From contig NZ_CP043006.1 in the NCBI RefSeq assembly GCF_008086345.1, forward strand, positions 2,850,032 to 2,914,031: DNA of 64,000 nucleotides, given 5' to 3'. How positions within the stretch are numbered: the stretch's first letter is position 1; each line of letters opens with the position of its first letter. Below are positions 1 to 64,000 of this stretch, one piece after another. Position numbers and translations under genes: made by a program. Under the pieces are notes generated by a model. It was given only the letters and a program-made list of their open reading frames with translations. It did no database searches and was not told the origin of the DNA. The stretch is from Chitinophaga sp. XS-30 (GTDB taxonomy: Bacteria > Bacteroidota > Bacteroidia > Chitinophagales > Chitinophagaceae).

Positions 1-1719
1 TACAACCCATTTTATTATAACGTGCTGCCCGGAGATTACAACAGGGCAGATAATACATACAAGCTCACCTGGCTGAATTCACTGCCGGGCGGTGTATTTC
101 AGGGCAGCCCCGGTTCCGGCAATAATGGAGCGGCCACGGAATACCTGGTGTATTCGCCCGGAAGAAAGGATGCCAATACCTTCCTGCAATTCCAGGCGCA
201 ACTGGAATATTCCAAACAGCTGAACGATCATAATATTTCCGGCTCGCTGATCACGATAAGGCAGCAAAGGCTGGTGGCCAACGGGGTTGATCCAAATACC
301 CGGCAGCCCAGCTTGCAGTATTCATTGCCTTACAGGAATATGAACCTTGCCGGAAGAGCCACCTATAATTATGCTTCCCGCTATTTCCTGGAATTCAACT
401 TCGGGTATAATGGCTCGGAACGTTTCTCTGAAAATAACCGGTATGGTTTCTTCCCCACCATCGGCGCCTCCTGGATCGTTTCACGGGAAAAGTTCTGGGG
501 CGAAGGCTTGACGGATATTGTGAGCTCTCTTAAACTAAGGGCGAGTTATGGCTTGAGTGGTAATGATGATATCGGCAGCCAGCGTTTCTTTTATTTGTCT
601 GATGTAAACCTTACCGCAGGCAACGGTTCCTCCTTTGGTTTAAATAACGGATATAACCGCAGTGGTGTAAGGATCAATAACTATGAGAACAGGAACGTGA
701 CCTGGGAAACGGCCAAAATATTCAACACCGGGATCGAAATGACGTTGCTCAGGAATTTCGATCTGATTGCGGAATATTGGACGCAGGACCGCAGCAACAT
801 CCTGATGAGCCGGAACATCCCGTCCAGTATGGGCCTGGAAGCAGGTATCCTTACCAATGTAGGTACGGTGGAAGTGCAGGGGCTGGACCTTACGGCGAAT
901 TACAACAAAGACTTTTCAAGGAATTTCAGGGTGCAGTTCATGTCCAACTTTACCTTTTCCAAAGGAAAGTATGGTGTATATGAAGAGCCGGAGTATGCAG
1001 AACCATGGCGGTATGTTTCAGGTACTATGCTGGGCCAGCAGTTCGGCTACATTGCGGAGCGCCTCTTTGTAGATGACAAGGAAGCTGCCGCTTCGCCCGT
1101 TCAGCAGTTTGGCGGCAATGCGGTGAGAGGAGGGGATATCAAGTACCGCGACCTGAACGGAGATGGTCGCATCACCGTAGCGGACCGTGCGCCGATTGGC
1201 TTGCCCACTACACCGCAGATCATGTATGGCTTCGGTTTTTCCGTGAATTATAAAGGCCTTGAAATAAATGCACGGTTCCAGGGGCAGTCGAATGTTTCTT
1301 TTTTTATAGATCCCCGCTCCGTGAGCCCTTTCATTATACCGCCTTCTCCCCAGATACAAAGCCAGAGCCAGGTGCTGCAGGCATTTGCGGACGATCACTG
1401 GTCTGAGGAAAATCAGAACCTCTATGCGCTCTATCCCAGGTTGGGCGTCAGTTCGCAGGCTATTGAGAATAACCTTCAACGGAGCACCTGGTGGATGCGC
1501 GACGGCAGCTTCCTGCGGTTGAAAACCGCTGAGATAGGATATGTGCTGCCTGTCAATTGGGTAAACCGGATAGGGTTGAAATATTGCCGTGTGTATGTAA
1601 ACGGCCTCAACCTTTTCAATATCACCAAATTTGATCTGTGGGACCCTGAATTGGGTGGCAACGGGTTCAACTACCCCATTCAGAAGGCTTATAATTTAGG
1701 TATCAACATCAACCTGTAA
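1..1719 (+). CDS. SusC/RagA-type TonB-linked outer membrane protein, C-terminal fragment
   Basis: The reading frame is open from base 1, so the start, signal peptide, carboxypeptidase-like domain and most of the plug lie outside the window. What remains (about 572 residues) is the C-terminal beta-barrel of a SusC-type receptor: alternating aromatic/polar strands, an NGDGRITVADR segment, a PTTPQIMYGFGFSVNYKG stretch near the end, and a final strand ending in NLGININL. SusC proteins form TonB-powered outer membrane pores that import oligosaccharides or peptides captured by a SusD lid. The SusD partner follows 11 bases downstream. The substrate cannot be told, because no glycoside hydrolase or peptidase of this operon is visible. 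The in-frame GTG at 22 is an internal codon and not the start. Confidence 0.95.
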   Translation, partial: YNPFYYNVLPGDYNRADNTYKLTWLNSLPGGVFQGSPGSGNNGAATEYLVYSPGRKDANTFLQFQAQLEYSKQLNDHNISGSLITIRQQRLVANGVDPNTRQPSLQYSLPYRNMNLAGRATYNYASRYFLEFNFGYNGSERFSENNRYGFFPTIGASWIVSREKFWGEGLTDIVSSLKLRASYGLSGNDDIGSQRFFYLSDVNLTAGNGSSFGLNNGYNRSGVRINNYENRNVTWETAKIFNTGIEMTLLRNFDLIAEYWTQDRSNILMSRNIPSSMGLEAGILTNVGTVEVQGLDLTANYNKDFSRNFRVQFMSNFTFSKGKYGVYEEPEYAEPWRYVSGTMLGQQFGYIAERLFVDDKEAAASPVQQFGGNAVRGGDIKYRDLNGDGRITVADRAPIGLPTTPQIMYGFGFSVNYKGLEINARFQGQSNVSFFIDPRSVSPFIIPPSPQIQSQSQVLQAFADDHWSEENQNLYALYPRLGVSSQAIENNLQRSTWWMRDGSFLRLKTAEIGYVLPVNWVNRIGLKYCRVYVNGLNLFNITKFDLWDPELGGNGFNYPIQKAYNLGININL

Positions 1720-1730
1720 ACAACGAGATT

Positions 1731-3668
1731 ATGAAGCACTATAATAAAAGATCAACGGCCACGGTGTTGTGCATGTTTGTATTGTGTGTGTCGGGTATCA
1801 CCGGTGAAGGCTGCAAAAAATACCTGGACGTTACGCCGGAGAACGTAGGAACGATCGACTATGCTTTCCGGAACAGGAACGAAGCGGAGAATTACCTGTT
1901 CACCTGCTATAATACATTGCAGAATATGAGCAATGTATTGACCGATCCGGGATTCACCACATCCGCAGAGATCGTTTATCCCAATGATCTGTCTGAAAGA
2001 CCTATTAATGACGAAGGCTTTCAGCTGATCCGGGGAACAGTGCAGAATATTTCCAGCCCGATCCTTAATTACTGGGATGGGGGAGGCCAGGTCTCCAGTA
2101 TTTTCCAGGCTATCCGCCGCTGCAATATCATGCTGGAGAATATAGACAAACCGATCGATCTCAGTGCGGAGGAAAAAGCAAGATGGATAGCGGAAACAAA
2201 ATTCCTGAAGGCTTATTACCATTTTTTCCTGGCCAGGCTGTATGGCCCCATTCCCATCTACAGGGAGAACCAGAGCATAACGGCGCCGATAGAAGAGATC
2301 AGGGTAAAAAGAGCGCCGGTGGATTCCGTGTTCAATTATGCCGTTCAACTGATAGACGAAGCATTGCCTGACCTGCCGGTGCAGATCGCAAACATTCAGC
2401 AGGAATTGGGAAGGATCACCAGGGTGATCGCATTATCCGTAAAAGCAGATATACTGGCTACACAGGCAAGCCCTTTATACAATGGTAATCCAGACTATGC
2501 CAGGTTCAGGAACAAGGACGGCGAGCAGCTTTTTTCCACCACAGCGGACCCTGCAAAATGGCAAAGGGCTGCTGCGGCCTGCAAAGCCGCCATTGATGAG
2601 GCAGAGAGCCTCAATATAAGGTTGTACACCTTCATTCAACCGGCCAACCTTCCCGTATTGACGGACTCGCTCCGTAAAGTGCTCACCATTCAGAATGCGG
2701 TAACTGAGAAGTGGGATTTCAATGCGGAAGTGATCTGGATGCTCAACGGGTTTTTCGGATACCAGAACTTCTGTATTCCACGCCTTACCGATAAAGCGGT
2801 GCAAAACTCCACTGCCGCTGCGGGTAGTTTCACCGTGCCCCTGGCAACAACCGACCTTTTCTACACGGATAACGGCGTGCCGATCAATGAGGATAAAACC
2901 TGGGACTATAGCCGCCGTTTTGAATTGCAGGCGGGAGACAATGCGAGCAGGTACTATATAAAGAGCGGTTATACCACCATCAAAAATAATTTTAACCGGG
3001 AAGTGCGGTACTACGCCAACATCGGGTTTGACGGAGGGGTATGGTTTGGCAACGGCGTAACAGATCAGAACAACCCCTTGTCTATCGAAGCAAAAGGTCC
3101 CGATTCAAAGGCCGGTCCAAAAGACCGCGTGCGGATCAATATGCTGGCCTTATGGCCCAAGAAACTGGTCAGTTATCTCACCGTTTTCAACGAAGGTGTG
3201 CAGCAAACCGGCTTCCGCCTGCCGCGTACCCGCCTGGCAGACCTCTACCTGTTGTATGCGGAATGCCTTAATGAAGCCAGCGGCCCTGATGCGGAAGTGT
3301 ATCGCTACATAGACCTCGTGCGCGAGCGGGCTGGTCTTGAAGGTGTGCTGGATTCCTGGGCACAGTACAGCTCGTTGCCGGCAAAACCTTCCACGAAAGA
3401 CGGGCTGCGGGAGATCATTCACCGGGAACGCCGTATAGAGTTATGCTTTGAAGGTAAAGCAGGATGGGACCTGAGGAGATGGAAGGAAATGCTCACTGTG
3501 CTGGCGCCGCCTATCCAGGGATGGAGCATCTTCCAGAAAACGAGCAGCAACTTCTACACCCTGCAAACGTTATTCATACCTGCCATGACCGTAAGGGATT
3601 ACTTCTGGCCATTGTCAGACGCTGCATTGTCCAATAATCCCAATCTGGTGCAAACACTGTATTGGTAA
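1731..3668 (+). CDS. SusD/RagB-family surface lipoprotein
   Basis: This 645-residue protein is the substrate-binding lid of the SusC receptor just upstream (11-base gap). A hydrophobic stretch (residues about 9-23) precedes Cys28 in GEGCKKYLDV, a weak lipobox followed by the K-x-L-D-V/x-P opening typical of SusD. The N-terminal part has the helical TPR-like region with RWIAETKFLKAYYHFFLARL, and the C-terminal part has the conserved RRIELCFEGKAGWDLRRWKE segment found near the end of RagB/SusD proteins. At 645 residues it is longer than the roughly 500-580 usual for the family. It lies on the outer leaflet of the outer membrane over the SusC barrel. The ligand is unknown. Confidence 0.94.
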   Translation: MKHYNKRSTATVLCMFVLCVSGITGEGCKKYLDVTPENVGTIDYAFRNRNEAENYLFTCYNTLQNMSNVLTDPGFTTSAEIVYPNDLSERPINDEGFQLIRGTVQNISSPILNYWDGGGQVSSIFQAIRRCNIMLENIDKPIDLSAEEKARWIAETKFLKAYYHFFLARLYGPIPIYRENQSITAPIEEIRVKRAPVDSVFNYAVQLIDEALPDLPVQIANIQQELGRITRVIALSVKADILATQASPLYNGNPDYARFRNKDGEQLFSTTADPAKWQRAAAACKAAIDEAESLNIRLYTFIQPANLPVLTDSLRKVLTIQNAVTEKWDFNAEVIWMLNGFFGYQNFCIPRLTDKAVQNSTAAAGSFTVPLATTDLFYTDNGVPINEDKTWDYSRRFELQAGDNASRYYIKSGYTTIKNNFNREVRYYANIGFDGGVWFGNGVTDQNNPLSIEAKGPDSKAGPKDRVRINMLALWPKKLVSYLTVFNEGVQQTGFRLPRTRLADLYLLYAECLNEASGPDAEVYRYIDLVRERAGLEGVLDSWAQYSSLPAKPSTKDGLREIIHRERRIELCFEGKAGWDLRRWKEMLTVLAPPIQGWSIFQKTSSNFYTLQTLFIPAMTVRDYFWPLSDAALSNNPNLVQTLYW

Positions 3669-3695
3669 TCGTTTAACCGTATCAAAATGATTGTT

Positions 3696-4913
3696 ATGAA
3701 TAGTAAATATATCATGCTGCCATTAACACTGCTGATGATGGCAATGGCCTGTACCAAAGTAAAGGATTACAATGAACCGGTTTCCGATGATCCAACAAAA
3801 CCCGGCGTTATCACCAATATCAAAGTGGCCAATTTCAACGGAGGCTCGTACATCACCTACAGCCTGCCCGCATCCGGAAATATCCTGTATGTGAAAGCCG
3901 AATATGTGATAGATGAAAAAACAGGCAGGAAGCGGCAGACCAAATCCAGCTATTACAGCGATAGCATCACGGTGCAGGGTTTTGCGGAAAACAAAGAGTA
4001 TGCGGTAACGCTTACCACCGTCACCCGTTCCAATGTGGAGTCGGATGCTGTTACGGTGAATGTTTTTCCTGATACGCCGGTGTACCGGCAGGTAGCTAAA
4101 ACTATCCGGATGCAGCCTGATTTTGGCGGTCTGAATGTACAGATCACCAATGTTGATAAAAAACCGGTGGGCGTGATCGTATTGTATAAACCTGAGGGGG
4201 CGGATAATTACGCCATCTATGAGCAGAAGTTCAGCGATTTTGCGGAAGTAGGTTTCTCTTCGAGAGGATTTGATACACTGCCCAAACAGTTTGCGGTGTA
4301 CATCACGGACCAGTGGGGCAATAATTCAGATACGGTTTTCCAGACCATCAGCCCTTTGTATGAAGAGCAGCTGGATAAAAGCAAGTTCTTCGGGAATGCA
4401 CTGCCAAGTGATGGGGTAATCGGTTTCAGCTGGCAGTTGGCCAATCTGTGGAACGGCAATAACGGCGGCACCGGCTGGCATACGGTACAGGAGAATAAGC
4501 CGATGCCGATTGTAGCCACATTCGGATTAGGCGTATCGGCGAAGATAAGCCGGTTTGTACTTCATGGACGCTCCGGTTACGAATATGCTCACGGCAATCC
4601 AAAGGTTTTCTCGATATGGGGCTCGGATAAACCGGCACCGGCAGACCAGGTATTGCCGGTATTTGCAGAAGAAGGCACCGTGCTGGGCGACTGGGTGAAT
4701 ATGGGCAATTATGAATGGCCCGGCCCACCTTCCGGAGCGCCGCCCACCGCACCAACGGCAACGGACCGATCTGTCTTTAACCGGGGGATGGAATTCAATG
4801 TTCCCTTCACCGCGCCTAAAACAAGGTTTATCCGGTTAGCCGTTAGTGAATCATGGTCCGGCGCCACCTTTGCACATGCCATGGAAATAACCCTGTTTGG
4901 AAACACGAATTAA
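3696..4913 (+). CDS. Surface lipoprotein with DUF4959/DUF5126/DUF5000-like domains
   Basis: This 405-residue lipoprotein is the third gene of the SusCD operon. I chose the ATG at 3696, which gives a clean signal ending MMAMAC (Cys19); an ATG three codons upstream at 3687 is possible. After the lipobox comes a fibronectin-like region (PGVITNIKVANFNGGSYITY, typical of DUF4959), a middle domain, and a C-terminal discoidin-like DUF5000 region containing FVLHGRSGYEYAHGNPKVF and ending RLAVSESWSGATFAHAMEI. Proteins of this architecture regularly follow SusD genes and are thought to be surface glycan-binding proteins. That role is inferred from family and position. No catalytic motif was seen. Confidence 0.85.
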   Translation: MNSKYIMLPLTLLMMAMACTKVKDYNEPVSDDPTKPGVITNIKVANFNGGSYITYSLPASGNILYVKAEYVIDEKTGRKRQTKSSYYSDSITVQGFAENKEYAVTLTTVTRSNVESDAVTVNVFPDTPVYRQVAKTIRMQPDFGGLNVQITNVDKKPVGVIVLYKPEGADNYAIYEQKFSDFAEVGFSSRGFDTLPKQFAVYITDQWGNNSDTVFQTISPLYEEQLDKSKFFGNALPSDGVIGFSWQLANLWNGNNGGTGWHTVQENKPMPIVATFGLGVSAKISRFVLHGRSGYEYAHGNPKVFSIWGSDKPAPADQVLPVFAEEGTVLGDWVNMGNYEWPGPPSGAPPTAPTATDRSVFNRGMEFNVPFTAPKTRFIRLAVSESWSGATFAHAMEITLFGNTN

Positions 4914-4925
4914 AAAACTGACTGT

Positions 4926-5621
4926 ATGAAAAGAAGTATCATTCTGCTGCTTTTTATCTCCTGTATATATATCGGCTGCAATAAAGGCGATACGGATTAC
5001 AGGGAGCTGCTAAATAAAGAGGAAGTAGTGTACCCCGGCCTCACCGGTAATTTTAAAGCCTACCAGGGGAACCTGCGTGTGCAATTGGAATGGAATCCCA
5101 GTCCTGATCCCAGCATCACAAAGTACCTGATCTACTGGAATAACGGCGAAGATTCCCTGGCGCTAAATGCTTCCAGCAGCAATCCGCAGGATACGCTGCG
5201 CACGATGATATCCGGCCTTAACGAGTATGTGCAGAATTTTGTGCTGTACACCTTTGATGCGCGGGGGAACAGGTCCATAGGCCAGTCGCTTTCCGGTGTC
5301 AGGATCTATGGCCCGCTGTATGTGTCCTCGCTCGTGAACCGCCAGGTGGATGCGAGCCAGCCGCCTGTGGCCGTGAATGATTATACTTACAAAGTATTCT
5401 TTTCCAGGGCGGATACGATACTGAACACGGGTACTGCCATTTCCTATCTGGACAGCCTGCAGAACCCTGTTACGATCAACCTGGATGCAAAAACAGATAC
5501 GGTGGTGCTGAACCTGGCGAAGGCGGGCACCAAAGTGGCCATACGGTCTTCATATGTACCGGTGTTTAAAGCGGTGGATACATTCCGTGTTGCATACAGC
5601 GATACGTTGCTGCTTGAATGA
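4926..5621 (+). CDS. DUF4998-domain lipoprotein
   Basis: A 231-residue lipoprotein, last gene of the SusCD operon, starting 12 bases after the DUF5000 gene. The signal sequence ends at Cys18 (ISCIYIGC). The DUF4998 signature follows: YPGLTGNFKAYQGNLRVQLE, then KYLIYWNNGEDSL, a fibronectin type III-like fold. Such proteins accompany DUF4959/DUF5000 lipoproteins in SusCD loci and are probably surface accessory binding proteins; no enzyme motif is visible. It is followed by a long structured RNA element with a U-tract, described separately. Confidence 0.82.
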   Translation: MKRSIILLLFISCIYIGCNKGDTDYRELLNKEEVVYPGLTGNFKAYQGNLRVQLEWNPSPDPSITKYLIYWNNGEDSLALNASSSNPQDTLRTMISGLNEYVQNFVLYTFDARGNRSIGQSLSGVRIYGPLYVSSLVNRQVDASQPPVAVNDYTYKVFFSRADTILNTGTAISYLDSLQNPVTINLDAKTDTVVLNLAKAGTKVAIRSSYVPVFKAVDTFRVAYSDTLLLE

Positions 5622-5632
5622 GGCTAAGGGAA

Positions 5633-5739
5633 GGGGCTCGAAAGTAATTTGATAAGCTTGGGAATCGTGTAAACGAAAATGCTCTCCACAAAGTACCCGA
5701 ATCAAAATCGGGTAAAATTACTTTTGAGTCCCTTTTTTC
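5633..5739 (+). terminator. Branched RNA hairpin with U-tract closing the SusCD operon
   Basis: Bases 5633-5650 pair with 5715-5732 over 18 base pairs (two of them G-U). They enclose a second perfect 7-bp hairpin (TACCCGA 5694-5700, TCGGGTA 5708-5714), with about 43 unpaired bases before it. A T-run at 5733-5738 follows at once. It is therefore an intrinsic terminator, but far larger than usual, with a branched upper part. It begins 11 bases after the DUF4998 stop codon. Confidence 0.7.
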
Positions 5740-5752
5740 TTGAATTCAGCTA

Positions 5753-5781
5753 TAAAAAACTCCGGCCCAAAAGGACCGGAG
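5753..5781 (-). terminator. Intrinsic terminator of the DUF4142 gene
   Basis: On the minus strand, CTCCGGTCC-TTTT-GGGCCGGAG (5760-5781, one wobble) is followed by a T-run (5753-5759). It lies 36 bases beyond the stop codon of the DUF4142 gene. Confidence 0.75.
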
Positions 5782-5801
5782 CAACCTGATTGAAACTTAT
5801 G

Positions 5802-5831
5802 CTATTTCAATTTACCCTATTTCAATTTCTC
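5802..5831 (-). repeat. In-frame tandem copy of the last codons of the DUF4142 gene
   Basis: On the minus strand the final 12 bases of the gene, AAATTGAAATAG (Lys-Leu-Lys-stop), are repeated exactly after GGT. The duplication unit is therefore 15 bases and stays in frame. The second copy lies just outside the open reading frame. Confidence 0.7.
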
Positions 5832-6410
5832 TTTTTCCGCCTTCGCCATTTCAAGATGGCTCCTCAACTCCGGTAAAGTCTTGCTGAACCAGTCCCTCAC
5901 CTCGGGGTCCTGCGCATGCTCCGCCGTTTTCTCAAACAGATCAATGGCCTTTTCATGTTTGTCTACCAGCTCATCCACAAAGGCTTTATCAAAATCATTC
6001 CCCGTTTTCTCCATGATATTCGCTATATCCCTTTCCTTCGATTCATTCAGCGCCGTCGGAATGGTCACATTTTTCTTCGTGGCCAGCTCCGCCAGTTGCT
6101 GATTCAGCTTTTCGTGAGACTTCTGCATATGCTCCGCCAGTTTTTTGACGCCTGCACTGGTGGCTTTGGTTTTACCGGAAGAAGTGATCTTTACTTCATA
6201 AAGCCCGTCTTCAGCCGCTTTTGTTATATTCTTCGCATCGTCTTTTAAATCGTTAGAAAGTGCATCCCGGTTGATATCCTGCGCATCGCTGCGAGTCATA
6301 CCGGTATCGCCGGCGGGAATGGAATCCTGGTTATTGTTGCCCGCATTGTTGTTGCAGGCGGCCATCATACCCGCAATGGCAAATGACAGTAAGATTGCTG
6401 ATGTTTTCAT
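5817..6410 (-). CDS. DUF4142-domain lipoprotein
   Basis: A 197-residue protein with a lipoprotein signal (AIAGMMAAC, Cys19), then an Asn/Asp-rich linker and the helical DUF4142 domain (residues about 55-195). That domain contains repeated His/Glu helices such as KLAEHMQKSHEKLNQQLAEL and VDKHEKAIDLFEKTAEH. DUF4142 is a ferritin-like four-helix fold of unknown function, common in envelope proteins of Bacteroidota and Proteobacteria and often linked with stress. It is a single gene, convergent with the SusCD operon, with its own terminator. The last four codons, including the stop, are duplicated directly downstream. Confidence 0.9.
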   Translation of the reverse strand: MKTSAILLSFAIAGMMAACNNNAGNNNQDSIPAGDTGMTRSDAQDINRDALSNDLKDDAKNITKAAEDGLYEVKITSSGKTKATSAGVKKLAEHMQKSHEKLNQQLAELATKKNVTIPTALNESKERDIANIMEKTGNDFDKAFVDELVDKHEKAIDLFEKTAEHAQDPEVRDWFSKTLPELRSHLEMAKAEKEKLK

Positions 6411-6574
6411 ATTCGTCCGTTTTAGTGTTCAGCATTGTATAGTGAAAAGATTATGCCAGCGCGTGATCAACTGTTTTACAGCTACTTCTGTGGAAATGCA
6501 TGCCCGTTTTGGCGGAGGTTGTTCCACGAATAGGAGAAAAATTATATATTTATGCAGCATTAAGACCCGTATCT

Positions 6575-7378
6575 ATGAAAACCAGGTTACTGTTGTTTGC
6601 ATTGCTGCTGACCCAGCTGGCATGGGCGCAGCCGAAAAACCGCCAGCGCTTCAATCACCAGGCCTTTGCGGAAAAACTGTCCATCGCGGAATGGATGTCG
6701 GAATACGACAGCATCGCCTGGCGCATGTCTGACCTTGTGACCATGGCTACCTATGAGCAGCTGGAGCGGATGGACCGGCGGGAATGGTTCTGCTTCAGGG
6801 GGACAGACAGCCTCTGGAATGCGGTGTACGGGAAGTTCAACGACACCGCGTATGATCTCGTATTGCATTACAAGCTGTTTGAGAATGATACGATCGATGT
6901 GGTATGCGATGCCCCGGATACGGCCATGCTGCACAGTGTCTGCAGGGCCGTAAGGACAGCTTACCGGGAGGCGGGGCTGATCCTGGGAAAATCCTCTACC
7001 CGTTTTAACAAATTCGTGCGCTATCATGCGGATAAAACAGTCTCCATCTGGCTGCTGCCCGCCCTGCAATCCCTCGGTATTGCCGTGTACGGGGGCGAGT
7101 TTTATTATCATTTCGATGCTTCGGGAACGGTGGTGCTGGACAAAGAGGAATACTACCAGGGCAGCATTAAAGGCTTTAAAACGGGTAAGCCAAGGGAGGT
7201 GTGGCTGAGTTATGAGGATGCCGCCGCTCCCACCCAGGGCGCCGTTTATTTTGCCGTGCAATACCGGAAATATTTTACCGATATCCATATTGATACAAGA
7301 GAAAGCACCAGCGTACAGTCTTTCAGCCCCGGAAAGGGTTACTACTGGCTGCATGCGGATAAATTGAGGATGAATTAG
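6575..7378 (+). CDS. Exported protein of unknown function
   Basis: I do not recognise the family. The frame is open from 6500, but the ATG at 6575 starts a clear signal peptide (MKTRLLLFALLLTQLAWAQ, cleavage after A-W-A), giving a 267-residue exported protein. The mature part is mixed alpha/beta and rich in Tyr/Trp/Asp, with a WFCFRGTDSLWNAVYGKF segment and a central FNKFVRYHADKTVSIWLLPA. No cysteine pair, catalytic triad or repeat was seen. It is followed after 36 bases by an exported esterase, so the two may form an operon. A perfect 8-bp inverted repeat (7379-7386 and 7400-7407) lies in that gap. Confidence 0.72.
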   Translation: MKTRLLLFALLLTQLAWAQPKNRQRFNHQAFAEKLSIAEWMSEYDSIAWRMSDLVTMATYEQLERMDRREWFCFRGTDSLWNAVYGKFNDTAYDLVLHYKLFENDTIDVVCDAPDTAMLHSVCRAVRTAYREAGLILGKSSTRFNKFVRYHADKTVSIWLLPALQSLGIAVYGGEFYYHFDASGTVVLDKEEYYQGSIKGFKTGKPREVWLSYEDAAAPTQGAVYFAVQYRKYFTDIHIDTRESTSVQSFSPGKGYYWLHADKLRMN

Positions 7379-7414
7379 TAAATTACCTGTTCATCACCTG
7401 TAATTTATATTCCC

Positions 7415-8191
7415 ATGAGACAGTTATTCCTCCTTTTGTTGTTGGCCGCTCCCGTCCTGGCTTCTGCACAGCAGGGCTTTGAGGCCCGCTGGTTCAACCG
7501 TAACGGCGATACCCTACCCTACCGCATCCTGCTGCCGAAGGATTATGATGCCGCAAAAAAATATCCCCTCGTGCTGGTGCTGCATGGTGCAGGTGAAAGG
7601 GGGAATGACAACGAATCGCAATTAAAGCATGGCAGCCGGCTGTTCCTGAACGACACGGTCCGCCGGGAATTTCCCGCCATTGTGGTTTTCCCCCAATGTG
7701 CGCGGAATGGTTTCTGGGCGCCGATCCGGCCGAAACGGGACAGTACGGGCAAATTCACGGGCATGGAGTTCCCGGCCGATGTGCCGCCCACAACACCCGC
7801 CGCTCTTGTTCACCAGCTGATGGACAGTCTGCTGGCTTCCGGAACGGTGGATGCCAAACGGGTGTACATCGGCGGATTGTCAATGGGAGGGATGGGCGCT
7901 TTCGATATGCTGGCCCGTTTCCCGGAACGCTTTGCCGCGGCCTTCCCCATCTGCGGCGCCGGCAATGAGACCCTGAGCAGCCGCTATGCAAAGCATACGG
8001 CCTTATGGATATTCCACGGGGAGGACGATAATGTGGTGCCGCCCACTTTATCCCGGATAATGCATACCTCCCTGCAGGAGGCCGGAGCGGACGTGAAATA
8101 CACCGAATACCCGGGCGTTGGCCACAACAGCTGGGACAATGCCTTCGCGGAGCCGCAATTATTACCATGGCTCTTTTCGCATCATCTGTAA
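7415..8191 (+). CDS. Exported alpha/beta hydrolase (esterase/phospholipase-like)
   Basis: A 258-residue protein with a signal peptide (cleavage near ASAQ-Q). The fold is a PHB-depolymerase or phospholipase/carboxylesterase type hydrolase: oxyanion segment LVLVLHGAGERG, nucleophile elbow GLSMGG (Ser156), acid in HGEDDNVVP (Asp205) and base in VGHNSW (His237), all in order with the usual spacing. The substrate is probably a carboxylic or feruloyl-type ester in the periplasm or outside the cell, inferred from family only. A terminator (8219-8242) follows. Confidence 0.9.
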   Translation: MRQLFLLLLLAAPVLASAQQGFEARWFNRNGDTLPYRILLPKDYDAAKKYPLVLVLHGAGERGNDNESQLKHGSRLFLNDTVRREFPAIVVFPQCARNGFWAPIRPKRDSTGKFTGMEFPADVPPTTPAALVHQLMDSLLASGTVDAKRVYIGGLSMGGMGAFDMLARFPERFAAAFPICGAGNETLSSRYAKHTALWIFHGEDDNVVPPTLSRIMHTSLQEAGADVKYTEYPGVGHNSWDNAFAEPQLLPWLFSHHL

Positions 8192-8218
8192 CAGTAGATC
8201 AGCCATTCATCACATTTG

Positions 8219-8242
8219 AGGGGAACAGCTGTTCCCCTTTTC
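8219..8242 (+). terminator. Intrinsic terminator after the esterase gene
   Basis: A perfect palindrome, AGGGGAACAGCTGTTCCCCT (8219-8238), is followed by TTTT and then more T-rich sequence, 27 bases past the esterase stop codon. Confidence 0.75.
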
Positions 8243-8283
8243 GCTATTTTTAACCCATTACAACAATCATCTAAATCAACCGC

Positions 8284-11100
8284 ATGCAACGTTTTTATTC
8301 CCTGATGCTATGTATAGGCATATCCCTTGCCGCTACCGCACAGCAAAAGAAAGACCTCTCCCCGGATGACTACGGCAAATGGCAGACCCTGTCCGCCCCG
8401 GCTCTGTCAGCTAACGGCGACTGGGCTGCATATGAAATGAAAGTACAGGAAGACAATGATACCCTGTACATCGTGAACCGCCTCAGCGGCCAGCGTTACG
8501 CCCTGGAGTTCGGCACCCGGCCGGAGTTTTCGGAAGACAATAAATGGGTGGCCTGGAACATCGGTGTATCCTACAAGGAAGCGGAAAAAATGCAGGAACA
8601 GCGCCAGCCCCTCCGCTTTAAAATGGGACTGATGAACCTGCAGACGGGTAGAAAAACCGTGGTGGACGATGTAAGGGCTTTCGACTTCTCAAAGAACGGA
8701 AAGTTCCTCGCCATCAGCCTCATCCCGCCAAAAGAGAACAAGGATAAAGGAGCGGTGCTGCTGCTCAGGAACCTGACGGACAGCTCTACCCGCACCATCG
8801 GCAACGTTACGGCGCATGCTTTCAACAAGAAAAGCGACCATCTCGCCTATATCGTGGAATCCGCCAACCAGGCAGGCAATTCCGTTGAACTGTTCAATCT
8901 GGACACTTATACGCTGAAGGTCATTGCCAGCGATACCCTCAGTTTCTCCAAACTCTCCTGGTCCAAAGAAGGCGACGGCCTGGCTTTTTACAAGACCGTA
9001 AAGGATGAGGATTTCGAGGAAGAGAATGCCCAGGTATATGTATATGCCCCGCTGCATAAAAATCCGCGCCTCACCATATTCGATCCGGTAAAACAGCCGG
9101 GTTTTCCCGAAGGGATGCGCATCCATCCCGGCTCTTCGCTGCATCTGACTGATAACCTTTCCTCCGTGTATTTCAGCATCAATGAATGGACGGCGAAGCC
9201 CAAAAAAGGAGAGAAAAAGGCAGCGGATAAAGATACCACCGGCGCCGCACCGAAAGATTCCGCAGCGATAGCGGCCGTTGACAAGGATAGCACCAAAGCG
9301 GTGGCAAAAAAAGAAGGCCCCGCCGCGAAGCCCGCCGGAAAAGACAAACCTGCCGCAGTAGATATCTGGCATTGGAAAGATGCGGACATTCAGCCCCGGC
9401 AGAAGATCACCTATGCAAAGGACAAGGAACAGAGCTACCAGTCCGTCTGGAATATTGCGGCCAACACCTTTTACCAGCTGGCGAGTGACAGTGTGCCGAC
9501 GGCGGACTTTGATAACCGTCATCCTTACGGGCTGATCTTCACCGATAAAAAATACAAACCCGCCTTCAAGGAAGATTTTGCCGATGTGTATCTCGTCAAT
9601 ACCCAAAACGGTGAAAGAAAACTGATCGGTGAAAAAATAGCCATGCAATACGGTATGGTGCCCTCGCTTTCTCCTGACGGGAAATTCGCGCTCTGGTACC
9701 GGGACAAGCAATGGTATGCTTACAATACGGCATCGGGACAAACGGTTAACCTCACCGCGAAGATACCCACCGTGTTCGAGAACTTCCGCGACGATCATCC
9801 CGCCGTTAAGCCGCCTTTCGGTACCGGTGGATGGATCAAGGGAGATAAGGAAGTGCTGCTGTACGATGAATATGATGTATATGCGGTGAAGCCCGACGGC
9901 AAAGGGTTCCGCAAGCTCACCAACGGGACGGCGGACGAGATACAGCATCGCGTATTGCGCCTGGACCAGGAAGAGCCTTTCCTGGATGACAGCAAACCGG
10001 TTTTCTTTTACCTCTACGGTGATAAAAGCAAATTCACCGGTTATGCGAAAATGGAAAAGGGCAAACTGAGCCGGGTCTTGTATGAAGACCTCCAGCTTTC
10101 CCGTCCGGTTAAAGCCAGGGATGCCGATGTGTTCCTGTTCTCGCGGATGGATTATGATCGCTCCCCGGAACTGTTTACGACCAAAGCGTTTGAAGGCGAA
10201 CAGCAAATAGCCTCTTCCAACCCGCAGCAGAAAGATTACAAATGGGGCAAAAGCGAACTGGTGTCTTTCACCAACAGGAAAGGGAAGAAAATGCAGGGTG
10301 CACTGTTCTATCCCGCCGATTACCAGCCCGGCAAAAAATACCCGATGGTCGTGTACATCTATGAAACGCTGTCCAACACCGTGCATGGATATATGCCGCC
10401 ATCCCGCCGGAGCGCATACAATACCACCAACTTCACCACCAACGGGTATTTCATTTTCCGGCCGGATATCGTGTATGATATCAATGACCCCGGTATGAGC
10501 GCCGTGAATTGTGTAGTGCCGGCGGTGGAGGAAGTGCTGAAAACCGGTATGATCGATAAGGACAAGATCGGATTGATGGGACATAGCTGGGGCGCGTACC
10601 AGACCTCATTCATCATCACACAGACCGATCTGTTCAAAGCCGCCTGCGCCGGCGCGCCGCTGACCAACCTGATCAGCATGTCCCTCGCCATCTACTGGAA
10701 TTCCGGTGTGCCGGACCAGAAGATCTTTGAAACCAGCCAGGGCCGCTTCGATGGCCCCTGGTATGACAGGATGCAGGAGCATATGCGCAATTCTCCCATC
10801 TATCAGGCCGCGAACATCAAAGCGCCGCTGCTGGTGGCATTTGGCGATAAGGACGGTGCGGTAGACTGGCACCAGGGCATTGAAATGTACGGTACCATGC
10901 GCCGCATGGAAAAACCGCATGTGATGCTGGTGTATGCGGATGAGAACCATGGTCTCGCTAAAAAGGAGAACCAGATCGATTATCAGCAAAGACAGCGGGA
11001 GTGGTTCGATCACTACCTGCTTGGGAAGGAAGCGCCGAAATGGATCACTGAAGGCGTAACTTATCTCGATAAAATGAAAACGCAGGAAAAAGCGAAATAA
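8284..11100 (+). CDS. Exported S9-family (prolyl oligopeptidase) peptidase
   Basis: A 938-residue protein with a signal peptide (AATAQQ cleavage region), an N-terminal beta-propeller-like region (residues about 25-650) and a C-terminal alpha/beta hydrolase domain. The catalytic triad is visible: Ser768 in GHSWGAYQ, Asp857 in FGDKDGAVDW, His889 in ENHGLA. The propeller carries an unusual insert around residues 310-365 rich in Lys, Ala and Asp (AADKDTTGAAPKD and similar), probably a disordered low-complexity loop. S9 enzymes of this type cleave short peptides after Pro or Ala in the periplasm. It is a single-gene unit closed by its own terminator. Confidence 0.93.
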   Translation: MQRFYSLMLCIGISLAATAQQKKDLSPDDYGKWQTLSAPALSANGDWAAYEMKVQEDNDTLYIVNRLSGQRYALEFGTRPEFSEDNKWVAWNIGVSYKEAEKMQEQRQPLRFKMGLMNLQTGRKTVVDDVRAFDFSKNGKFLAISLIPPKENKDKGAVLLLRNLTDSSTRTIGNVTAHAFNKKSDHLAYIVESANQAGNSVELFNLDTYTLKVIASDTLSFSKLSWSKEGDGLAFYKTVKDEDFEEENAQVYVYAPLHKNPRLTIFDPVKQPGFPEGMRIHPGSSLHLTDNLSSVYFSINEWTAKPKKGEKKAADKDTTGAAPKDSAAIAAVDKDSTKAVAKKEGPAAKPAGKDKPAAVDIWHWKDADIQPRQKITYAKDKEQSYQSVWNIAANTFYQLASDSVPTADFDNRHPYGLIFTDKKYKPAFKEDFADVYLVNTQNGERKLIGEKIAMQYGMVPSLSPDGKFALWYRDKQWYAYNTASGQTVNLTAKIPTVFENFRDDHPAVKPPFGTGGWIKGDKEVLLYDEYDVYAVKPDGKGFRKLTNGTADEIQHRVLRLDQEEPFLDDSKPVFFYLYGDKSKFTGYAKMEKGKLSRVLYEDLQLSRPVKARDADVFLFSRMDYDRSPELFTTKAFEGEQQIASSNPQQKDYKWGKSELVSFTNRKGKKMQGALFYPADYQPGKKYPMVVYIYETLSNTVHGYMPPSRRSAYNTTNFTTNGYFIFRPDIVYDINDPGMSAVNCVVPAVEEVLKTGMIDKDKIGLMGHSWGAYQTSFIITQTDLFKAACAGAPLTNLISMSLAIYWNSGVPDQKIFETSQGRFDGPWYDRMQEHMRNSPIYQAANIKAPLLVAFGDKDGAVDWHQGIEMYGTMRRMEKPHVMLVYADENHGLAKKENQIDYQQRQREWFDHYLLGKEAPKWITEGVTYLDKMKTQEKAK

Positions 11101-11127
11101 AACGATTGTTTTTAGTGTCAGGATCAG

Positions 11128-11158
11128 CAGCGCTCCGGTAACGGGGCGCTGTTTTTTT
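11128..11158 (+). terminator. Intrinsic terminator after the S9 peptidase gene
   Basis: Stem CAGCGCTCCG / CGGGGCGCTG (11128-11137 and 11142-11151, one G-U) with loop GTAA, followed by seven T. Confidence 0.85.
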
Positions 11159-11232
11159 GGGCGGATGGCTGGTGCGTTATTGGTGGCAGAGAGGGCATTT
11201 TCCCGCCTTTCGGAATGTTTCCGGTGTTTCCG

Positions 11233-11265
11233 GAAAAGAAAAGAACTGCCCCGGAGGACAGCTCT
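11233..11265 (-). terminator. Intrinsic terminator of the hem operon
   Basis: Read on the minus strand, AGAGCTGTCC pairs with GGGCAGTTCT (10 bp, two G-U, four-base loop) and is followed by TTTTCTTTT. It lies 32 bases beyond the hemL stop codon and closes the seven-gene minus-strand heme cluster. Confidence 0.72.
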
Positions 11266-11297
11266 TATTCTCAAAATACTCGCATTTGTTAGTTGCT

Positions 11298-12584
11298 TTA
11301 TTTGATCACCTGCATGGCGGCTTTTGCGGCGTTCACGGTAAATTCAATGTCTTCCGTCGTCAGGGCATGGCTGATGAACCAGGTCTCGTATGCAGATGGC
11401 GGCAGATAAACCCCTCTTTCCAGCATGGCGTGGAAAAAGCGTTTGAACAGTTCATTGGCGGCGCCTGATGCGGAGGTGAAATCAATGATCGGGTATTCGG
11501 CAAAGTGAACCGACAGCATGGAGCCGATCCGGTTGATCTGGTACACTACACCTGCGGCGCCGAAAGCCTCGCGCAGTCCAGCTGCCAGGAGGCTGGTCTT
11601 CTCTTCCAGCTGGGTATAGATGGAAGGATGATCGTTCAGCGTTTTCAGGAGGGTATAACCGGCAATCATGGCGATGGGATTGCCGCTGAGCGTACCGGCC
11701 TGGTACACTTTGCCAGCGGGGGCTACATGTTCCATGATCTCCCTTTTGCCTGCGAAAGCACCTACGGGCATACCGCCGCCGATGATCTTGCCGAAGGTGA
11801 TGATATCTCCACGGATGCCGAGCAATTCCTGCGCACCGCCTTTCGCCAGGCGGAACCCCGTCATCACTTCATCCATGATCAGCAGGATGCCATGCGCATC
11901 ACAAAGGGCGCGCAGGCCTTCCAGGAAGCCCGGTTGCGGCAGTACGCAGCCCATATTGCCGGCCACCGGTTCTATAATGATGGCGGCGATCTCTTCAGGA
12001 TGCTCAGCTATCAGTTGCTCCACTGCCGGGAGATTATTGTAGGGGACGCTTAATGTATCTTCCGCCACAGCAGCGGTTACACCGGGAACAGACTGTATGC
12101 CCAGTGTGGCAACGCCGCTGCCGGCGCTCACGAGGAACGAATCCGCATGGCCGTGATAATTGCCCTCGAACTTGATGACCTTGTTGCGGCCGGTATAACC
12201 GCGCGCCAGCCGGAGGGCGGACATGCAGGCTTCCGTACCGGAGTTGACCATCCGCACCATATCGACGTTCGGCACCATCTCCACGATCAGTTCCGCTACT
12301 TTCACTTCCAGTTCGGTAGGCGCGCCAAAGGAGGTGGAGTAGGCGGCGTATTCCTGGATGGCCTTTACCACCGGCTCATAAGCATGGCCGAGGATCATGG
12401 GCCCCCAGGAGTTGATATAATCGATATACCGGTTGCCGTCCACATCATAGAGGTACGCGCCTTTGGCGTGCTGCATGAATACGGGTGTGCCGCCCACGCT
12501 TCTGAATGCGCGTACGGGAGAGTTCACCCCACCGGGGATCACTTTGCCGGCCTGCTGGAATAGTGCTTTGCTTTTTGTGTACAT
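11298..12584 (-). CDS. hemL: Glutamate-1-semialdehyde 2,1-aminomutase
   Basis: This PLP enzyme turns glutamate-1-semialdehyde into 5-aminolevulinate, the second step of the C5 route to heme; it is cytoplasmic and dimeric. It has 428 residues, the normal length. Visible are the N-terminal [10 protein letters not shown] motif, [17 protein letters not shown], the PLP-contact MDEVMTGFR and the Schiff-base lysine Lys266 in [15 protein letters not shown]. It is the last gene of the minus-strand hem operon, 11 bases after hemB, and is followed by a terminator. With hemA at the far end of the same operon, both C5-specific enzymes are present, so this organism does not need an ALA synthase. Confidence 0.97.
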
Positions 12585-12595
12585 GCAGAAATATT

Positions 12596-13567
12596 TTACT
12601 GGTTCAACAATTTCACCGCGTCTTTGGCAAAATAAGTGGCGATAAGATCGGCTCCCGCACGTTTGATGCTCGTCAGGCTCTCGATAATGGCCTTTTCCTC
12701 ATTGATCCATCCCATTTTTGCCGCTGCCTTGATCATCGCATATTCTCCGCTGACATGGTAAGCGCTCACGGGAACGGTTACACTGTCTTTGATCAGGCGG
12801 ATGATATCAAGATAAGCCATCGCCGGTTTTACCATCACAATATCGGCGCCTTCGTCCACATCCATCAATGTTTCTTTCAGGGCTTCGCGGGCATTCGCAA
12901 AATCCATCTGGTAGGTTTTCTTGTCCCCGAAACCCGGCGCGGAGTCCAGCGCATCCCGGAACGGCCCGTAAAAGCAACTGGCATATTTGGCGCTGTAGGC
13001 CATAATCCCCGTTCTGGAAAAACCGTTGTATTCCAGCGCTTCGCGGATAGCCAGGATGCGGCCGTCCATCATATCGCTGGGCGCTACGAAGTCGGCCCCC
13101 GCACGGGCATGGCTTACGCTCATTTCAGCCAGCACATTCACGGTAGCGTCATTCACGATCTCCTGCCCCTCTACGATGCCGTCATGCCCGTAAGAGGAGT
13201 AGGGGTCCAGTGCTACATCGGTCATCACCACCATTTCCGGTACCGCGTCTTTCACGGCTTTTACCGCGCGTTGCATAAGACCGTCAGGATTGATGGCTTC
13301 CGTGCCTTTATTGTCTTTCAGTTCATCTGCACATTTGATAAAGAGCAATACGCTTTTGATGCCCATGGCCCACAACGCCTTCACTTCCTGCACGGTAAGG
13401 TCCAGCGAATGCCGGTAATAACCGGGCATGGAAGCGATCTCTTCTTTTACGCCGTTGCCTTCCGTGATGAACAGCGGGGCAATAAAATCAGCGGGGGTAA
13501 GGATCGTTTCCGCTACCATCGCGCGAATGGCAGGAGTTGTGCGTAATATTCTGTTTCTTCTGATCAT
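12596..13567 (-). CDS. hemB: Delta-aminolevulinic acid dehydratase (porphobilinogen synthase)
   Basis: Condenses two 5-aminolevulinates to porphobilinogen. It has 323 residues. Both active-site lysines are visible: Lys194 in YSAKYAS and the Schiff-base Lys247 in [10 protein letters not shown]. The metal site reads [14 protein letters not shown], with Asp/Ser in place of the cysteines of zinc enzymes, so it is probably of the magnesium-dependent type. This is read from the motif and not tested. It lies 42 bases downstream of hemF and 11 bases upstream of hemL. Confidence 0.97.
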
Positions 13568-13609
13568 CGTAAAAAATTAAACATTCAAAGATAGCCATAT
13601 CATACGGCT

Positions 13610-14530
13610 TCACGCTTCTCCCGCCCAATCCCGCGGCTTCAGGTATTCCAGCAGCATTGCTTCGGGGCTGCCCGGGGCGGGATGGTAGTCATATTCCCAG
13701 CGCGCCTTTGCGGGCAGGCTCATCAGGATGGATTCGATACGGCCGTTTGTCTTCAGGCCGAACAATGTGCCCCTGTCGTGAATGAGATTGAATTCCACAT
13801 AACGGCCACGCCTGTATTCCTGCCAGTGTACCTGTTCTTCCGTGTAGGGAAGATCTTTCCGCTTTGCCACGATGGGCAGGTAAGCCGGGATGAAGGCATT
13901 GCCGTTGGCAAACTGGAACTGCAGCAGCGCTTCTGCTGTACGGTCCGGTTGCGGGCGCAGGTAATCATAAAATATCCCGCCGATGCCGCGCGCTTCGTTA
14001 TTGCGGTGTTTGTTCACGAAATATTCATCGCAATGCTGTTTATACAACGGGTACAGCGTTGTGCCGAAGGGATCGCAGGCGGCTTTGAAGGTACGGTGGA
14101 AATGCCTGCCGTCCTCCTCGAAAATATAACAGGGCGTCAGGTCCGCTCCGCCGCCAAACCAGCTGTCGGCCACAGCGCCATCATCCCCGTACAGTTCAAA
14201 ATAACGGAAATTGGCATGCACGGTAGGCACAAAAGGGTTTTCCGGATGGATCACCAGCGAAATGCCGGCTGCCAGAAAACTGCTTTCTTCACCCACTTTG
14301 AATTGCTGCGCCATAACAGCGGGCAGTTTGCCATGCACTACAGAGGTATTCACACCGCCTTTCTGGAAAACGTTGCCGCCGGTGATGATACGGGTGATGC
14401 CTCCGCCTCCGCCTTCCCTTTCCCAGCGGTCTTCCCGGAACTTCGCCTTGCCGTCCATCTCCTCCACGGCCTGGCAGATCTCGTTCTGCAGCTTGTGGAT
14501 GAAGGGGATGAACTGATCTTTGATACTCAT
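13610..14530 (-). CDS. hemF: Oxygen-dependent coproporphyrinogen III oxidase
   Basis: Oxidatively decarboxylates coproporphyrinogen III to protoporphyrinogen IX using O2. It has 306 residues, the usual size. Family marks include [11 protein letters not shown]-like glycine-rich sequence near residue 40, [32 protein letters not shown] and [20 protein letters not shown]. It overlaps the end of hemE by four bases (ATGA), so the two are translationally coupled. No oxygen-independent HemN is present in the window. This points to heme synthesis under aerobic conditions. Confidence 0.97.
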
Positions 14531-15558
14531 GATGTAAAGCTTTTCACGGCCTCAACGAATGCTTTCGCATGATCTACCGGGATGTTCGGCAGAATGCCGT
14601 GGCCGAGGTTCGCAATATACCGCTGCGGTCCGAATGCACGGATCATTTCATGTACGGACCGGGTGATCTCCGGAATGGGCCGCATCAATTGTGCCGGATC
14701 ATAGTTGCCCTGCAGGGTAACGGCAGGCCCGGCGAACTGACGGGCCAGTTCGGGTTTGATGCACCAGTCCAGCCCCAGTCCCTGTGCGCCGGTAGCGGCC
14801 ATTTCTTCCAGGGCGAACCAGGCGCCCTTGGCAAAAACGATCACGGGGCATACGCCCTGCAATGCGGCTACGATGCGGCGGATATACTGGAGGGAGAATT
14901 CCTCGAAATCTTTCGGGCTGAGCAGTCCCCCCCAGGAATCGAATATCTGCACCACATCGGCCCCTGCCTGCACCTGGGCTTTCAGGTAGGCGATGGTGGT
15001 TTCGGTCACCCGGTTCAGCAGTTCATGGGCTACATCGGGTTGGGTATAGCAGAAAGCTTTTGCTTCATCGAAGGTTTTGGATCCTTTGCCCTGCACCATA
15101 TAGCAGAGCAGCGTCCAGGGGGCGCCGGCAAAGCCGATGAGCGGCACTCGGCCGGCGAGGGTTTGTTTTGTCAGCGTCAGCGCTTCCATGACGTAATGCA
15201 GGCGGTCCTGCACATCGGGGATCACAATGCGGTCCAGGTCCGCCGCGGATTTCACCGGTTGCGGCAGCAGGGGCCCCATTTTTTCCACCAGCTGCACTTC
15301 CATGCCCATGGCCTGCGGTACTACAAGGATATCGGAGAAGATGATCGCCGCGTCCACGCCCACCTGGTCTACCGGCATAACGGTGATCTCGGTGGCCAGC
15401 TCGGGCGTCTGGCATCTTTCAAAGAAAGAATATTTATCGCGCAGCTTGATGTAATCCGGCAGGAATCTGCCGGCCTGGCGCATCATCCATACCGGTGGGC
15501 GGGGAACCGGTGTTCCCTGCAAGGCTTTTAGCAACAAATCGTTCTGTAATCCACTCAT
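14527..15558 (-). CDS. hemE: Uroporphyrinogen decarboxylase
   Basis: Removes the four acetate carboxyls of uroporphyrinogen III to give coproporphyrinogen III. It has 343 residues. The invariant substrate-binding motif [11 protein letters not shown] is near the N-terminus, with GFAGAPWTL and a C-terminal [12 protein letters not shown] motif. It overlaps hemF by four bases and hemD by four bases, in a tightly coupled operon. Confidence 0.97.
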
Positions 15559-16277
15559 TCTTGGGAATTGATATTGTCAAAGTATAAAATTACTGTTTGC
15601 AGCAGTGTATCCACCGCCGGTTCAGGGCTGATCACCACTTTATTTGCCGTGAGCTGCCGCAGTGCGTTGGCGGTGGTATGCCCGATGGCGAAGCAGACCG
15701 TATGCCCCGGCAGGTTATTGGCGGAAAAGAAGCTCATCACGCTGCTGGGACTGTAAAAGAGGATGCCGTCATATACCGAAGTCAGCCGTACCGGCGTTTC
15801 CAGCGTTTCATATACGATGATCTCTTCCACATTCACCCCCTGGCCGCGCAGGATGTCCGGCAGCTCATCCCTGCGGATATTGCCGCAGAAAAAAACGACA
15901 GATGCAGCGCCGTGCTGCAGTATCCCTTCCGCCAGCGCTGTGGAATGGGCTGCGGTACCTGCAATTTCCGCCTGTGGCAGGAGGGAAACTACGGCATCCC
16001 TCGTTGCGCCCTGTATGCAAAATACACGGATGCCGCCGGTCTGTTGCACGCCTCTCAGCATATCCGCCACGATCCTCACGGCATTCGGACTGGTAAAAAC
16101 GATGAGGCCGCCGGTCCGGAAGATGTCAGCGCAGCGCGCCTTTATTCCGGCCGTTATTACCGGCCTTATGGCAATGAAGGATTTTCCGGATACCACGCAT
16201 CCATGCCGGAGGGCACGTTGTACCTGCTCCTCCGCAAGCGGTTTTGTGCTTAATATGTTATGCTTGTTGACGGGCAT
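15555..16277 (-). CDS. hemD: Uroporphyrinogen-III synthase
   Basis: Cyclises hydroxymethylbilane to uroporphyrinogen III. The frame is open to 16334, but the ATG at 16277 ([14 protein letters not shown]) gives a normal 240-residue protein that overlaps hemC by 20 bases. HemD sequences are poorly conserved. The fit rests on [15 protein letters not shown] (first domain), [12 protein letters not shown]-like sequence ([17 protein letters not shown]), [12 protein letters not shown] near the C-terminus, and its place between hemC and hemE. Confidence 0.88.
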
Positions 16278-17187
16278 TCCTGATCGCTTCAATGACGGTA
16301 TCGCCGCCCTGTGCCAGTATTTCGGCGGCAGCATCCCTGCCGGTGCCGGCAGCGGCTGCAGCTGGTACGGAACGGGTGGCGGTCATCGAAGTTACACCAT
16401 CCAGACTGCAAAGATTGCCTTCAAAATGAAGCTGGCCATCCTGTATGCAGGCATATGCGCTGATGGGGGTGGTGCATCCGCCCAGCAATGTGCGCAGGAA
16501 CTCGCGTTCCACGCCTGTGCAGATGGCGGTTTCCGTATGGTTCAGTGTGGCGAGGGCGTCCTGGCAGAAGGTATCGTTCTCCCGGCATGCGGCCACTATG
16601 GCGCCTTGTGCGGGTGCGGGCAGCATCCAGTCCAGTATCACGGAACTTTCCGGTCGTACGCCGATGCGTTCGAGGCCTGCCGCGGCAAAAATAGCGGCAT
16701 CCCAGTTCTCGGAGGCCAGCTTTTGCAGCCGGGTATTCACGTTCCCGCGAAGATTATGCAACTGGTGCCGGGGATAACGGCGCAGCCACTGCGCTTTCCG
16801 GCGGAGACTGCTTGTGGCGATATGGGCCACATATGCCTCATCATCCAGGAAAGCGGTGCCGGTTTTATAGACCAGCAGGTCCTTCACAGGCCCGCGCTCC
16901 AGTATAGCGGCGTTAATAATGCCCTTGGGCAGTTGTGTGGGAACGTCTTTGAGGGAGTGAACGGCCACATCGATCCGTTCATTGATCAGTGCAAGGTCCA
17001 GGCTTTTTGTGAAAATACCCTGTACGCCGATCTCGTAAAGCGGCGTCACCAGGTCAATATCACCTTCGCTTTTGATAGGCACCAGCTCGGCGGCATATCC
17101 CTGTGCTGATAATAAAGTCCTGACCAGGTTAGCCTGCCACAGTGCGAGCTGGCTTTCCCGGGTACCTATTCTGATCACTTTGTCCAT
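16258..17187 (-). CDS. hemC: Hydroxymethylbilane synthase (porphobilinogen deaminase)
   Basis: Polymerises four porphobilinogens into hydroxymethylbilane. It has 309 residues. Motifs are IRIGTRESQLALWQA at the start, DVAVHSLKDVPT (active-site Asp region), SSLRRKAQWL, NVNTRLQKL and the dipyrromethane-cofactor cysteine Cys238 in LLGGCTTP. It starts 3 bases after hemA ends and overlaps hemD. Confidence 0.97.
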   Translation of the reverse strand: MDKVIRIGTRESQLALWQANLVRTLLSAQGYAAELVPIKSEGDIDLVTPLYEIGVQGIFTKSLDLALINERIDVAVHSLKDVPTQLPKGIINAAILERGPVKDLLVYKTGTAFLDDEAYVAHIATSSLRRKAQWLRRYPRHQLHNLRGNVNTRLQKLASENWDAAIFAAAGLERIGVRPESSVILDWMLPAPAQGAIVAACRENDTFCQDALATLNHTETAICTGVEREFLRTLLGGCTTPISAYACIQDGQLHFEGNLCSLDGVTSMTATRSVPAAAAAGTGRDAAAEILAQGGDTVIEAIRNARQQA

Positions 17188-17190
17188 TTG

Positions 17191-18444
17191 CTATTCCTGA
17201 TTAACGCCGGTCTCGAAAATATCGTTGATCATGGCGATGTACTGATCGCTTTTATCGGTATCCCGGCGCACTTTTCCGGCCATGAGATTGATCATTTTCT
17301 GGATGATGCGGGAGGATACCGCTTCTATATCTTCCAGTTTGTATTGTGCGCCGTTCTTTTGTGATTGTATTTCGCGGGTGTGGATCTCTGTCAGTTTTTC
17401 CTTTACGGCTTTCAGTACTACGGCATGTTTGCGCATTTTGAACCAGTAAAGGAACTCTTCCATATGCTCTTCGATGATGCCCATGGCTTTGGGCACTTCG
17501 TTGAGGCGCATTTGCAGGGTTTCGTCCTGCACCTTGCTCAGCTCATCCACATTCACTACCTCCACACCGGGCAGCTGGCTGACATCGGGGGCGACGTTGA
17601 AGGGAATGGACAGGTCTACGATCAGCTTCGGGTGCGCGCCTTCCAGGTTGGCACGGGTGATGGTGGGTTGCTGGGCATTGGTGGCTACCAGGATGATATC
17701 CGCTTCCCGCAGCGTTTCCTCCATTTCATCATAAGCGGCGAACTGCAGGCCATGCTGACCGGCGAATTCTTCTGCAACGGCCATCGTGCGGTTGATCAAC
17801 GTGATGTTCCGCACACCCAGGTATTCCATCATGTTCTTGCTGGTATTGCGGCCGATCTTGCCTACGCCGAGCAAAACGATCTTTTTCCTGCAGATATCTT
17901 CCACCTTCTTTTCCAGCAGGCGTACCGCCGCAAAGGAAACGGACACGGTGCCGGAACTGAGACCTGTTTCGTTCTTGATCAGCTTGGAAACCTGCAATAC
18001 ACTGTTCACCAGCCTTTCAATGAAAGTACCGATGCATCCGCGGGATTTGGCGAACCTGGCGGCCGTTTTGATCTGGCCTACGATCTCGTAATCCCCGAGG
18101 ATCTGTGAATCCAGGCCGGTGCCCACATGATAGAGATGGCGCACGGCGCCTTCGCCGCTCTTCCGGTAGGCGATCTCTTTGAACACCTGCAGGTTACCGC
18201 TGGAGATGCTGCACAGCAATTCCGCAAGTACATCGGGACTGGCGGCGAATCCATAGATCTCGGTGCGGTTGCAGGTGGACAATACGAACAGATCATCTAC
18301 GCCCGCAGCTTTGCCCTGCAGCAGCAATTGATCGTATTGTTCCTGATTGATCGCGAATAACCCCCGGATCGCAGCGTCAGTTTTCTTGTAGTTGATGCCA
18401 ACGATGTGGAAATGTTGTATGTCTTTAGGCTGATTGACCTGCAT
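17191..18444 (-). CDS. hemA: Glutamyl-tRNA reductase
   Basis: First enzyme of the C5 pathway: reduces glutamyl-tRNA(Glu) to glutamate-1-semialdehyde with NADPH. The frame is open to 18615, but the ATG at 18444 (MQVNQPKDIQHFHIVGINYK) matches the family N-terminus and gives 417 residues. The nucleophile is Cys58 in STCNRTEIYGF. The NADPH-binding segment is KIVLLGVGKIGRNTSKNM, and the C-terminal dimerisation helices follow. It is the first gene of the minus-strand hem operon and divergent from hemH. As the usual control point of the pathway, its upstream region (with the dyad at 18621-18645) is where regulation would be expected. Confidence 0.96.
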   Translation of the reverse strand: MQVNQPKDIQHFHIVGINYKKTDAAIRGLFAINQEQYDQLLLQGKAAGVDDLFVLSTCNRTEIYGFAASPDVLAELLCSISSGNLQVFKEIAYRKSGEGAVRHLYHVGTGLDSQILGDYEIVGQIKTAARFAKSRGCIGTFIERLVNSVLQVSKLIKNETGLSSGTVSVSFAAVRLLEKKVEDICRKKIVLLGVGKIGRNTSKNMMEYLGVRNITLINRTMAVAEEFAGQHGLQFAAYDEMEETLREADIILVATNAQQPTITRANLEGAHPKLIVDLSIPFNVAPDVSQLPGVEVVNVDELSKVQDETLQMRLNEVPKAMGIIEEHMEEFLYWFKMRKHAVVLKAVKEKLTEIHTREIQSQKNGAQYKLEDIEAVSSRIIQKMINLMAGKVRRDTDKSDQYIAMINDIFETGVNQE

Positions 18445-18620
18445 GATTTTCTTAAAAGCTTCCGGGTGCAAAAATACTGGCATACACTTCAAAACCGCGC
18501 CTGGTGCTGTCACTAGTGTGTCATTTCTAAACATGGCGAAAGTACATAGCAAAAAATGATCTGGATCATGTTTCGCATAAGTATATCCATACCACGTTTC
18601 AGCGTTTTCAAACAAGCGTG

Positions 18621-18645
18621 TGACAGTGCATGCTGATCACTGTCA
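18621..18645. promoter_or_regulatory. Perfect dyad in the hemA-hemH divergent region
   Basis: TGACAGTG (18621-18628) and CACTGTCA (18638-18645) form a perfect 8-bp inverted repeat with a 9-base spacer. Partly similar half-sites lie nearby (CTGTCAC around 18506, TGACAG at 18670). This looks like an operator shared by hemA and hemH. No regulator gene is adjacent, so the binding protein is unknown. Confidence 0.5.
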
Positions 18646-18704
18646 TGCTACTGTATTCTAACAATTTAATGACAGAAGTTACCGCATAAAGGTAGAAAAG
18701 CCCT

Positions 18705-18712
18705 TACTTTTG
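18705..18712 (+). promoter_or_regulatory. Candidate -7 box of hemH
   Basis: TACTTTTG matches the Bacteroidota -7 consensus TAnnTTTG exactly and ends 18 bases before the hemH ATG. No good -33 TTTG is present at the usual 19-bp spacing, so activation by a regulator is possible. Confidence 0.45.
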
Positions 18713-18730
18713 CAACAATTTTTAAGGTCT

Positions 18731-19774
18731 ATGGTCTCGAAATCTGATACTGCCATCATCCTGATGAATCTCGGATCGCCTGATTCTACAGCGGTCCCTG
18801 ATGTGAAGAAATACCTGCTGGAGTTCCTGATGGACAAACGGGTGATCGACTATCCCTGGCTGCTGCGCAAGCTGCTGGTAGGCGGTGTCATTGTACCCCG
18901 CCGTGCGGAGAAAAGCGCCGAAGCTTATAAAAGCATCTGGTGGGATGAAGGCTCTCCGCTCATTGTGCTCACGAAGCAATTGCAGAAAGCCGTGTGGCAC
19001 GACCTGGAAATTCCGGTGGAGATCACCATGCGTTACGGCACGCCCTCACCCCAGGCAACCTACGACAAGCTGCTGAAGGAGCACCCGGGCCTCAAGGAGG
19101 TGATCCTGCTGCCGCTTTATCCCCACTATGCCATGAGCAGCTACGAAACTGCCGTGGAATATGCAAAAGATATCCATCGCAAAAAACGCTATCCCTTTGA
19201 GCTGAAGATCGTAAAACCCTATTACGATCGCCCGGAATATATTCACGCACTGGCCGAAAGCATGCGGCCGTATGTAGAGCAGGAGTTCGATTACCTGCTG
19301 TTCAGCTATCACGGTGTGCCGGTAAGGCATATACGAAAAGGAGATGTGACCGGCGGCCATTGCCTGAAGGTCAATGATTGCTGCCATGTTGCGTCCAAAG
19401 CGCATACACAGTGCTACCGCCACCAGGTGATCGCCACATCGGAGCTGGTGGCCGCTGAGCTGGGCATACCCAGACAGAAATGGGGCGTCTCTTTCCAGTC
19501 CAGGCTCGGAAGAGAGGAATGGATCAAGCCGTACACGGCGGAAAAGTTCGAACAGTTGCCTGCTGAAGGCGTTAAAAAGCTCCTGGTGGCCTGCCCCGCT
19601 TTTGTGTCCGATTGCCTGGAAACCCTTGAGGAGATCGGCGTGGAAGGGAAACATTCGTTCATCAGCAGCGGAGGCGACAGCTTTACCATGATCCCCTGCC
19701 TGAACACACATCCCCTGTGGGTGAAGACCATCGGCGCGTTGGTAAAAGAAGAAATGAGTGTGGTAGCGGAATAG
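18731..19774 (+). CDS. hemH: Ferrochelatase
   Basis: Inserts Fe2+ into protoporphyrin IX (or coproporphyrin) as the last step of heme formation. The ATG at 18731 gives 347 residues; a TTG at 18710 lies inside the putative -7 box and is unlikely. Marks are ILMNLGSPDS at the start, LPLYPHYAMSSYET, the catalytic His194 in FSYHGVPVRH and a C-terminal CPAFVSDCLETLEE. Protoporphyrinogen oxidase (hemG/hemY) is the one pathway step I do not find in this window. It is divergent from the hemA operon. Confidence 0.96.
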   Translation: MVSKSDTAIILMNLGSPDSTAVPDVKKYLLEFLMDKRVIDYPWLLRKLLVGGVIVPRRAEKSAEAYKSIWWDEGSPLIVLTKQLQKAVWHDLEIPVEITMRYGTPSPQATYDKLLKEHPGLKEVILLPLYPHYAMSSYETAVEYAKDIHRKKRYPFELKIVKPYYDRPEYIHALAESMRPYVEQEFDYLLFSYHGVPVRHIRKGDVTGGHCLKVNDCCHVASKAHTQCYRHQVIATSELVAAELGIPRQKWGVSFQSRLGREEWIKPYTAEKFEQLPAEGVKKLLVACPAFVSDCLETLEEIGVEGKHSFISSGGDSFTMIPCLNTHPLWVKTIGALVKEEMSVVAE

Positions 19775-19793
19775 GCATTATCCCGTTTTTTTT
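19767..19793 (+). terminator. Intrinsic terminator of hemH overlapping its stop codon
   Basis: CGGAATA (19767-19773) pairs with TATCCCG (19779-19785) with one A-C mismatch and loop GGCAT, followed by eight T. The left arm includes part of the hemH stop codon. Confidence 0.6.
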
Positions 19794-19847
19794 AGTTCAC
19801 CGGACCAGAATTTTTCGGTAAATTTCATCACCGTAAATCCATCACCG

Positions 19848-20981
19848 ATGATCCTGGCCGTTCTCAAAGAAAATGCCGGGGAAAGCAGGGTATCGCTTGT
19901 CCCGGAAGTCGTAAAGCAATTGGTACAGCTAAAAGTGGATGTCCGGGTAGAAACCGGCGCAGGCGCCGCTGCATTCTATACTGATGAAGCTTACCGCGAA
20001 GCAGGCGCCACCCTCGCCTCCCGCAATGATCTGCTGCAACAGGCGGATATGCTGTTATCCATCCGTCAGCCGGACCAGGCGGAATGGGGCCTCACCGGCG
20101 CCGGAAAGATCTGGCTGGGCGTCTATCAGCCCCTTTATCATCCCGGCCTGATGCAGCAGTGGGCAGACCGGCAACTCACCGTTTTCAGCATGGATACGAT
20201 CCCGCGTACCACCCGGGCGCAAAGCATGGATGTACTGAGTTCCCAGGCCAATATAGCCGGTTACAAAGCGGTATTGCTTGCTGCGTACACCTATAGCCGT
20301 TATTTTCCCATGTTCATGACCGCCGCGGGGAGCATTCCTCCCGCAAAAGTGCTGATACTCGGTGCGGGAGTGGCCGGATTGCAGGCCATCGCCACAGCGA
20401 GGCGCCTTGGTGCAGTGGTGGAAGTGTTCGATACCCGGCCCGCCGTAAAGGAAGAGGTGATGAGCCTTGGCGGGCGTTTCGTGGAAGTGGAAGGCGCAGC
20501 TGATGCCTCGGCCGCAGGGGGATACGCCGTGGAGCAATCCGCGGAATATCAGCAGAAACAGGTAGCGAAGATCGCGGAAAGCGCCGCGAAAGCGGATATC
20601 ATCATCACCACCGCCCAGATCCCCGGCAAACCCGCGCCAGTGCTTATTTCGGAAGAAATGATCGCCGCGATGAAAAAAGGTTCGGTGATCGTGGACCTTG
20701 CCGCCGCCACCGGCGGGAACACGGCATTGACAAAACATGCGGAAACCGTTATCCACGAAGGCGTGACCATCATCGGTGATTCCGACCTGGCCGGCAAAGC
20801 GCCTGCAGATGCCAGCAAACTCTACGCCCGTAACGTATTGAACTTCCTGAAGCTCATCATCGGAAAGGAAGGGCAGCTGGAGCTGAATTTTGAGGACGAT
20901 ATCGTGAAAGGCGCCTGCATCACGCATGGCGGCACTATCGTCAATGAGCGTGTGAAGCAGCTGCAACCCGCTGCCGTTTAA
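19848..20981 (+). CDS. pntAA: NAD(P) transhydrogenase alpha subunit, NAD-binding part
   Basis: NAD(H)-binding soluble domain (dI) of the proton-translocating transhydrogenase, which uses the proton gradient to make NADPH from NADH. It has 377 residues and resembles alanine dehydrogenase: KENAGESRVSLVPEVVKQL near the N-terminus, DTIPRTTRAQSMDVLSSQAN, nucleotide fold VLILGAGVAGLQAIATARRLGA, and IIITTAQIPGKPAP. The alpha subunit is split into two genes here (pntAA and pntAB), as in Rhodospirillum and many Bacteroidota. It is the first of three genes. Confidence 0.95.
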   Translation: MILAVLKENAGESRVSLVPEVVKQLVQLKVDVRVETGAGAAAFYTDEAYREAGATLASRNDLLQQADMLLSIRQPDQAEWGLTGAGKIWLGVYQPLYHPGLMQQWADRQLTVFSMDTIPRTTRAQSMDVLSSQANIAGYKAVLLAAYTYSRYFPMFMTAAGSIPPAKVLILGAGVAGLQAIATARRLGAVVEVFDTRPAVKEEVMSLGGRFVEVEGAADASAAGGYAVEQSAEYQQKQVAKIAESAAKADIIITTAQIPGKPAPVLISEEMIAAMKKGSVIVDLAAATGGNTALTKHAETVIHEGVTIIGDSDLAGKAPADASKLYARNVLNFLKLIIGKEGQLELNFEDDIVKGACITHGGTIVNERVKQLQPAAV

Positions 20982-21010
20982 TATTCCATCGAAATAATAA
21001 TACCCTTCAT

Positions 21011-21319
21011 ATGAGTGCAATACTCGAATTTCTGCAATTGCATATAGAGATGGTGTACATCGTGATCTTGTCAGTATTTCTTGGTATAGAAGTCATCTCC
21101 CGTGTGCCCTCCGTACTGCATACGCCGCTGATGAGCGGCGCGAACGCCATTCACGGCGTGGTGATCATCGGCGCCATCATTGTGATGGGGAAAGCGGAGG
21201 CCGATAACTATGCCGCACTGATCCTGGGGTTCCTGGCCGTAATACTGGGAACGCTCAATGTGGTGGGTGGTTTTGTGGTGACCGACCGTATGCTGGAAAT
21301 GTTTAAAAAGAAGAAATAA
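21011..21319 (+). CDS. pntAB: NAD(P) transhydrogenase alpha subunit, membrane part
   Basis: A 102-residue membrane protein carrying the C-terminal transmembrane helices of the alpha subunit. Three to four hydrophobic helices are visible (VYIVILSVFLGIEVISRVP, IHGVVIIGAIIVMG, ALILGFLAVILGTLNVVGGF), with the family motif VPSVLHTPLMSGANAIHG. It lies between pntAA (29-base gap) and pntB (6-base gap). Confidence 0.95.
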   Translation: MSAILEFLQLHIEMVYIVILSVFLGIEVISRVPSVLHTPLMSGANAIHGVVIIGAIIVMGKAEADNYAALILGFLAVILGTLNVVGGFVVTDRMLEMFKKKK

Positions 21320-21325
21320 TCGTTT

Positions 21326-22897
21326 ATGCCTGGAACGCTTTTGCAAATAGATGCGGCCACCGGCCCCGGCCTGTTGTCCATCGCCTACCTGATCGGCTCG
21401 GTTACCTTTATCATTGGCCTGAAAATGCTCAGCCATCCGGCTACCGCCCGCAGGGGCAATCTCATAGCGGCCGGCGGCATGTTCATCGCCATACTCGGTA
21501 CCATCTTCCTGTACGAAGAAGGGGGAACGAAACTGGGCAACTACGGATGGATATTCAGCGGACTGATCATCGGCTCCATTGTGGGCGTAATAGCTGCGCG
21601 CAAGGTGAAGATGACCGCCATGCCGGAAATGGTAAGCCTTTTCAATGGCATGGGAGGCGCCTGCGCCATGCTGATCTCCATCGTGGAATTCAATCATCTG
21701 TCCCATTCCCTGCCTATCAACCTTTCGCAGCTCAGCGGGGAAGGATGGGCAGCGGACCTGCTGCGTACTGCCATACAGAATATCACCTCCGCGCTGGATA
21801 TAGAAGTGCACGCCGGTGGCACGCTGCTGATCATCCTGCTGGGCCTCATCATCGGCACGGTATCATTCGCCGGCAGTATCATTGCCTGGGGCAAGCTCAA
21901 TGGCCGCATTAAAGATTATGCCTTTAACGGCCAGCATATCGTGAACCTGCTCGTACTGGGCGTAGTGGTCGTTCTTTCCGCGTACATGCTGTTCAATATC
22001 AACGACAGCTACGAGGCCGCCGGCAACAATATCAACAGTTTCCGGCTCGATACATCCATCATTGTCAGCTTTTATATCATTCTCGCGCTTTCCGTGCTTT
22101 ACGGCGTTTTGTTCGTCATGCCTATCGGCGGAGCAGATATGCCGGTAGTGATCTCCCTGCTCAATTCCTTTACCGGTGTGGCAGCGGCCTGCGGCGGTTT
22201 CCTGTACGACAATCCGGTGATGCTCACCGGTGGTATCCTCGTTGGCTCAGCCGGCACCATCCTCACCATCCTGATGTGCAAGGCCATGAACCGCTCACTG
22301 AAGAATGTGCTGATCGGTTCTTTCGGCGGCGCCAAAGCGGGTGCGGCGGCCAAAGAAGTGGAGGGCAATTACAAGGAGATCAGTGTTTCCGATGCGGCCA
22401 CGGTGCTGCGTTATGCTACGAAAGTGGTGATCGTGCCGGGATATGGCCTCGCAGTGGCGCAGGCGCAGCATGTTTGCCATGAACTGGAAAAGCTGCTGGA
22501 AGAAATGGGCGTTGAAGTGACCTATGCCATACATCCCGTAGCGGGAAGGATGCCGGGGCATATGAACGTATTGCTTGCGGAAGCGGATGTGCCTTACGAA
22601 AAACTGCAGGAGATGGAGCAGGCCAATGCGGAGTTCCCGGTAACGGACGTGGTGCTGATCCTCGGCGCGAATGATGTGGTGAATCCCGCCGCAAAACATG
22701 ATCCGGCCAGTCCCATTTACGGCATGCCCATCCTGGAAGTGGAACTGGCAAAAATGGCGATCGTCAACAAACGCAGTATGAAACCCGGTTACGCCGGTAT
22801 AGAGAACGAACTGTTCTTCCAGCCCAAGACCTCTATGCTCTTCGGAGATGCAAAAGCCATGCTGCAACAGCTGGTAGCCGAAGTGAAGACGGTATAA
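21326..22897 (+). CDS. pntB: NAD(P) transhydrogenase beta subunit
   Basis: A 523-residue subunit. The N-terminal half has about nine transmembrane helices forming part of the proton channel, and the C-terminal dIII domain (residues about 345-520) binds NADP(H). Marks of dIII are VIVPGYGLAVAQAQH, YAIHPVAGRMPGHMNVLLAE, VVLILGANDVVNPAAKHDP and SPIYGMPILEV. It is longer than the E. coli protein (about 460) because of an extended loop in the membrane part (residues about 135-160 and 225-245). It is the last gene of the pnt operon. Confidence 0.95.
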   Translation: MPGTLLQIDAATGPGLLSIAYLIGSVTFIIGLKMLSHPATARRGNLIAAGGMFIAILGTIFLYEEGGTKLGNYGWIFSGLIIGSIVGVIAARKVKMTAMPEMVSLFNGMGGACAMLISIVEFNHLSHSLPINLSQLSGEGWAADLLRTAIQNITSALDIEVHAGGTLLIILLGLIIGTVSFAGSIIAWGKLNGRIKDYAFNGQHIVNLLVLGVVVVLSAYMLFNINDSYEAAGNNINSFRLDTSIIVSFYIILALSVLYGVLFVMPIGGADMPVVISLLNSFTGVAAACGGFLYDNPVMLTGGILVGSAGTILTILMCKAMNRSLKNVLIGSFGGAKAGAAAKEVEGNYKEISVSDAATVLRYATKVVIVPGYGLAVAQAQHVCHELEKLLEEMGVEVTYAIHPVAGRMPGHMNVLLAEADVPYEKLQEMEQANAEFPVTDVVLILGANDVVNPAAKHDPASPIYGMPILEVELAKMAIVNKRSMKPGYAGIENELFFQPKTSMLFGDAKAMLQQLVAEVKTV

Positions 22898-22903
22898 AAC
22901 CGT

Positions 22904-22911
22904 ACCTTTGC
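22904..22911 (+). promoter_or_regulatory. Candidate -7 box of the rRNA methyltransferase gene
   Basis: TACCTTTG is an exact TAnnTTTG match, 10 bases before the TTG start codon of the next gene. If used, the mRNA would be almost leaderless. No clear -33 TTTG is seen. Confidence 0.4.
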
Positions 22912-22921
22912 CGGAAAATTT

Positions 22922-24313
22922 TTGCGTTTGCCAGTTTTACCTGAGGCTTTTACAGATACCCTGAAAGGGTTGCCAGGCTTCGATATACAGTCTTTTTTAC
23001 AGGTGCATGCATCACCGGAGCGTGTTACTTCCCTGCGTTTGCAGCCGGAAAAAGTAACAGACCCTTCCGTGTTGTTCCCTTCGCTGACCAAAACACCGGT
23101 GCCCTGGAACCGTTACGGGTATTACCTTTCCTCCCGCCCGTCCTTTACATTCGATCCTTACTTTCATGCCGGCGCCTACTATGTGCAGGAAGCCTCTTCC
23201 ATGTTCCTGGAAGAAGCGCTGCGGCAGACGGCCGATCTGTCTAAACCCCTGAAGGCACTGGACCTCTGCGCCGCGCCGGGAGGCAAAAGCACTTTGCTGC
23301 AAAGCGTGCTGAACAGGGGCGGTCTGCTGGTGGCGAATGAAGTGATCAAAACAAGAGCGGCCATCCTGGCCGATAATATCACCCGCTGGGGAGCGGATAA
23401 TGTGGTGGTCACGAATAATGACCCGCGTGATTTCTCGCGGCTGGATGGGTATTTCGACCTGGTGACGGTAGATGCGCCATGTTCCGGCTCCGGGCTGTTC
23501 CGCCGCGATCCGGAAGCTGTGGAAGAATGGTCTTACGATAATGTAATGCTCTGCAGCCAGCGCCAGCAAAGGATACTGGCGGATGCGCTGCCCGCGCTGA
23601 AACCCGGCGGCGTGCTGATCTATTCCACCTGCTCCTATGCCAGGGAAGAAGATGAGCAGATCGTGGAATGGCTTTGTTCGGAAATGGGTATGGAGCATAT
23701 TCCGCTGCAGACAGATCCTGCCTGGAATATAATACCCGGTGAAAAGCAACGGGGGTATCGCTTTTACCCGGATAAGGTCAGCGGCGAGGGCTTTTTTATT
23801 GCCTGTTTCCGGAAACAGGGCGCAGCAAAGGCCTCTCCCAGGGCGGTCAGCCGGAAAAAGAACGGTATATCCCTGCTTCCGCAGAAGGATGCTGACCGTG
23901 TTGGCGACTGGCTGAAAGAAGGCGTTGACCACGTATTGCTGACGCATAAGGACGATGTGATCGTTCTGCCGCCGCAGGTTGCGGCGGAGTTGCCGCTGCT
24001 GCAGCAACACCTGTATCTGCGGAAAGCTGGCGTGAAGGCGGGACAGCTGACGCCGAAGGGGTTGCTGCCGGATCATCAGCTGGCGCTCAGCACCATCATC
24101 GCCGATGATCTGCCTGTCATGGAACTGGCGGCGGAGCAGGCCCTCCGGTATCTGAGAAAAGAGGATATCCGGCTGGATAATGCCGGGAACGGGTGGACGC
24201 TCATGCGGTTTGGCGGCATGAACCTGGGCTGGGCCAAGATTTTGCCTAACCGCGTGAACAATTATTATCCGAAGGAAATGCGCATCCTGAAAGCAGGAAC
24301 ACCGGATTACTAA
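22922..24313 (+). CDS. RsmB/RsmF-family rRNA (cytosine-C5)-methyltransferase
   Basis: S-adenosylmethionine-dependent m5C methyltransferase, 463 residues. Motif I is LDLCAAPGGKSTLL (residues 113-126). The two catalytic cysteines are Cys187 in DAPCSGSG and Cys237 in STCSYAREEDE. The C-terminal region (residues about 290-460) resembles the RsmF PUA-like RNA-binding extension, so 16S rRNA is the likely target. There is no ATG before residue 94, and the family alignment requires the N-terminal part, so a TTG start at 22922 is used; a second TTG at 22928 is possible. It lies 24 bases after pntB and has its own candidate -7 box. Confidence 0.9.
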   Translation: MRLPVLPEAFTDTLKGLPGFDIQSFLQVHASPERVTSLRLQPEKVTDPSVLFPSLTKTPVPWNRYGYYLSSRPSFTFDPYFHAGAYYVQEASSMFLEEALRQTADLSKPLKALDLCAAPGGKSTLLQSVLNRGGLLVANEVIKTRAAILADNITRWGADNVVVTNNDPRDFSRLDGYFDLVTVDAPCSGSGLFRRDPEAVEEWSYDNVMLCSQRQQRILADALPALKPGGVLIYSTCSYAREEDEQIVEWLCSEMGMEHIPLQTDPAWNIIPGEKQRGYRFYPDKVSGEGFFIACFRKQGAAKASPRAVSRKKNGISLLPQKDADRVGDWLKEGVDHVLLTHKDDVIVLPPQVAAELPLLQQHLYLRKAGVKAGQLTPKGLLPDHQLALSTIIADDLPVMELAAEQALRYLRKEDIRLDNAGNGWTLMRFGGMNLGWAKILPNRVNNYYPKEMRILKAGTPDY

Positions 24314-24339
24314 CATGTGGAGAAATAGAACCGGCAACG

Positions 24340-24368
24340 GTTGCAGGGCTGGCAACAAAATTGTTTTT
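24340..24368 (+). terminator. Probable terminator after the rRNA methyltransferase gene
   Basis: GTTGC (24340-24344) and GCAAC (24352-24356) form a short stem with a 7-base loop; AAAATTG and seven T follow. The stem is short, so confidence is limited. Confidence 0.45.
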
Positions 24369-24437
24369 TTGTCGTTTCGTAATAAATGAAAATCCGTTTT
24401 TAACACATATATTCGTTTCTTTAAAGTATTAGATATT

Positions 24438-25502
24438 ATGTTAAAGTCAATTTTATTGGGTGTTTTAATGGCCTGGACAATCGGGGCAGCCGCACAGGAT
24501 GCCTTGCTTGCACAGGGCAGCGCACCTGATCTGTATTTGGTGCATACGGTGAAGAAAGGGGAGACATGGTACAGTCTTGGCCGCGCATATGGGTTAAGCC
24601 CGAGAGAGATTGCCGCCCGGAACAATATGCAGATGGAGCAGGGGCTGGCCTTGGGAAAACAGATCACGATACCGCTGAACAGCAGTAATTTCATTCAGTC
24701 AAAGGATGCTTCCGCTGCTGAAGGCCTGCGTCCGGTGTATCACCACGTAGGGGATAAAGAAACATTATACCGTATTTCCATCCGATATGCCAGGGTGCCG
24801 CTGGATAATGTACGGCAGTGGAATAAATTTACCGGCGATGGTGTGCAGAAGGATGCGATGCTGATCGTAGGATATGTAAAGGGCACCAGCAATTCTATCG
24901 TACAGGTAACTCCCGCATCACAACCCGTTGCAGCCAATACGCCTGCTCCGCCGGCAACACCGCCGCCTGCTACTGTACCGGAACAGACGGTTACCACACC
25001 TCCGCCGGCACAAGAACCTGTTGCCACGCCTCCTCCTGCTCAGCAAACCGTTACAACAACTCCTCCTCCGGCACAGGAAACGCCTGCTGTGGTAAAACAG
25101 GACACACCCGCAACGGTAGTGGAAGAACAGAAACAGGCATCAGGCACCAGTCTTGGCCGTACACCGGCCATTCCGGAAGGTGGTTTTGAGTATATTTTTA
25201 TGCAGCAGACCAATAACGGACGGGATGTTACCACCGAAAAAGGTCCCGGCACCTGGTTCCGCAGCAATGCGATCGTAGGTTCAGGCAAATATTACGCATT
25301 GCATAATACCGCCCCGCGCGGCACCATCCTGAAGGTGACGAATCCGCTGACCGGCAGGGCGATCTACGCAAAGGTGCTGGATGCTATTCCTCAGCTGAAA
25401 GCCAATGCCAATCTCATTATCAAGCTGAGCGATGCCGCACAGGATGCGCTGGGCATCAGAGAGGGAAGGTTTTATTGCGAGCTCAGCTACGACGAACAAT
25501 AA
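24438..25502 (+). CDS. Exported LysM protein with a C-terminal RlpA-like domain
   Basis: A 354-residue exported protein with a signal peptide (cleavage near GAAAQ). It has two LysM peptidoglycan-binding modules (residues about 34-80, VKKGETWYSLGRAYGLSPRE, and about 96-145, DKETLYRISIRYARVPLDNV). A Pro/Thr/Ala-rich linker with repeated PPPAQ-E/P/T-V-T/A units (about 155-230) follows. The C-terminal double-psi beta-barrel region (about 255-350) contains GTWFRSNAIVGSGKYYALHN and RGTILKVTNPLTGRAIYAKV. The last domain resembles RlpA lytic transglycosylases, though I do not see the catalytic Asp with certainty. It may bind or remodel cell wall. It is a single gene followed by a long hairpin. Confidence 0.85.
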   Translation: MLKSILLGVLMAWTIGAAAQDALLAQGSAPDLYLVHTVKKGETWYSLGRAYGLSPREIAARNNMQMEQGLALGKQITIPLNSSNFIQSKDASAAEGLRPVYHHVGDKETLYRISIRYARVPLDNVRQWNKFTGDGVQKDAMLIVGYVKGTSNSIVQVTPASQPVAANTPAPPATPPPATVPEQTVTTPPPAQEPVATPPPAQQTVTTTPPPAQETPAVVKQDTPATVVEEQKQASGTSLGRTPAIPEGGFEYIFMQQTNNGRDVTTEKGPGTWFRSNAIVGSGKYYALHNTAPRGTILKVTNPLTGRAIYAKVLDAIPQLKANANLIIKLSDAAQDALGIREGRFYCELSYDEQ

Positions 25503-25521
25503 AAAGTATCACATAAAAGAC

Positions 25522-25562
25522 TAGCAAGCGGGTGTGCCGGATCACGGCACACCCGCTTGCTA
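25522..25562. terminator. Eighteen-base-pair perfect hairpin between convergent genes
   Basis: Bases 25522-25539 pair perfectly with 25545-25562 around loop GATCA, between the LysM gene (+) and fmt (-). There is no T-run on the plus strand. On the minus strand the hairpin is followed by GTCTTTTATG. It probably ends transcription from both sides. Confidence 0.6.
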
Positions 25563-25643
25563 TATACGGATATCTGACAGAAGATGTATCCAGCAAAGTG
25601 GGTCGCTTTTCAGCGCTTTGGGCACAATGACCGGCAGTGTAGT

Positions 25644-25711
25644 ATTACCCCTGGAACCGGTATCCCACCTCCATTTTTTTGCCTTCCAGTTGGAGGGATA
25701 GCGCACCTGAA
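25644..25711 (-). repeat. fmt: Decayed tandem copy of the 3' end of fmt
   Basis: This 68-base block repeats the last about 84 bases of fmt (25712-25795) and abuts it directly. Read on the minus strand it could spell LQLEGKKMEVGYRFQG and a stop, against LQLEGKKKMEVDEFLRGYRFQG in the gene. It lacks the DEFLR codons and has small indels near its start that put it out of frame with fmt. It lies beyond the fmt stop codon and is not translated as part of fmt. Confidence 0.8.
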
Positions 25712-25712
25712 A

Positions 25713-26633
25713 TTACCCCTGAAACCGGTACCCCCGCAGGAACTCGTCCACTTCCATTTTCTTTTTCCCTTCCAGTTGCAGGGATAGTACCTGAATATAT
25801 CCACCCGGCGCCGCGAATTTCAGAAACGTCTTCTGGTCGGTATGCACAGAGCCGGCAGGATGAGTATGCGGGGCGGTTTCTTTCGCCGCTTTGAATATCT
25901 TGAGCGTTTTATCCTGCAGATGCGTAAATGCGGTGGGATAGGGACTTAGCCCGCGAATGAGATTGTAAATATTGTCCAGCGGCGCTTCCCAGTTAATGAG
26001 GCAATGTTCTTTGAAGATCTTTGGCGCATGTTTCAACGCCGATGCGGGAATATCCGCCTGCGGCATTTCCGGGGCTTCGCCTGCGGCGATGGCCTTGACG
26101 GTTTTGATCAGCAGGCCCGCTCCGGTGACGCGCAAGACCTCATAAAGCTCCCCGGCCGTCTGGTCTTCCGGAATATCCACGGCTTCCGAAAACATGATAT
26201 TCCCGGTATCGATCTCATGCTGCAGTTTGAAGGTGGTGACACCGGATTGCCGTTCCCCGTTGATGATGGCCCAGTTGATGGGTGCGGCGCCACGGTACTG
26301 CGGCAGCAGCGAAGCGTGTACATTGATGGTGCCGCGCGGCGGCATGCTCCATACCACTTCCGGCAGCATGCGGAAGGCCACCACCACCTGCAGGTCTGCC
26401 TGGTACGACCGCAGGGTATCCAGGAATGCGGGGTCTTTCAGTTTCAGCGGCTGGAGGACCGGGATATTTTTACTGACCGCATAGGCTTTCACCGCGCTTT
26501 GCTGCAATTGCAGCCCCCGGCCTGCGGGTTTGTCCGGCGCAGTAACCACCGCTGCTACATCATATCCCTCTTTCACCAGCGCGTCCAGTGAAGTAACCGC
26601 AAAATCGGGCGTACCCATGAAAATGATCCTCAT
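25713..26633 (-). CDS. fmt: Methionyl-tRNA formyltransferase
   Basis: Formylates initiator Met-tRNA with 10-formyl-tetrahydrofolate. It has 306 residues. Marks are MRIIFMGTPDFAVTSLDAL at the N-terminus, VVTAPDKPAGRGLQL, the catalytic region NVHASLLPQYRGAAPINWAI (Asn, His) with TTFKLQHEIDTGNIM, and a C-terminal OB-like domain with NLIRGLSPYPTAF. The C-terminal 25 or so codons are present a second time, in decayed form, just past the stop codon. The next gene on the same strand (NamZ-like) ends 38 bases upstream. Confidence 0.96.
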   Translation of the reverse strand: MRIIFMGTPDFAVTSLDALVKEGYDVAAVVTAPDKPAGRGLQLQQSAVKAYAVSKNIPVLQPLKLKDPAFLDTLRSYQADLQVVVAFRMLPEVVWSMPPRGTINVHASLLPQYRGAAPINWAIINGERQSGVTTFKLQHEIDTGNIMFSEAVDIPEDQTAGELYEVLRVTGAGLLIKTVKAIAAGEAPEMPQADIPASALKHAPKIFKEHCLINWEAPLDNIYNLIRGLSPYPTAFTHLQDKTLKIFKAAKETAPHTHPAGSVHTDQKTFLKFAAPGGYIQVLSLQLEGKKKMEVDEFLRGYRFQG

Positions 26634-26671
26634 GTAAAAAAGATTTTCGAAATGCGAATGTAGCCGAAATT

Positions 26672-27823
26672 TCAGAAGTCCTCATACAGCAGGTATTTCC
26701 GGCGGATCTTCCCGAATGCGGCCAGCCCGGCTTCCCAGGTCTTCCGGATCTGCTCAGGCGAATGGCCTGCCTTGATCTGCGCCATCAGTTCCTTGTTGCC
26801 TGCGAGTTTGTTGAAGAAGGCATTGAAGAACTTATCCTTGTCCGGGAACAGCTTGTAGGCATTGATGATCCAGTCCAGCCGGATCTTGTTATCCGGATGG
26901 GCTTCATGCGAGAGGTCGTATCCATAGCAGGTCTGGTCCATCAGCACGGGGGATTTGGCGCCGGGCAGGCTGCGGGGCGTGAAAGAAAAGAGGTCTTTCG
27001 GCAGCGCGGGATGCCCGTACACCTGGAAAGGCTTGTCCGTACCGCGTCCCAGGCTGAATACCGTGCCTTCGAACAGGCAGGTGGAAGGGTAGAGGTAGAT
27101 GGATGCCATGTTCGGCAGGTTGGGGGAAGGTTTCACCGGCAGCTGGTACATGGTGCGGTGCGTATAACCGGCGCAGGGAATAACGGTAAGCCTGCACTGT
27201 GCTTTATTGTCCAGCCAGCCCTCTCCGTTGAGCATTTTGGCATATTCTCCAACCGTCATGCCATGCACGGTGGGGATGGGCTGCATGCCCACGAAGGAGC
27301 GGAAAGCCGTATCCAGGATGGGGCCATCGGTATAATGTCCGTTGGGATTGGGACGGTCCAGCACCAGCAAGGGTTTGCCATGTTCTGCAGCGGCTTCCAT
27401 CAGCTCTTCCAGTGAAGAAATGTAAGTGTAAAAACGGACCCCAACATCCTGAAGATCAAATATCAGCATGTCCACATCCGCGAGGTCTTTTGCATCCGGT
27501 TTCCGGTGTTTGCCGTACAGCGATACGATGGGCAATCCGGTTTTTTTATCAACGGTATTGCCAAGTTTTTCGCCGGCATCGGCGTCGCCGCGGAATCCGT
27601 GCTCCGGGCTGAATATCTTCACGATCTTCACATCAAGCTTCAACAGCGAATCTACCAGATGGCTGCTGCCGATGATGGAGGTCTGATTGACCAGCATGCC
27701 TACACGCTTGCCTTTCAGCAGGGGAAGATAAACATCTGTACGGTCGGCTCCGGTAAGAAGGGGTTGTTGCGCGAAGCAGGAAAAACAGCCGCAAAGCAAC
27801 AGGAGAAAGAGTAGACGTTTCAT
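26672..27823 (-). CDS. DUF1343 (NamZ-like) exported exo-beta-N-acetylmuramidase
   Basis: A 383-residue DUF1343 protein. This family includes NamZ, which releases N-acetylmuramic acid from the non-reducing ends of peptidoglycan fragments. The frame is open to 27895, but the ATG at 27823 starts a signal peptide (MKRLLFLLLLCGCFSCFAQ). Family motifs are GKRVGMLVNQTSIIG, IFSPEHGFRGDADAGE, IFDLQDVGVRFYTYISSLEE, VLDRPNPNGHYTDGPILD and GRGTDKPFQVYGHPAL. It would act in the periplasm in cell-wall recycling. It is divergent from the FKBP gene and upstream of fmt on the same strand. Confidence 0.88.
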   Translation of the reverse strand: MKRLLFLLLLCGCFSCFAQQPLLTGADRTDVYLPLLKGKRVGMLVNQTSIIGSSHLVDSLLKLDVKIVKIFSPEHGFRGDADAGEKLGNTVDKKTGLPIVSLYGKHRKPDAKDLADVDMLIFDLQDVGVRFYTYISSLEELMEAAAEHGKPLLVLDRPNPNGHYTDGPILDTAFRSFVGMQPIPTVHGMTVGEYAKMLNGEGWLDNKAQCRLTVIPCAGYTHRTMYQLPVKPSPNLPNMASIYLYPSTCLFEGTVFSLGRGTDKPFQVYGHPALPKDLFSFTPRSLPGAKSPVLMDQTCYGYDLSHEAHPDNKIRLDWIINAYKLFPDKDKFFNAFFNKLAGNKELMAQIKAGHSPEQIRKTWEAGLAAFGKIRRKYLLYEDF

Positions 27824-27925
27824 TTTGATATGTTGATGAATGCAACAAAATAACGCAAGATGCCGGTAAATAAAAAACAAAATCTGTACCTTCACGGGAC
27901 AATTGTCTCATTTTAAATTATTTTT

Positions 27926-28354
27926 ATGCAACAAGTCAAGACGGGAGATACGGTACGGGTTCATTATCACGGCCGTTTAACCAACGGTACCACCTTCGAT
28001 TCTTCAGAAGGCAGAGATCCCCTGGAGTTCAAGGTAGGCGCCGGTATGGTGATCAAGGGCTTTGATAATGGTGTGCTCGAAATGGCCATAGGGGAGAAGA
28101 GGACCCTTAATATCCCGGTAGAAGAAGCATATGGCCCCAAAAGTGAAGAGCTGATCATGGATTTTCCAAAAGCGAATATACCGGAGGACCTGAATCCGGA
28201 AGTAGGTATGGAGCTGCAGATGAGCAATCCGCAAGGTCAGGTATTCCCGGTGAAAGTAGCCGCTATCAGCGGTGAATTCATCAAACTGGATGCCAATCAT
28301 CCGCTCGCGGGCGAACCGCTGGTGTTCGACATCGAACTGGTGGAGATCGTTTAA
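27926..28354 (+). CDS. FKBP-type peptidyl-prolyl isomerase, SlyD-like
   Basis: A 142-residue cytoplasmic isomerase without signal peptide. The FKBP domain opens with VKTGDTVRVHYHGRLTNGTT, has the insert-in-flap region (about residues 65-120) typical of SlyD, and ends FDIELVEIV. The SlyD histidine/cysteine-rich metal-binding tail is missing. It catalyses cis-trans isomerisation of X-Pro bonds and acts as a folding helper. It is a single gene with a strong terminator at 28384-28418. Confidence 0.93.
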   Translation: MQQVKTGDTVRVHYHGRLTNGTTFDSSEGRDPLEFKVGAGMVIKGFDNGVLEMAIGEKRTLNIPVEEAYGPKSEELIMDFPKANIPEDLNPEVGMELQMSNPQGQVFPVKVAAISGEFIKLDANHPLAGEPLVFDIELVEIV

Positions 28355-28383
28355 GTTTGCATTGAACGTAAAAAATATATGGA

Positions 28384-28423
28384 GGGAAAGGTAAAACGCA
28401 GCCCGTTTTACCTTTCCCTTTTC
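28384..28423 (+). terminator. Strong intrinsic terminator of the FKBP gene
   Basis: A perfect 15-bp stem (28384-28398 with 28404-28418) has loop CAGCC and is followed by TTTTC and further T-rich sequence. It lies 30 bases past the FKBP stop codon and 57 bases before the pepT start. Confidence 0.85.
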
Positions 28424-28474
28424 GCTTTTAATTTCAGCGTGTCGTTTTTTACTTTATTTTTACTTTTTACCAAT

Positions 28475-29728
28475 ATGCCAATGGATAGAAATTATGCCTA
28501 CTCCGTCTCCGAACGCTTCCTGCGTTATGTGCAGATAGATACGCAATCAGACCCGCTCAGCAATACTTTCCCTTCTACCGCAAAGCAGAAAGACCTGTCT
28601 GCCCTGCTTGTCAGGGAGTTGCAGGAAATGGGCATCACGGACGCGATGACCGGTGAATACGGATATGTGTATGCCACCATACCCGCCACCACTACCAAAC
28701 AGGTGCCGGTGATCTGTCTTTGTGCGCATATGGACACAGCGCCCGATTGCAGCGGCGCTAATGTAAAACCCATTGTGCATAAAGCATATGACGGCGGCGA
28801 TATTGTGCTGCCGGATGATCCCGCCCAGGTTATCCGGGCAAAGGAGCATCCTTATCTCGCCGGAAAAAAGGGCGATGATATCATTACTGCCAGCGGTACC
28901 ACCCTTCTCGGCGCGGACAATAAAGCCGGTGTAGCGGAGATCATGGATGCCGCACAATACCTGTTGCAGCATCCGGAGATCAAACACGGCAGGATCCGCA
29001 TCCTGTTCACCCCGGATGAAGAGGTTGGCCGCGGTGTGGAGCATTTGAACATGGAGCAGCTCGGCGCACAGTTCGGCTACACCATGGATGGTGGGGAACT
29101 CGGCTCCCTGGAAGACGAAACATTCTCGGCGGATAGCGTAAAGATCTCCATCAGCGGCATCAGCACCCATCCGGGAACGGCCAATGGCAAAATGGTGAGC
29201 GCCATCAAAGTGGCCGCCGCTATCCTTGCGGAACTGCCGGCGAACATTCTTTCCCCGGAGACCACGAAAGACAGGGAAGGGTTTATTCATCCCGTACGCA
29301 TGGAGGGAATGGTGGAGAAAGCTGAACTCGATTTTATCATACGCGATTTTACCACGCCGGAGCTGGAAGGTCACGAATTTTATCTCCGCAAGATCATGGA
29401 AACCGTGCTGCAACGTTACCCTGGCGCCAGCGCCACTTTCAAGGTAACGGAGCAGTACCGCAATATGAAAGAAGTACTGGATAAGTATCCGCAGGTGGTG
29501 GCCAATGCAGAGGAAGCGATCCGGCGCGCCGGGATCGAGCCTCTACGCCTGAGCATCCGCGGCGGTACTGACGGTTCACGCCTGTCTTTCATGGGATTGC
29601 CCTGTCCGAATATCTTCACAGGAGAGATGGCGCTGCACAGCAAACACGAATACGTGAGCATACAGGACATGCAAAAGGCGGTGGACACCATCGTTCATCT
29701 CGTGCAGGTTTGGGAGGAAAGAAGCTGA
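28475..29728 (+). CDS. pepT: Peptidase T (tripeptide aminopeptidase)
   Basis: Zinc M20-family peptidase that removes the N-terminal residue of tripeptides in the cytoplasm. The frame opens at 28379, inside the upstream terminator. ATG 28475 (or 28481, MDRNYAYSVSERFLRYVQID) gives about 417 residues, normal for PepT. Metal and catalytic motifs are in place: LCAHMDTAP, LLGADNKAGVAEIM, LFTPDEEVGRGVEH and a C-terminal RGGTDGSRLSFMGLPCPN followed by HSKHEYV. Confidence 0.95.
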   Translation: MPMDRNYAYSVSERFLRYVQIDTQSDPLSNTFPSTAKQKDLSALLVRELQEMGITDAMTGEYGYVYATIPATTTKQVPVICLCAHMDTAPDCSGANVKPIVHKAYDGGDIVLPDDPAQVIRAKEHPYLAGKKGDDIITASGTTLLGADNKAGVAEIMDAAQYLLQHPEIKHGRIRILFTPDEEVGRGVEHLNMEQLGAQFGYTMDGGELGSLEDETFSADSVKISISGISTHPGTANGKMVSAIKVAAAILAELPANILSPETTKDREGFIHPVRMEGMVEKAELDFIIRDFTTPELEGHEFYLRKIMETVLQRYPGASATFKVTEQYRNMKEVLDKYPQVVANAEEAIRRAGIEPLRLSIRGGTDGSRLSFMGLPCPNIFTGEMALHSKHEYVSIQDMQKAVDTIVHLVQVWEERS

Positions 29729-29802
29729 TAATAATTTTACGGGAAGTCCGTTTTTATTATTACTTTGACCCCTTATAAAATTCGAATGTTAAAATTAAAT
29801 AC

Positions 29803-30519
29803 ATGTTGCCAGGACTAATTACGTTTTTGCAGGATTCTCTTTTACTTCCCAGGGCCGACACAGTGGCTGCAGGAGTGGATGCCGCTGCAACCGCAACCCA
29901 GGAGATCAAATTATGGGACATGATCGTGAAGGGCGGCCCGCTGATGATCCCCCTGGGCGTTCTTTCCGTGATAGCGGTATATGTATTCGTGGAAAGGTTC
30001 ATCACCATCAGAAAGGCAGGACGGCTGGAAGACAATTTCATGCCGATGGTCCGCGACCATATTACCTCCGGTAATATCAATGCGGCGCGCTCCCTGTCCA
30101 GGAACACCAACAATCCCATCGCCAGGGTGATCGACAAAGGGATACAACGTGTGGGCAAGCCGATCGACAATATCGAAAAATCAATGGAAAGCGTAGGCAA
30201 GCTGGAGATCTACAAAATGGAAAAGAACCTCATCATTCTTTCCATCATCGCCGGTATTGCGCCGATGTTCGGGTTCCTCGGCACCATCGCCGGTATGATC
30301 CAGACCTTCTTCAACATCTCGCAGACTTCCGATATCACACTTGGCGCTATTGCAGGCGGTATCTACGTGAAAATGGTGACCTCCGCAACGGGGCTTATCA
30401 TCGGCCTGATCGCCTACATCGGCTACAGTTATCTGAATGCGCAGATCGACAAGGTGATCAACAAGATGGAATATTCATCCGCAGAGTTCATAGACATTCT
30501 GCAGGAGCCAACGAAATAG
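29803..30519 (+). CDS. exbB: ExbB-like (MotA/TolQ/ExbB) proton channel subunit
   Basis: A 238-residue inner membrane protein with three transmembrane helices (residues about 40-65, 145-170, 185-210). The conserved pattern is IIAGIAPMFGFLGTIAGMIQ and GAIAGGIYVKMVTSATGLIIGLIAYIGY. With ExbD it forms the proton channel that energises TonB, and so serves the many SusC/TonB receptors of this organism. exbD follows after 27 bases. The N-terminus has an extra Ala/Thr-rich segment before helix 1, usual in Bacteroidota. Confidence 0.93.
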   Translation: MLPGLITFLQDSLLLPRADTVAAGVDAAATATQEIKLWDMIVKGGPLMIPLGVLSVIAVYVFVERFITIRKAGRLEDNFMPMVRDHITSGNINAARSLSRNTNNPIARVIDKGIQRVGKPIDNIEKSMESVGKLEIYKMEKNLIILSIIAGIAPMFGFLGTIAGMIQTFFNISQTSDITLGAIAGGIYVKMVTSATGLIIGLIAYIGYSYLNAQIDKVINKMEYSSAEFIDILQEPTK

Positions 30520-30546
30520 GATTTATTAATCGTAATCGATACAAGT

Positions 30547-30963
30547 ATGAATTTGCGGAGGCGTAGACCAGCACATGCGGAAATGCACAACGGAGCGTTG
30601 AACGATATCCTGTTCATCCTCCTGCTGTTCTTCCTGATCGTGTCGTCCCTGGCCAATCCCAACGTCATCAAGCTGATGTTGCCGAAGGCCAAAAGTAATA
30701 CCAAAGCAAAACAGACGGTAGTGGTGAGCATCGATGCGAAGCAACAGTTCTATGTGGGCACGAACAAAGTGAATTTTGAAGAGCTGAGAGCGGCATTGGT
30801 ACCGAAGATCAACATCAATGAAGTAGATCCGACCATTGTGATCAATGCCGAAGAATCCGTTCCCATCAGTGCGGTGGTGAGTGTAATGCAGATCGCAAGG
30901 GAACTGGGCGCAAAAACGGTGTTGGGTACGGCCAACCCGCAAAATACGGCACCGAAAAGATAG
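30547..30963 (+). CDS. exbD: ExbD/TolR-family biopolymer transport protein
   Basis: A 138-residue protein with a short cytoplasmic N-terminus, one transmembrane helix (residues about 20-38, NDILFILLLFFLIVSSLA, with the essential Asp in LNDILF) and a periplasmic domain. It partners ExbB immediately upstream. No tonB gene follows; a terminator does. TonB must be encoded elsewhere, or this pair drives another system such as Tol-like or gliding functions. Confidence 0.93.
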   Translation: MNLRRRRPAHAEMHNGALNDILFILLLFFLIVSSLANPNVIKLMLPKAKSNTKAKQTVVVSIDAKQQFYVGTNKVNFEELRAALVPKININEVDPTIVINAEESVPISAVVSVMQIARELGAKTVLGTANPQNTAPKR

Positions 30964-30985
30964 TATAAGGTATTTGCTGACAGAA

Positions 30986-31018
30986 GAGGTTGCGTTCATC
31001 ATGCAGCCTCTTTTTTTT
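30986..31018 (+). terminator. Intrinsic terminator of exbBD
   Basis: GAGGTTGC (30986-30993) pairs with GCAGCCTC (31003-31010), one G-U, followed by eight T, 22 bases past the exbD stop codon. Confidence 0.82.
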
Positions 31019-31024
31019 ATGGCA

Positions 31025-31879
31025 TTATTTTTTTGTTGCCCGTATCATCCTGTCTTTCCCGAACATATCCTGTTTCAGGGCCACTGCTGTGAAACCCACT
31101 TTTTCCAGCAGGGATAAGACTTCCTGCCCGAGGGCCTCATTGATCTCGAAATACAACATCCCGCCCGGTTCCAGTTTTTCCATCGCGAGTTGTGCGATGC
31201 GGCGGTAGAACAGCAGGGGATCATTATCCGGTACAAAGAGCGCGATGTTCGGCTCAAAGGCATGTACCTGCTGCCGCATGCCAGGCCTTTCGTTTTCGCA
31301 GATATAGGGTGGATTGCTGACGATGATGTTGAAGGATGGCAGTACCTGTGCGGCATCGGAGGAAAGTATATCCTGGTGTACGAACCGTACGGGCGTATGC
31401 TGGATGCCGGCGTTGCGCGTTGCAACAGACAATGCGGCGGTGCTCACGTCCAGGCCCCAGATATCGGCTGCCGGCCATTGCTTTTTCAGGGCGATGGGAA
31501 TGCAACCGCTGCCGGTACCAATATCCAGCAGGCGCCAGGCCGGCTGGCAGGGATGATCGAGCAGCACCCATTCTACCAGTTCCTCCGTTTCAGGGCGGGG
31601 GATGAGCACCTGTTCACTGACGGTCAGCTCCATCCCGTAAAACCAGCTTTTTCCGGTGATATGTTGTACGGGCCGGTGTTCCAGCAACGCTTCCAATGCC
31701 TGATGGTACAGGGTTTCCTGTGCGGGAAGGAGGTCTCCGTCTTTATGGATGATCCGGTCCAGCTTCCCTAGCCCGGTAATATGCTCCATTACCAGGTGCG
31801 CAATATTGGAGGCCTCGCGGGCATCGTACATGGGCCTGATAGCTGTGGTGATGCCGGCAAATGCTGATTGAATGGTCAT
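31025..31879 (-). CDS. prmC: Release factor glutamine methyltransferase
   Basis: Methylates the GGQ glutamine of release factors RF1/RF2. The ATG at 31879 (MTIQSAFAGI) gives 284 residues; the frame stays open to 31933 through the promoter region. The N-terminal helical domain is followed by the SAM fold: IPRPETEELVEWVL, LLDIGTGSGCIPIAL and the hallmark IIVSNPPYICENE that positions the glutamine. It is divergent from ribD. Confidence 0.93.
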   Translation of the reverse strand: MTIQSAFAGITTAIRPMYDAREASNIAHLVMEHITGLGKLDRIIHKDGDLLPAQETLYHQALEALLEHRPVQHITGKSWFYGMELTVSEQVLIPRPETEELVEWVLLDHPCQPAWRLLDIGTGSGCIPIALKKQWPAADIWGLDVSTAALSVATRNAGIQHTPVRFVHQDILSSDAAQVLPSFNIIVSNPPYICENERPGMRQQVHAFEPNIALFVPDNDPLLFYRRIAQLAMEKLEPGGMLYFEINEALGQEVLSLLEKVGFTAVALKQDMFGKDRMIRATKK

Positions 31880-31918
31880 GATATTTGGATGAACAGCGAA
31901 AATTAGCCGCTGAAACGA

Positions 31919-31934
31919 TATTTTTGCAAACATA
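31919..31934. promoter_or_regulatory. Back-to-back -7 boxes of ribD (+) and prmC (-)
   Basis: TATTTTTG (31919-31926) on the plus strand and TATGTTTG on the minus strand (31934-31927) both match TAnnTTTG exactly and abut with no base between. Neither has a clear -33 TTTG at 19 bp. The two promoters could not be occupied at once. Confidence 0.45.
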
Positions 31935-31951
31935 TTATTTCAAACGCATTC

Positions 31952-32998
31952 ATGGACAGCATTTCCCACGAAATTTTTATGCGGCGCTGCCTGCAACTGG
32001 CGGCAACAGGTATGGGTCAGGTGGCTCCCAACCCGATGGTGGGGGCTGTGCTGGTCCATGAAGGCAGGATCATCGGGGAAGGGTACCATAAAATATTCGG
32101 GCAGGCGCATGCCGAGGTGAATTGTGTGAACAGTGTGCCGGGGGACCAGGAGAGCCTCATTCCCAGGTCCACCCTGTACGTGAGCCTGGAACCCTGCTCG
32201 CATCACGGTAAAACCCCGCCCTGCGCGGACCTGATCATCTCCCGCCGGATACCGCGGGTGGTAGTGGGCTGTATCGATTCCTTCTCCGCCGTGGCCGGAA
32301 GAGGGATCAAACATATGCAGGATGCCGGTATTGAAGTGATCACCGGTGTGCTCGAAGCAGAATGCCGGAGCATCAACAAACGGTTCTTCACTTTCCATGA
32401 GAAAAAACGCCCTTATATCATCCTGAAATGGGCGGAATCGCGGGATGGCTATGTAGCCCTGCCCGGAGGGCAGCCGGTAAGGATATCGAACGGTTATACG
32501 GACAGGCTGGTGCATCAATGGCGAAGCCAGGAAATGGGGATCATGGTGGGCACAAAAACGGCCCTGCAGGATAATCCGGGGCTGACCACACGGCTATGGC
32601 CGGGAAAAAGCCCCGTACGCATCGTGATAGACCGGAAAATGCAGACGCCGCCGCATTATCAGCTCCGTGATGCCGCGGCGCCGACCATTTTTGTGACGGA
32701 ACAGGCCACGGACGGCGTTACGTTCATACAACTGGATTTCAACCGTGATATCATTCCGCAGCTGTTGCCGCAATTGCATGCCGCCGATATCCAGAGCATC
32801 ATCGTGGAAGGAGGGACCTACCTGCTGCAACAATTCATCAACAGCGGCTATTGGGACGAAGCACGCGTGATCACCGGCCGGGAAACCCTCGGCAACGGCA
32901 TCGCCGCGCCAGTCATCACAGGCGCCTCACTACAGGATGAAATGGAACTGTATGGCGACAGGATCGCCGTATATGTTCCCGCATCCTCATCAACCTGA
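31952..32998 (+). CDS. ribD: Bifunctional riboflavin biosynthesis deaminase/reductase
   Basis: Carries out the deamination and side-chain reduction steps after GTP cyclohydrolase II in riboflavin synthesis. It has 348 residues. The N-terminal deaminase domain (to about residue 145) has the zinc ligands His53 and Glu55 in AHAEVNCV and Cys82/Cys91 in PCSHHGKTPPC. The C-terminal reductase domain has LKWAESRDGYVAL, GIMVGTKTALQDNPGLTTR and VEGGTYLLQQFI. It is followed after 2 bases by an IMPACT-family gene. Confidence 0.95.
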   Translation: MDSISHEIFMRRCLQLAATGMGQVAPNPMVGAVLVHEGRIIGEGYHKIFGQAHAEVNCVNSVPGDQESLIPRSTLYVSLEPCSHHGKTPPCADLIISRRIPRVVVGCIDSFSAVAGRGIKHMQDAGIEVITGVLEAECRSINKRFFTFHEKKRPYIILKWAESRDGYVALPGGQPVRISNGYTDRLVHQWRSQEMGIMVGTKTALQDNPGLTTRLWPGKSPVRIVIDRKMQTPPHYQLRDAAAPTIFVTEQATDGVTFIQLDFNRDIIPQLLPQLHAADIQSIIVEGGTYLLQQFINSGYWDEARVITGRETLGNGIAAPVITGASLQDEMELYGDRIAVYVPASSST

Positions 32999-33000
32999 CA

Positions 33001-33597
33001 ATGGAAGTTTATTATACGATTGAGAAGAAAGCAGTAGCGGAGTTCAAGGACAGGGGCAGCAAATTCCTCGCATATGCCTACCCCGTAAAATCCACCGAAC
33101 AGGTAAAAGAGTGCCTGCAGGACGTGAAGAAAGAACACCCCAAAGCCACCCACCACTGTTATGCCTACCGGCTCGGGACAGACGGGCTGCAATTTCGCGC
33201 TGTGGACGACGGAGAACCTTCCGGTTCCGCCGGTAAGCCCATTCTCGGGCAGATCGACAGCAAACAGCTGACGGACGTGCTGGTAGTGGTGGTCAGGTAT
33301 TTCGGCGGTACGCTGTTAGGCGTTCCCGGCCTCATCAATGCCTACAAGATGTCAGCCGCGCTGGTGCTACAACTGATCCCGGCCGTGCAGAAAAATGTAG
33401 AGGCCAGGTACCGGCTGACATTTGACTATACCATATTGAATGATGTGATGATGGTGGTGAAGCAGCACAACTGCACCGTGCTGTCACAGGATATACAGCT
33501 GTTCTGCAGTATGGAAATTGGTATTCCCAAAGCCAGCCTGGACCTTTGCCTGCTGCGGCTGAAAGATATCTATAACCTGGAGATCAGGGCATTATAG
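33001..33597 (+). CDS. YigZ/IMPACT-family protein
   Basis: A 198-residue cytoplasmic protein of the IMPACT (UPF0029) family, starting 2 bases after ribD, so probably co-transcribed. Signature: KKEHPKATHHCYAYRLG, then DGEPSGSAGKPILGQI and VVVVRYFGGTLLGVPGLINAYK. A shorter C-terminal DUF1949-like region follows. Members bind nucleic acids or act near the ribosome; the precise role is unknown. Repeats described separately begin at its stop codon. Confidence 0.92.
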   Translation: MEVYYTIEKKAVAEFKDRGSKFLAYAYPVKSTEQVKECLQDVKKEHPKATHHCYAYRLGTDGLQFRAVDDGEPSGSAGKPILGQIDSKQLTDVLVVVVRYFGGTLLGVPGLINAYKMSAALVLQLIPAVQKNVEARYRLTFDYTILNDVMMVVKQHNCTVLSQDIQLFCSMEIGIPKASLDLCLLRLKDIYNLEIRAL

Positions 33598-33760
33598 CCC
33601 CGCAGGGCCTTTTACCTCGGCGGCGCCTCGGGAATTGAGCAACAATGCTGTCGTTGGCCTGCAGGGCCTTTTTTGATCCCGGCGGCGCCTCGGGAGTTGA
33701 ACAACAATGGCCCTCCTTGGCCCTACAAGGCCTTTTTGATCTCGGCCAGCGATACCCCGA
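33596..33760 (-). repeat. Three tandem diverged copies of the 3' end of the DUF6786-like gene
   Basis: On the minus strand the gene ends GCCGAGATCAAAAAGGCC followed by TTGTAG. Two further copies lie beyond the stop codon, one around 33718-33656 and one around 33656-33596. They keep GCCGGGATCAAAAAAGGCC and GCCGAGGTAAAAGGCC, each with GGCGCCTCGGGA-type sequence between. The period is about 60 bases. The outer two copies are more like each other than like the coding copy. Confidence 0.75.
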
Positions 33761-34955
33761 ACAGCTGTTGCACCACAGGGGCCAGCCGTTTTTCCTCTCC
33801 TTGCAGGTGAATGGTGCGGTGATAATGTTCCAGCCGCCCTCCGGGCTTTAGTCCAGCCGCCGGTGAGGAGCTTTCCAGTTCAAAGAACTGGCCCAGCTGC
33901 GGCAGGCCTTCGCCGGGAATGCCATCGTTATAGGCGTTGATCACATCGCCGCCAAAAGGCGGGGAAAGGGTGTCCCACGATGAATTTACATACAGGTTCC
34001 TGCCCAGCGGCAAGGTAAACTGCACAATGGTGAGCAGCCGGTTGGCCGCGTCATAACTGCCCAGGTAGTTGTAACAGGCGTTCGGCTGCAGTCCTATCTT
34101 GCTGCGGTATTTCGCATCAGCCTTGAAATAAGCGATCTTCTCACCCGTTTTCAGCCGTTCCGGCGGAATGGCCCCGAAATAATTGGTGTTCACTTTTCCC
34201 TTGTTGCGTATCGGTATAACGACCGTGTTCTGTCCCGATGCCGCGAACATGCCCAGTATCCAGACGGAAGGCATGCCGTATGCCGTGTCCCATTTTTGCG
34301 TGCCGGCATTGCTGATGGTGTTGGCGGAATGAAAGGCCACCGCCTGAACGCTTCTGTGCAGGTCCGTCCCGATGTAATTGCGGACATCCCTCCGCGCGAT
34401 GAGCGTTATGGTACGGTTGACCTTTATATGGAATGTATTGCCCTTGTAATTGGTGAGCTGCATGGTCCGCTCAAAGGAAACCGTGTGTGGGGACCGGCCT
34501 GCCACGGTGAAAGGTTCCGTATCGATGGGAGCGGGCACCTGCCAGTGTGCGAAGTCAAACGTATCTCCCGGTTCGAAATAAAAGCTGTTGCGGCTGCCTT
34601 CCGGTCCCAGCCAGAAGCGGTCTTCCCCTCCATAGGCGTTCATATGGGGTTGCAGTTCGCCGCTTTCGATCAGGGCATGGTTCACCCAGCCGAGACTGCG
34701 GCCGGTATCCCCGGCAGCAGTGCTGGTCATCACCCGGCCCTGCCAGGCCGGCACAATGGCTATAGCGGCATTGCTGGTGCTGTCTTTCAGTATGATCGTT
34801 TCCACATGTCTTTTAAGGAATGCAACATCCGCACCGAAGTGTTCCGCGCTCCTGATAGCAGGCTGGTTTGCGGATGATCCTTTATTTTCCTGCTGTTGCC
34901 GGCCGGGTCCACAGGCTGCCAACAGCAGTGCGCCATAGAGAAGGTATTGCTTCAT
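33723..34955 (-). CDS. DUF6786-like lipoprotein
   Basis: A 410-residue lipoprotein. The ATG at 34955 gives MKQYLLYGALLLAAC (Cys15); the frame is open further upstream to 35102 but reads through promoter-like sequence. The mature part resembles the DUF6786 family of Bacteroidota, possibly a mutarotase-like beta-sandwich: AIVPAWQGRVMTSTA near the start, NAYGGEDRFWLGPEGSRNSF, FERTMQLTNYKGNTFHIKV, and LPLGRNLYVNSSWDT near the end. I assign the family from memory of motifs with moderate confidence. The function is unknown; a sugar-binding role is only a guess. Its 3' end is repeated twice downstream. Confidence 0.72.
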   Translation of the reverse strand: MKQYLLYGALLLAACGPGRQQQENKGSSANQPAIRSAEHFGADVAFLKRHVETIILKDSTSNAAIAIVPAWQGRVMTSTAAGDTGRSLGWVNHALIESGELQPHMNAYGGEDRFWLGPEGSRNSFYFEPGDTFDFAHWQVPAPIDTEPFTVAGRSPHTVSFERTMQLTNYKGNTFHIKVNRTITLIARRDVRNYIGTDLHRSVQAVAFHSANTISNAGTQKWDTAYGMPSVWILGMFAASGQNTVVIPIRNKGKVNTNYFGAIPPERLKTGEKIAYFKADAKYRSKIGLQPNACYNYLGSYDAANRLLTIVQFTLPLGRNLYVNSSWDTLSPPFGGDVINAYNDGIPGEGLPQLGQFFELESSSPAAGLKPGGRLEHYHRTIHLQGEEKRLAPVVQQLFGVSLAEIKKAL

Positions 34956-35025
34956 GATATGGTGTAATATGTCTGGCTGAATGAATGTACAATGATAAAG
35001 TTTTACGGCAGTATTTGAAATTTTA

Positions 35026-35056
35026 TTTGCTGATTTCAAACTCTTTCCTATTTTTG
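35026..35056 (+). promoter_or_regulatory. Promoter of tRNA-Gly
   Basis: TTTG (35026-35029), exactly 19 bases, then TATTTTTG (35049-35056): a perfect match to the Bacteroidota sigma-A promoter TTTG-N19-TAnnTTTG. Transcription would start a few bases before the tRNA at 35076. Confidence 0.85.
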
Positions 35057-35075
35057 CAATCCCAAAACGGCAAAT

Positions 35076-35148
<73 letters not shown>

Positions 35149-35160
35149 CAGAAAAGTAAA

Positions 35161-35193
35161 AAAGGTGTGTCAGCAGATGGCGCACCTTTTTTT
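35161..35193 (+). terminator. Intrinsic terminator of tRNA-Gly
   Basis: AAAGGTGTG (35161-35169) pairs with CGCACCTTT (35181-35189, one G-U) around an 11-base loop, followed by further T. Confidence 0.75.
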
Positions 35194-35335
35194 GTTGCTG
35201 TGTGCCGTTACCTGTAAGGCAATTTATCGGATCAAGTTAAATTCTTGAGGGATTTTAGAATCAAGCATAAAGCGGATCAACTACTTCAGTGGTAAGGTTT
35301 TTTCAGGACGGGGCAATCCCTATTGCTTTCCGGAA

Positions 35336-35364
35336 TAAAAAAAGCCGCACCTTCAAGGTGCGGC
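35336..35364 (-). terminator. Intrinsic terminator of the small membrane protein gene
   Basis: GCCGCACC / GGTGCGGC (35344-35364) is followed on the minus strand by a run of seven T (35337-35343), 24 bases past the stop codon at 35389. Confidence 0.8.
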
Positions 35365-35388
35365 ACTATATACCAAGTAATATTAATA

Positions 35389-35586
35389 TTATTTATACTT
35401 CGGCTCGTACAGGCTGCTTTCAGGCACAGCTACTTTCGGCGCCCCTTTATAACGATGCTCATAAAGTTTGTAGCAACCGCCCAATACAAATGCCAGAATA
35501 CAGGCAAGTTTTATGTAAAACAGGAAACGGGAGGAAGACACCCAATCACGGGTAAAATCATTCTTATTTTCAACTGTATGCTCCAT
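35389..35586 (-). CDS. Small single-pass membrane protein
   Basis: A 65-residue protein (MEHTVENKNDFTRDWVSSSR start) with one transmembrane helix at about residues 22-39 (LFYIKLACILAFVLGGCYKL) and a short Lys/Pro/Tyr-rich tail ending EPKYK. I do not recognise a family. An ATG start, a clear helix and its own terminator support a real gene. It lies about 105 bases downstream of the glycosyltransferase gene on the same strand and could be in its operon. Confidence 0.65.
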   Translation of the reverse strand: MEHTVENKNDFTRDWVSSSRFLFYIKLACILAFVLGGCYKLYEHRYKGAPKVAVPESSLYEPKYK

Positions 35587-35691
35587 ATGTATTTTTTTCG
35601 CAACGCAAACTTACAAAGTAAATCCGCAAAGTCCAAATATTCCGGCCGTGTTTTAGGGAGTGTCCTGGGTGGATATTTACGTTGAAAGGGC

Positions 35692-36741
35692 TTAGTTCCG
35701 CTGTTTTTTCCATTGCGTCAGTGAGCTGAACGTCCGTTTGTTCAGGAAATAGTAACGCCAGATCATAATGCCCCGGAAAACGCCTTTGAGGTCGTATAGT
35801 TTTTTGCGGGGAAAAGTATCGTTGTAGCTCTTTTCTTTCGTTCTGCGCCAGCGGTAATAATCCCGGTAAGCGCGGAAGATCGCGGCCATGTCCCGGGGCT
35901 TGCCGGAGACGAGGCTTTTGAATGCCGCCAGCAGGTCCAGCACATGCCGTTGGGACAGGATGATCCATTGTTCATCGAAATGCAGGTTCTTGCATAACAT
36001 GATCAGGTTGTTCCGGAAATTGAGGTACAGCTTGCGGGGATTACCCTGCGGCAGGCTGCCCCCGCCAACGTGATAGACAACGGATCCCGGGCAATAGGTA
36101 ATGCGGTACCCCGCGCGTTGCAGGCGCCAGCAAAGGTCTACTTCCTCCATATGAGCGAAGAAATACGGATCAAATCCGCCTACTTCAAAAAAACGGTCGG
36201 AACGGATGAACAGGGCCGCACCGGTGGCCCAGAAAATGTCCTGCTCCGTATCGTACTGACCCTTGTCCTTTTCGATCGTATAAAGTATCCTGCCGCGGCA
36301 GAAGGTGTACCCCAGGATATCCATCCATCCCCCGGCCGCACCGGCATATTCAAAGCTGTCCCGCTCGCTGAAAGCCCTGAGTTTGGGTTGGCAGGCCGCG
36401 ATGGACGGGTCTTCCATCATTTTGCTGATCACCGGGTTGATCCAGTCCGGTTCCACTTCCACATCCTGGTTCAGCAACACAAAGATATCGGCCTTTACAT
36501 GCTCCAGCGCTTCATTGTACCCACCGGCAAAGCCGCTGTTGCTGCTGTTGCGGATGATCTTTACGGCCGGGAAGTGCGTTTCCACAAAAGCAACGCTGTC
36601 GTCCGTAGAAGCATTGTCGGCCACATAGATATCCAGACTGCCATCATACACGGAAGCGCAAACGGAAGGAAGGAAGCTTTCGAGGAAAGCCCTGCCGTTC
36701 CAGTTCAATATAACAACCGCTACCGAAGGCAATTTTGACAA
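35692..36741 (-). CDS. Family 2 glycosyltransferase
   Basis: A 349-residue GT-A fold enzyme similar to rhamnosyltransferases of the WbbL type. VAVVILNWNGRAFLESFLPS opens the nucleotide-sugar domain, then YVADNASTDDSV, NSGFAGGYNEAL, the metal-binding equivalent LLNQDVEVEPDW, GGFDPYFFAHMEEVDLCWRL (catalytic EEVD region) and YHVGGGS. The C-terminal part is basic and probably membrane-associated. It likely adds a sugar to a cell-surface polysaccharide; acceptor unknown. It is divergent from the histidine kinase gene. Confidence 0.92.
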   Translation of the reverse strand: MSKLPSVAVVILNWNGRAFLESFLPSVCASVYDGSLDIYVADNASTDDSVAFVETHFPAVKIIRNSSNSGFAGGYNEALEHVKADIFVLLNQDVEVEPDWINPVISKMMEDPSIAACQPKLRAFSERDSFEYAGAAGGWMDILGYTFCRGRILYTIEKDKGQYDTEQDIFWATGAALFIRSDRFFEVGGFDPYFFAHMEEVDLCWRLQRAGYRITYCPGSVVYHVGGGSLPQGNPRKLYLNFRNNLIMLCKNLHFDEQWIILSQRHVLDLLAAFKSLVSGKPRDMAAIFRAYRDYYRWRRTKEKSYNDTFPRKKLYDLKGVFRGIMIWRYYFLNKRTFSSLTQWKKQRN

Positions 36742-36775
36742 AAGAGTTTCGTTTTAGTCCGTGACGAATTTTAGC

Positions 36776-36791
36776 GTTGCAAATATGCAAC
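36776..36791. promoter_or_regulatory. Short inverted repeat between glycosyltransferase and kinase genes
   Basis: GTTGCA-AATA-TGCAAC is a perfect 6-bp dyad in the 121-base divergent gap. It could be an operator, but dyads this short also occur by chance. Confidence 0.25.
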
Positions 36792-36862
36792 AAAGCCTCC
36801 GAATATTACTAATTTAGTTGATAGTTAACAGTCAGGTTGATTGTAGCTTTATTATCAGGCAG

Positions 36863-38005
36863 ATGTTTAGACAATATATAGGCTGGAAATTTTCCCTTGT
36901 GGCTGTGGCCGTAGTTATTATTGTAACTACCATATGGTTTGTGAACAACTTGTCCGAAAAGATCCAGCAGGAAGAAACGAAAAAGGTAGCCACCTGGGTG
37001 GAAGCCAACCAGGAGCTGCTGAAAGCTTCGCCGGATGCAAACCTTAACCTGGCTGTGGAGATCATCCGCACGAATACCACCATCCCCATTATCCTCACCG
37101 ATGATCATGGCAACATCATCGACCATCGTAACCTGGATTCAGCCGCCGTTGCGGATAATAACTATTATCTGCAAAACGAGCTGGAAGATTTCAGGAAGCA
37201 GCACCCGCCCTTCATTATGGCGGTGGATGCCAAGACCAATTACTACATCTATTACGGGGATTCGCTGATCCTGAGACAGGTGAGGTATTATCCGTATATA
37301 CAATTGCTGGTGGTGGCGCTATTCATCGGGGTCGTGCTGTTTGCACTGTCCTCCACCAACCGGGCCACCCAGAACCTGGTTTGGGTGGGGATGGCCAAGG
37401 AAACGGCGCACCAGTTGGGAACGCCTTTGTCATCTATGGAAGCCTGGCTGGAAATATTGAAAGAGCGGGAGGAGATCGTGCCGATGGTAACGGAAATGGC
37501 CAAGGATGTAGACCGTTTGAAGCTGATCACCGACCGTTTTTCGAAGATCGGCAGTGTGCCCAGCCTGGAGGAACGGAATATCGTGGAGCAGGTGGCCACT
37601 ATGGTGGCGTACATCCGGAAACGGGCGCCGCAGAAAGTGCAGTTCCGGCTGGAATCGGAGGAGCAGGATGTGGCAGCCATGATCTCGCCGCCATTGTTCG
37701 ACTGGGTGGTGGAAAACCTGCTGAAAAATGCCCTGGATGCCATGGAAGGGACGGGGGAGATCACGGTACAGATTGAAAATCACCCCACCCATATCACCAT
37801 TGATGTGACGGATACCGGCAAAGGTATTCCCAAAGCGTACCACGACAAGATCTTCCATCCCGGTTTCAGCACCAAGAAGAGAGGGTGGGGGCTGGGGCTC
37901 TCCCTGGCCAAGCGGATCATCCGGGATTATCATAAGGGACGGCTGTCCGTAAAATGGTCGGAAGTCAACAAAGGCACGACGTTCCGGATATGGCTCCGGA
38001 AATAA
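36863..38005 (+). CDS. Membrane sensor histidine kinase
   Basis: A 380-residue kinase. The ATG at 36863 is preferred over a TTG at 36818. TM helix 1 covers about residues 8-28, a periplasmic sensor domain about 29-140, and TM helix 2 about 145-165. The dimerisation/phosphoacceptor region has His183 in AKETAHQLGTPLSS. The ATPase has N-box VVENLLKNALDAM, G1 DVTDTGKGIP and G2 GWGLGLSLAKRI. No response regulator is adjacent, so this is an orphan kinase. tRNA-Leu follows 49 bases downstream with its own promoter. Confidence 0.93.
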   Translation: MFRQYIGWKFSLVAVAVVIIVTTIWFVNNLSEKIQQEETKKVATWVEANQELLKASPDANLNLAVEIIRTNTTIPIILTDDHGNIIDHRNLDSAAVADNNYYLQNELEDFRKQHPPFIMAVDAKTNYYIYYGDSLILRQVRYYPYIQLLVVALFIGVVLFALSSTNRATQNLVWVGMAKETAHQLGTPLSSMEAWLEILKEREEIVPMVTEMAKDVDRLKLITDRFSKIGSVPSLEERNIVEQVATMVAYIRKRAPQKVQFRLESEEQDVAAMISPPLFDWVVENLLKNALDAMEGTGEITVQIENHPTHITIDVTDTGKGIPKAYHDKIFHPGFSTKKRGWGLGLSLAKRIIRDYHKGRLSVKWSEVNKGTTFRIWLRK

Positions 38006-38007
38006 AA

Positions 38008-38038
38008 TTTGCTTATTCTTAAAAAGAATTTATTTTTG
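38008..38038 (+). promoter_or_regulatory. Promoter of tRNA-Leu
   Basis: TTTG (38008-38011), 19 bases, TATTTTTG (38031-38038): a perfect Bacteroidota promoter ending 16 bases before the tRNA. Confidence 0.85.
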
Positions 38039-38054
38039 CACTCCTTAATCACCC

Positions 38055-38138
38055 GCGGAGGTGGCGAAATTGGTAGACGCGCTACTTTGAGGTGGTAGTG
38101 CCTGAAAGGGCTTGGGAGTTCGAATCTCCTCTTCCGCA
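38055..38138 (+). tRNA. tRNA-Leu (anticodon GAG)
   Basis: An 84-base class II tRNA: acceptor GCGGAGG / CTTCCGC (one G-U), anticodon stem CTACT / GGTAG with loop TTGAGGT (anticodon GAG), long variable arm TGCCTGAAAGGGCT and T-arm GGGAG-TTCGAAT-CTCCT. Discriminator is A; CCA is not encoded. Confidence 0.97.
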
Positions 38139-38151
38139 CACACTGAAATTG

Positions 38152-38190
38152 AAGGAGTTATTTCTTAGAGAAATAGCTCCTTTGTGTTTT
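38152..38190 (+). terminator. Intrinsic terminator of tRNA-Leu
   Basis: AAGGAGTTATTTC (38152-38164) pairs with GAAATAGCTCCTT (38170-38182, one G-U), loop TTAGA, followed by TGTGTTTT. Confidence 0.75.
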
Positions 38191-38215
38191 AGGGATGCTT
38201 AATTAGTTGAAAATT

Positions 38216-38644
38216 TCAATCCTCCACGATCTCCACTTTCGGTTTGTCACTGCTTTTAGCATGGCTCTTTCCCCACGCATATCCTCCACCGCCGCTGATT
38301 ATTGCTATCGCTACGAGTTCCAGAATACGCAATGCAATTTCCTCCTTCCCGAGATAAACGCAATACAACAATACCCCGGAAACAATAAGCAGAACAACGG
38401 TCAGGAAAATTGCCAATAAAATCCTGTTGTGAAGGCCGTATTTTGGCGCACTCTAAATGTATTCGCCTTGTTGTTTCAAGCCTTCTTTCGATAGCTCGTA
38501 GTTTTGCAGCAGATCAATCTTTCGGATTTCGTTTTCCTGCTGACGAAGCTTTAACTCCTCTCTTTGCAGGTCCAGGAAATCCTTTATTGATTGCTCACTT
38601 AAATTAGCGGGTTGATTATTTCGTTGCGGGGAATTTTGGGCCAT
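38216..38644 (-). pseudogene. Coiled-coil/membrane protein gene interrupted by an in-frame TAG
   Basis: Two open stretches on the minus strand share one frame. Residues 1-63 (38644-38456) start MAQNSPQRNNQPANLSEQ and run as a charged coiled coil (LDLQREELKLRQQENEIRKI). After a TAG at 38455-38453 the same frame goes on with SAPKYGLHNRILL and two hydrophobic helices (AIFLTVVLLIVSGVLLYCVY; ILELVAIAIISGGGGYAWG). The second part has no ATG; the first possible start is a TTG at 38416. The whole resembles DUF2335-like small proteins, with a coiled coil then a membrane hairpin in one chain. I read it as one gene broken by a nonsense change; two separately translated small proteins is the alternative. 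Confidence 0.55.
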
Positions 38645-38816
38645 ACTTGAATCCGGGTTTTAAAACAACCCGAACATGCCCGCCAACTTCATTACTTCCC
38701 AAGCGGGGAGGTATGAATTTAGCGGATACTATCGATGCTCTTTCTCGCTCAAACAGCTTCACAAATGCTCCAGGCGAGAATATCATCTCATTGTGGGATT
38801 TTAGCCGCATGTGCAT
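38616..38816 (-). CDS. Small protein of unknown function
   Basis: A 66-residue open frame (MHMRLKSHNEMIFSPGAFVK start) whose last 29 bases overlap the start of the interrupted coiled-coil gene. The C-terminal half, FIPPRLGSNEVGGHVRVVL, is basic and beta-like. I recall no named family. The overlap and shared strand suggest translational coupling with the next gene. The opposite strand is also open here (38647-38856), so coding is not certain. Confidence 0.4.
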   Translation of the reverse strand: MHMRLKSHNEMIFSPGAFVKLFERERASIVSAKFIPPRLGSNEVGGHVRVVLKPGFKYGPKFPATK

Positions 38817-39045
38817 AGTTCATAGATTTACGGGTGTAATTTATGAAAATTTGTAACAAAAGCTAAAAAGGGGATTTAAAAACCGGTTGTCTATTTTAGA
38901 TTGACATTACGAATAACAAACATCAAACAGACCAGTACTTCACAGATCAGATTTACGAGGCTACGACACCGCGTGGCGGAATTATTGTCTTACAGGTATT
39001 GGAAAAAATGCACTGCAATTTAAGGGATTTTTGCCATTCATATAT

Positions 39046-41496
39046 TCAATGCACAATCCGCTCCCTCTCCTCCCGCAAACCGCTACGCTCGCCTCTCCCT
39101 TTCCCGCCACCGGTACCAAAAGAACGGGTATAGGTAATTTTAAAGATAGGAAACCTGGTAGATTCCGCACTGAACGGCACACGGCTTCTTAAATCAAAAA
39201 CCTCTTCGGTCACCGTACCGAAATAACTGGTGATACGCATGGTGCGGAATATATCCTGCACGGTCAGCTGAAGCACTCCCATATTTTTATCCAATACTTT
39301 TTTAATGCCGCCGTTTATGGCGCCAAACCCGTCTACTTTCTTTGATCCGTTATACATCTGCGAATTGTACCAGCCGGATACTTCCAGGGAAAAGCTTTTC
39401 GGGAGCATGAAGGTCTCACTAAAATTAACCGAGTATGCGAAGTAGCTTTTTTCAGCGGGTTGAGGCGTATGCTCCAGCCTGAATTTTCGCCAGGCGCCGG
39501 AAAAATCATAATGCATGCTCCACCAGTTGCCGATCTTGAACGGAAGGTTTGTTTGTACAGCAAGATTGTTTTGATACCGGACGTTTTGCGGCGACAGCAC
39601 CAGCAGATCACCGGCGGCATTCGATACCATCTGGGTGCGTGCAATGGGATAGTCATCCCGACTGAATAAAACAGCAAACGAATACCCCGCATAATTGTAA
39701 CCCAGCTTCAGGTTATTGGTGATCGTTGGCCTTAGCAGGCTGTTGCCTGTTTCCACCGATGTAGGATCGGTATATACCACAAACGAAGCAAGATCGTTAT
39801 AGGATGGGCGACTGATGCGTTTGGTGTACGACAGTTGCAATGCCGACCGTTCTTTCATTTTCCAGGAAACAAAAAGCGTTGGAAAAAGTTTCCCCAGCTT
39901 CCGTTCGGTCACCAGCTGTTTGGTATCAGGTTCATCTATCCGGGTATGCGAGTATTCATACCTGGCACCTACGTTTACGCTCAGGGAAGGTTTCAATTGC
40001 ATGGAGAGCGATACATAACCTGCCGCTATGCTTTCTTTCATCATGATATTATTCACTGTGGTCGGCCTGCTGACCCAATCGCCGTTAACCAGGCTTTCAA
40101 CACCGGATAAACTCACATTCCGGGTGTAAGTGCCCTTAAGGCCCGATTCCAGTTTCAGCAAAGGACTCAACTGCCTTGTATAATCGAATTTGGCAACGCC
40201 TATCTTTATTGTCGAATTGGAAGAGGCCCTTTGATAGGGAGAAAACAGGGTATCATTAGTTCCCGGCCTGTTGCCGTTCTCATCGCCAAAAACGCTGTAC
40301 GCATTGGTGGGCTTTTTATTCTCATAGAGGAGATAATCCATGTCGAAGTTGATCTGTTCCTTGTCGTTTATCTTCTTTTCAATATACACCGAGTTGAGCA
40401 GGTTGTTCCAATTGCCTGATCCGTTGATATCAGCGTCCAGCACATACTGTTTATCTGGTTCCACACTATATTCCGCATGGTTTGTGATGTTTTCGGCCGT
40501 ATGATTGTTATTGAACGTAAGGCTGCCCCCTGCTGTTAATTTGGGAGTAAAACGGGTATCAAAACCCAGGGTAGCATGATGACTATTGCGGATGGGTTTT
40601 ATTTCGCTTGAAAAAGCAGACGAAGTTTGCCCGCCCAATACCGGTACGTAATCTGTGGCAGTAGCAAACCAGTCCACAAAGGTCCTGTCGTGCGAATAAG
40701 CATAAGCTGCATACAAGGTGGAATTGCCAATGCCTCGGGCAATGTTAAAGCTGGCCGTTTCTTTTTCTCCCCATCCGTAACCGCCGGTTAGGGAAAAAGA
40801 ACCCTGGTTCCTGTTCTTCTTTAAAACGATGTTGATCAGGCCGGCGCTTCCTTCTGCGTCATACCGCGCAGGCGGTGTTGTCATCAGTTCAATTTTTTCG
40901 ATATCGTTTGCACTCATACCGTTTAACATTGTAATTACCTGGTCAACGGATACGCGCATCATCTTGCCATTGATCATAACCATGACGCCATTTTTTCCGT
41001 TCAGCACAATATTGTTATCCCGGCGATCGATAAACACTCCGGGAGACCGCTCCAGTAATTCAAGTGCGGAGCTGCCTTTGGATAACACACTGCTTTCCAC
41101 ATTTACCACGGTCCCGTACACCTGCTGTTGAAACAATGGTTTTTCCGCCCGTATTACTACTTCTTTCAATTCCCTGGATACCTCCTTCATTACCAGTACA
41201 CCTAAATCCATGCTTTTTTCGGCGGCGCTCAGCTGAAAGCCGGAAGAATGCGAGGTTTCATATCCGATACCGCTAAAGCGAAGTAAATAGCCACCCGGCC
41301 GCACGTTCCCGATGAAGTAAGTGCCATTTTCATTTGTCACCACGGCTTTTACGAGGGTGGAATCGGCTCCGTCCAGCAACAGTACATTTACATAAGGGGC
41401 AGGCTGACCGTCTGATCGGACGAGTTTTCCGGCTACCTGGCCAAAAGCAGGGTGAAAAAAGCAGCAGCATAGCAAACTATAGCGTAAAGCCCTCAT
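39046..41496 (-). CDS. TonB-dependent receptor, OMP_b-brl_3 type
   Basis: An 816-residue outer membrane receptor. The ATG at 41496 gives a signal peptide (MRALRYSLLCCCFFHPAFGQ); the longer open frame upstream is not supported. The N-terminal carboxypeptidase-regulatory-like domain (residues about 20-105) contains APYVNVLLLDGADSTLVKAV and PGGYLLRFSGIGYE. The plug (about 120-225) contains RSPGVFIDRRDNNIVLNGK and MTTPPARYDAEGSAGLINIV, and the outer membrane beta-barrel family domain completes it. There is no SusD partner. It ends in a charged tail (RGERSGLREERERIVH) common in this family. It is divergent from the LytS/LytTR pair, which may regulate it. The ligand is unknown. Confidence 0.92.
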   Translation of the reverse strand: MRALRYSLLCCCFFHPAFGQVAGKLVRSDGQPAPYVNVLLLDGADSTLVKAVVTNENGTYFIGNVRPGGYLLRFSGIGYETSHSSGFQLSAAEKSMDLGVLVMKEVSRELKEVVIRAEKPLFQQQVYGTVVNVESSVLSKGSSALELLERSPGVFIDRRDNNIVLNGKNGVMVMINGKMMRVSVDQVITMLNGMSANDIEKIELMTTPPARYDAEGSAGLINIVLKKNRNQGSFSLTGGYGWGEKETASFNIARGIGNSTLYAAYAYSHDRTFVDWFATATDYVPVLGGQTSSAFSSEIKPIRNSHHATLGFDTRFTPKLTAGGSLTFNNNHTAENITNHAEYSVEPDKQYVLDADINGSGNWNNLLNSVYIEKKINDKEQINFDMDYLLYENKKPTNAYSVFGDENGNRPGTNDTLFSPYQRASSNSTIKIGVAKFDYTRQLSPLLKLESGLKGTYTRNVSLSGVESLVNGDWVSRPTTVNNIMMKESIAAGYVSLSMQLKPSLSVNVGARYEYSHTRIDEPDTKQLVTERKLGKLFPTLFVSWKMKERSALQLSYTKRISRPSYNDLASFVVYTDPTSVETGNSLLRPTITNNLKLGYNYAGYSFAVLFSRDDYPIARTQMVSNAAGDLLVLSPQNVRYQNNLAVQTNLPFKIGNWWSMHYDFSGAWRKFRLEHTPQPAEKSYFAYSVNFSETFMLPKSFSLEVSGWYNSQMYNGSKKVDGFGAINGGIKKVLDKNMGVLQLTVQDIFRTMRITSYFGTVTEEVFDLRSRVPFSAESTRFPIFKITYTRSFGTGGGKGRGERSGLREERERIVH

Positions 41497-41764
41497 ACTA
41501 TTGTTTTTCCTGTGATCAAAAATGCCGGTACAGCGCAGCATACCATGCAAAGCAATCAACACCCGGCTATGTATAAAAATCTTACTGACCACCGGTATCA
41601 CATAATTGATGAAACGCAGCATTGCAGGGTATAGCCGGGAAATACATGATTTGCTCCCGTTTATATACATAAGTTGGTCGATGGTCAATTATTTGAGCCG
41701 TTCAGGGAGGCGTCCGTTTTAATAATAGGGAATCAATGTATCTTTAAGAGAAGGGACTTTTCAT

Positions 41765-42904
41765 ATGTCACTGGGAAAAACAGGCCAGCATTGGCTGATA
41801 AAATATAAACTTCACCATTTACCTTTCTGGTGCCTGTATCACTATCTGTGGGCTGTGATCGCAGTGGGAAATCCATTAAAGGCCGCCAGCGCCATGCTTT
41901 TGTTGCCGTATGCGATCAAATTTGCCGGGTATGTGCTCTTCCAGGCCATAGCGGTTTATTTCAACCTGTACTACCTGATTCCCCGGTTTCTTGAAAAAGG
42001 GAGATTTGCCCTGTATATCGCTTATCTGCTCATTACCATACTTTGTGCCGCTTCCCTTATTGTAGGAGGGTACTACCTGAGTGCCCTGATCACCGGCAAA
42101 AGCTTCGAAGCCATCTACGGCCCGGGCATTTACTGCCTCTATTATTTTTATAGTGTGGCTTTGCCCTCTACTTTAGCCAGTATGACCCTGGCGATGAGTA
42201 TAAAGCTGACGAAAAACTGGATACAGACAAAGAGAAGACAACAAATGCTGGAAAAGGAAAAACTGGAAACAGAACTGAATTTTTTGAAGAACCAGTTCAA
42301 CCCGCATTTCCTGTTCAATACCATCAATTCCATATTTTTCCTGATCCATAAAAACCCGGATAAAGCCTCTGTTTCACTGGCCAAGTTCTCGGAACTTTTG
42401 CGGTATCAATTGTATGAATGTAATGACAGGCAAATACCGCTAAGCAGGGAGGTCATTTACCTCGAAAATTCGATTGAACTGGAAAGGCTGCGCTTGAATA
42501 ACAGTATTAAAGTTGATTTTCAGGTGAGCGATACACCGGCAGATCATTTGGGCATTGCCCCTTTTATATTGATGACCTTTGTGGAGAACGCGTTTAAACA
42601 TGTTTCAAAACATCCTGGTCAGCCCAACTGGATCACCATTAAACTGGATATCTATCAGGAACAACTGGACTTTTTTGTGGAGAACAGTACTTCATACGAT
42701 ACCTATACACCCATGACCGCGAGCAACGGTATCGGTTTGAAAAATGTACAAAGGCGCCTGGACCTAGTCTATCCGGAAAAATATGAACTGGATATACAAC
42801 GCCGGCAATACAGTTATGCTGTCAGATTGCGGTTGCAGCTTTCCGAACTGGCTGTAGTCCCGATGAACACCCGGCTATCTCAACCTGAAAATATTTATAC
42901 ATGA
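41765..42904 (+). CDS. LytS-type sensor histidine kinase
   Basis: A 379-residue membrane kinase of the LytS/YehU class. The N-terminal half has about four transmembrane helices (residues about 20-35, 44-70, 82-108, 122-148). A coiled linker (TKRRQQMLEKEKLETELNFL) and the His-kinase domain with His181 in NQFNPHFLFNTINSI follow. The ATPase part has FVENAFKHV and a C-terminal NGIGLKNVQRRLDLVYP. Its partner regulator overlaps it by four bases. In Bacteroidota such pairs sense unknown signals and often control a nearby transport or surface gene, here probably the divergent TonB receptor. Confidence 0.94.
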   Translation: MSLGKTGQHWLIKYKLHHLPFWCLYHYLWAVIAVGNPLKAASAMLLLPYAIKFAGYVLFQAIAVYFNLYYLIPRFLEKGRFALYIAYLLITILCAASLIVGGYYLSALITGKSFEAIYGPGIYCLYYFYSVALPSTLASMTLAMSIKLTKNWIQTKRRQQMLEKEKLETELNFLKNQFNPHFLFNTINSIFFLIHKNPDKASVSLAKFSELLRYQLYECNDRQIPLSREVIYLENSIELERLRLNNSIKVDFQVSDTPADHLGIAPFILMTFVENAFKHVSKHPGQPNWITIKLDIYQEQLDFFVENSTSYDTYTPMTASNGIGLKNVQRRLDLVYPEKYELDIQRRQYSYAVRLRLQLSELAVVPMNTRLSQPENIYT

Positions 42905-43638
42905 TCAACTGTGCAATAATAGACGATGAGCCTTTAGCCAGGGATGGCATGGCCGGCTATGTACGTGATATCAGCTTTTTAACGCTTGCAGCTACCTGTG
43001 AAAGCGCGGTTGAATATAGTACGCTGCCGCCGCAGCAGACCGTTGACCTGATCTTCCTCGATATCCAGATGCCGAAGATAAATGGGCTTAACTTTCTGAA
43101 AACGATGCAGCATCCGCCTATGGTCATTGTTGTCACCGCCTACCCTGAATATGCCCTGGAGGGATTTCAGTTGAATGTGCTGGATTATTTACTGAAGCCG
43201 GTTACGTTTGACAGGTTCTTTCAATCTGCCACCAAAGCCAGGGACTACTACCATTTGCTGAAGAAAAACCATACTTCAGATGTTTCCCCCGCGGGCGGGA
43301 CAGCGGATTACTTCTTTGTAAAATGCGGTACGAAGTATGAAAAGGTTTATTTCGATGATGTTTTGTATGTAGAAGGAATGCAAAATTATATTACCATTCA
43401 TACCAGAAGAGGTAAATATATAACGATGCATTATCTGAAAACGCTGGAGGAAAACTATTTAAATAATCAGTTATTCATCCGGGTGCACAAGTCCTACATT
43501 GTATCCGTGAACAAGATAGAAAGCATCCAGGGCAATGAGATCGTTATCGGCACACACCGCATCCCCGTCAGCCGCAGTTACCGGGAGCAGGTGATGCAGC
43601 AGGTAGTCATGAATAAGCTCTGGGATAAATCGAAATAA
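42901..43638 (+). CDS. LytTR-family response regulator
   Basis: A 245-residue regulator. The receiver domain (residues 1-115) has acidic pocket IIDDEPLARDG, phosphoacceptor Asp54 in IFLDIQMPKI, TAYPEYALEGF and KPV. The LytTR DNA-binding domain (about 140-240) contains VLYVEGMQNYITIHT, FIRVHKSYIV and the C-terminal RIPVSRSYREQV. It is coupled to the LytS kinase by an ATGA overlap. Confidence 0.95.
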   Translation: MINCAIIDDEPLARDGMAGYVRDISFLTLAATCESAVEYSTLPPQQTVDLIFLDIQMPKINGLNFLKTMQHPPMVIVVTAYPEYALEGFQLNVLDYLLKPVTFDRFFQSATKARDYYHLLKKNHTSDVSPAGGTADYFFVKCGTKYEKVYFDDVLYVEGMQNYITIHTRRGKYITMHYLKTLEENYLNNQLFIRVHKSYIVSVNKIESIQGNEIVIGTHRIPVSRSYREQVMQQVVMNKLWDKSK

Positions 43639-43685
43639 GTACTCCTCCTGGTTAGCTTATCCTTTTTTAGCAGGCGGCGGCAGCG

Positions 43686-43730
43686 CCTGAAGCCATGTTC
43701 CTGGCACGATTTACAGCGGATGGCTTCAGG
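43686..43730. terminator. Perfect 11-bp inverted repeat between convergent LytTR and fecR-like genes
   Basis: CCTGAAGCCAT (43686-43696) and ATGGCTTCAGG (43720-43730) enclose 23 bases. The repeat lies 3 bases past the FecR stop codon on the minus strand. No T-run follows, so the terminator role is an inference. Confidence 0.4.
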
Positions 43731-43733
43731 GGA

Positions 43734-44876
43734 CTATCTGAAATGCAGCACATTATCCTTATCCACATAAGAATCAATGCCGGCAATGAGCTTCAAATCG
43801 TCCTGGAAAGCGGAAATAGGTTGGTTCCGGTCCAGCACGCCCACAAATTTTTTATCGCTGATAGCCGGATCATCGATGATCACCTGCATGCCAAACCAGC
43901 GCGGCACTACCTTCGCAATTTCCTTCAGCGGCATTTCATCGAAAAAGAACAGTCCTTTTTGCCAGCCCAATACAACCTTCGCATCAAAAGTTCGTTGCTG
44001 AATGGCTTGTCCGTCCTGGTAAATCGCTTGCCTGCCCGGAGCCAGCGTACTTTCCCCGGAAAGCGACCGCATGTTGACAGCGCCTTCAATGAGCGCTACT
44101 TTTGCCGTTCCGGGATCATAAGTATTGACATTGAATTCGGTACCAAGCACCTGTACCGTGCTGTTGGGCAAATGAACAATAAAGGGCTTGGCTGGATCTT
44201 TGGCCACCTTCAGGTATGCTTCCCCGTTTATACTTACCTCGCGGGTAGCATCTGGAAAAGCCAGCGGGAATTTCAGCTCGGTGGCGGAATTCATCCATAC
44301 CTCCGTTCCATCGGCCAGACTGATCTTGTAATCCAGCCCTACCGGAACAGTCAGGATATTGATGACGGAAGCGTCTGCATCGCTGGAGGAATAAGTCAGG
44401 CGTTTATTGGTATTGTTGAGTTGCGTGGCACCGGTCTGGATGTTTCCCTGTTGCCGCGAAAGGTTGACCACGCTGCCATCGGCCAACCGCAATTCTACAC
44501 CGGGTTTGGCAGTGGCGGCCATATTCGTTGCCGTATCCTGTTTCCGTAGATTGTTCCACAGCAGCGCTGAGCCGGCAAGCACACCGATTGCGATAGCGGC
44601 AGCCACCCAACGGCGGCGCCCGAAAGGCAAACGCCGGATCCTGGCCGGTTCTTTGAAAGACGCCGTAAGGTCGTCCCAGTAACCCGGCTCGTCCACATAG
44701 CTGAAACGACCGGCTACGTCACCGGCAGGCAACTGTTGCATGAACTGTTCGTAGGCGATGGCAACTTCCGGTACATGCTGTACCATTTGTTCCCATTCCT
44801 CCGATTCCTGTTCACTCAGTGTATTACTCACTTTGCCGAGCAGTAAATATTCCTGATGCGCTGTTAAGTTTTTCAT
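43734..44876 (-). CDS. FecR-family anti-sigma factor
   Basis: A 380-residue inner membrane protein. The N-terminal cytoplasmic part (residues 1-85) has a sigma-binding region; a transmembrane helix lies at about 86-106 (VAAAIAIGVLAGSALLW). The periplasmic FecR domain (about 130-225) contains GVELRLADGSVVNLS, VPVGLDYKISLADGTEVWMNSATELKFP and FIVHLPNSTVQVLGTEFNVN. A C-terminal DUF4974 domain follows (about 305-380, FFDEMPLKEIAKVVPRWFG). It receives the signal from the STN domain of the SusC receptor encoded divergently and controls the sigma factor encoded 43 bases upstream. Confidence 0.95.
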   Translation of the reverse strand: MKNLTAHQEYLLLGKVSNTLSEQESEEWEQMVQHVPEVAIAYEQFMQQLPAGDVAGRFSYVDEPGYWDDLTASFKEPARIRRLPFGRRRWVAAAIAIGVLAGSALLWNNLRKQDTATNMAATAKPGVELRLADGSVVNLSRQQGNIQTGATQLNNTNKRLTYSSSDADASVINILTVPVGLDYKISLADGTEVWMNSATELKFPLAFPDATREVSINGEAYLKVAKDPAKPFIVHLPNSTVQVLGTEFNVNTYDPGTAKVALIEGAVNMRSLSGESTLAPGRQAIYQDGQAIQQRTFDAKVVLGWQKGLFFFDEMPLKEIAKVVPRWFGMQVIIDDPAISDKKFVGVLDRNQPISAFQDDLKLIAGIDSYVDKDNVLHFR

Positions 44877-44919
44877 ACTATCTATACAAGACCCATTTTT
44901 ATGGTTCCTTCACTAGTCC

Positions 44920-45474
44920 CTATCTCAAATTTTCAATATTCTTTTTTAAAACCGTTCTCAACTCCCTCAATGCCCGGTCCATATGACTGCTTACCGTGGA
45001 TTTGCTGATGCCCAGCTGTTCGGCGATCTGCGCATGGGGCAAATGTTCAATGTAATGCAATTGAAATACTTTGCCGGCCATTGGCGGCAGTTGCCGGATG
45101 GCCCTGTCCATTTCCTGTTTCAACTCGGCCTGTTCCAGGTGATGAAGTGTGGTGGTGGCTGAATTTTGGGGCAGCAGCTGCGTTTTCTCAGCCAGGGAGG
45201 CCTGATGGCGGTTGTGTTTCAGCGACCGGTTGCGGACCGCATATAACATATAATGTTCCAGAGAGCGTTCAATGTGCTCGTACCGCCGGTTTGTCCAGAA
45301 ATCAATAAAGAACTCCTGTACAATATCCTTGGCGGCCTCAGCGTCCTGTGTGATCGCATAGGCCAGGACATACAAGCGTTTGCGCGCATGATGGAACAGG
45401 TGGTCAAACGCAGCCAGATCATGCTGTTGAAGCTGCGTTAATAATATGGTATAGGCCGTATGATCAGTTGCCAT
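44920..45474 (-). CDS. ECF sigma factor (RNA polymerase sigma-70 family)
   Basis: A 184-residue FecI-like sigma factor. The sigma-2 region (about 20-90) has DHLFHHARKRLYVLAYAI and EAAKDIVQEFFIDFW. The sigma-4 region (about 125-180) has QLPPMAGKVFQLHYIEHLPH and the helix-turn-helix AEQLGISKSTVSSHMDRALR. It is paired with the FecR gene downstream on the same strand and divergent from the SusC-led operon that it likely controls. Confidence 0.95.
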   Translation of the reverse strand: MATDHTAYTILLTQLQQHDLAAFDHLFHHARKRLYVLAYAITQDAEAAKDIVQEFFIDFWTNRRYEHIERSLEHYMLYAVRNRSLKHNRHQASLAEKTQLLPQNSATTTLHHLEQAELKQEMDRAIRQLPPMAGKVFQLHYIEHLPHAQIAEQLGISKSTVSSHMDRALRELRTVLKKNIENLR

Positions 45475-45835
45475 ATAAATTCCTGTAATTATCTCCCCGG
45501 GAAGGCCCTAAACAACACCAAATATATCTAAAAACCGGAAACTGTGCACTTTAGCCTCCCGGACATGGCCTGTAGACGCCGGTGCCGGCCGGAATTTTCC
45601 GTCTATTTTGATAAAATTTTAAAAAATCCGGATTTGGACTAGTGAGGCGGTTACCGTTTCGGGTCTTGTATAGTTGTAATCAACCAAAAATCAGCATGAC
45701 CAATCACATTAAAACGCACAATATGTGTTGCCGCAACGTGCCGTAAAATCACCGTTAAAAAACCCCTCCGCCAGTCAAGCAAGAAGGGGCTTTGTTCGAA
45801 ACATCATTGTCTAATATTTCAAACTGCTGCAATTT
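45475..45835. other. Divergent regulatory gap between sigma factor and SusC genes
   Basis: These 361 bases hold no credible gene. They should contain the promoters of both the sigma/FecR pair and the SusC operon. A near-match to the -7 box (TATAGTTG, 45669-45676) and a short TTGC-C-GCAA dyad around 45729 are visible, neither decisive. I could not pick out an ECF promoter. Confidence 0.5.
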
Positions 45836-48800
45836 ATGCAAAAAAGAGGTATTATCTATACCCCGCCGTACCCGGCATTCCGTCACCGAAACTGGAACTT
45901 TATTATGAGAGTGACCGCTTTAGTATGTACAGGGATCCTGCTGTCAGCCCAATTGCTGCTGGCTGCCCCTGTTTTTTCACAAGATCATGAGCAGAAAGTT
46001 ATTTCACTCAACTATGTGCAGGCGCCGATCAAAGAGATCTTTAGCGCTATCGAGAAAAAGGCCGATGTGATCATTATGTACATGGCCACAGAGGACCTCA
46101 AAAAGGAGAAAGCAAGCATTTCCACCAGCGGCAAAAGGGTGGCCGAAGTGCTGGATGAGCTGTTAAAGCCCCGGGGCATCAGGTGGGCCGTGCGCGGAAA
46201 CATCATCCGGCTTTACCCGGAAAAAGCGGAGGGCGATGACGCCGCTGTTTCCTCCGCCAGGGATACTACTATCTCCGTTACCGGCAAAGTGACCGATGCG
46301 GCGGGTTCCCCCATACCCGGCGCTACTGTGCTGGTAAAGGGAACCCGGTTGGGTGCCAAAACGGATGAGAACGGCAATTTTTCGCTGTCCGGTGTGCCGC
46401 CCAATTCCGTTTTACAGCTTACTTCTGTGGGTTACGAGCCCATGGAAGTGCGCGCAAAAGCGGGTCTGCAGCTTTCCGTCAGGATGCAGCCTGCCGTTTT
46501 GACGATGAAAGACCAGGTGGTGACGGGGATATACCAGCGTAAAAAGGAAAGCTTTACCGGTTCTTCCGCCACCTTTACGGTCGAGGAACTGAAAATGGTG
46601 GGTAACCAGAACCCTTTGCAGGCATTGAAAACGCTTGATCCCTCTTTTGCGATCATCGAAAACAATACCTTTGGTTCGGACCCCAACCGCTTGCCGGATA
46701 TCGAGATCAGGGGAAAGAGCAGTGTGATCGGTTTGACGGAACAGTATGGTACCGATCCCAATCAGCCGTTATTTATCCTGGATGGTTTTGAAACTACCCT
46801 GGCGGTCATCAGTGATTTCAGTATGGACCGTATCGAAAGCATTACTTTGCTGAAAGATGCCGCCGCAACGGCCATCTACGGCTCAAAAGCCGCCAACGGC
46901 GTGGTGGTGGTAGAAACCAAACGCCCTGCTGCCGGCCGTCTGCGCCTTAATTATAACCTCAACACCACCTTCAGTTTTGCGGACCTGTCTGACTACAACC
47001 TGATGAATGCAGAAGAGAAACTGGAGTTTGAGCGCCTGTCGGGTTTCCTGGGGTCTATTGATGCGAATGGCAATTTCGTTACCGATGTAGGGGACGCAAA
47101 ATACAATCAAAGGCTGGCAGAGGTCAGGCGTGGTGTGAACAGCTACTGGATGAACGAGCCCTTGCGTTTTGCCGCTACCCACCGGCATACTTTGTTTGCC
47201 GAAGGCGGAGATGCCAACCTGCGTTACGGTGCATCGCTGAGTTATGGCGAGAACCAGGGTGTCATGAACGAATCCGGGCGAAAACTGACTAACGGGAATA
47301 TCCGCCTTATCTACCGCAAAGGACGCATTGCTGTCACCAACTCGCTCAGCATCGATATTGTGAATGCGACCCGGGAAAGCGTGCCGTTCTCGGATTTTTC
47401 CAGGGCCAATCCCTATTTTCGGAAATACAATGCTGAAGGGGGGATTGACAAAGTGCTGGAGTCGTTTTCGTATGCCAACATTGCTACCGGGCAGCCCGTG
47501 ACCACCGAGACATACTACAATCCGCTGTATGATCTGCACAATAAGAATGTGAACAGGTCCGAATCGCAGGGGTTCACCAACAACTTCGAGATCGAATGGC
47601 GGATGCTGGATGAACTGAGGGCGCGCGCCCGTGTCGGCATTAACCGCATCGCTATCCGCAATGAAGTATTCAGATCGCCTTTCAACACGGAATTCGCCGG
47701 TGTCGACCCGCTGCGGCAGGGGACCTTCTACGAATCGAACGACCGTCAGATGAACTATGACGGCGACCTTAGCCTCACCTACGGAAAGTTGCTGGCAGAA
47801 AAACATATGCTGAATGTAGTGGCGGGCATGCGCCTCAACCAGATCGCCTCAACAGGCAGCGGATATGAAGTGCGCGGGTTTGTAGGCGAGGATTTCCCCA
47901 ATGCTGCATTTGCTTTCGGTTATTCGGACAGCAGGCGTGCCAGCTACCAGGAGTCCATCCGCCGCAGCGCCAGCTTCTTCCTGAATACGGGATATGCTTT
48001 TGATCAGCGTTTCCTGCTGGATGCCACCCTGCGCTCGGACGGAGCTTCCGTATTCGGGTCCAACAGGCAATTCACGACCATCTGGTCAACCGGACTGGCA
48101 TGGAACATTCACAATGAAGCGTTTTTCAAAGATGCTTCGTACGACTGGCTGAACAGCTTGCGCATAAGAGCCTCCATCGGGAACCCGGGCAACCAGAACT
48201 TTTCCGATTATGTATCGGCGAGAGTGTACCGTTACAACAATGAGAACCGTAACCCCTTCGGGCCAAGTGTGATCGTATCCAACCACGGCAATCCTTTGCT
48301 GAAATGGCAAAAGACGCTGGACCGGAATATCGGGCTGGACTTCCAGACGGCGAAAAACCGCCTGCGGATCAACGCGGACTATTTTGTAAAAACAACCGAT
48401 CCGTTGCTGGTGTTCGTTTCGGTGCCTTCCTCCTCGGGCGCCACCAGTATTACGGATAACCTGGGCGGCCAGGAGCAGACGGGGTTCACGTTTACCGCCT
48501 CCTATACGGCAATCCAGCGCAAGGCATTTACCTGGATGTTCAATGTGAACGGCCGCAGGCTCCGTTCCAGGTACACGAACTTCGGCAACGCCCTTTCCAA
48601 CTTCAATGAAAATAATAAAGGGGTAAATATGACCCGTTACTATGATGGGGCAAGCCCCTCCGACCTCTGGGCCGTCCGCTCCATGGGCATCGACCCGGCC
48701 ACCGGCAGGGAAGTGTTCCTGACCAAAGAAGGCAACCATACGTTCGTGCACAATTACAACGATGAAGTGGTGGTAGGCAACAGTGATCCTGACCTGGAGG

Positions 48801-49249
48801 GCATCCTGGGCACTTTCCTCTCCTACAAGGGCTTTACGGCGAATGTAGCCCTTCGTTACCGGTTCGGCGGGCAGATATTCATGCAGACGCTGTACGATAA
48901 AGTGGAGAATATCCCTTATCAGAATATAGGGCTGAACCAGGACAGAAGGGCCCTCTCCGAACGCTGGCAGCAACCGGGCGATAATGCCAAATTCAAAGCC
49001 ATTGCTGAAACAAGATCAACACCCATGTCCTCACGCTTTGTAGAGGACAACAACATCCTGTCAGGGGAATCCATTTCCATAGGATATGAAACGTCTGCTG
49101 CCCGGTGGCTGAAAGCAATAAGGGCCTCCTCGGTAACATTCCGGGCCTATATGAACGATATTTTCAGGGTATCTACCGTCATGAACGAACGCGGGATCGA
49201 TTATCCTTTTGCCCGGTCAGTTTCCTTATCCATGGGAGTACGGTTTTAA
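45836..49249 (+). CDS. SusC/RagA-family TonB-linked receptor with STN domain
   Basis: A 1137-residue outer membrane receptor, first gene of an operon. The signal peptide region ends near APVFSQ; the ATG at 45836 or 45905 (MRVTALVCTG) is possible, the second giving a more standard signal. Domains: STN secretin/TonB short N-terminal domain (about 50-120, ISLNYVQAPIKEIFSAIEKK), carboxypeptidase-like domain (about 147-230, VTGKVTDAAGSPIPGATVLV), and plug (about 240-365) with DRIESITLLKDAAATAIYGS and KAANGVVVVETKR. The SusC barrel completes it. The STN domain signals to a FecR, which fits the FecR/sigma pair encoded divergently. It should import a substrate bound by the SusD next door. Confidence 0.96.
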   Translation: MQKRGIIYTPPYPAFRHRNWNFIMRVTALVCTGILLSAQLLLAAPVFSQDHEQKVISLNYVQAPIKEIFSAIEKKADVIIMYMATEDLKKEKASISTSGKRVAEVLDELLKPRGIRWAVRGNIIRLYPEKAEGDDAAVSSARDTTISVTGKVTDAAGSPIPGATVLVKGTRLGAKTDENGNFSLSGVPPNSVLQLTSVGYEPMEVRAKAGLQLSVRMQPAVLTMKDQVVTGIYQRKKESFTGSSATFTVEELKMVGNQNPLQALKTLDPSFAIIENNTFGSDPNRLPDIEIRGKSSVIGLTEQYGTDPNQPLFILDGFETTLAVISDFSMDRIESITLLKDAAATAIYGSKAANGVVVVETKRPAAGRLRLNYNLNTTFSFADLSDYNLMNAEEKLEFERLSGFLGSIDANGNFVTDVGDAKYNQRLAEVRRGVNSYWMNEPLRFAATHRHTLFAEGGDANLRYGASLSYGENQGVMNESGRKLTNGNIRLIYRKGRIAVTNSLSIDIVNATRESVPFSDFSRANPYFRKYNAEGGIDKVLESFSYANIATGQPVTTETYYNPLYDLHNKNVNRSESQGFTNNFEIEWRMLDELRARARVGINRIAIRNEVFRSPFNTEFAGVDPLRQGTFYESNDRQMNYDGDLSLTYGKLLAEKHMLNVVAGMRLNQIASTGSGYEVRGFVGEDFPNAAFAFGYSDSRRASYQESIRRSASFFLNTGYAFDQRFLLDATLRSDGASVFGSNRQFTTIWSTGLAWNIHNEAFFKDASYDWLNSLRIRASIGNPGNQNFSDYVSARVYRYNNENRNPFGPSVIVSNHGNPLLKWQKTLDRNIGLDFQTAKNRLRINADYFVKTTDPLLVFVSVPSSSGATSITDNLGGQEQTGFTFTASYTAIQRKAFTWMFNVNGRRLRSRYTNFGNALSNFNENNKGVNMTRYYDGASPSDLWAVRSMGIDPATGREVFLTKEGNHTFVHNYNDEVVVGNSDPDLEGILGTFLSYKGFTANVALRYRFGGQIFMQTLYDKVENIPYQNIGLNQDRRALSERWQQPGDNAKFKAIAETRSTPMSSRFVEDNNILSGESISIGYETSAARWLKAIRASSVTFRAYMNDIFRVSTVMNERGIDYPFARSVSLSMGVRF

Positions 49250-49359
49250 TCAATAACAGCCAAAATTCAATATATGAAACCGAGCATGATACATTTTACC
49301 GCACAGGGTCATGTTAATGTGAGGTTCCATCTGACCCGTAAAAAATAAAATATTAACAG

Positions 49360-50826
49360 ATGAAAATCAAGATAGTTTCCATTTGCATGATGCTGACATT
49401 CCTGCTGGGGGCATGCAGCAAATGGATAGACGTAAAACCGAGCGACAGGCTTGCAGAAGATCAGCTGTTCACTACCAGGCAGGGTTACCTGACAGCGTTG
49501 AACGGTGTGTATGCTGAACTTACCCATGCAGCCATTTACGGTGAACAGATGACCGTATCGGGCCTTGATGTGCTGGCCCAGTATTATTATATGACGGCTT
49601 CAACACACCGGTTTTATGACTTCGCCACTTTTGCCTATGCATCGGACAGAACGAAGCCGGTATTCGATAACATGTGGAAAAAAGCGTATGAACTGATCGT
49701 TAACTGCAATGTTGTCATCGACAAGTGCGGCGAAGGCGGCAACCCTCTTTTACCGGCGCCTTATTTCGGTTTGGTGAAAGGCGAAGCGCTTGCACTCCGG
49801 GCGATGCTGCATTTGGATATGCTGCGGCTGTTTGGCCCCATCTGGTCAGAAGCGGATAAGGACCTGCCCTGTATTCCCTATAATACTTCCTCCAAACCTG
49901 AATCCTCCGATCTGCTTGGTTCCGCGGAGATCATGCAGCACATCATCGATGATCTGACAGCGGCGGTTGATTTGCTGGAAGATGCAGATCCGGTTATCAC
50001 GGAAGGCGTTCGTCATGCAGCCAATCCCAACGGCGCCAACGACCTGTACTTCCGGCAGTACCGCCTGAACTATTACGCCGCAAAAGCCTTATTGGCCAGG
50101 GCTTATCTCTGGATGCAGGATAAGGAAAGCGCCCTGCGGGAAGCACAGGAAATACTCGCAGCTGTGCTTGACCCCGGCAAACCGGTCTTCAAAATAGGCG
50201 TAGCGAACCCCGCCGCCATACCGGCGGACTTTGACCATATGATCGTATCGGAAGTGATGTTCTCTTTGTACACCATCAACCGGCAGAACATCTATACCAC
50301 TTTCTTCTCACCGGATATTCAGCGGGAAGTCCGGTTGAGCTTTAATAACAATGACGATAACCAGTCACGGAAAAATGGGATGTATGATGATCAGAACGAT
50401 TACCGCCTCAAAGCATGGATGACCCAAAACAATACCAATGGCTCCTTTCTCACCCATGTGAAGTTTGATGTGACCACCAACGCACCCGGCCCCAATATGA
50501 TGCCGCTGATAAGGCTGGGCGAGGTGATTTTAATTGCCGCGGAATGCAGCAATACGCTGGATGAAGGAACGGCCTACCTGAATATGCTGCGGACCGGACG
50601 GAACTGTGTAAGCCTGGCCCCCTCGTCAGCAGACCAGCTCAAAGATTACATCACCCGTGAGTTCAGGAAAGAGGTAATTGGCGAAGGGCAGATGTTCTTT
50701 TACTATAAGCGGAATAGCATGGACAGGGTGCCTAATCACGCCAGCCTTGCCGGAACAAAACAAATGCTCCCGGGCAACTATGTGGTACCGCTGCCCGTCA
50801 GTGAAATTGCGGTAAGAGGTAATTGA
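49360..50826 (+). CDS. SusD/RagB-family lipoprotein
   Basis: A 488-residue surface lipoprotein partner of the SusC upstream (110-base gap). The signal ends LLGAC (Cys19), followed by SKWIDVKPSDRLAEDQLF, the usual SusD opening. The TPR-like helical region has LVKGEALALRAMLHLDMLRLFGP (family hallmark) and YAAKALLARAYLWMQDKESAL. The C-terminus has MPLIRLGEVILIAAECSN and KEVIGEGQMFFYYKRN. Substrate unknown. Confidence 0.95.
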   Translation: MKIKIVSICMMLTFLLGACSKWIDVKPSDRLAEDQLFTTRQGYLTALNGVYAELTHAAIYGEQMTVSGLDVLAQYYYMTASTHRFYDFATFAYASDRTKPVFDNMWKKAYELIVNCNVVIDKCGEGGNPLLPAPYFGLVKGEALALRAMLHLDMLRLFGPIWSEADKDLPCIPYNTSSKPESSDLLGSAEIMQHIIDDLTAAVDLLEDADPVITEGVRHAANPNGANDLYFRQYRLNYYAAKALLARAYLWMQDKESALREAQEILAAVLDPGKPVFKIGVANPAAIPADFDHMIVSEVMFSLYTINRQNIYTTFFSPDIQREVRLSFNNNDDNQSRKNGMYDDQNDYRLKAWMTQNNTNGSFLTHVKFDVTTNAPGPNMMPLIRLGEVILIAAECSNTLDEGTAYLNMLRTGRNCVSLAPSSADQLKDYITREFRKEVIGEGQMFFYYKRNSMDRVPNHASLAGTKQMLPGNYVVPLPVSEIAVRGN

Positions 50827-50852
50827 TCTTAATCATTTTAAATAGTTACACC

Positions 50853-51710
50853 ATGAAAAGAATGATATATGGCTTGCTGCTGGCGCTGGTATTGCCGCTG
50901 GCATCCTGCAAAAAGGAAATGATGGGATATGAAGGGATGGAAGGTGTTTATTTTGCGGTGCAGAGCGGGCCTTCTTACGCGCTTCCTTCATCGTGGCCTT
51001 ACCGCCCCTATACGAACATCGAGTTTGTAAAATATACAGCTGACGTACAGGAACTGACAGTCAATATAAAAGTGATGATCACCGGTCCTGTCAGGGACTA
51101 TGACCGGCCATTCAAAGTGGCTGTCAATCCTGATTCCACCACCGCCGAATCCGGTGTGCACTATCAGCCGGTCGGTGAAACATTTACGATCCCGGCCAAT
51201 GAGATTGCCGGCTATATACCGGTTACAGTAAAACGTACGCCTGATATGGCGTTCGGAAACAAAAAGATAGGTCTCCGGTTGATCGCCAACGAACATTTTG
51301 GCCTTGCCTTCCCCGATTGGAAAGCTATTCCCGGACTGGGCGAAAGCAGCCTCGGTACCGATACCGCCTTCGATGCTACCCTGCATGTGATCAATGTAAA
51401 CGACCTGATGGTGCAGCCCGCCGTCTGGCGCGGTTCGGTTGTAGCGGCAACCAACAGGGAAACCGGCTCATGGGGCGCGTTTACCCGCAAGAAGATGGAA
51501 TTGATGTTCCAGCTGTTTAACCTCACCTATGAGGATTTCAGCTCCGAAACCACAATGACGCTGGTACTGTCCAATCTGATCACAACAGAGCTGGCGCGTT
51601 ATCTCGTTGATCAGTTCAATGCCGGAACACCCGTAAAGGAGGATGACGGAAGGCTGATGTGGGCGGGTAATGTTCCCTGGACCTCCATCATCGGCGTACC
51701 GTATGAATGA
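50853..51710 (+). CDS. DUF4843-domain lipoprotein
   Basis: A 285-residue lipoprotein. The ATG at 50853 (MKRMIYGLLLALVLPLASC, Cys19) is preferred over an upstream start inside the SusD end. The DUF4843 pattern is visible: EGVYFAVQSGPSY, then DYDRPFKVAVNPDSTTAESGVHY and IPANEIAGYIPVTVKRTPDM. It is a Calx-beta-like sandwich usual in the third position of this kind of SusCD operon. Likely a surface accessory protein. Confidence 0.9.
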   Translation: MKRMIYGLLLALVLPLASCKKEMMGYEGMEGVYFAVQSGPSYALPSSWPYRPYTNIEFVKYTADVQELTVNIKVMITGPVRDYDRPFKVAVNPDSTTAESGVHYQPVGETFTIPANEIAGYIPVTVKRTPDMAFGNKKIGLRLIANEHFGLAFPDWKAIPGLGESSLGTDTAFDATLHVINVNDLMVQPAVWRGSVVAATNRETGSWGAFTRKKMELMFQLFNLTYEDFSSETTMTLVLSNLITTELARYLVDQFNAGTPVKEDDGRLMWAGNVPWTSIIGVPYE

Positions 51711-51807
51711 CTTTTAACAGCCGGTTAATTAACATGATAAAGCCGGCAACTGAGCCAGATGACACCCGTTATCAAAAGCTCCATCAGATCCGTAAAATTA
51801 TGAACAG

Positions 51808-53364
51808 ATGAAAAGATCCATAATAATCATTCTTGCAGCTTATATAACTCTCCTGTCCGCCTGTTACAAAGACACCGGGAATTATGATTACAAGGAAATC
51901 AATGAAGTTAGAATAACCGGTATGGCATCCAGCTATGCGGCAACCTTCGCTTTGGATGTACTGCATATTGAGCCGCAGATAGAGACAACCCAAGAAATGA
52001 CCGATCCCTCCCGTTTGTCGTACTACTGGATACTGTACAAGGGCACTACCGCGGTGGATACGCTGGGCCACTCGCCCGTACTCGATTACCCCGTGAATGT
52101 GAGTCCGGATAACTATACGCTCTTTCTCCGGATCGTGGACAATGTTACCGGTATAGCCTGGAAATCCGGTACTACGCTGACGGTGGGGACGGCCTATTCA
52201 ACCGGTATCATGCTTATGGGAACAGGTGAGAACGGTAATGCTGAAGTAGATATGATAACAATGGTGGGCGATACCGTGGTGGTGCGCGGCATTCTCTCCG
52301 GCAGCGGATTGCCCGCATTGCAGGACCCTGTGACCATATTGCACAACGGCAACAAGGATACGTCCTCCAACTACGGCCGGTTATGGGTAATGACAAAGAG
52401 CGGATCGTACTATATCGACCGCAAGACCATGCAGGGCAATACGTCGAGAAACTTCGGAAGCATCGTTGTTACGACCGACAACCTGAACAAGGAAAGCCTT
52501 ACCCCCATTCTGTACATTCCGCAGATCAGGGACAGGGCAGGCAACGTAGGAAATGCGTATGCCCGTGCCATTATGACGAGCGACGGCAATATCTTCCCCA
52601 CACATAGCTGGCTCGTAGGCGGTGATTTCTACACGAATCCGGTTAACCGGGAGCAGACCAATTTCGGCAAGCTCATCAAAACAGCGCCCTTCCTGTTTTA
52701 TGCCATTGGAAACATGAATGCCATGATGTGGTATGATACCGAAGGCCAGCGCTTTATGAATTACGCCACATTCGGCACCGGTACTTTTTCCACAGTGCCT
52801 ACGGACAATGCAGCGGACGCTTTCCCCTGGAACCAGTCAGCCACAGGCCGCACCCTTGTGTACGGAGAGAATACGCGCAATACAGATGGAGGTGCCACCA
52901 ACGGTAACTCTTTTGCCATCATGAAAGACAACAGCAACCAATATTTTATATATAAATTCTACGCCAGCGGCGCCACGCCGATCAAGCGGGATGCTTATAC
53001 CGTGAACGCCATCGCCACCGATTTTGACAAAGCCGATTTTTATGCATTCTCATCCCGGCGTTCTGTGGTATTTTATTCCGTAGGCAACAGGCTGTACGCA
53101 TACGACTACAACAAGGGCTTTGAAAAACTTTATCAATTTTCGGATCTGGGGTCGGACGAAATAACGATGCTCAAGTTCGATACGCAGATAGATTTCTCCT
53201 CCAATACCTTGTACATCGGCACTTATAACGCATCCACAAAAGGAAGGCTGCGCCGGTTTACGGTAGGTACGGACCCTAATACTGTAACGATTTCCCCGGT
53301 GGAGAATGCAGACTGGGATGGTCTGATCAAAATCAGGAGCATGAGTTGGAGAGCCGTTAATTAG
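51808..53364 (+). CDS. PKD-like family lipoprotein
   Basis: A 518-residue lipoprotein with Cys19 in ITLLSACYKDTGNYDYKEIN, the standard opening of the PKD-like family (PKD_6 type) that accompanies SusCD-DUF4843 operons. The N-terminal PKD-like module (about 25-130, LSYYWILYKGTTAVDTLGHS) is followed by a beta-rich C-terminal region with TGIMLMGTGENGNAEVDMIT and a propeller-like pattern to the end. Its role is probably surface binding; no enzyme site was seen. It lies 97 bases after the DUF4843 gene. Confidence 0.85.
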   Translation: MKRSIIIILAAYITLLSACYKDTGNYDYKEINEVRITGMASSYAATFALDVLHIEPQIETTQEMTDPSRLSYYWILYKGTTAVDTLGHSPVLDYPVNVSPDNYTLFLRIVDNVTGIAWKSGTTLTVGTAYSTGIMLMGTGENGNAEVDMITMVGDTVVVRGILSGSGLPALQDPVTILHNGNKDTSSNYGRLWVMTKSGSYYIDRKTMQGNTSRNFGSIVVTTDNLNKESLTPILYIPQIRDRAGNVGNAYARAIMTSDGNIFPTHSWLVGGDFYTNPVNREQTNFGKLIKTAPFLFYAIGNMNAMMWYDTEGQRFMNYATFGTGTFSTVPTDNAADAFPWNQSATGRTLVYGENTRNTDGGATNGNSFAIMKDNSNQYFIYKFYASGATPIKRDAYTVNAIATDFDKADFYAFSSRRSVVFYSVGNRLYAYDYNKGFEKLYQFSDLGSDEITMLKFDTQIDFSSNTLYIGTYNASTKGRLRRFTVGTDPNTVTISPVENADWDGLIKIRSMSWRAVN

Positions 53365-53394
53365 GGTAATTCCATATAAACAAAACAAGAAAAA

Positions 53395-54549
53395 ATGTAT
53401 AAAACAGTAAAGACCGTCATTACAGGAAGTTTGATGACCTTGGCGTCCCTTTCCCTTTCCGCGCAAACCGCGTTTCAGGTAAAAGGGATGCTGAAAGACA
53501 CCTCCCGGAACGGAGACAAGATTACGCTCGCTTATTTTAATGGCGTTAAAAAAGTGTACACCGGAGCTGTCATAAATGGAAACGCATTTACGATCGACGG
53601 GACCATAACAGACCCGGCCAGGGCAACGCTCTCCATCAGTACAACAAAAGAGATGCGGAAGATCAATCCCTGGGTAATGTCTGAAAAATGCGAGTTCTTT
53701 ATTGAAGGAGGAACAGTGACGGTAGAAGGGATGCCGCTTCCCCAGGCGGTGATCACGGCCCCGGGGCAGTCACAGAAGGACCTCCTGGCGTTGAAGGCGA
53801 AACTGAAACCGTTCCATGAAATGGAAACGGCGTCGAATGATGCCATGCTGCAGGCGATCATCGCCCGGGACACAGTAGCCCGGGATAAGCACCGTGCAAC
53901 CAATGACCGCAGCAAGCAACAGATCGATAGCGTTGAAGTGGCTTTCATGGTGGCGAATCCTTCCTCACATGTGTCGCTGGACCTGCTTCAGGAAAGGGTT
54001 AATGCAAAATCACTTGCAGAAGAAAAGGAAAAGCTGGCCGCATGGTACGGTAACCTCGCCGGCCCTTTGAAGAAAACAGTGGTGGGCAAACAATTGTCCG
54101 AACAGATTGAAACGGCTTTTAAATTAGGACCGGGCAAACCCGCTGAAGATTTTGCACTGAATGACACACTGGGCAAACCGGTTCATTTATCTTCTTTCCG
54201 GGGAAAATATGTACTGCTTGATTTCTGGGCATCCTGGTGCATACCCTGCCGCTATGAAAATAAGACGGTCGTAAAAGCGTACGAACGTTTTAAGGATAAG
54301 AATTTTACCGTCCTTAGCGTGTCCCTGGAAAAGCCGGGCGACCGTAAGGCCTGGGTGGAAGCTATTCAAAAAGATGGGCTTACCTGGACGCAGGTGGCGA
54401 CGCTGACCAGTGAAGAGAGCAGTGAAGTGAGAAAACGCTATGGCATTCGAAGCATCCCGATGAATTTCCTGATCGACCCGCAGGGAGAGATCGTGGCGGT
54501 TCATTTACGAGGAGAGGCCCTGGCGCAGAAATTGGAAGAGGTGCTGTAA
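53395..54549 (+). CDS. TlpA-like thioredoxin-fold protein with DUF4369-like domain
   Basis: A 384-residue exported protein, last gene of the second SusCD operon (30-base gap). Signal peptide (cleavage near LSAQ). The N-terminal DUF4369-like domain (about 25-125) contains KGMLKDTSRNGDKITLAYFN. A helical linker follows, then the thioredoxin/AhpC-TSA domain (about 245-384) with CXXC Cys282-Cys285 in DFWASWCIPCRYENK and the cis-Pro in GIRSIPMNFLIDP. It is a periplasmic thiol-disulfide oxidoreductase. Such proteins often follow peptide-targeting SusCD operons, which hints at a peptide or protein substrate; that is an inference. Confidence 0.92.
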   Translation: MYKTVKTVITGSLMTLASLSLSAQTAFQVKGMLKDTSRNGDKITLAYFNGVKKVYTGAVINGNAFTIDGTITDPARATLSISTTKEMRKINPWVMSEKCEFFIEGGTVTVEGMPLPQAVITAPGQSQKDLLALKAKLKPFHEMETASNDAMLQAIIARDTVARDKHRATNDRSKQQIDSVEVAFMVANPSSHVSLDLLQERVNAKSLAEEKEKLAAWYGNLAGPLKKTVVGKQLSEQIETAFKLGPGKPAEDFALNDTLGKPVHLSSFRGKYVLLDFWASWCIPCRYENKTVVKAYERFKDKNFTVLSVSLEKPGDRKAWVEAIQKDGLTWTQVATLTSEESSEVRKRYGIRSIPMNFLIDPQGEIVAVHLRGEALAQKLEEVL

Positions 54550-54588
54550 AAGCGCTGAAACATAATCCGCTTTGGCTGGAAGTATGTC

Positions 54589-54625
54589 ATCAAATCCCGG
54601 AAGTCTGCTGCTTCCGGGATTTGAT
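54589..54625. terminator. Perfect 15-bp hairpin between convergent operons
   Basis: Bases 54589-54603 pair perfectly with 54611-54625 around loop TCTGCTG, between the thioredoxin gene (+) and hicB (-). On the plus strand CGTTT follows; no long T-run. Confidence 0.6.
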
Positions 54626-54709
54626 CGTTTGGCCCTGATTGTTTTCTGTCAAAGAACCGGGGGGCTTTTACGGCTGTGTTTGAAAACAGGAACATGGCTC
54701 CGGACGGTT

Positions 54710-55096
54710 TCAGATCAGTTCCAGGTAGGTGAGTTCCTGCCCCAGTGCTTTAATTCCTGTAAGTATCCTGTTCACCTGTTTGTCAGAGGGATTTTTGATC
54801 CCGTTCGCATACTGGGATAAAAGCGACTGGCTGATCCCTATCCGTTCAGCCAATGCCGATGAGTTGATGACTTTGTAATATTCAAAGAACTGCGCGAGAT
54901 CCAGCCTTATGATCAGTTCTTTTTCCACTGCGGGCTTCATGTGTTTTATATCCAGCCAGGTGTTGAGCGCGTCCAGGATATTTTTTCGCAGTTGCGGCAT
55001 ATCGGCTCCGGTGGTAACTACAGGAACTTTGTCATCCGCGGCGAATGCGGAGTATCCTGTATCTGTTTTTTCGACGATGAAGGTGTACCTTTTCAT
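54710..55096 (-). CDS. hicB: HicB-family antitoxin with HTH domain
   Basis: A 128-residue antitoxin. The N-terminal HicB fold (residues 1-55) is YTFIVEKTDTGYSAFAADD followed by a helix (RKNILDALNTWLDI). The C-terminal XRE-type helix-turn-helix (about 80-125) contains SALAERIGISQSLLSQYANG. It neutralises HicA and should repress the operon. It lies 15 bases downstream of hicA on the same strand. Confidence 0.88.
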   Translation of the reverse strand: MKRYTFIVEKTDTGYSAFAADDKVPVVTTGADMPQLRKNILDALNTWLDIKHMKPAVEKELIIRLDLAQFFEYYKVINSSALAERIGISQSLLSQYANGIKNPSDKQVNRILTGIKALGQELTYLELI

Positions 55097-55111
55097 GACA
55101 TTTGTTTTAGG

Positions 55112-55321
55112 TCAGTCAAACGAATTGTTGCTCAAACCTGCCAGTTTCAATATTTTACATGCAAGGCCTTTTCCGATATCGTCACTTCCATGGTCCGGAA
55201 AAACGATCTCGATCCCAGGGCGGCCAGGATGAACCAGGATAATATGGCTTCCTTTTCCCTGCCGGAGCATAATCCATCCGGCTTTAAACAGCGTTCTCTT
55301 CAGTTCGGAACATTCAGCCAT
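55112..55321 (-). CDS. hicA: HicA-family toxin
   Basis: A 69-residue protein of the HicA mRNA interferase family (double-stranded RNA-binding-like fold). The core motif is visible: LKRTLFKAGWIMLRQGKGSH, with the catalytic His in KGSHIIL, then a hydrophobic strand, IVFPDHG, and a C-terminal helix GKGLACKILKLAGL. It cleaves mRNA when HicB is lost. First gene of the pair, as usual. The candidate -7 box TACCTTTG lies just upstream on the minus strand. Confidence 0.88.
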   Translation of the reverse strand: MAECSELKRTLFKAGWIMLRQGKGSHIILVHPGRPGIEIVFPDHGSDDIGKGLACKILKLAGLSNNSFD

Positions 55322-55335
55322 CCTTTCAGCTTTTA

Positions 55336-55394
55336 CAAAGGTAATTAATTTATTACTGTATCACCAAAAAAAAGTAACTATTTTATTACTTTTT
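55336..55394 (-). promoter_or_regulatory. Promoter and candidate operator of hicAB
   Basis: On the minus strand TACCTTTG (55343-55336) matches TAnnTTTG exactly. TTTG of a -33 box is 21 bases upstream, two more than usual. Just upstream lies a perfect 9-bp inverted repeat, AAAAAGTAA / TTACTTTTT (55369-55377 and 55386-55394), a good candidate for the HicB operator. Confidence 0.5.
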
Positions 55395-55494
55395 ATGATT
55401 TGCTTTCTCACACTGCCTCCGGCATAGCGCGCTGTCGTACAACATTTTCGCTATAACCGGAAAATCCTTTCGGATTTCCGGCCCGGAAGAAAAA

Positions 55495-56394
55495 GGACCT
55501 GCCAGGAATGGCAAGTCCGGAAGCACAACTAGAAAATGCTATTATTATAATTAAAACAATGGTTCGTTATCACGGCCCAGTGGTGGTATTTGAAGGAGTG
55601 CCGATCCCTGCCGCCAGGGATGACGATTTTCATCCGGACATTTCCTTTAATGTCATCGGCATTCCCGCCGATCCTTACCGCCAGGGATGACAGTTTTTCA
55701 TAAGTATAGGGATGAACAGGTTCGACTAAAGACCCGCCATGAATAGCAAGTCCGAATGTTCGTCAATCAAAATCTCGCATATGCTCCTGTATCTTATTGC
55801 TTGTTTCCAGACTTCACACATCATATTAGACAGGGACCTGCCATGAATAACAAGTCCGGGCGTTCGCTAGTCAAAGTTGCATATACGCTGCCTGTTTGTA
55901 TTCCAAAACCATACACTTTATATCTTGTAAGACCTGCCCATGAGTGGCAAGCCTGATGTTCGCCAGCCGGAATGTCTCGTGCGCTGCCTGTTTTTATTCA
56001 AGCCATCCACCCACATCAGATAAGACCCACCCATGATTGGCAAATCTGATGTTCGCCAGCCGGAATTTCTCGTGCGCTGCCTGTTTTTATTCAAGCCATC
56101 CACCCACATCAGACAAGACCCACCCATGAGTGGCAAGCCTGATGTTCGCCAGCCGGAATTTCCCTCACACTGCCTGTTTTTTTTCAAATCATCCACGCCA
56201 TATATAAGACCCGCCATGAATAGCAAGTCCGTGTTTTTCAAGGGTTCATTTACGTTATATACCCATTAATCTTTTCATTTTGGTTAACAGGAACCCGCCA
56301 TGAATGGCAAGTCCGTTAAAAAGTTGTAAACGTTTGCAACACCCAAAATCCGGAGTCGAAATCTTTAAATGGACCTGCCAGGAATGGCTGGTCC
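55495..56394 (-). repeat. Array of nine diverged hairpin repeats
   Basis: Elements start near 55495, 55731, 55834, 55931, 56024, 56117, 56208, 56291 and 56371, with spacing mostly 80-102 bases (93 for the three central units). The plus-strand consensus is GACCYGCCATGAATGGCAAGTC. As minus-strand RNA the arms pair over 9-10 bp with U-G pairs at the variable sites; on the plus strand the same sites would be C-A mismatches. Spacers of the central units are also alike (GATGTTCGCCAGCCGGAATT and CTGCCTGTTTTTATTC). The 55495 element is followed on the minus strand by TTTTTCTTCC, as in a terminator. Confidence 0.8.
55601..55701. repeat. Direct repeat inside the hairpin region
   Basis: CCGATCCCTGCCGCCAGGG and following bases to TTTTCAT (55601-55633) recur at 55668-55701 with few changes, period 67. 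The first copy holds a small perfect hairpin (ATCCCTG-CCGC-CAGGGAT). It is unrelated in sequence to the nine-hairpin consensus. Confidence 0.65.
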
Positions 56395-56784
56395 TTTCAG
56401 AAAAGCTATTACCTGTCCAACTGTATCAACCATCAGCTGATCCAGCCGAACGGGCTGCGGCAAAACCGGGTGGAAACTAATCCCATTCAGAACCAATCCG
56501 GACTAAACCGCGAACAACTTTCCTGTTTGCTATGAGTGACCTACGCTCATTTTGATTGGAACAAAATTATTCCACGCTTGCCGTAACTCCTGAGAATAAG
56601 GGTGATAGTATCTCGGCTTTTATGTATAATTTCTCCGTTTCCCGGATATTATATCGATATGGATAATAAATTGTGCTTTTATATTTCCAATCCCGCTGTG
56701 GACGGGCGCACCGTTTCCCCGAAATCCTGCCGATCCGCTAAAAGCTATACCAACAGAATGTTTCACCTACCCTGAAAAATCTCA

Positions 56785-56822
56785 TACCTTTACATTCACC
56801 AGCGTACATACATTGCGCAATG
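56785..56822 (+). promoter_or_regulatory. Candidate control region of the DUF2130 gene
   Basis: TACCTTTA (56785-56792) is one base off the -7 consensus. A perfect 12-base palindrome CATTGCGCAATG (56811-56822) lies 33 bases before the start codon, where a repressor could bind. Confidence 0.35.
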
Positions 56823-56854
56823 CAGGTAGAAATTAGCTGGCTAAATCATTCATT

Positions 56855-58186
56855 ATGGCAACTTCGATCACTTGTCCAAATTGTAAACACCCGTTCGTAA
56901 TGGAAGAAGCTTTTGCTGCAGACATTGAAAAGGAAATGCGCGGCAAAATGGAAACGGAATGGCGGAAAAGAATGGAATCCCTCCAGGCGGAAAAGCACGA
57001 AATGGCACAGCTCCGGCAGCAAGTGGCCGCAGAACGGCAGCAGGTACTGCAGGACCGGCAGCGCCAGGAAGAGGAGCTTAACATCCGCCTCCAGGCGGAA
57101 AAGATAAAACTGCAGGAAAGCCTCATGGAGAACATCCGGAAAGACGTTTCGGCAGACTTTGAGAATAAACTGCGCATGCTGCAGGAAGCGCAGCAGGAAA
57201 GCGAAGAAAAGCTCCGCACCGCCCGCCAGAAAGAGCTGGATTTTCTCCGGAAAGCCCAGGAACTGGCCAACCGGGAGCAGGAACTGGAAATAGACCTGCA
57301 AAAACGGATGCTGGAGGAGCGCTCCCGCCTGATGGAACAGATCCGCAAGGAAGAACTGGAACGCACCAACGTAAAGGAAACCGAATACCAGCTGCGCCAG
57401 AAAGAACTGGAAAAACAACTGGAAGACCAGCGTAGGCTGGTGGAGGAAATGCGCCGCAAAGCGGAACAGGGCTCCATGCAGCTGCAGGGTGAAGTGCAGG
57501 AACTGGCGCTCGAAGAAATGCTGCGCAGCACTTTCCCCTTCGATGCCGTGTCCGAAGTCGGCAAAGGGGTCAGGGGAGCGGATTGCATTCAGACCGTACG
57601 CAACCAGTTCGGGCAGGAATGCGGCAAGATCATTTATGAAAGCAAGCGCACGAAAGACTTTTCGCGCGAATGGATAGAAAAACTGAAAGCCGATATGCGC
57701 GGCCAGGGCGCTGATGTAGCCATCCTTGTTACCCAGGCCATGCCCCGCGATATGGAGCGCTTTGGCGAACGGGACGGTGTTTGGGTGTGTACCTTCTCGG
57801 ACGTAAAAAGCCTCGCCTACGTTTTACGGGATGCCATCATGAAAGTGTACCACTCCGCCAGAAGCCAGGAAAACAAAGGCGACAAAATGCACCTGCTGTA
57901 TCATTACCTGACCAGCGGCGAATTCGCTGAGCAATGGAGCGCCATCCGCGAAGGCTTCCGTTCCATGAAAACCTCCATACAACGCGAACGCGAAGCCATG
58001 GAAAAACTCTGGAAAGCCCGGGAAAAACAACTGGAGAAAGTCCTGCTCAACGCAGCGCACATCAAAGGCTCCATCGAAGGCATCGCCGGAAGCGACTCTG
58101 TGGACCTCCAACTGCTCGATGATGCGGCGGAAGCATTGCTGGCGCCGCCCAATGGCACCCGTAAACCCGAACAGGACAACATTTAA
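56855..58186 (+). CDS. DUF2130-domain protein
   Basis: A 443-residue protein with an N-terminal zinc-finger-like start (ITCPNCKHPF), a long charged coiled coil (about residues 25-210, rich in Glu/Gln/Arg) and the C-terminal DUF2130 domain (about 215-400). That domain is marked by EEMLRSTFPFDAVSEVGKGV, GADCIQTVRNQFGQECGKII, YESKRTKDFSREWIEKLKAD and DVAILVTQAMPRDM. The DUF2130 core resembles restriction-endonuclease-like nucleases, so a nucleic-acid role is plausible but unproven. It stands alone, about 57 bases before the HAD gene, with which it may be co-transcribed. Confidence 0.92.
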   Translation: MATSITCPNCKHPFVMEEAFAADIEKEMRGKMETEWRKRMESLQAEKHEMAQLRQQVAAERQQVLQDRQRQEEELNIRLQAEKIKLQESLMENIRKDVSADFENKLRMLQEAQQESEEKLRTARQKELDFLRKAQELANREQELEIDLQKRMLEERSRLMEQIRKEELERTNVKETEYQLRQKELEKQLEDQRRLVEEMRRKAEQGSMQLQGEVQELALEEMLRSTFPFDAVSEVGKGVRGADCIQTVRNQFGQECGKIIYESKRTKDFSREWIEKLKADMRGQGADVAILVTQAMPRDMERFGERDGVWVCTFSDVKSLAYVLRDAIMKVYHSARSQENKGDKMHLLYHYLTSGEFAEQWSAIREGFRSMKTSIQREREAMEKLWKAREKQLEKVLLNAAHIKGSIEGIAGSDSVDLQLLDDAAEALLAPPNGTRKPEQDNI

Positions 58187-58242
58187 AAAAATATTCATAT
58201 AAATCCTTGTTTGGTTTAATAAGCCGATATACTTTTATGCAT

Positions 58243-58863
58243 ATGAAAGACCGCACCTATCAATCCATTATTTTCGATCTGGGAGCTGTATTGGTCGACT
58301 GGAATCCGCGTTATCTCTATAGTAAAGTATTCGCCACGCCGGAAGAAACCGATCATTTCCTGGAAAATATCTGTACATCGGACTGGAATGAAGAGCAGGA
58401 CGCCGGCCGGAGCCTTGCCGAAGGAACGGAACTGCTCGTGGAAAAATATCCCGATTTTGAAGCCCAGATAAGGGCATTCTACGGCCGTTGGAGAGAAATG
58501 CTCGGAGGCCCCATCCAGGAAACCGTGGAACTCCTGCAACAATTGAAAGCATCAGGGAAATATAAACTCTACGCACTCACCAACTGGTCCAACGAAACTT
58601 TTCCCATCGCCCTCATGGAATATGAATGGCTGCAATGGTTCGATGGCATTGTTGTATCCGGCAAGGAAAAACTCCGCAAACCATTCCCGGATTTTTATCA
58701 GCTGCTGCTGGATCGTTATATGATCGATAAAACCAATGCTATATTTATTGATGATAATATCAGGAACGTTAAAGCTGCCGAAGAAATGGGCATCGAAACC
58801 ATTCATTTTCAGACTTCCGCACAATTGGGAGAAGAACTGCAGCAACGCGGAATATTGAACTGA
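58243..58863 (+). CDS. HAD-family hydrolase
   Basis: A 206-residue haloacid dehalogenase-like phosphatase. The ATG at 58243 (MKDRTYQSIIFDLGAVLVDW) is chosen; 58237 is two codons longer. HAD motifs: I FDLGAVLVDW (the second Asp is replaced by Ala, typical of the YihX-like subgroup), II YALTNWS, III Lys in GKEKLRKPFPDFY, IV FIDDNIRNVKAAEEMG. Likely a small-molecule phosphatase. A terminator follows. Confidence 0.9.
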   Translation: MKDRTYQSIIFDLGAVLVDWNPRYLYSKVFATPEETDHFLENICTSDWNEEQDAGRSLAEGTELLVEKYPDFEAQIRAFYGRWREMLGGPIQETVELLQQLKASGKYKLYALTNWSNETFPIALMEYEWLQWFDGIVVSGKEKLRKPFPDFYQLLLDRYMIDKTNAIFIDDNIRNVKAAEEMGIETIHFQTSAQLGEELQQRGILN

Positions 58864-58917
58864 GACCGCACTAGCAATCATATTCAGATTCGAGAATATA
58901 TACTTAAAAATCCCCAT

Positions 58918-58949
58918 GCAAACCGCCGCTACGGGCGGTTTTGCTTTTA
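58918..58949 (+). terminator. Intrinsic terminator of the HAD gene
   Basis: AACCGCC / GGCGGTT with a short loop is followed by TTGCTTTT, 57 bases past the stop codon. Confidence 0.75.
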
Positions 58950-59163
58950 ACATTTCTTTAGGTTGATTTTAACTTTTCTGCTGTAAACCGGCAGTAACAT
59001 TCCTGTGTCTATAGCGTTGAATATTAGAAGGGTCGGATGTGATGAAAGATGGTGTGAAAATTGAGAGAGATAGAGAAAGAAATGGTCCGGTGCAGTGGAA
59101 ATGTGAAAAAGCGGACCCGTGGATGTGAACGAGATGGCGGATGTGAAGTTGAGATCAATCGAT

Positions 59164-59192
59164 GATGCTGGTCCGTGCGAACGGACCGCATC
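59164..59192 (+). promoter_or_regulatory. Leader hairpin with GCGA tetraloop before the DUF4136 gene
   Basis: TGGTCCGT-GCGA-ACGGACCG, extended through one bulge by GATG/CATC, gives a 12-bp stem capped by a GNRA-type loop, 42 bases before the start codon. GGTCCG and CGGACC also occur 60-90 bases further upstream, allowing an alternative pairing. Confidence 0.45.
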
Positions 59193-59233
59193 GCCGGCCA
59201 CGTTATTGCCCCGTATATAAAAATCAAATGCAT

Positions 59234-59872
59234 ATGAAAAGGACAGGATTGTTGTTAAGTACCATCGCCATTGGCGCACTGCTTTTCTCCGCTTGCAGAA
59301 AAGAGCCGCTCAATGACATGACAGAGGAGGAATCCCGCATCTATGTAACGAATTATGATGAAGAAGCGGATTTTACCGCCTACGGCACCTTCAGTATTGT
59401 GGATTCCGTTGCAGTGATCAGTAATAATGACGCCACCAGGGAATTGACAGATTATGATGTTAAACTGCTGGCTGCCATCAGATCGAACCTTACCGCCAGG
59501 GGATACGCAGAAGTGGATAAGGATGCGGACCCTGACCTGGCAGTGAACGTTGCACGTATCAATACTTCCAGCACTTCGGTATATTATCCCGGTTACTGGG
59601 CAGGATGGCCCGGCTATTGGGACCCCGGATACTGGGGCTTTCCCGGATGGGGGTATTACTTCCCGCCGTATTATTCCGTTTTCCGGTATAACGAGCGTTC
59701 GGTAGCGATTGATATGGTGGACCTGAAATCACCGCCAAAGGAAGAGGACAAGCTGACCGCGGTATGGAATGCCATGCTGCGCGGCACCGGCGTCTGGAAC
59801 AGCGCAAATATCGATACGATGATACAGGCCGTATTCGATCAGAGCGCTTACCTGACAACTTCAGCAAACTGA
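59234..59872 (+). CDS. DUF4136-domain lipoprotein
   Basis: A 212-residue lipoprotein. The ATG at 59234 (or 59228) gives a signal ending GALLFSAC (Cys21). The DUF4136 domain (about 40-205) has DEEADFTAYGTFSIVDSV, LLAAIRSNLTARGYAEVDKD, DPDLAVNVARI and a C-terminal KEEDKLTAVWNAMLRGTGVW. In the middle is a Tyr/Trp/Gly/Pro-rich insert (YPGYWAGWPGYWDPGYWGFP), common in the family and probably a surface loop. It lies 26 bases before an outer membrane barrel gene, so an operon is likely. Function unknown. Confidence 0.9.
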   Translation: MKRTGLLLSTIAIGALLFSACRKEPLNDMTEEESRIYVTNYDEEADFTAYGTFSIVDSVAVISNNDATRELTDYDVKLLAAIRSNLTARGYAEVDKDADPDLAVNVARINTSSTSVYYPGYWAGWPGYWDPGYWGFPGWGYYFPPYYSVFRYNERSVAIDMVDLKSPPKEEDKLTAVWNAMLRGTGVWNSANIDTMIQAVFDQSAYLTTSAN

Positions 59873-59898
59873 TTGGTCAAAGCTAAAAACACAAGAAG

Positions 59899-60522
59899 AT
59901 GAAAAGCATTAAATTGATAATATTGATAATGGCCGGCACATTGGCGATGCATACCGCTTTCGCGCAAAGCCGCCCGCCTTTGTCTTTCCAGTTGAATTAT
60001 TCCATCACACAACCCTTTGGCTCGCTGAGCGATGACTATGCGGATAATACCAGTTTCCGGGGATGGAATTTCGGTTTCCAGTATGCGTTGAACGACCGTT
60101 TGAGTCTTGGCGCGAGGGTAGGGTTTGCCGATTTTTATGAGCGTTTGCCCCGGGCAGTGTACCCTGGTAAAGGAGAAGATATCTCCGCCGTGCAAACCCG
60201 CACGTTGCAAACCATCCCCATCATGGCCGCCGCGCAATACACCTTCGCAGGCCCGGACGCTAAAGTGATGCCTTATGCCGGCCTTGCAGTAGGTATGGCG
60301 AATATGAACTATGAGAAGTTCTGGGGTGAATTTGTGGAGAAACATAACAAATGGGCATTCCAGGTAAGCCCGGAACTGGGGTTGAATGTACCGTTCGGAA
60401 AATATTCCCCGGTGATGTTCAATGCCAATGTGCAATATAATTATGCCGCGTACAAGTACGCCGAGATCAGCAACTTTAACACATTACAGGCGAATATTGG
60501 ATTGAGGTTCCATATCCGGTAA
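59899..60522 (+). CDS. Outer membrane beta-barrel protein
   Basis: A 207-residue exported protein: signal peptide (cleavage near TAFAQ), then alternating-residue beta strands (PPLSFQLNYSITQPFGSLSD, GWNFGFQYALNDRLSLGARV, PYAGLAVGMANMNYEKFWGE) ending in NIGLRFHIR, the typical C-terminal strand. It is an OmpW/OmpX-like eight-stranded small barrel. Probably in an operon with the DUF4136 lipoprotein. Confidence 0.85.
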   Translation: MKSIKLIILIMAGTLAMHTAFAQSRPPLSFQLNYSITQPFGSLSDDYADNTSFRGWNFGFQYALNDRLSLGARVGFADFYERLPRAVYPGKGEDISAVQTRTLQTIPIMAAAQYTFAGPDAKVMPYAGLAVGMANMNYEKFWGEFVEKHNKWAFQVSPELGLNVPFGKYSPVMFNANVQYNYAAYKYAEISNFNTLQANIGLRFHIR

Positions 60523-60552
60523 ACCATTAAAAACGGAACATGTGAGTATGGC

Positions 60553-60581
60553 AGGGCCGGCGTAAAGCCGGCCCTTTGTTG
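60553..60581. terminator. Hairpin between convergent barrel and apbE genes
   Basis: AGGGCCGGC (60553-60561) pairs perfectly with GCCGGCCCT (60567-60575) around GTAAA, followed by TTGTTG. It probably ends transcription of both genes. Confidence 0.6.
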
Positions 60582-60585
60582 TGGC

Positions 60586-61584
60586 TTATGGCGCCGCAAA
60601 GAAATTCGGAGAATGCCGTTCCGTGATCCTGCCTTCCGCATCCTTGAAAATATAATAAGCTTCCAGTTTGAGCTTGGGATGCTGCTGCACGAATTGTAAA
60701 CCCTTTTCCACACCCAGGAGGATCAGCGCATTATCATATGCATCAGCCGTAATGGCATCCGGTGCGGTGACCGTAACGGTGATGATGTTGTTATGCAGCG
60801 CTTCACCTGTTTTCGGATCGATGGTATGCGCGAAGCGGGTGCCGCCGTCGTCAAAGAACCGGCGGTAGTTTCCGCTGGTGGCCACAGCACGGTCCCGCAG
60901 CTGAAGGATAGCCTGTACCGGCTCTTCCACGTTCCCTGCAGCAGGTGGGCGTTCTATGCCCACGCTCCACGGCAGCCCCCGGGCATTCACGCCCGAAGCC
61001 ACCAGTTCTCCCCCCACATCTACCAGAAAATCCCTGATGCCGCGCGACTGCAGAAAGCGGCCGAGCACATCGGAAGTGAAGCCCTGTGCGATCCCGTTGC
61101 AATCAATTTCAACACCATCCTTCTTTTTGATGAGATACTTTGCGCGAATGATCAGGTTTTGATATCCCACTACCCGCAAAGTGCGCCGGATAGCTTCAGC
61201 CGAAGGACGCCCGTTCTTATGGGGCGTCACCCCGAATCCCCACAGGTCCACCAGCGGCTTTACCGTGATATCGAACGATCCGTCCGTAAGTTTACTGACT
61301 TCCTGCGCTTTTTTTACAACAGCGCGCATATGATCGTCCATCACCACTTTTGGACCTTTATTGAACCGGTTGATCAGGGAACCGGAATGGTATAGCGACA
61401 AAGAGCGGTCGATATCCTGGAAGATGTCCCGTATATCTTCATGCAGCATTGCTGTATCATGACCGGTTGCGATGAATTTGATGATATAATAAGTGCCCTG
61501 GGCCTGCCCCTGCAAAGTAACAGGTTCCTGTGCAGCGGCGCCGGTGGCAATGCATATCATCAAACATAATAAAAGGCCTTTCAT
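60586..61584 (-). CDS. apbE: FAD:protein FMN transferase (ApbE)
   Basis: A 332-residue exported ApbE-family enzyme, which attaches FMN to Thr residues of redox membrane proteins such as Nqr/Rnf subunits. The ATG at 61584 starts a signal peptide (MKGLLLCLMICIATGAAAQ). Motifs: GQAQGTYYIIKF, IDRSLSLYHSGSLINRFN, GSFDITVKPLVDLWGF, EIDCNGIAQGFTSD, VDVGGELVASG and the metal-binding DAITADAYDNALILLG. No flavoprotein target is adjacent. Confidence 0.93.
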   Translation of the reverse strand: MKGLLLCLMICIATGAAAQEPVTLQGQAQGTYYIIKFIATGHDTAMLHEDIRDIFQDIDRSLSLYHSGSLINRFNKGPKVVMDDHMRAVVKKAQEVSKLTDGSFDITVKPLVDLWGFGVTPHKNGRPSAEAIRRTLRVVGYQNLIIRAKYLIKKKDGVEIDCNGIAQGFTSDVLGRFLQSRGIRDFLVDVGGELVASGVNARGLPWSVGIERPPAAGNVEEPVQAILQLRDRAVATSGNYRRFFDDGGTRFAHTIDPKTGEALHNNIITVTVTAPDAITADAYDNALILLGVEKGLQFVQQHPKLKLEAYYIFKDAEGRITERHSPNFFAAP

Positions 61585-61605
61585 GCGCACAAAATAACAA
61601 ATCCA

Positions 61606-62784
61606 TCAGGAAAATGCATTGAGGCCGGTGATATCCATGCCGGTGATCAGCAGGTGTACCTCATGCGTGCCTTCATAAGTGACCACACTTTCCAGGTTCA
61701 TCATATGCCGCATGATGGGATACTCCCCGGAAATGCCCATGGCGCCGAGTATCTGCCGGGCTTCCCTGGAAATGTTCAGGGCTGTGTCGCAGGCGTTGCG
61801 TTTGGCCATGGATATCTGTTCAGCTGTGGCTTTGCCTTCATTGCGCAGCACGCCGAGCCGCCAGTTCATCAACTGTGCTTTGGTGATCTCGGTGATCATT
61901 TCCGCCAGTTTTTTCTGTATCAGCTGAAATCCCCCGATGGGCCTGTCGAACTGCACACGTTCCTGCGCATAGCGCAGTGCGGTATCATAGCAGTCCATGG
62001 CCGCACCGATAGCGCCCCATGCGATGCCGTAACGGGCGGAGGAGAGGCAGGAGAGGGGCGCTTTCAGTCCCCTGGCGCCTGGCAGGATATTGCTTTTCGG
62101 GATACGTACATTATCCAGTACCAATTCACCGGTGGCGCTGGCCCGGAGGCTCCATTTGTTTTTGGTCTCCGGTGTGGAAAAACCCTCCATCCCCCGTTCT
62201 ACGATAACGCCGCGGATCTTGCCTTCCGGGTCTTTCGCCCATACCAGCGCAATATCCGCGAACGGGGCATTGGATATCCACATCTTGGCGCCGTTGAGGA
62301 TAATATCCTCGCCATCCTCTTCGTAGTAGGTAAGGAGACCGGCCGGGTTGGAGCCGAAATCAGGTTCGGTAAGCCCGAAGCAGCCCATCAGTTCACCTGT
62401 GGCCAGTCTGGGCAGAAACCGCTGTCGCTGAACATCGCTGCCAAATGTGTAGATGGGATGCATGACGAGGGAGCCCTGCACGGATGCCGTGGAACGGATG
62501 CCGCTGTCCCCGCGCTCCAGTTCCTGCATCATAAGGCCGTAGGCAATGTAATCCAGCCCCCCGCCGCCTGCTTCCGCAGGAATGGTGGGACCGAAGCAGC
62601 CCAGTGCGCCCAGTCCGGGTAGAATATGCGAAGGGAAGACCGCACGCTGACAATGGTCGTCAATGATCGGCGAAATTTCCGCTTTCACCCATTGCCGTAC
62701 CGAATCCCGGACCATTTTGTGCTCGTTGGTCAACAGATCATCTATCAGATAATAATCGGGCGATTGAAACAGGTCCTGGTGCAT
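61606..62784 (-). CDS. Acyl-CoA dehydrogenase (glutaryl-CoA dehydrogenase-like)
   Basis: A 392-residue flavoprotein. The ATG at 62784 (MHQDLFQSPDYYLIDDLLT) is chosen over an upstream start. Family motifs: MGCFGLTEPDFGSNPAG (FAD/substrate), WISNAPFADIALVWAKD, VQFDRPIGGFQLIQKKLAEM, and the catalytic Glu in YEGTHEVHLLITGMDITGL. The overall pattern, with GERGDSGIRSTASVQ-like sequence, is closest to the glutaryl-CoA dehydrogenase group; the substrate is not proven. It lies 21 bases upstream of apbE on the same strand and is divergent from the YciI-like gene. Confidence 0.92.
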   Translation of the reverse strand: MHQDLFQSPDYYLIDDLLTNEHKMVRDSVRQWVKAEISPIIDDHCQRAVFPSHILPGLGALGCFGPTIPAEAGGGGLDYIAYGLMMQELERGDSGIRSTASVQGSLVMHPIYTFGSDVQRQRFLPRLATGELMGCFGLTEPDFGSNPAGLLTYYEEDGEDIILNGAKMWISNAPFADIALVWAKDPEGKIRGVIVERGMEGFSTPETKNKWSLRASATGELVLDNVRIPKSNILPGARGLKAPLSCLSSARYGIAWGAIGAAMDCYDTALRYAQERVQFDRPIGGFQLIQKKLAEMITEITKAQLMNWRLGVLRNEGKATAEQISMAKRNACDTALNISREARQILGAMGISGEYPIMRHMMNLESVVTYEGTHEVHLLITGMDITGLNAFS

Positions 62785-62877
62785 GGGAAGATTTTTTGAC
62801 AAGTGCAGGAATATCAGCACCTAATTTACGGAATTAGCGTAAAGTTGCTACCTTCGGGCCAGCAAATCTGCAGTTAT

Positions 62878-63303
62878 ATGGCCAAACTGTTGCCCGTATT
62901 GTTACTGGCGGTGTTCCTGACATTTGTGATCGCCAGCTTTTCTTCCAAAACACTTCGCAACGCCGCGCCCGGCGCTAAAACAGATTCCGTTCCGGCAGTG
63001 GAGATCAAGCAATACTGGATGGTGTTCCTGAAAAAAGGCCCCAATCATGGACAGGATACGGCGGCGGAAGCGATCATTCAGAAAAAACACCTGCGCAATA
63101 TCAACCGCCTGGCATCAGAAGGTAAAATGGTACTGGCCGGGCCTTTTGGTGGGGATGGCGACCTGCGGGGCATTTTTATCATGGATTGTGAAGACAGCCT
63201 GGAAGTGGTTGAACTGGTCAAAAGCGATACCGCTATTGCCACCGGGCGGCTGGACTTCGAGATAGAACCCTGGTGGACGGCAAAGAACTGCCTGTTCCAG
63301 TAA
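62878..63303 (+). CDS. Exported YciI-like domain protein
   Basis: A 141-residue protein. The ATG at 62878 gives a hydrophobic N-terminus (LLPVLLLAVFLTFVIASF), a signal peptide or anchor. The YCII-related domain (about 48-135) follows: YWMVFLKKGPNHGQD, HLRNINRLASEGKMVLAGPF (the His-Gly-Pro pattern of the fold) and VKSDTAIATGRLDFEIEPWW. YciI domains are ferredoxin-like. The function is unknown. Confidence 0.85.
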   Translation: MAKLLPVLLLAVFLTFVIASFSSKTLRNAAPGAKTDSVPAVEIKQYWMVFLKKGPNHGQDTAAEAIIQKKHLRNINRLASEGKMVLAGPFGGDGDLRGIFIMDCEDSLEVVELVKSDTAIATGRLDFEIEPWWTAKNCLFQ

Positions 63304-63312
63304 TCACCCACA

Positions 63313-64000
63313 TCATTCTCCCAGATAACCTGCCATTTCCTGCTGATATTGGAGGGCTGCACGACGTGCATCATCGGCAAAATTCTCATCATTCCCCGCA
63401 TAGATCACGGCACGGCTGGCGTTAACGAGCAGCCCGACATCCTTGTTCCTGCCTTTCATGGTGATCTCTTTCAGACTGCCGCCCTGTGCGCCAACACCCG
63501 GTACCAGAAAGAAGTGGTCCGGCACCAGCTTGCGGATAGCGGCTACGGAATCTGCCTGTGTTGCGCCTATCACGAACATCATATTTTCAGGCGAACCCCA
63601 TGCGGCCGTTGTTTTCAGCACTTTTTCATACAGATATCCATCATCCGTACGCAGCATCTGGAAATCCTGCGCCCCGGCATTGGAGGTCAGCCCCAGTACG
63701 ATCGCCCATTTCTGTGAAAATGCGAGGAACGGTTCCACACTGTCCCGGCCCATGTACGGCGCAACGGTCACTGAATCGAAGCCATAGGTCTCGAAGAAAG
63801 TTTTGGCGTAATAAGTGGAAGTGTTGCCGATGTCGCCGCGTTTGGCATCGGCGATAGTAAAGATATCTTCAGGAATGTAATCCACAGTGCGCTGCAGGCT
63901 TTCCCAGCCCCTGATCCCCTGGCATTCGTAAAAAGCAGTGTTGATCTTGTAAGCCACACAAAGATCTTTGGTCGCATCAATGATCGCTTTGTTAAAAGCA
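63313..64000 (-). CDS. pyrF: Orotidine 5'-phosphate decarboxylase, type 2 (partial)
   Basis: C-terminal part of pyrF; the frame is open to the window edge and the start lies outside. It decarboxylates OMP to UMP. The catalytic Asp-Lys-Asp set is visible in FTIADAKRGDIGNTS, and upstream codons at the edge read FNKAIIDATKDLCVAYKIN, as expected. The type-2 marks FLVPGVGAQGGSLKE and NASRAVIYA follow. It is convergent with the YciI-like gene, 9 bases apart. Confidence 0.95.
   Translation of the reverse strand, partial: AFNKAIIDATKDLCVAYKINTAFYECQGIRGWESLQRTVDYIPEDIFTIADAKRGDIGNTSTYYAKTFFETYGFDSVTVAPYMGRDSVEPFLAFSQKWAIVLGLTSNAGAQDFQMLRTDDGYLYEKVLKTTAAWGSPENMMFVIGATQADSVAAIRKLVPDHFFLVPGVGAQGGSLKEITMKGRNKDVGLLVNASRAVIYAGNDENFADDARRAALQYQQEMAGYLGE

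Follow-up and report, generated by a model that had tools for sequence, protein, structure and literature searches.

A decayed tandem copy of the 3' end of fmt in Chitinophaga sp. XS-30 and the genomic background of short tandem duplications

The closest described relatives of the arrangement analysed here are the close direct repeats and short tandem duplications of bacterial genomes, which in the sections of the literature considered here are short, arranged in tandem, and denser in non-coding DNA. The duplication at the fmt gene resembles them, and it differs from generic close repeats in that its unit happens to contain a stop codon and 27 sense codons. Where small variable segments have short repeats on either side, slippage between the repeats is regarded as likely (PMC2884548, in the section considered), and the sections considered of that paper and of PMC4060949 both agree with reading the fmt case as a short tandem duplication. 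The scars of homology-facilitated illegitimate recombination (PMC3240628, likewise in the section considered) are alike in that such a process could leave part of the resident gene's end next to the incoming end. Unlike those scars, as far as that section describes them, three other pairs in the genome look like plain tandem duplications, and the fmt case carries no donor-allele or junction evidence. A literature search, judged from titles and the openings of abstracts, did not recognise this particular 3'-end arrangement.

We analysed a stretch of 64,000 nucleotides of Chitinophaga sp. XS-30 (NCBI RefSeq assembly GCF_008086345.1, contig NZ_CP043006.1, positions 2,850,032 to 2,914,031), here called the window. 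The fmt case is in all probability a one-off, neutral short tandem duplication with a decayed downstream copy, and its recurrence at other genes most plausibly reflects a general background of such duplications in this genome.

The duplicated 3' end of fmt

The features of the locus are the following, in window coordinates.

25713..26633, minus strand: fmt, methionyl-tRNA formyltransferase, intact, 306 aa (open reading frame with PF00551, Formyl_trans_N, and PF02911, Formyl_trans_C)
25713..25796, minus strand: copy 1, the duplicated unit, the last 84 nt of fmt (28 codons including the stop; alignment)
25645..25712, minus strand: copy 2, a decayed 68-nt tandem copy abutting the fmt stop (alignment)
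25522..25562, no strand: 18-bp perfect inverted repeat with arms 5 nt apart (sequence)
24438..25502, plus strand: LysM-domain gene, convergent to fmt and ending 210 bp from the fmt stop (open reading frame, Pfam)

The two copies (25796..25713 and 25712..25645) lie on the same strand with nothing between them and align over 65 columns locally or 66 globally. They differ by 6 internal substitutions (the global alignment adds a seventh, at the unit's first base), which amounts to about 9% of aligned columns, indels extra; relative to copy 1, copy 2 carries an insertion of 2 nt and two deletions, of 3 and 15 nt. Each of the 6 internal substitutions is synonymous and falls at a third codon position, and both deletions are multiples of three. 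Read past the 2-nt insertion, copy 2 spells LSLQLEGKKMEVGYRFQG followed by a stop, so that the original prediction of a copy with indels and without the DEFLR codons was correct. The local alignment score of the pair is 40.6, compared with a maximum of 21.2 in 5000 first-order Markov simulations, and a shuffle control with one shuffle for each of the 55 open reading frames called in the window gave a maximum of 15. The duplication of the fmt 3' end is real and far above chance, as had been proposed from the sequence, with the proposed positions shifted by about one base. The fmt pair was missing from the matches listed by self-BLAST of the window at E of 1 or better, probably owing to the gaps. 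By eye, few bases are similar at the breakpoint junction (TAT/ATTCAGG vs TAA/TTTCAGG), in a copy that has already decayed.

The inverted repeat probably serves as a terminator common to the convergent fmt and LysM genes. The LysM gene is found near fmt at 26 of 29 same-genus loci (L003-L031) and at 33 of 109 relative loci overall, with gaps between the two genes of 0 to 280 bp, so the 210-bp gap alone is not unusual. RNA folding over both fmt copies revealed nothing unusual (z +0.94), and a structured RNA across them is rejected.

The comparison with relatives covered 29 same-genus loci, the best among 78 genomes, and 80 loci from other genomes, the best among 591 matches. The best relative found has 78% amino acid identity, and the best-matching named records belong to Chitinophaga species. 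The motif FLRG is present near the protein end in 29 of 29 same-genus homologues; in the 80 further homologues it is exact in 55 and present as a variant (for example FLKG or LLRG) in 25. Copy 2 lacks this motif that the relatives keep, and therefore copy 2 is the decayed one; an older functional fmt end in copy 2 is rejected for the same reason. The fmt reading frame still stops at copy 1, with a tail conserved as in the relatives, and the new protein end that had been suggested is not seen. Alignment with relatives, proposed as a check on the origin of the downstream block, returned no 3'-end copy scoring at least 20 in the 109 relative loci (maximum 19.8, at L182), of which L202 had too little downstream sequence to be scored and L003 and L172 appear to represent a single locus. 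Three loci (L182, L240 and L244) score 18.2 to 19.8, and the 29 same-genus loci have no copy after the gene (maximum score 12).

Substitution patterns in four stop-spanning pairs

Three further convincing reading frames with a duplicated 3' end occur in the scanned part of the genome; from their appearance we take them to be a GH43 enzyme, a TolC-like protein and an asparaginase. Among the four pairs, that of the GH43-like frame has diverged least.

G000:C1 2151327-2151489: 81-nt clean tandem duplication spanning the stop of the 339-aa GH43-like reading frame (scan and alignment)

The right breakpoint lies at the stop in fmt and 29 nt past it in the GH43-like case, where post-stop sequence is itself duplicated. 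In the TolC-like and asparaginase-like cases it lies no more than about 3 and 6 nt, respectively, beyond the stop, judged from the alignment starts. No fixed breakpoint relative to the stop was found in these four cases. Pooled over the four pairs, 14 of 24 substitutions are at third codon positions, near the two thirds calculated for a coding copy drifting synonymously together with a free other copy.

The fmt pair by itself is more orderly than plain decay would suggest, with its 6 of 6 synonymous substitutions and its deletions in multiples of three. The all-third-position pattern leaves some room for an origin by allele replacement, in which an incoming fmt allele would have joined by homology on its 5' side and illegitimately past the stop, the resident 3' end surviving as copy 2 and later losing 18 nt. 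Exclusively synonymous differences are what two functional alleles would show, and homology-facilitated illegitimate recombination is a described process (PMC3240628, in the section considered). Against this, the three other pairs are mixed in codon position (8 of 18 substitutions at third positions), the GH43-like duplication of post-stop sequence follows a plain tandem pattern, and equal drift of both copies gives 6 of 6 third positions with a probability of about 0.09. The motif FLRG, exact or variant in 29/29 and 80/80 homologues, is missing from copy 2, so the deletions would have to be later than any coding life of that copy. Altogether, we consider allele replacement at fmt unlikely. 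Marginally less likely again is the broader proposition that copy 2 is a fossil of a replaced fmt allele and that gene-end duplications in the genus mark past gene replacements.

Gene 3' ends and the intergenic background

The original prediction raised the possibility of a recurring process, pointing to 3'-end duplication or terminator-adjacent slippage and to two other genes in the window. We scanned 2.06 Mb including the window (33% of the 6.18-Mb genome), comparing the last 150 coding bases of each reading frame with the next 250 by gapped alignment; the frames are uncurated calls from a greedy length rule, and those within 400 bases of a segment end were excluded. Scores of at least 26 were reached at 5 of 1512 3' ends (one of them, a 122-aa frame at 4891192, is doubtful, leaving four convincing cases), at none of 1512 5' ends, at 3 of 975 internal positions and in none of five permuted sets. 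In the first 1.26 Mb, with shorter frames admitted, the corresponding counts were 6/985 (two of the six being short frames of 101 and 108 aa within repeat clusters, judged not to be genes), 0/985 and 0/614, with 1/4917 in permuted sequence. On its own, this gene-end scan looks like a 3'-end effect.

A separate observation in the window, at 55729-56254, is a tandem array whose period is about 93 bp, probably a non-coding repeat cluster, in which the caller reads a 108-aa frame at 55918-56241.

A different picture emerges when close direct repeats are counted regardless of location. The same 2.06 Mb, of which 237 kb is non-coding and about 1.82 Mb coding, contains 24 repeats that are wholly non-coding, 13 internal to genes (11 of the 13 spacings being divisible by 3), 4 stop-spanning and 2 start-spanning. 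The GH43-like repeat overlaps both a stop and a called start and was tallied as stop-spanning. Ten palindromic arrays (5 non-coding, 5 start-spanning) were removed beforehand, the counts with them being 29 and 7; the filter was our own pattern, and related sites may persist among the 24. Random placement of units of the same sizes gave 34011 non-coding, 10658 stop-spanning and 11583 start-spanning positions, and when scaled to the 24 non-coding repeats it predicts about 7.5 stop-spanning and 8.2 start-spanning cases. These values count adjacent non-coding clusters separately; if they are merged by hand, the 24 become about 20 and the expectation drops to about 6.3. It would fall as well if some of the 24 are functional sites. 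The 4 stop-spanning repeats are thus no excess over the non-coding background in this third of the genome. Start-spanning repeats look depleted (2 compared with about 8.2), and hypothetical selection against altered leaders could explain why the gapped-alignment scans show more stop- than start-spanning cases. In 400 kb from each of two relatives, stop-spanning and non-coding repeats number 2 and 7 (G028) and 1 and 2 (G038), a pooled ratio of 3:9, or 0.33, compared with 0.31 in the placement model.

These counts bear on a recurrent process aimed at gene 3' ends, whether slippage linked to terminators or a mobile element that exploits such ends. The scan cases, with none in permuted sets and none at 5' ends, speak in its favour; the lack of any excess of stop-spanning repeats over random placement, the varied breakpoints, the abundance of close tandem repeats in plain intergenic DNA, and the few reading frames scoring at least 26 in stretches of the two relatives (0 of 281 in G028, 1 of 319 in G038) speak against it. 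A process specific to 3' ends is accordingly rejected as very improbable: similar events do recur, and slippage is a fair mechanism for them, without being special to gene ends.

The two window genes said to share the fmt arrangement do so in part. The last 12 nt of the DUF4142 gene are repeated exactly with a 15-nt period, and among 1512 reading frames no other has an exact recurrence of its last 12 nt within 120 nt (mean of 0.0 in permuted sets). Random intergenic 12-mers recur in this way in 69 of 20170 trials, or about 5 per 1512, so the 15-nt microduplication is real and no denser than in plain intergenic DNA. Downstream of the DUF6786 gene lies the following feature.

33599-33722: two 62-nt tandem units, wholly non-coding, between convergent genes ending at 33597 and 33723

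A weaker third likeness to these units runs into the gene end with a score of 19.6, a value reached in 4 of 5000 simulations, and scores from 18 to just under 20 occur in 10 of 1512 reading frames compared with about 6.4 per permuted set. The link of this repeat to the gene end is weak.

The control scan also brought to light, outside the window and unrelated to the fmt duplication, arrays of units of about 45 bp, with 1 to 4 or more units at a site and the 23-bp palindrome CRGATGAAATAACATTCCATCYG in every unit. They lie directly upstream of genes and for the most part in register with the start codon of the gene. Examples on G000:C1 are at 2953711-2953814, 1436422-1436577, 2276500-2276640 and 4216059-4216182, and others are at L252 and L259. 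With at most one mismatch the palindrome has 49 strand-matches in the genome, a few sites matching on both strands, and the reversed control has 0; no match occurs in the window even with 3 mismatches allowed. It is absent from 73 of the 79 genus genomes searched, and 3 exact copies occur in one genome (G025). The ATG of the gene follows the palindrome ATG at a distance of one or two units (44-46 or 92/95 nt) in 10 of 11 arrays, the exception being 4164225 with a spacing of 72 nt; this count covers arrays with a downstream start in the sequence, opposite-strand rows and the lone match at 1094137 having been dropped. The ATG of the gene stands mostly in the context CRG-ATG-AAA.

The palindrome arms mostly covary (12 units with CAGATG/CATCTG, 6 with CGGATG/CATCCG, 4 array units breaking one pair) in a comparison that leans towards pairing by requiring 5 of 6 complementary bases. 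Of the 19 units that contain ATGAAA, 14 continue with TAA or TAG, giving a two-codon frame. The remaining five continue with CGA, CAC or TAC, so the palindrome seems to be the conserved part, not the mini-frame. One array leader folds with the gene start paired to an upstream arm (z -2.9). The arrays are possibly operator arrays or start-occluding RNA leaders.

Proposed origin and meaning

Integrating elements are able to recreate the 3' end of their target gene, and an element that entered the fmt 3' end and was later lost could in principle have left an attachment-site remnant; the abutting copies, with nothing between them, and the retained convergent LysM neighbour 210 bp away speak against this, and such a remnant is rejected as extremely improbable.

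A one-off tandem duplication at fmt would have begun with head-to-tail copying of the 84 nt that end with the stop codon; replication slippage or illegitimate recombination at short homology is the most likely mechanism. Because copy 1 holds the complete C-terminal codons and the stop, the fmt protein would have stayed unchanged, and the event would have been nearly neutral and so retained. Comparison with copy 1 and with the relatives shows that copy 2, now non-coding, has since shed 15 and 3 nt, acquired 2 nt and drifted, while copy 1 presumably drifted at synonymous sites. Such duplications strike throughout the genome and survive in non-coding DNA, across gene ends, and within genes mostly if the reading frame is kept.

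The fmt duplication alone is of little importance. Stop-spanning tandem duplications are an expected background in this genome, and they should be judged against how dense tandem repeats are in plain intergenic DNA, not against permuted gene ends alone.
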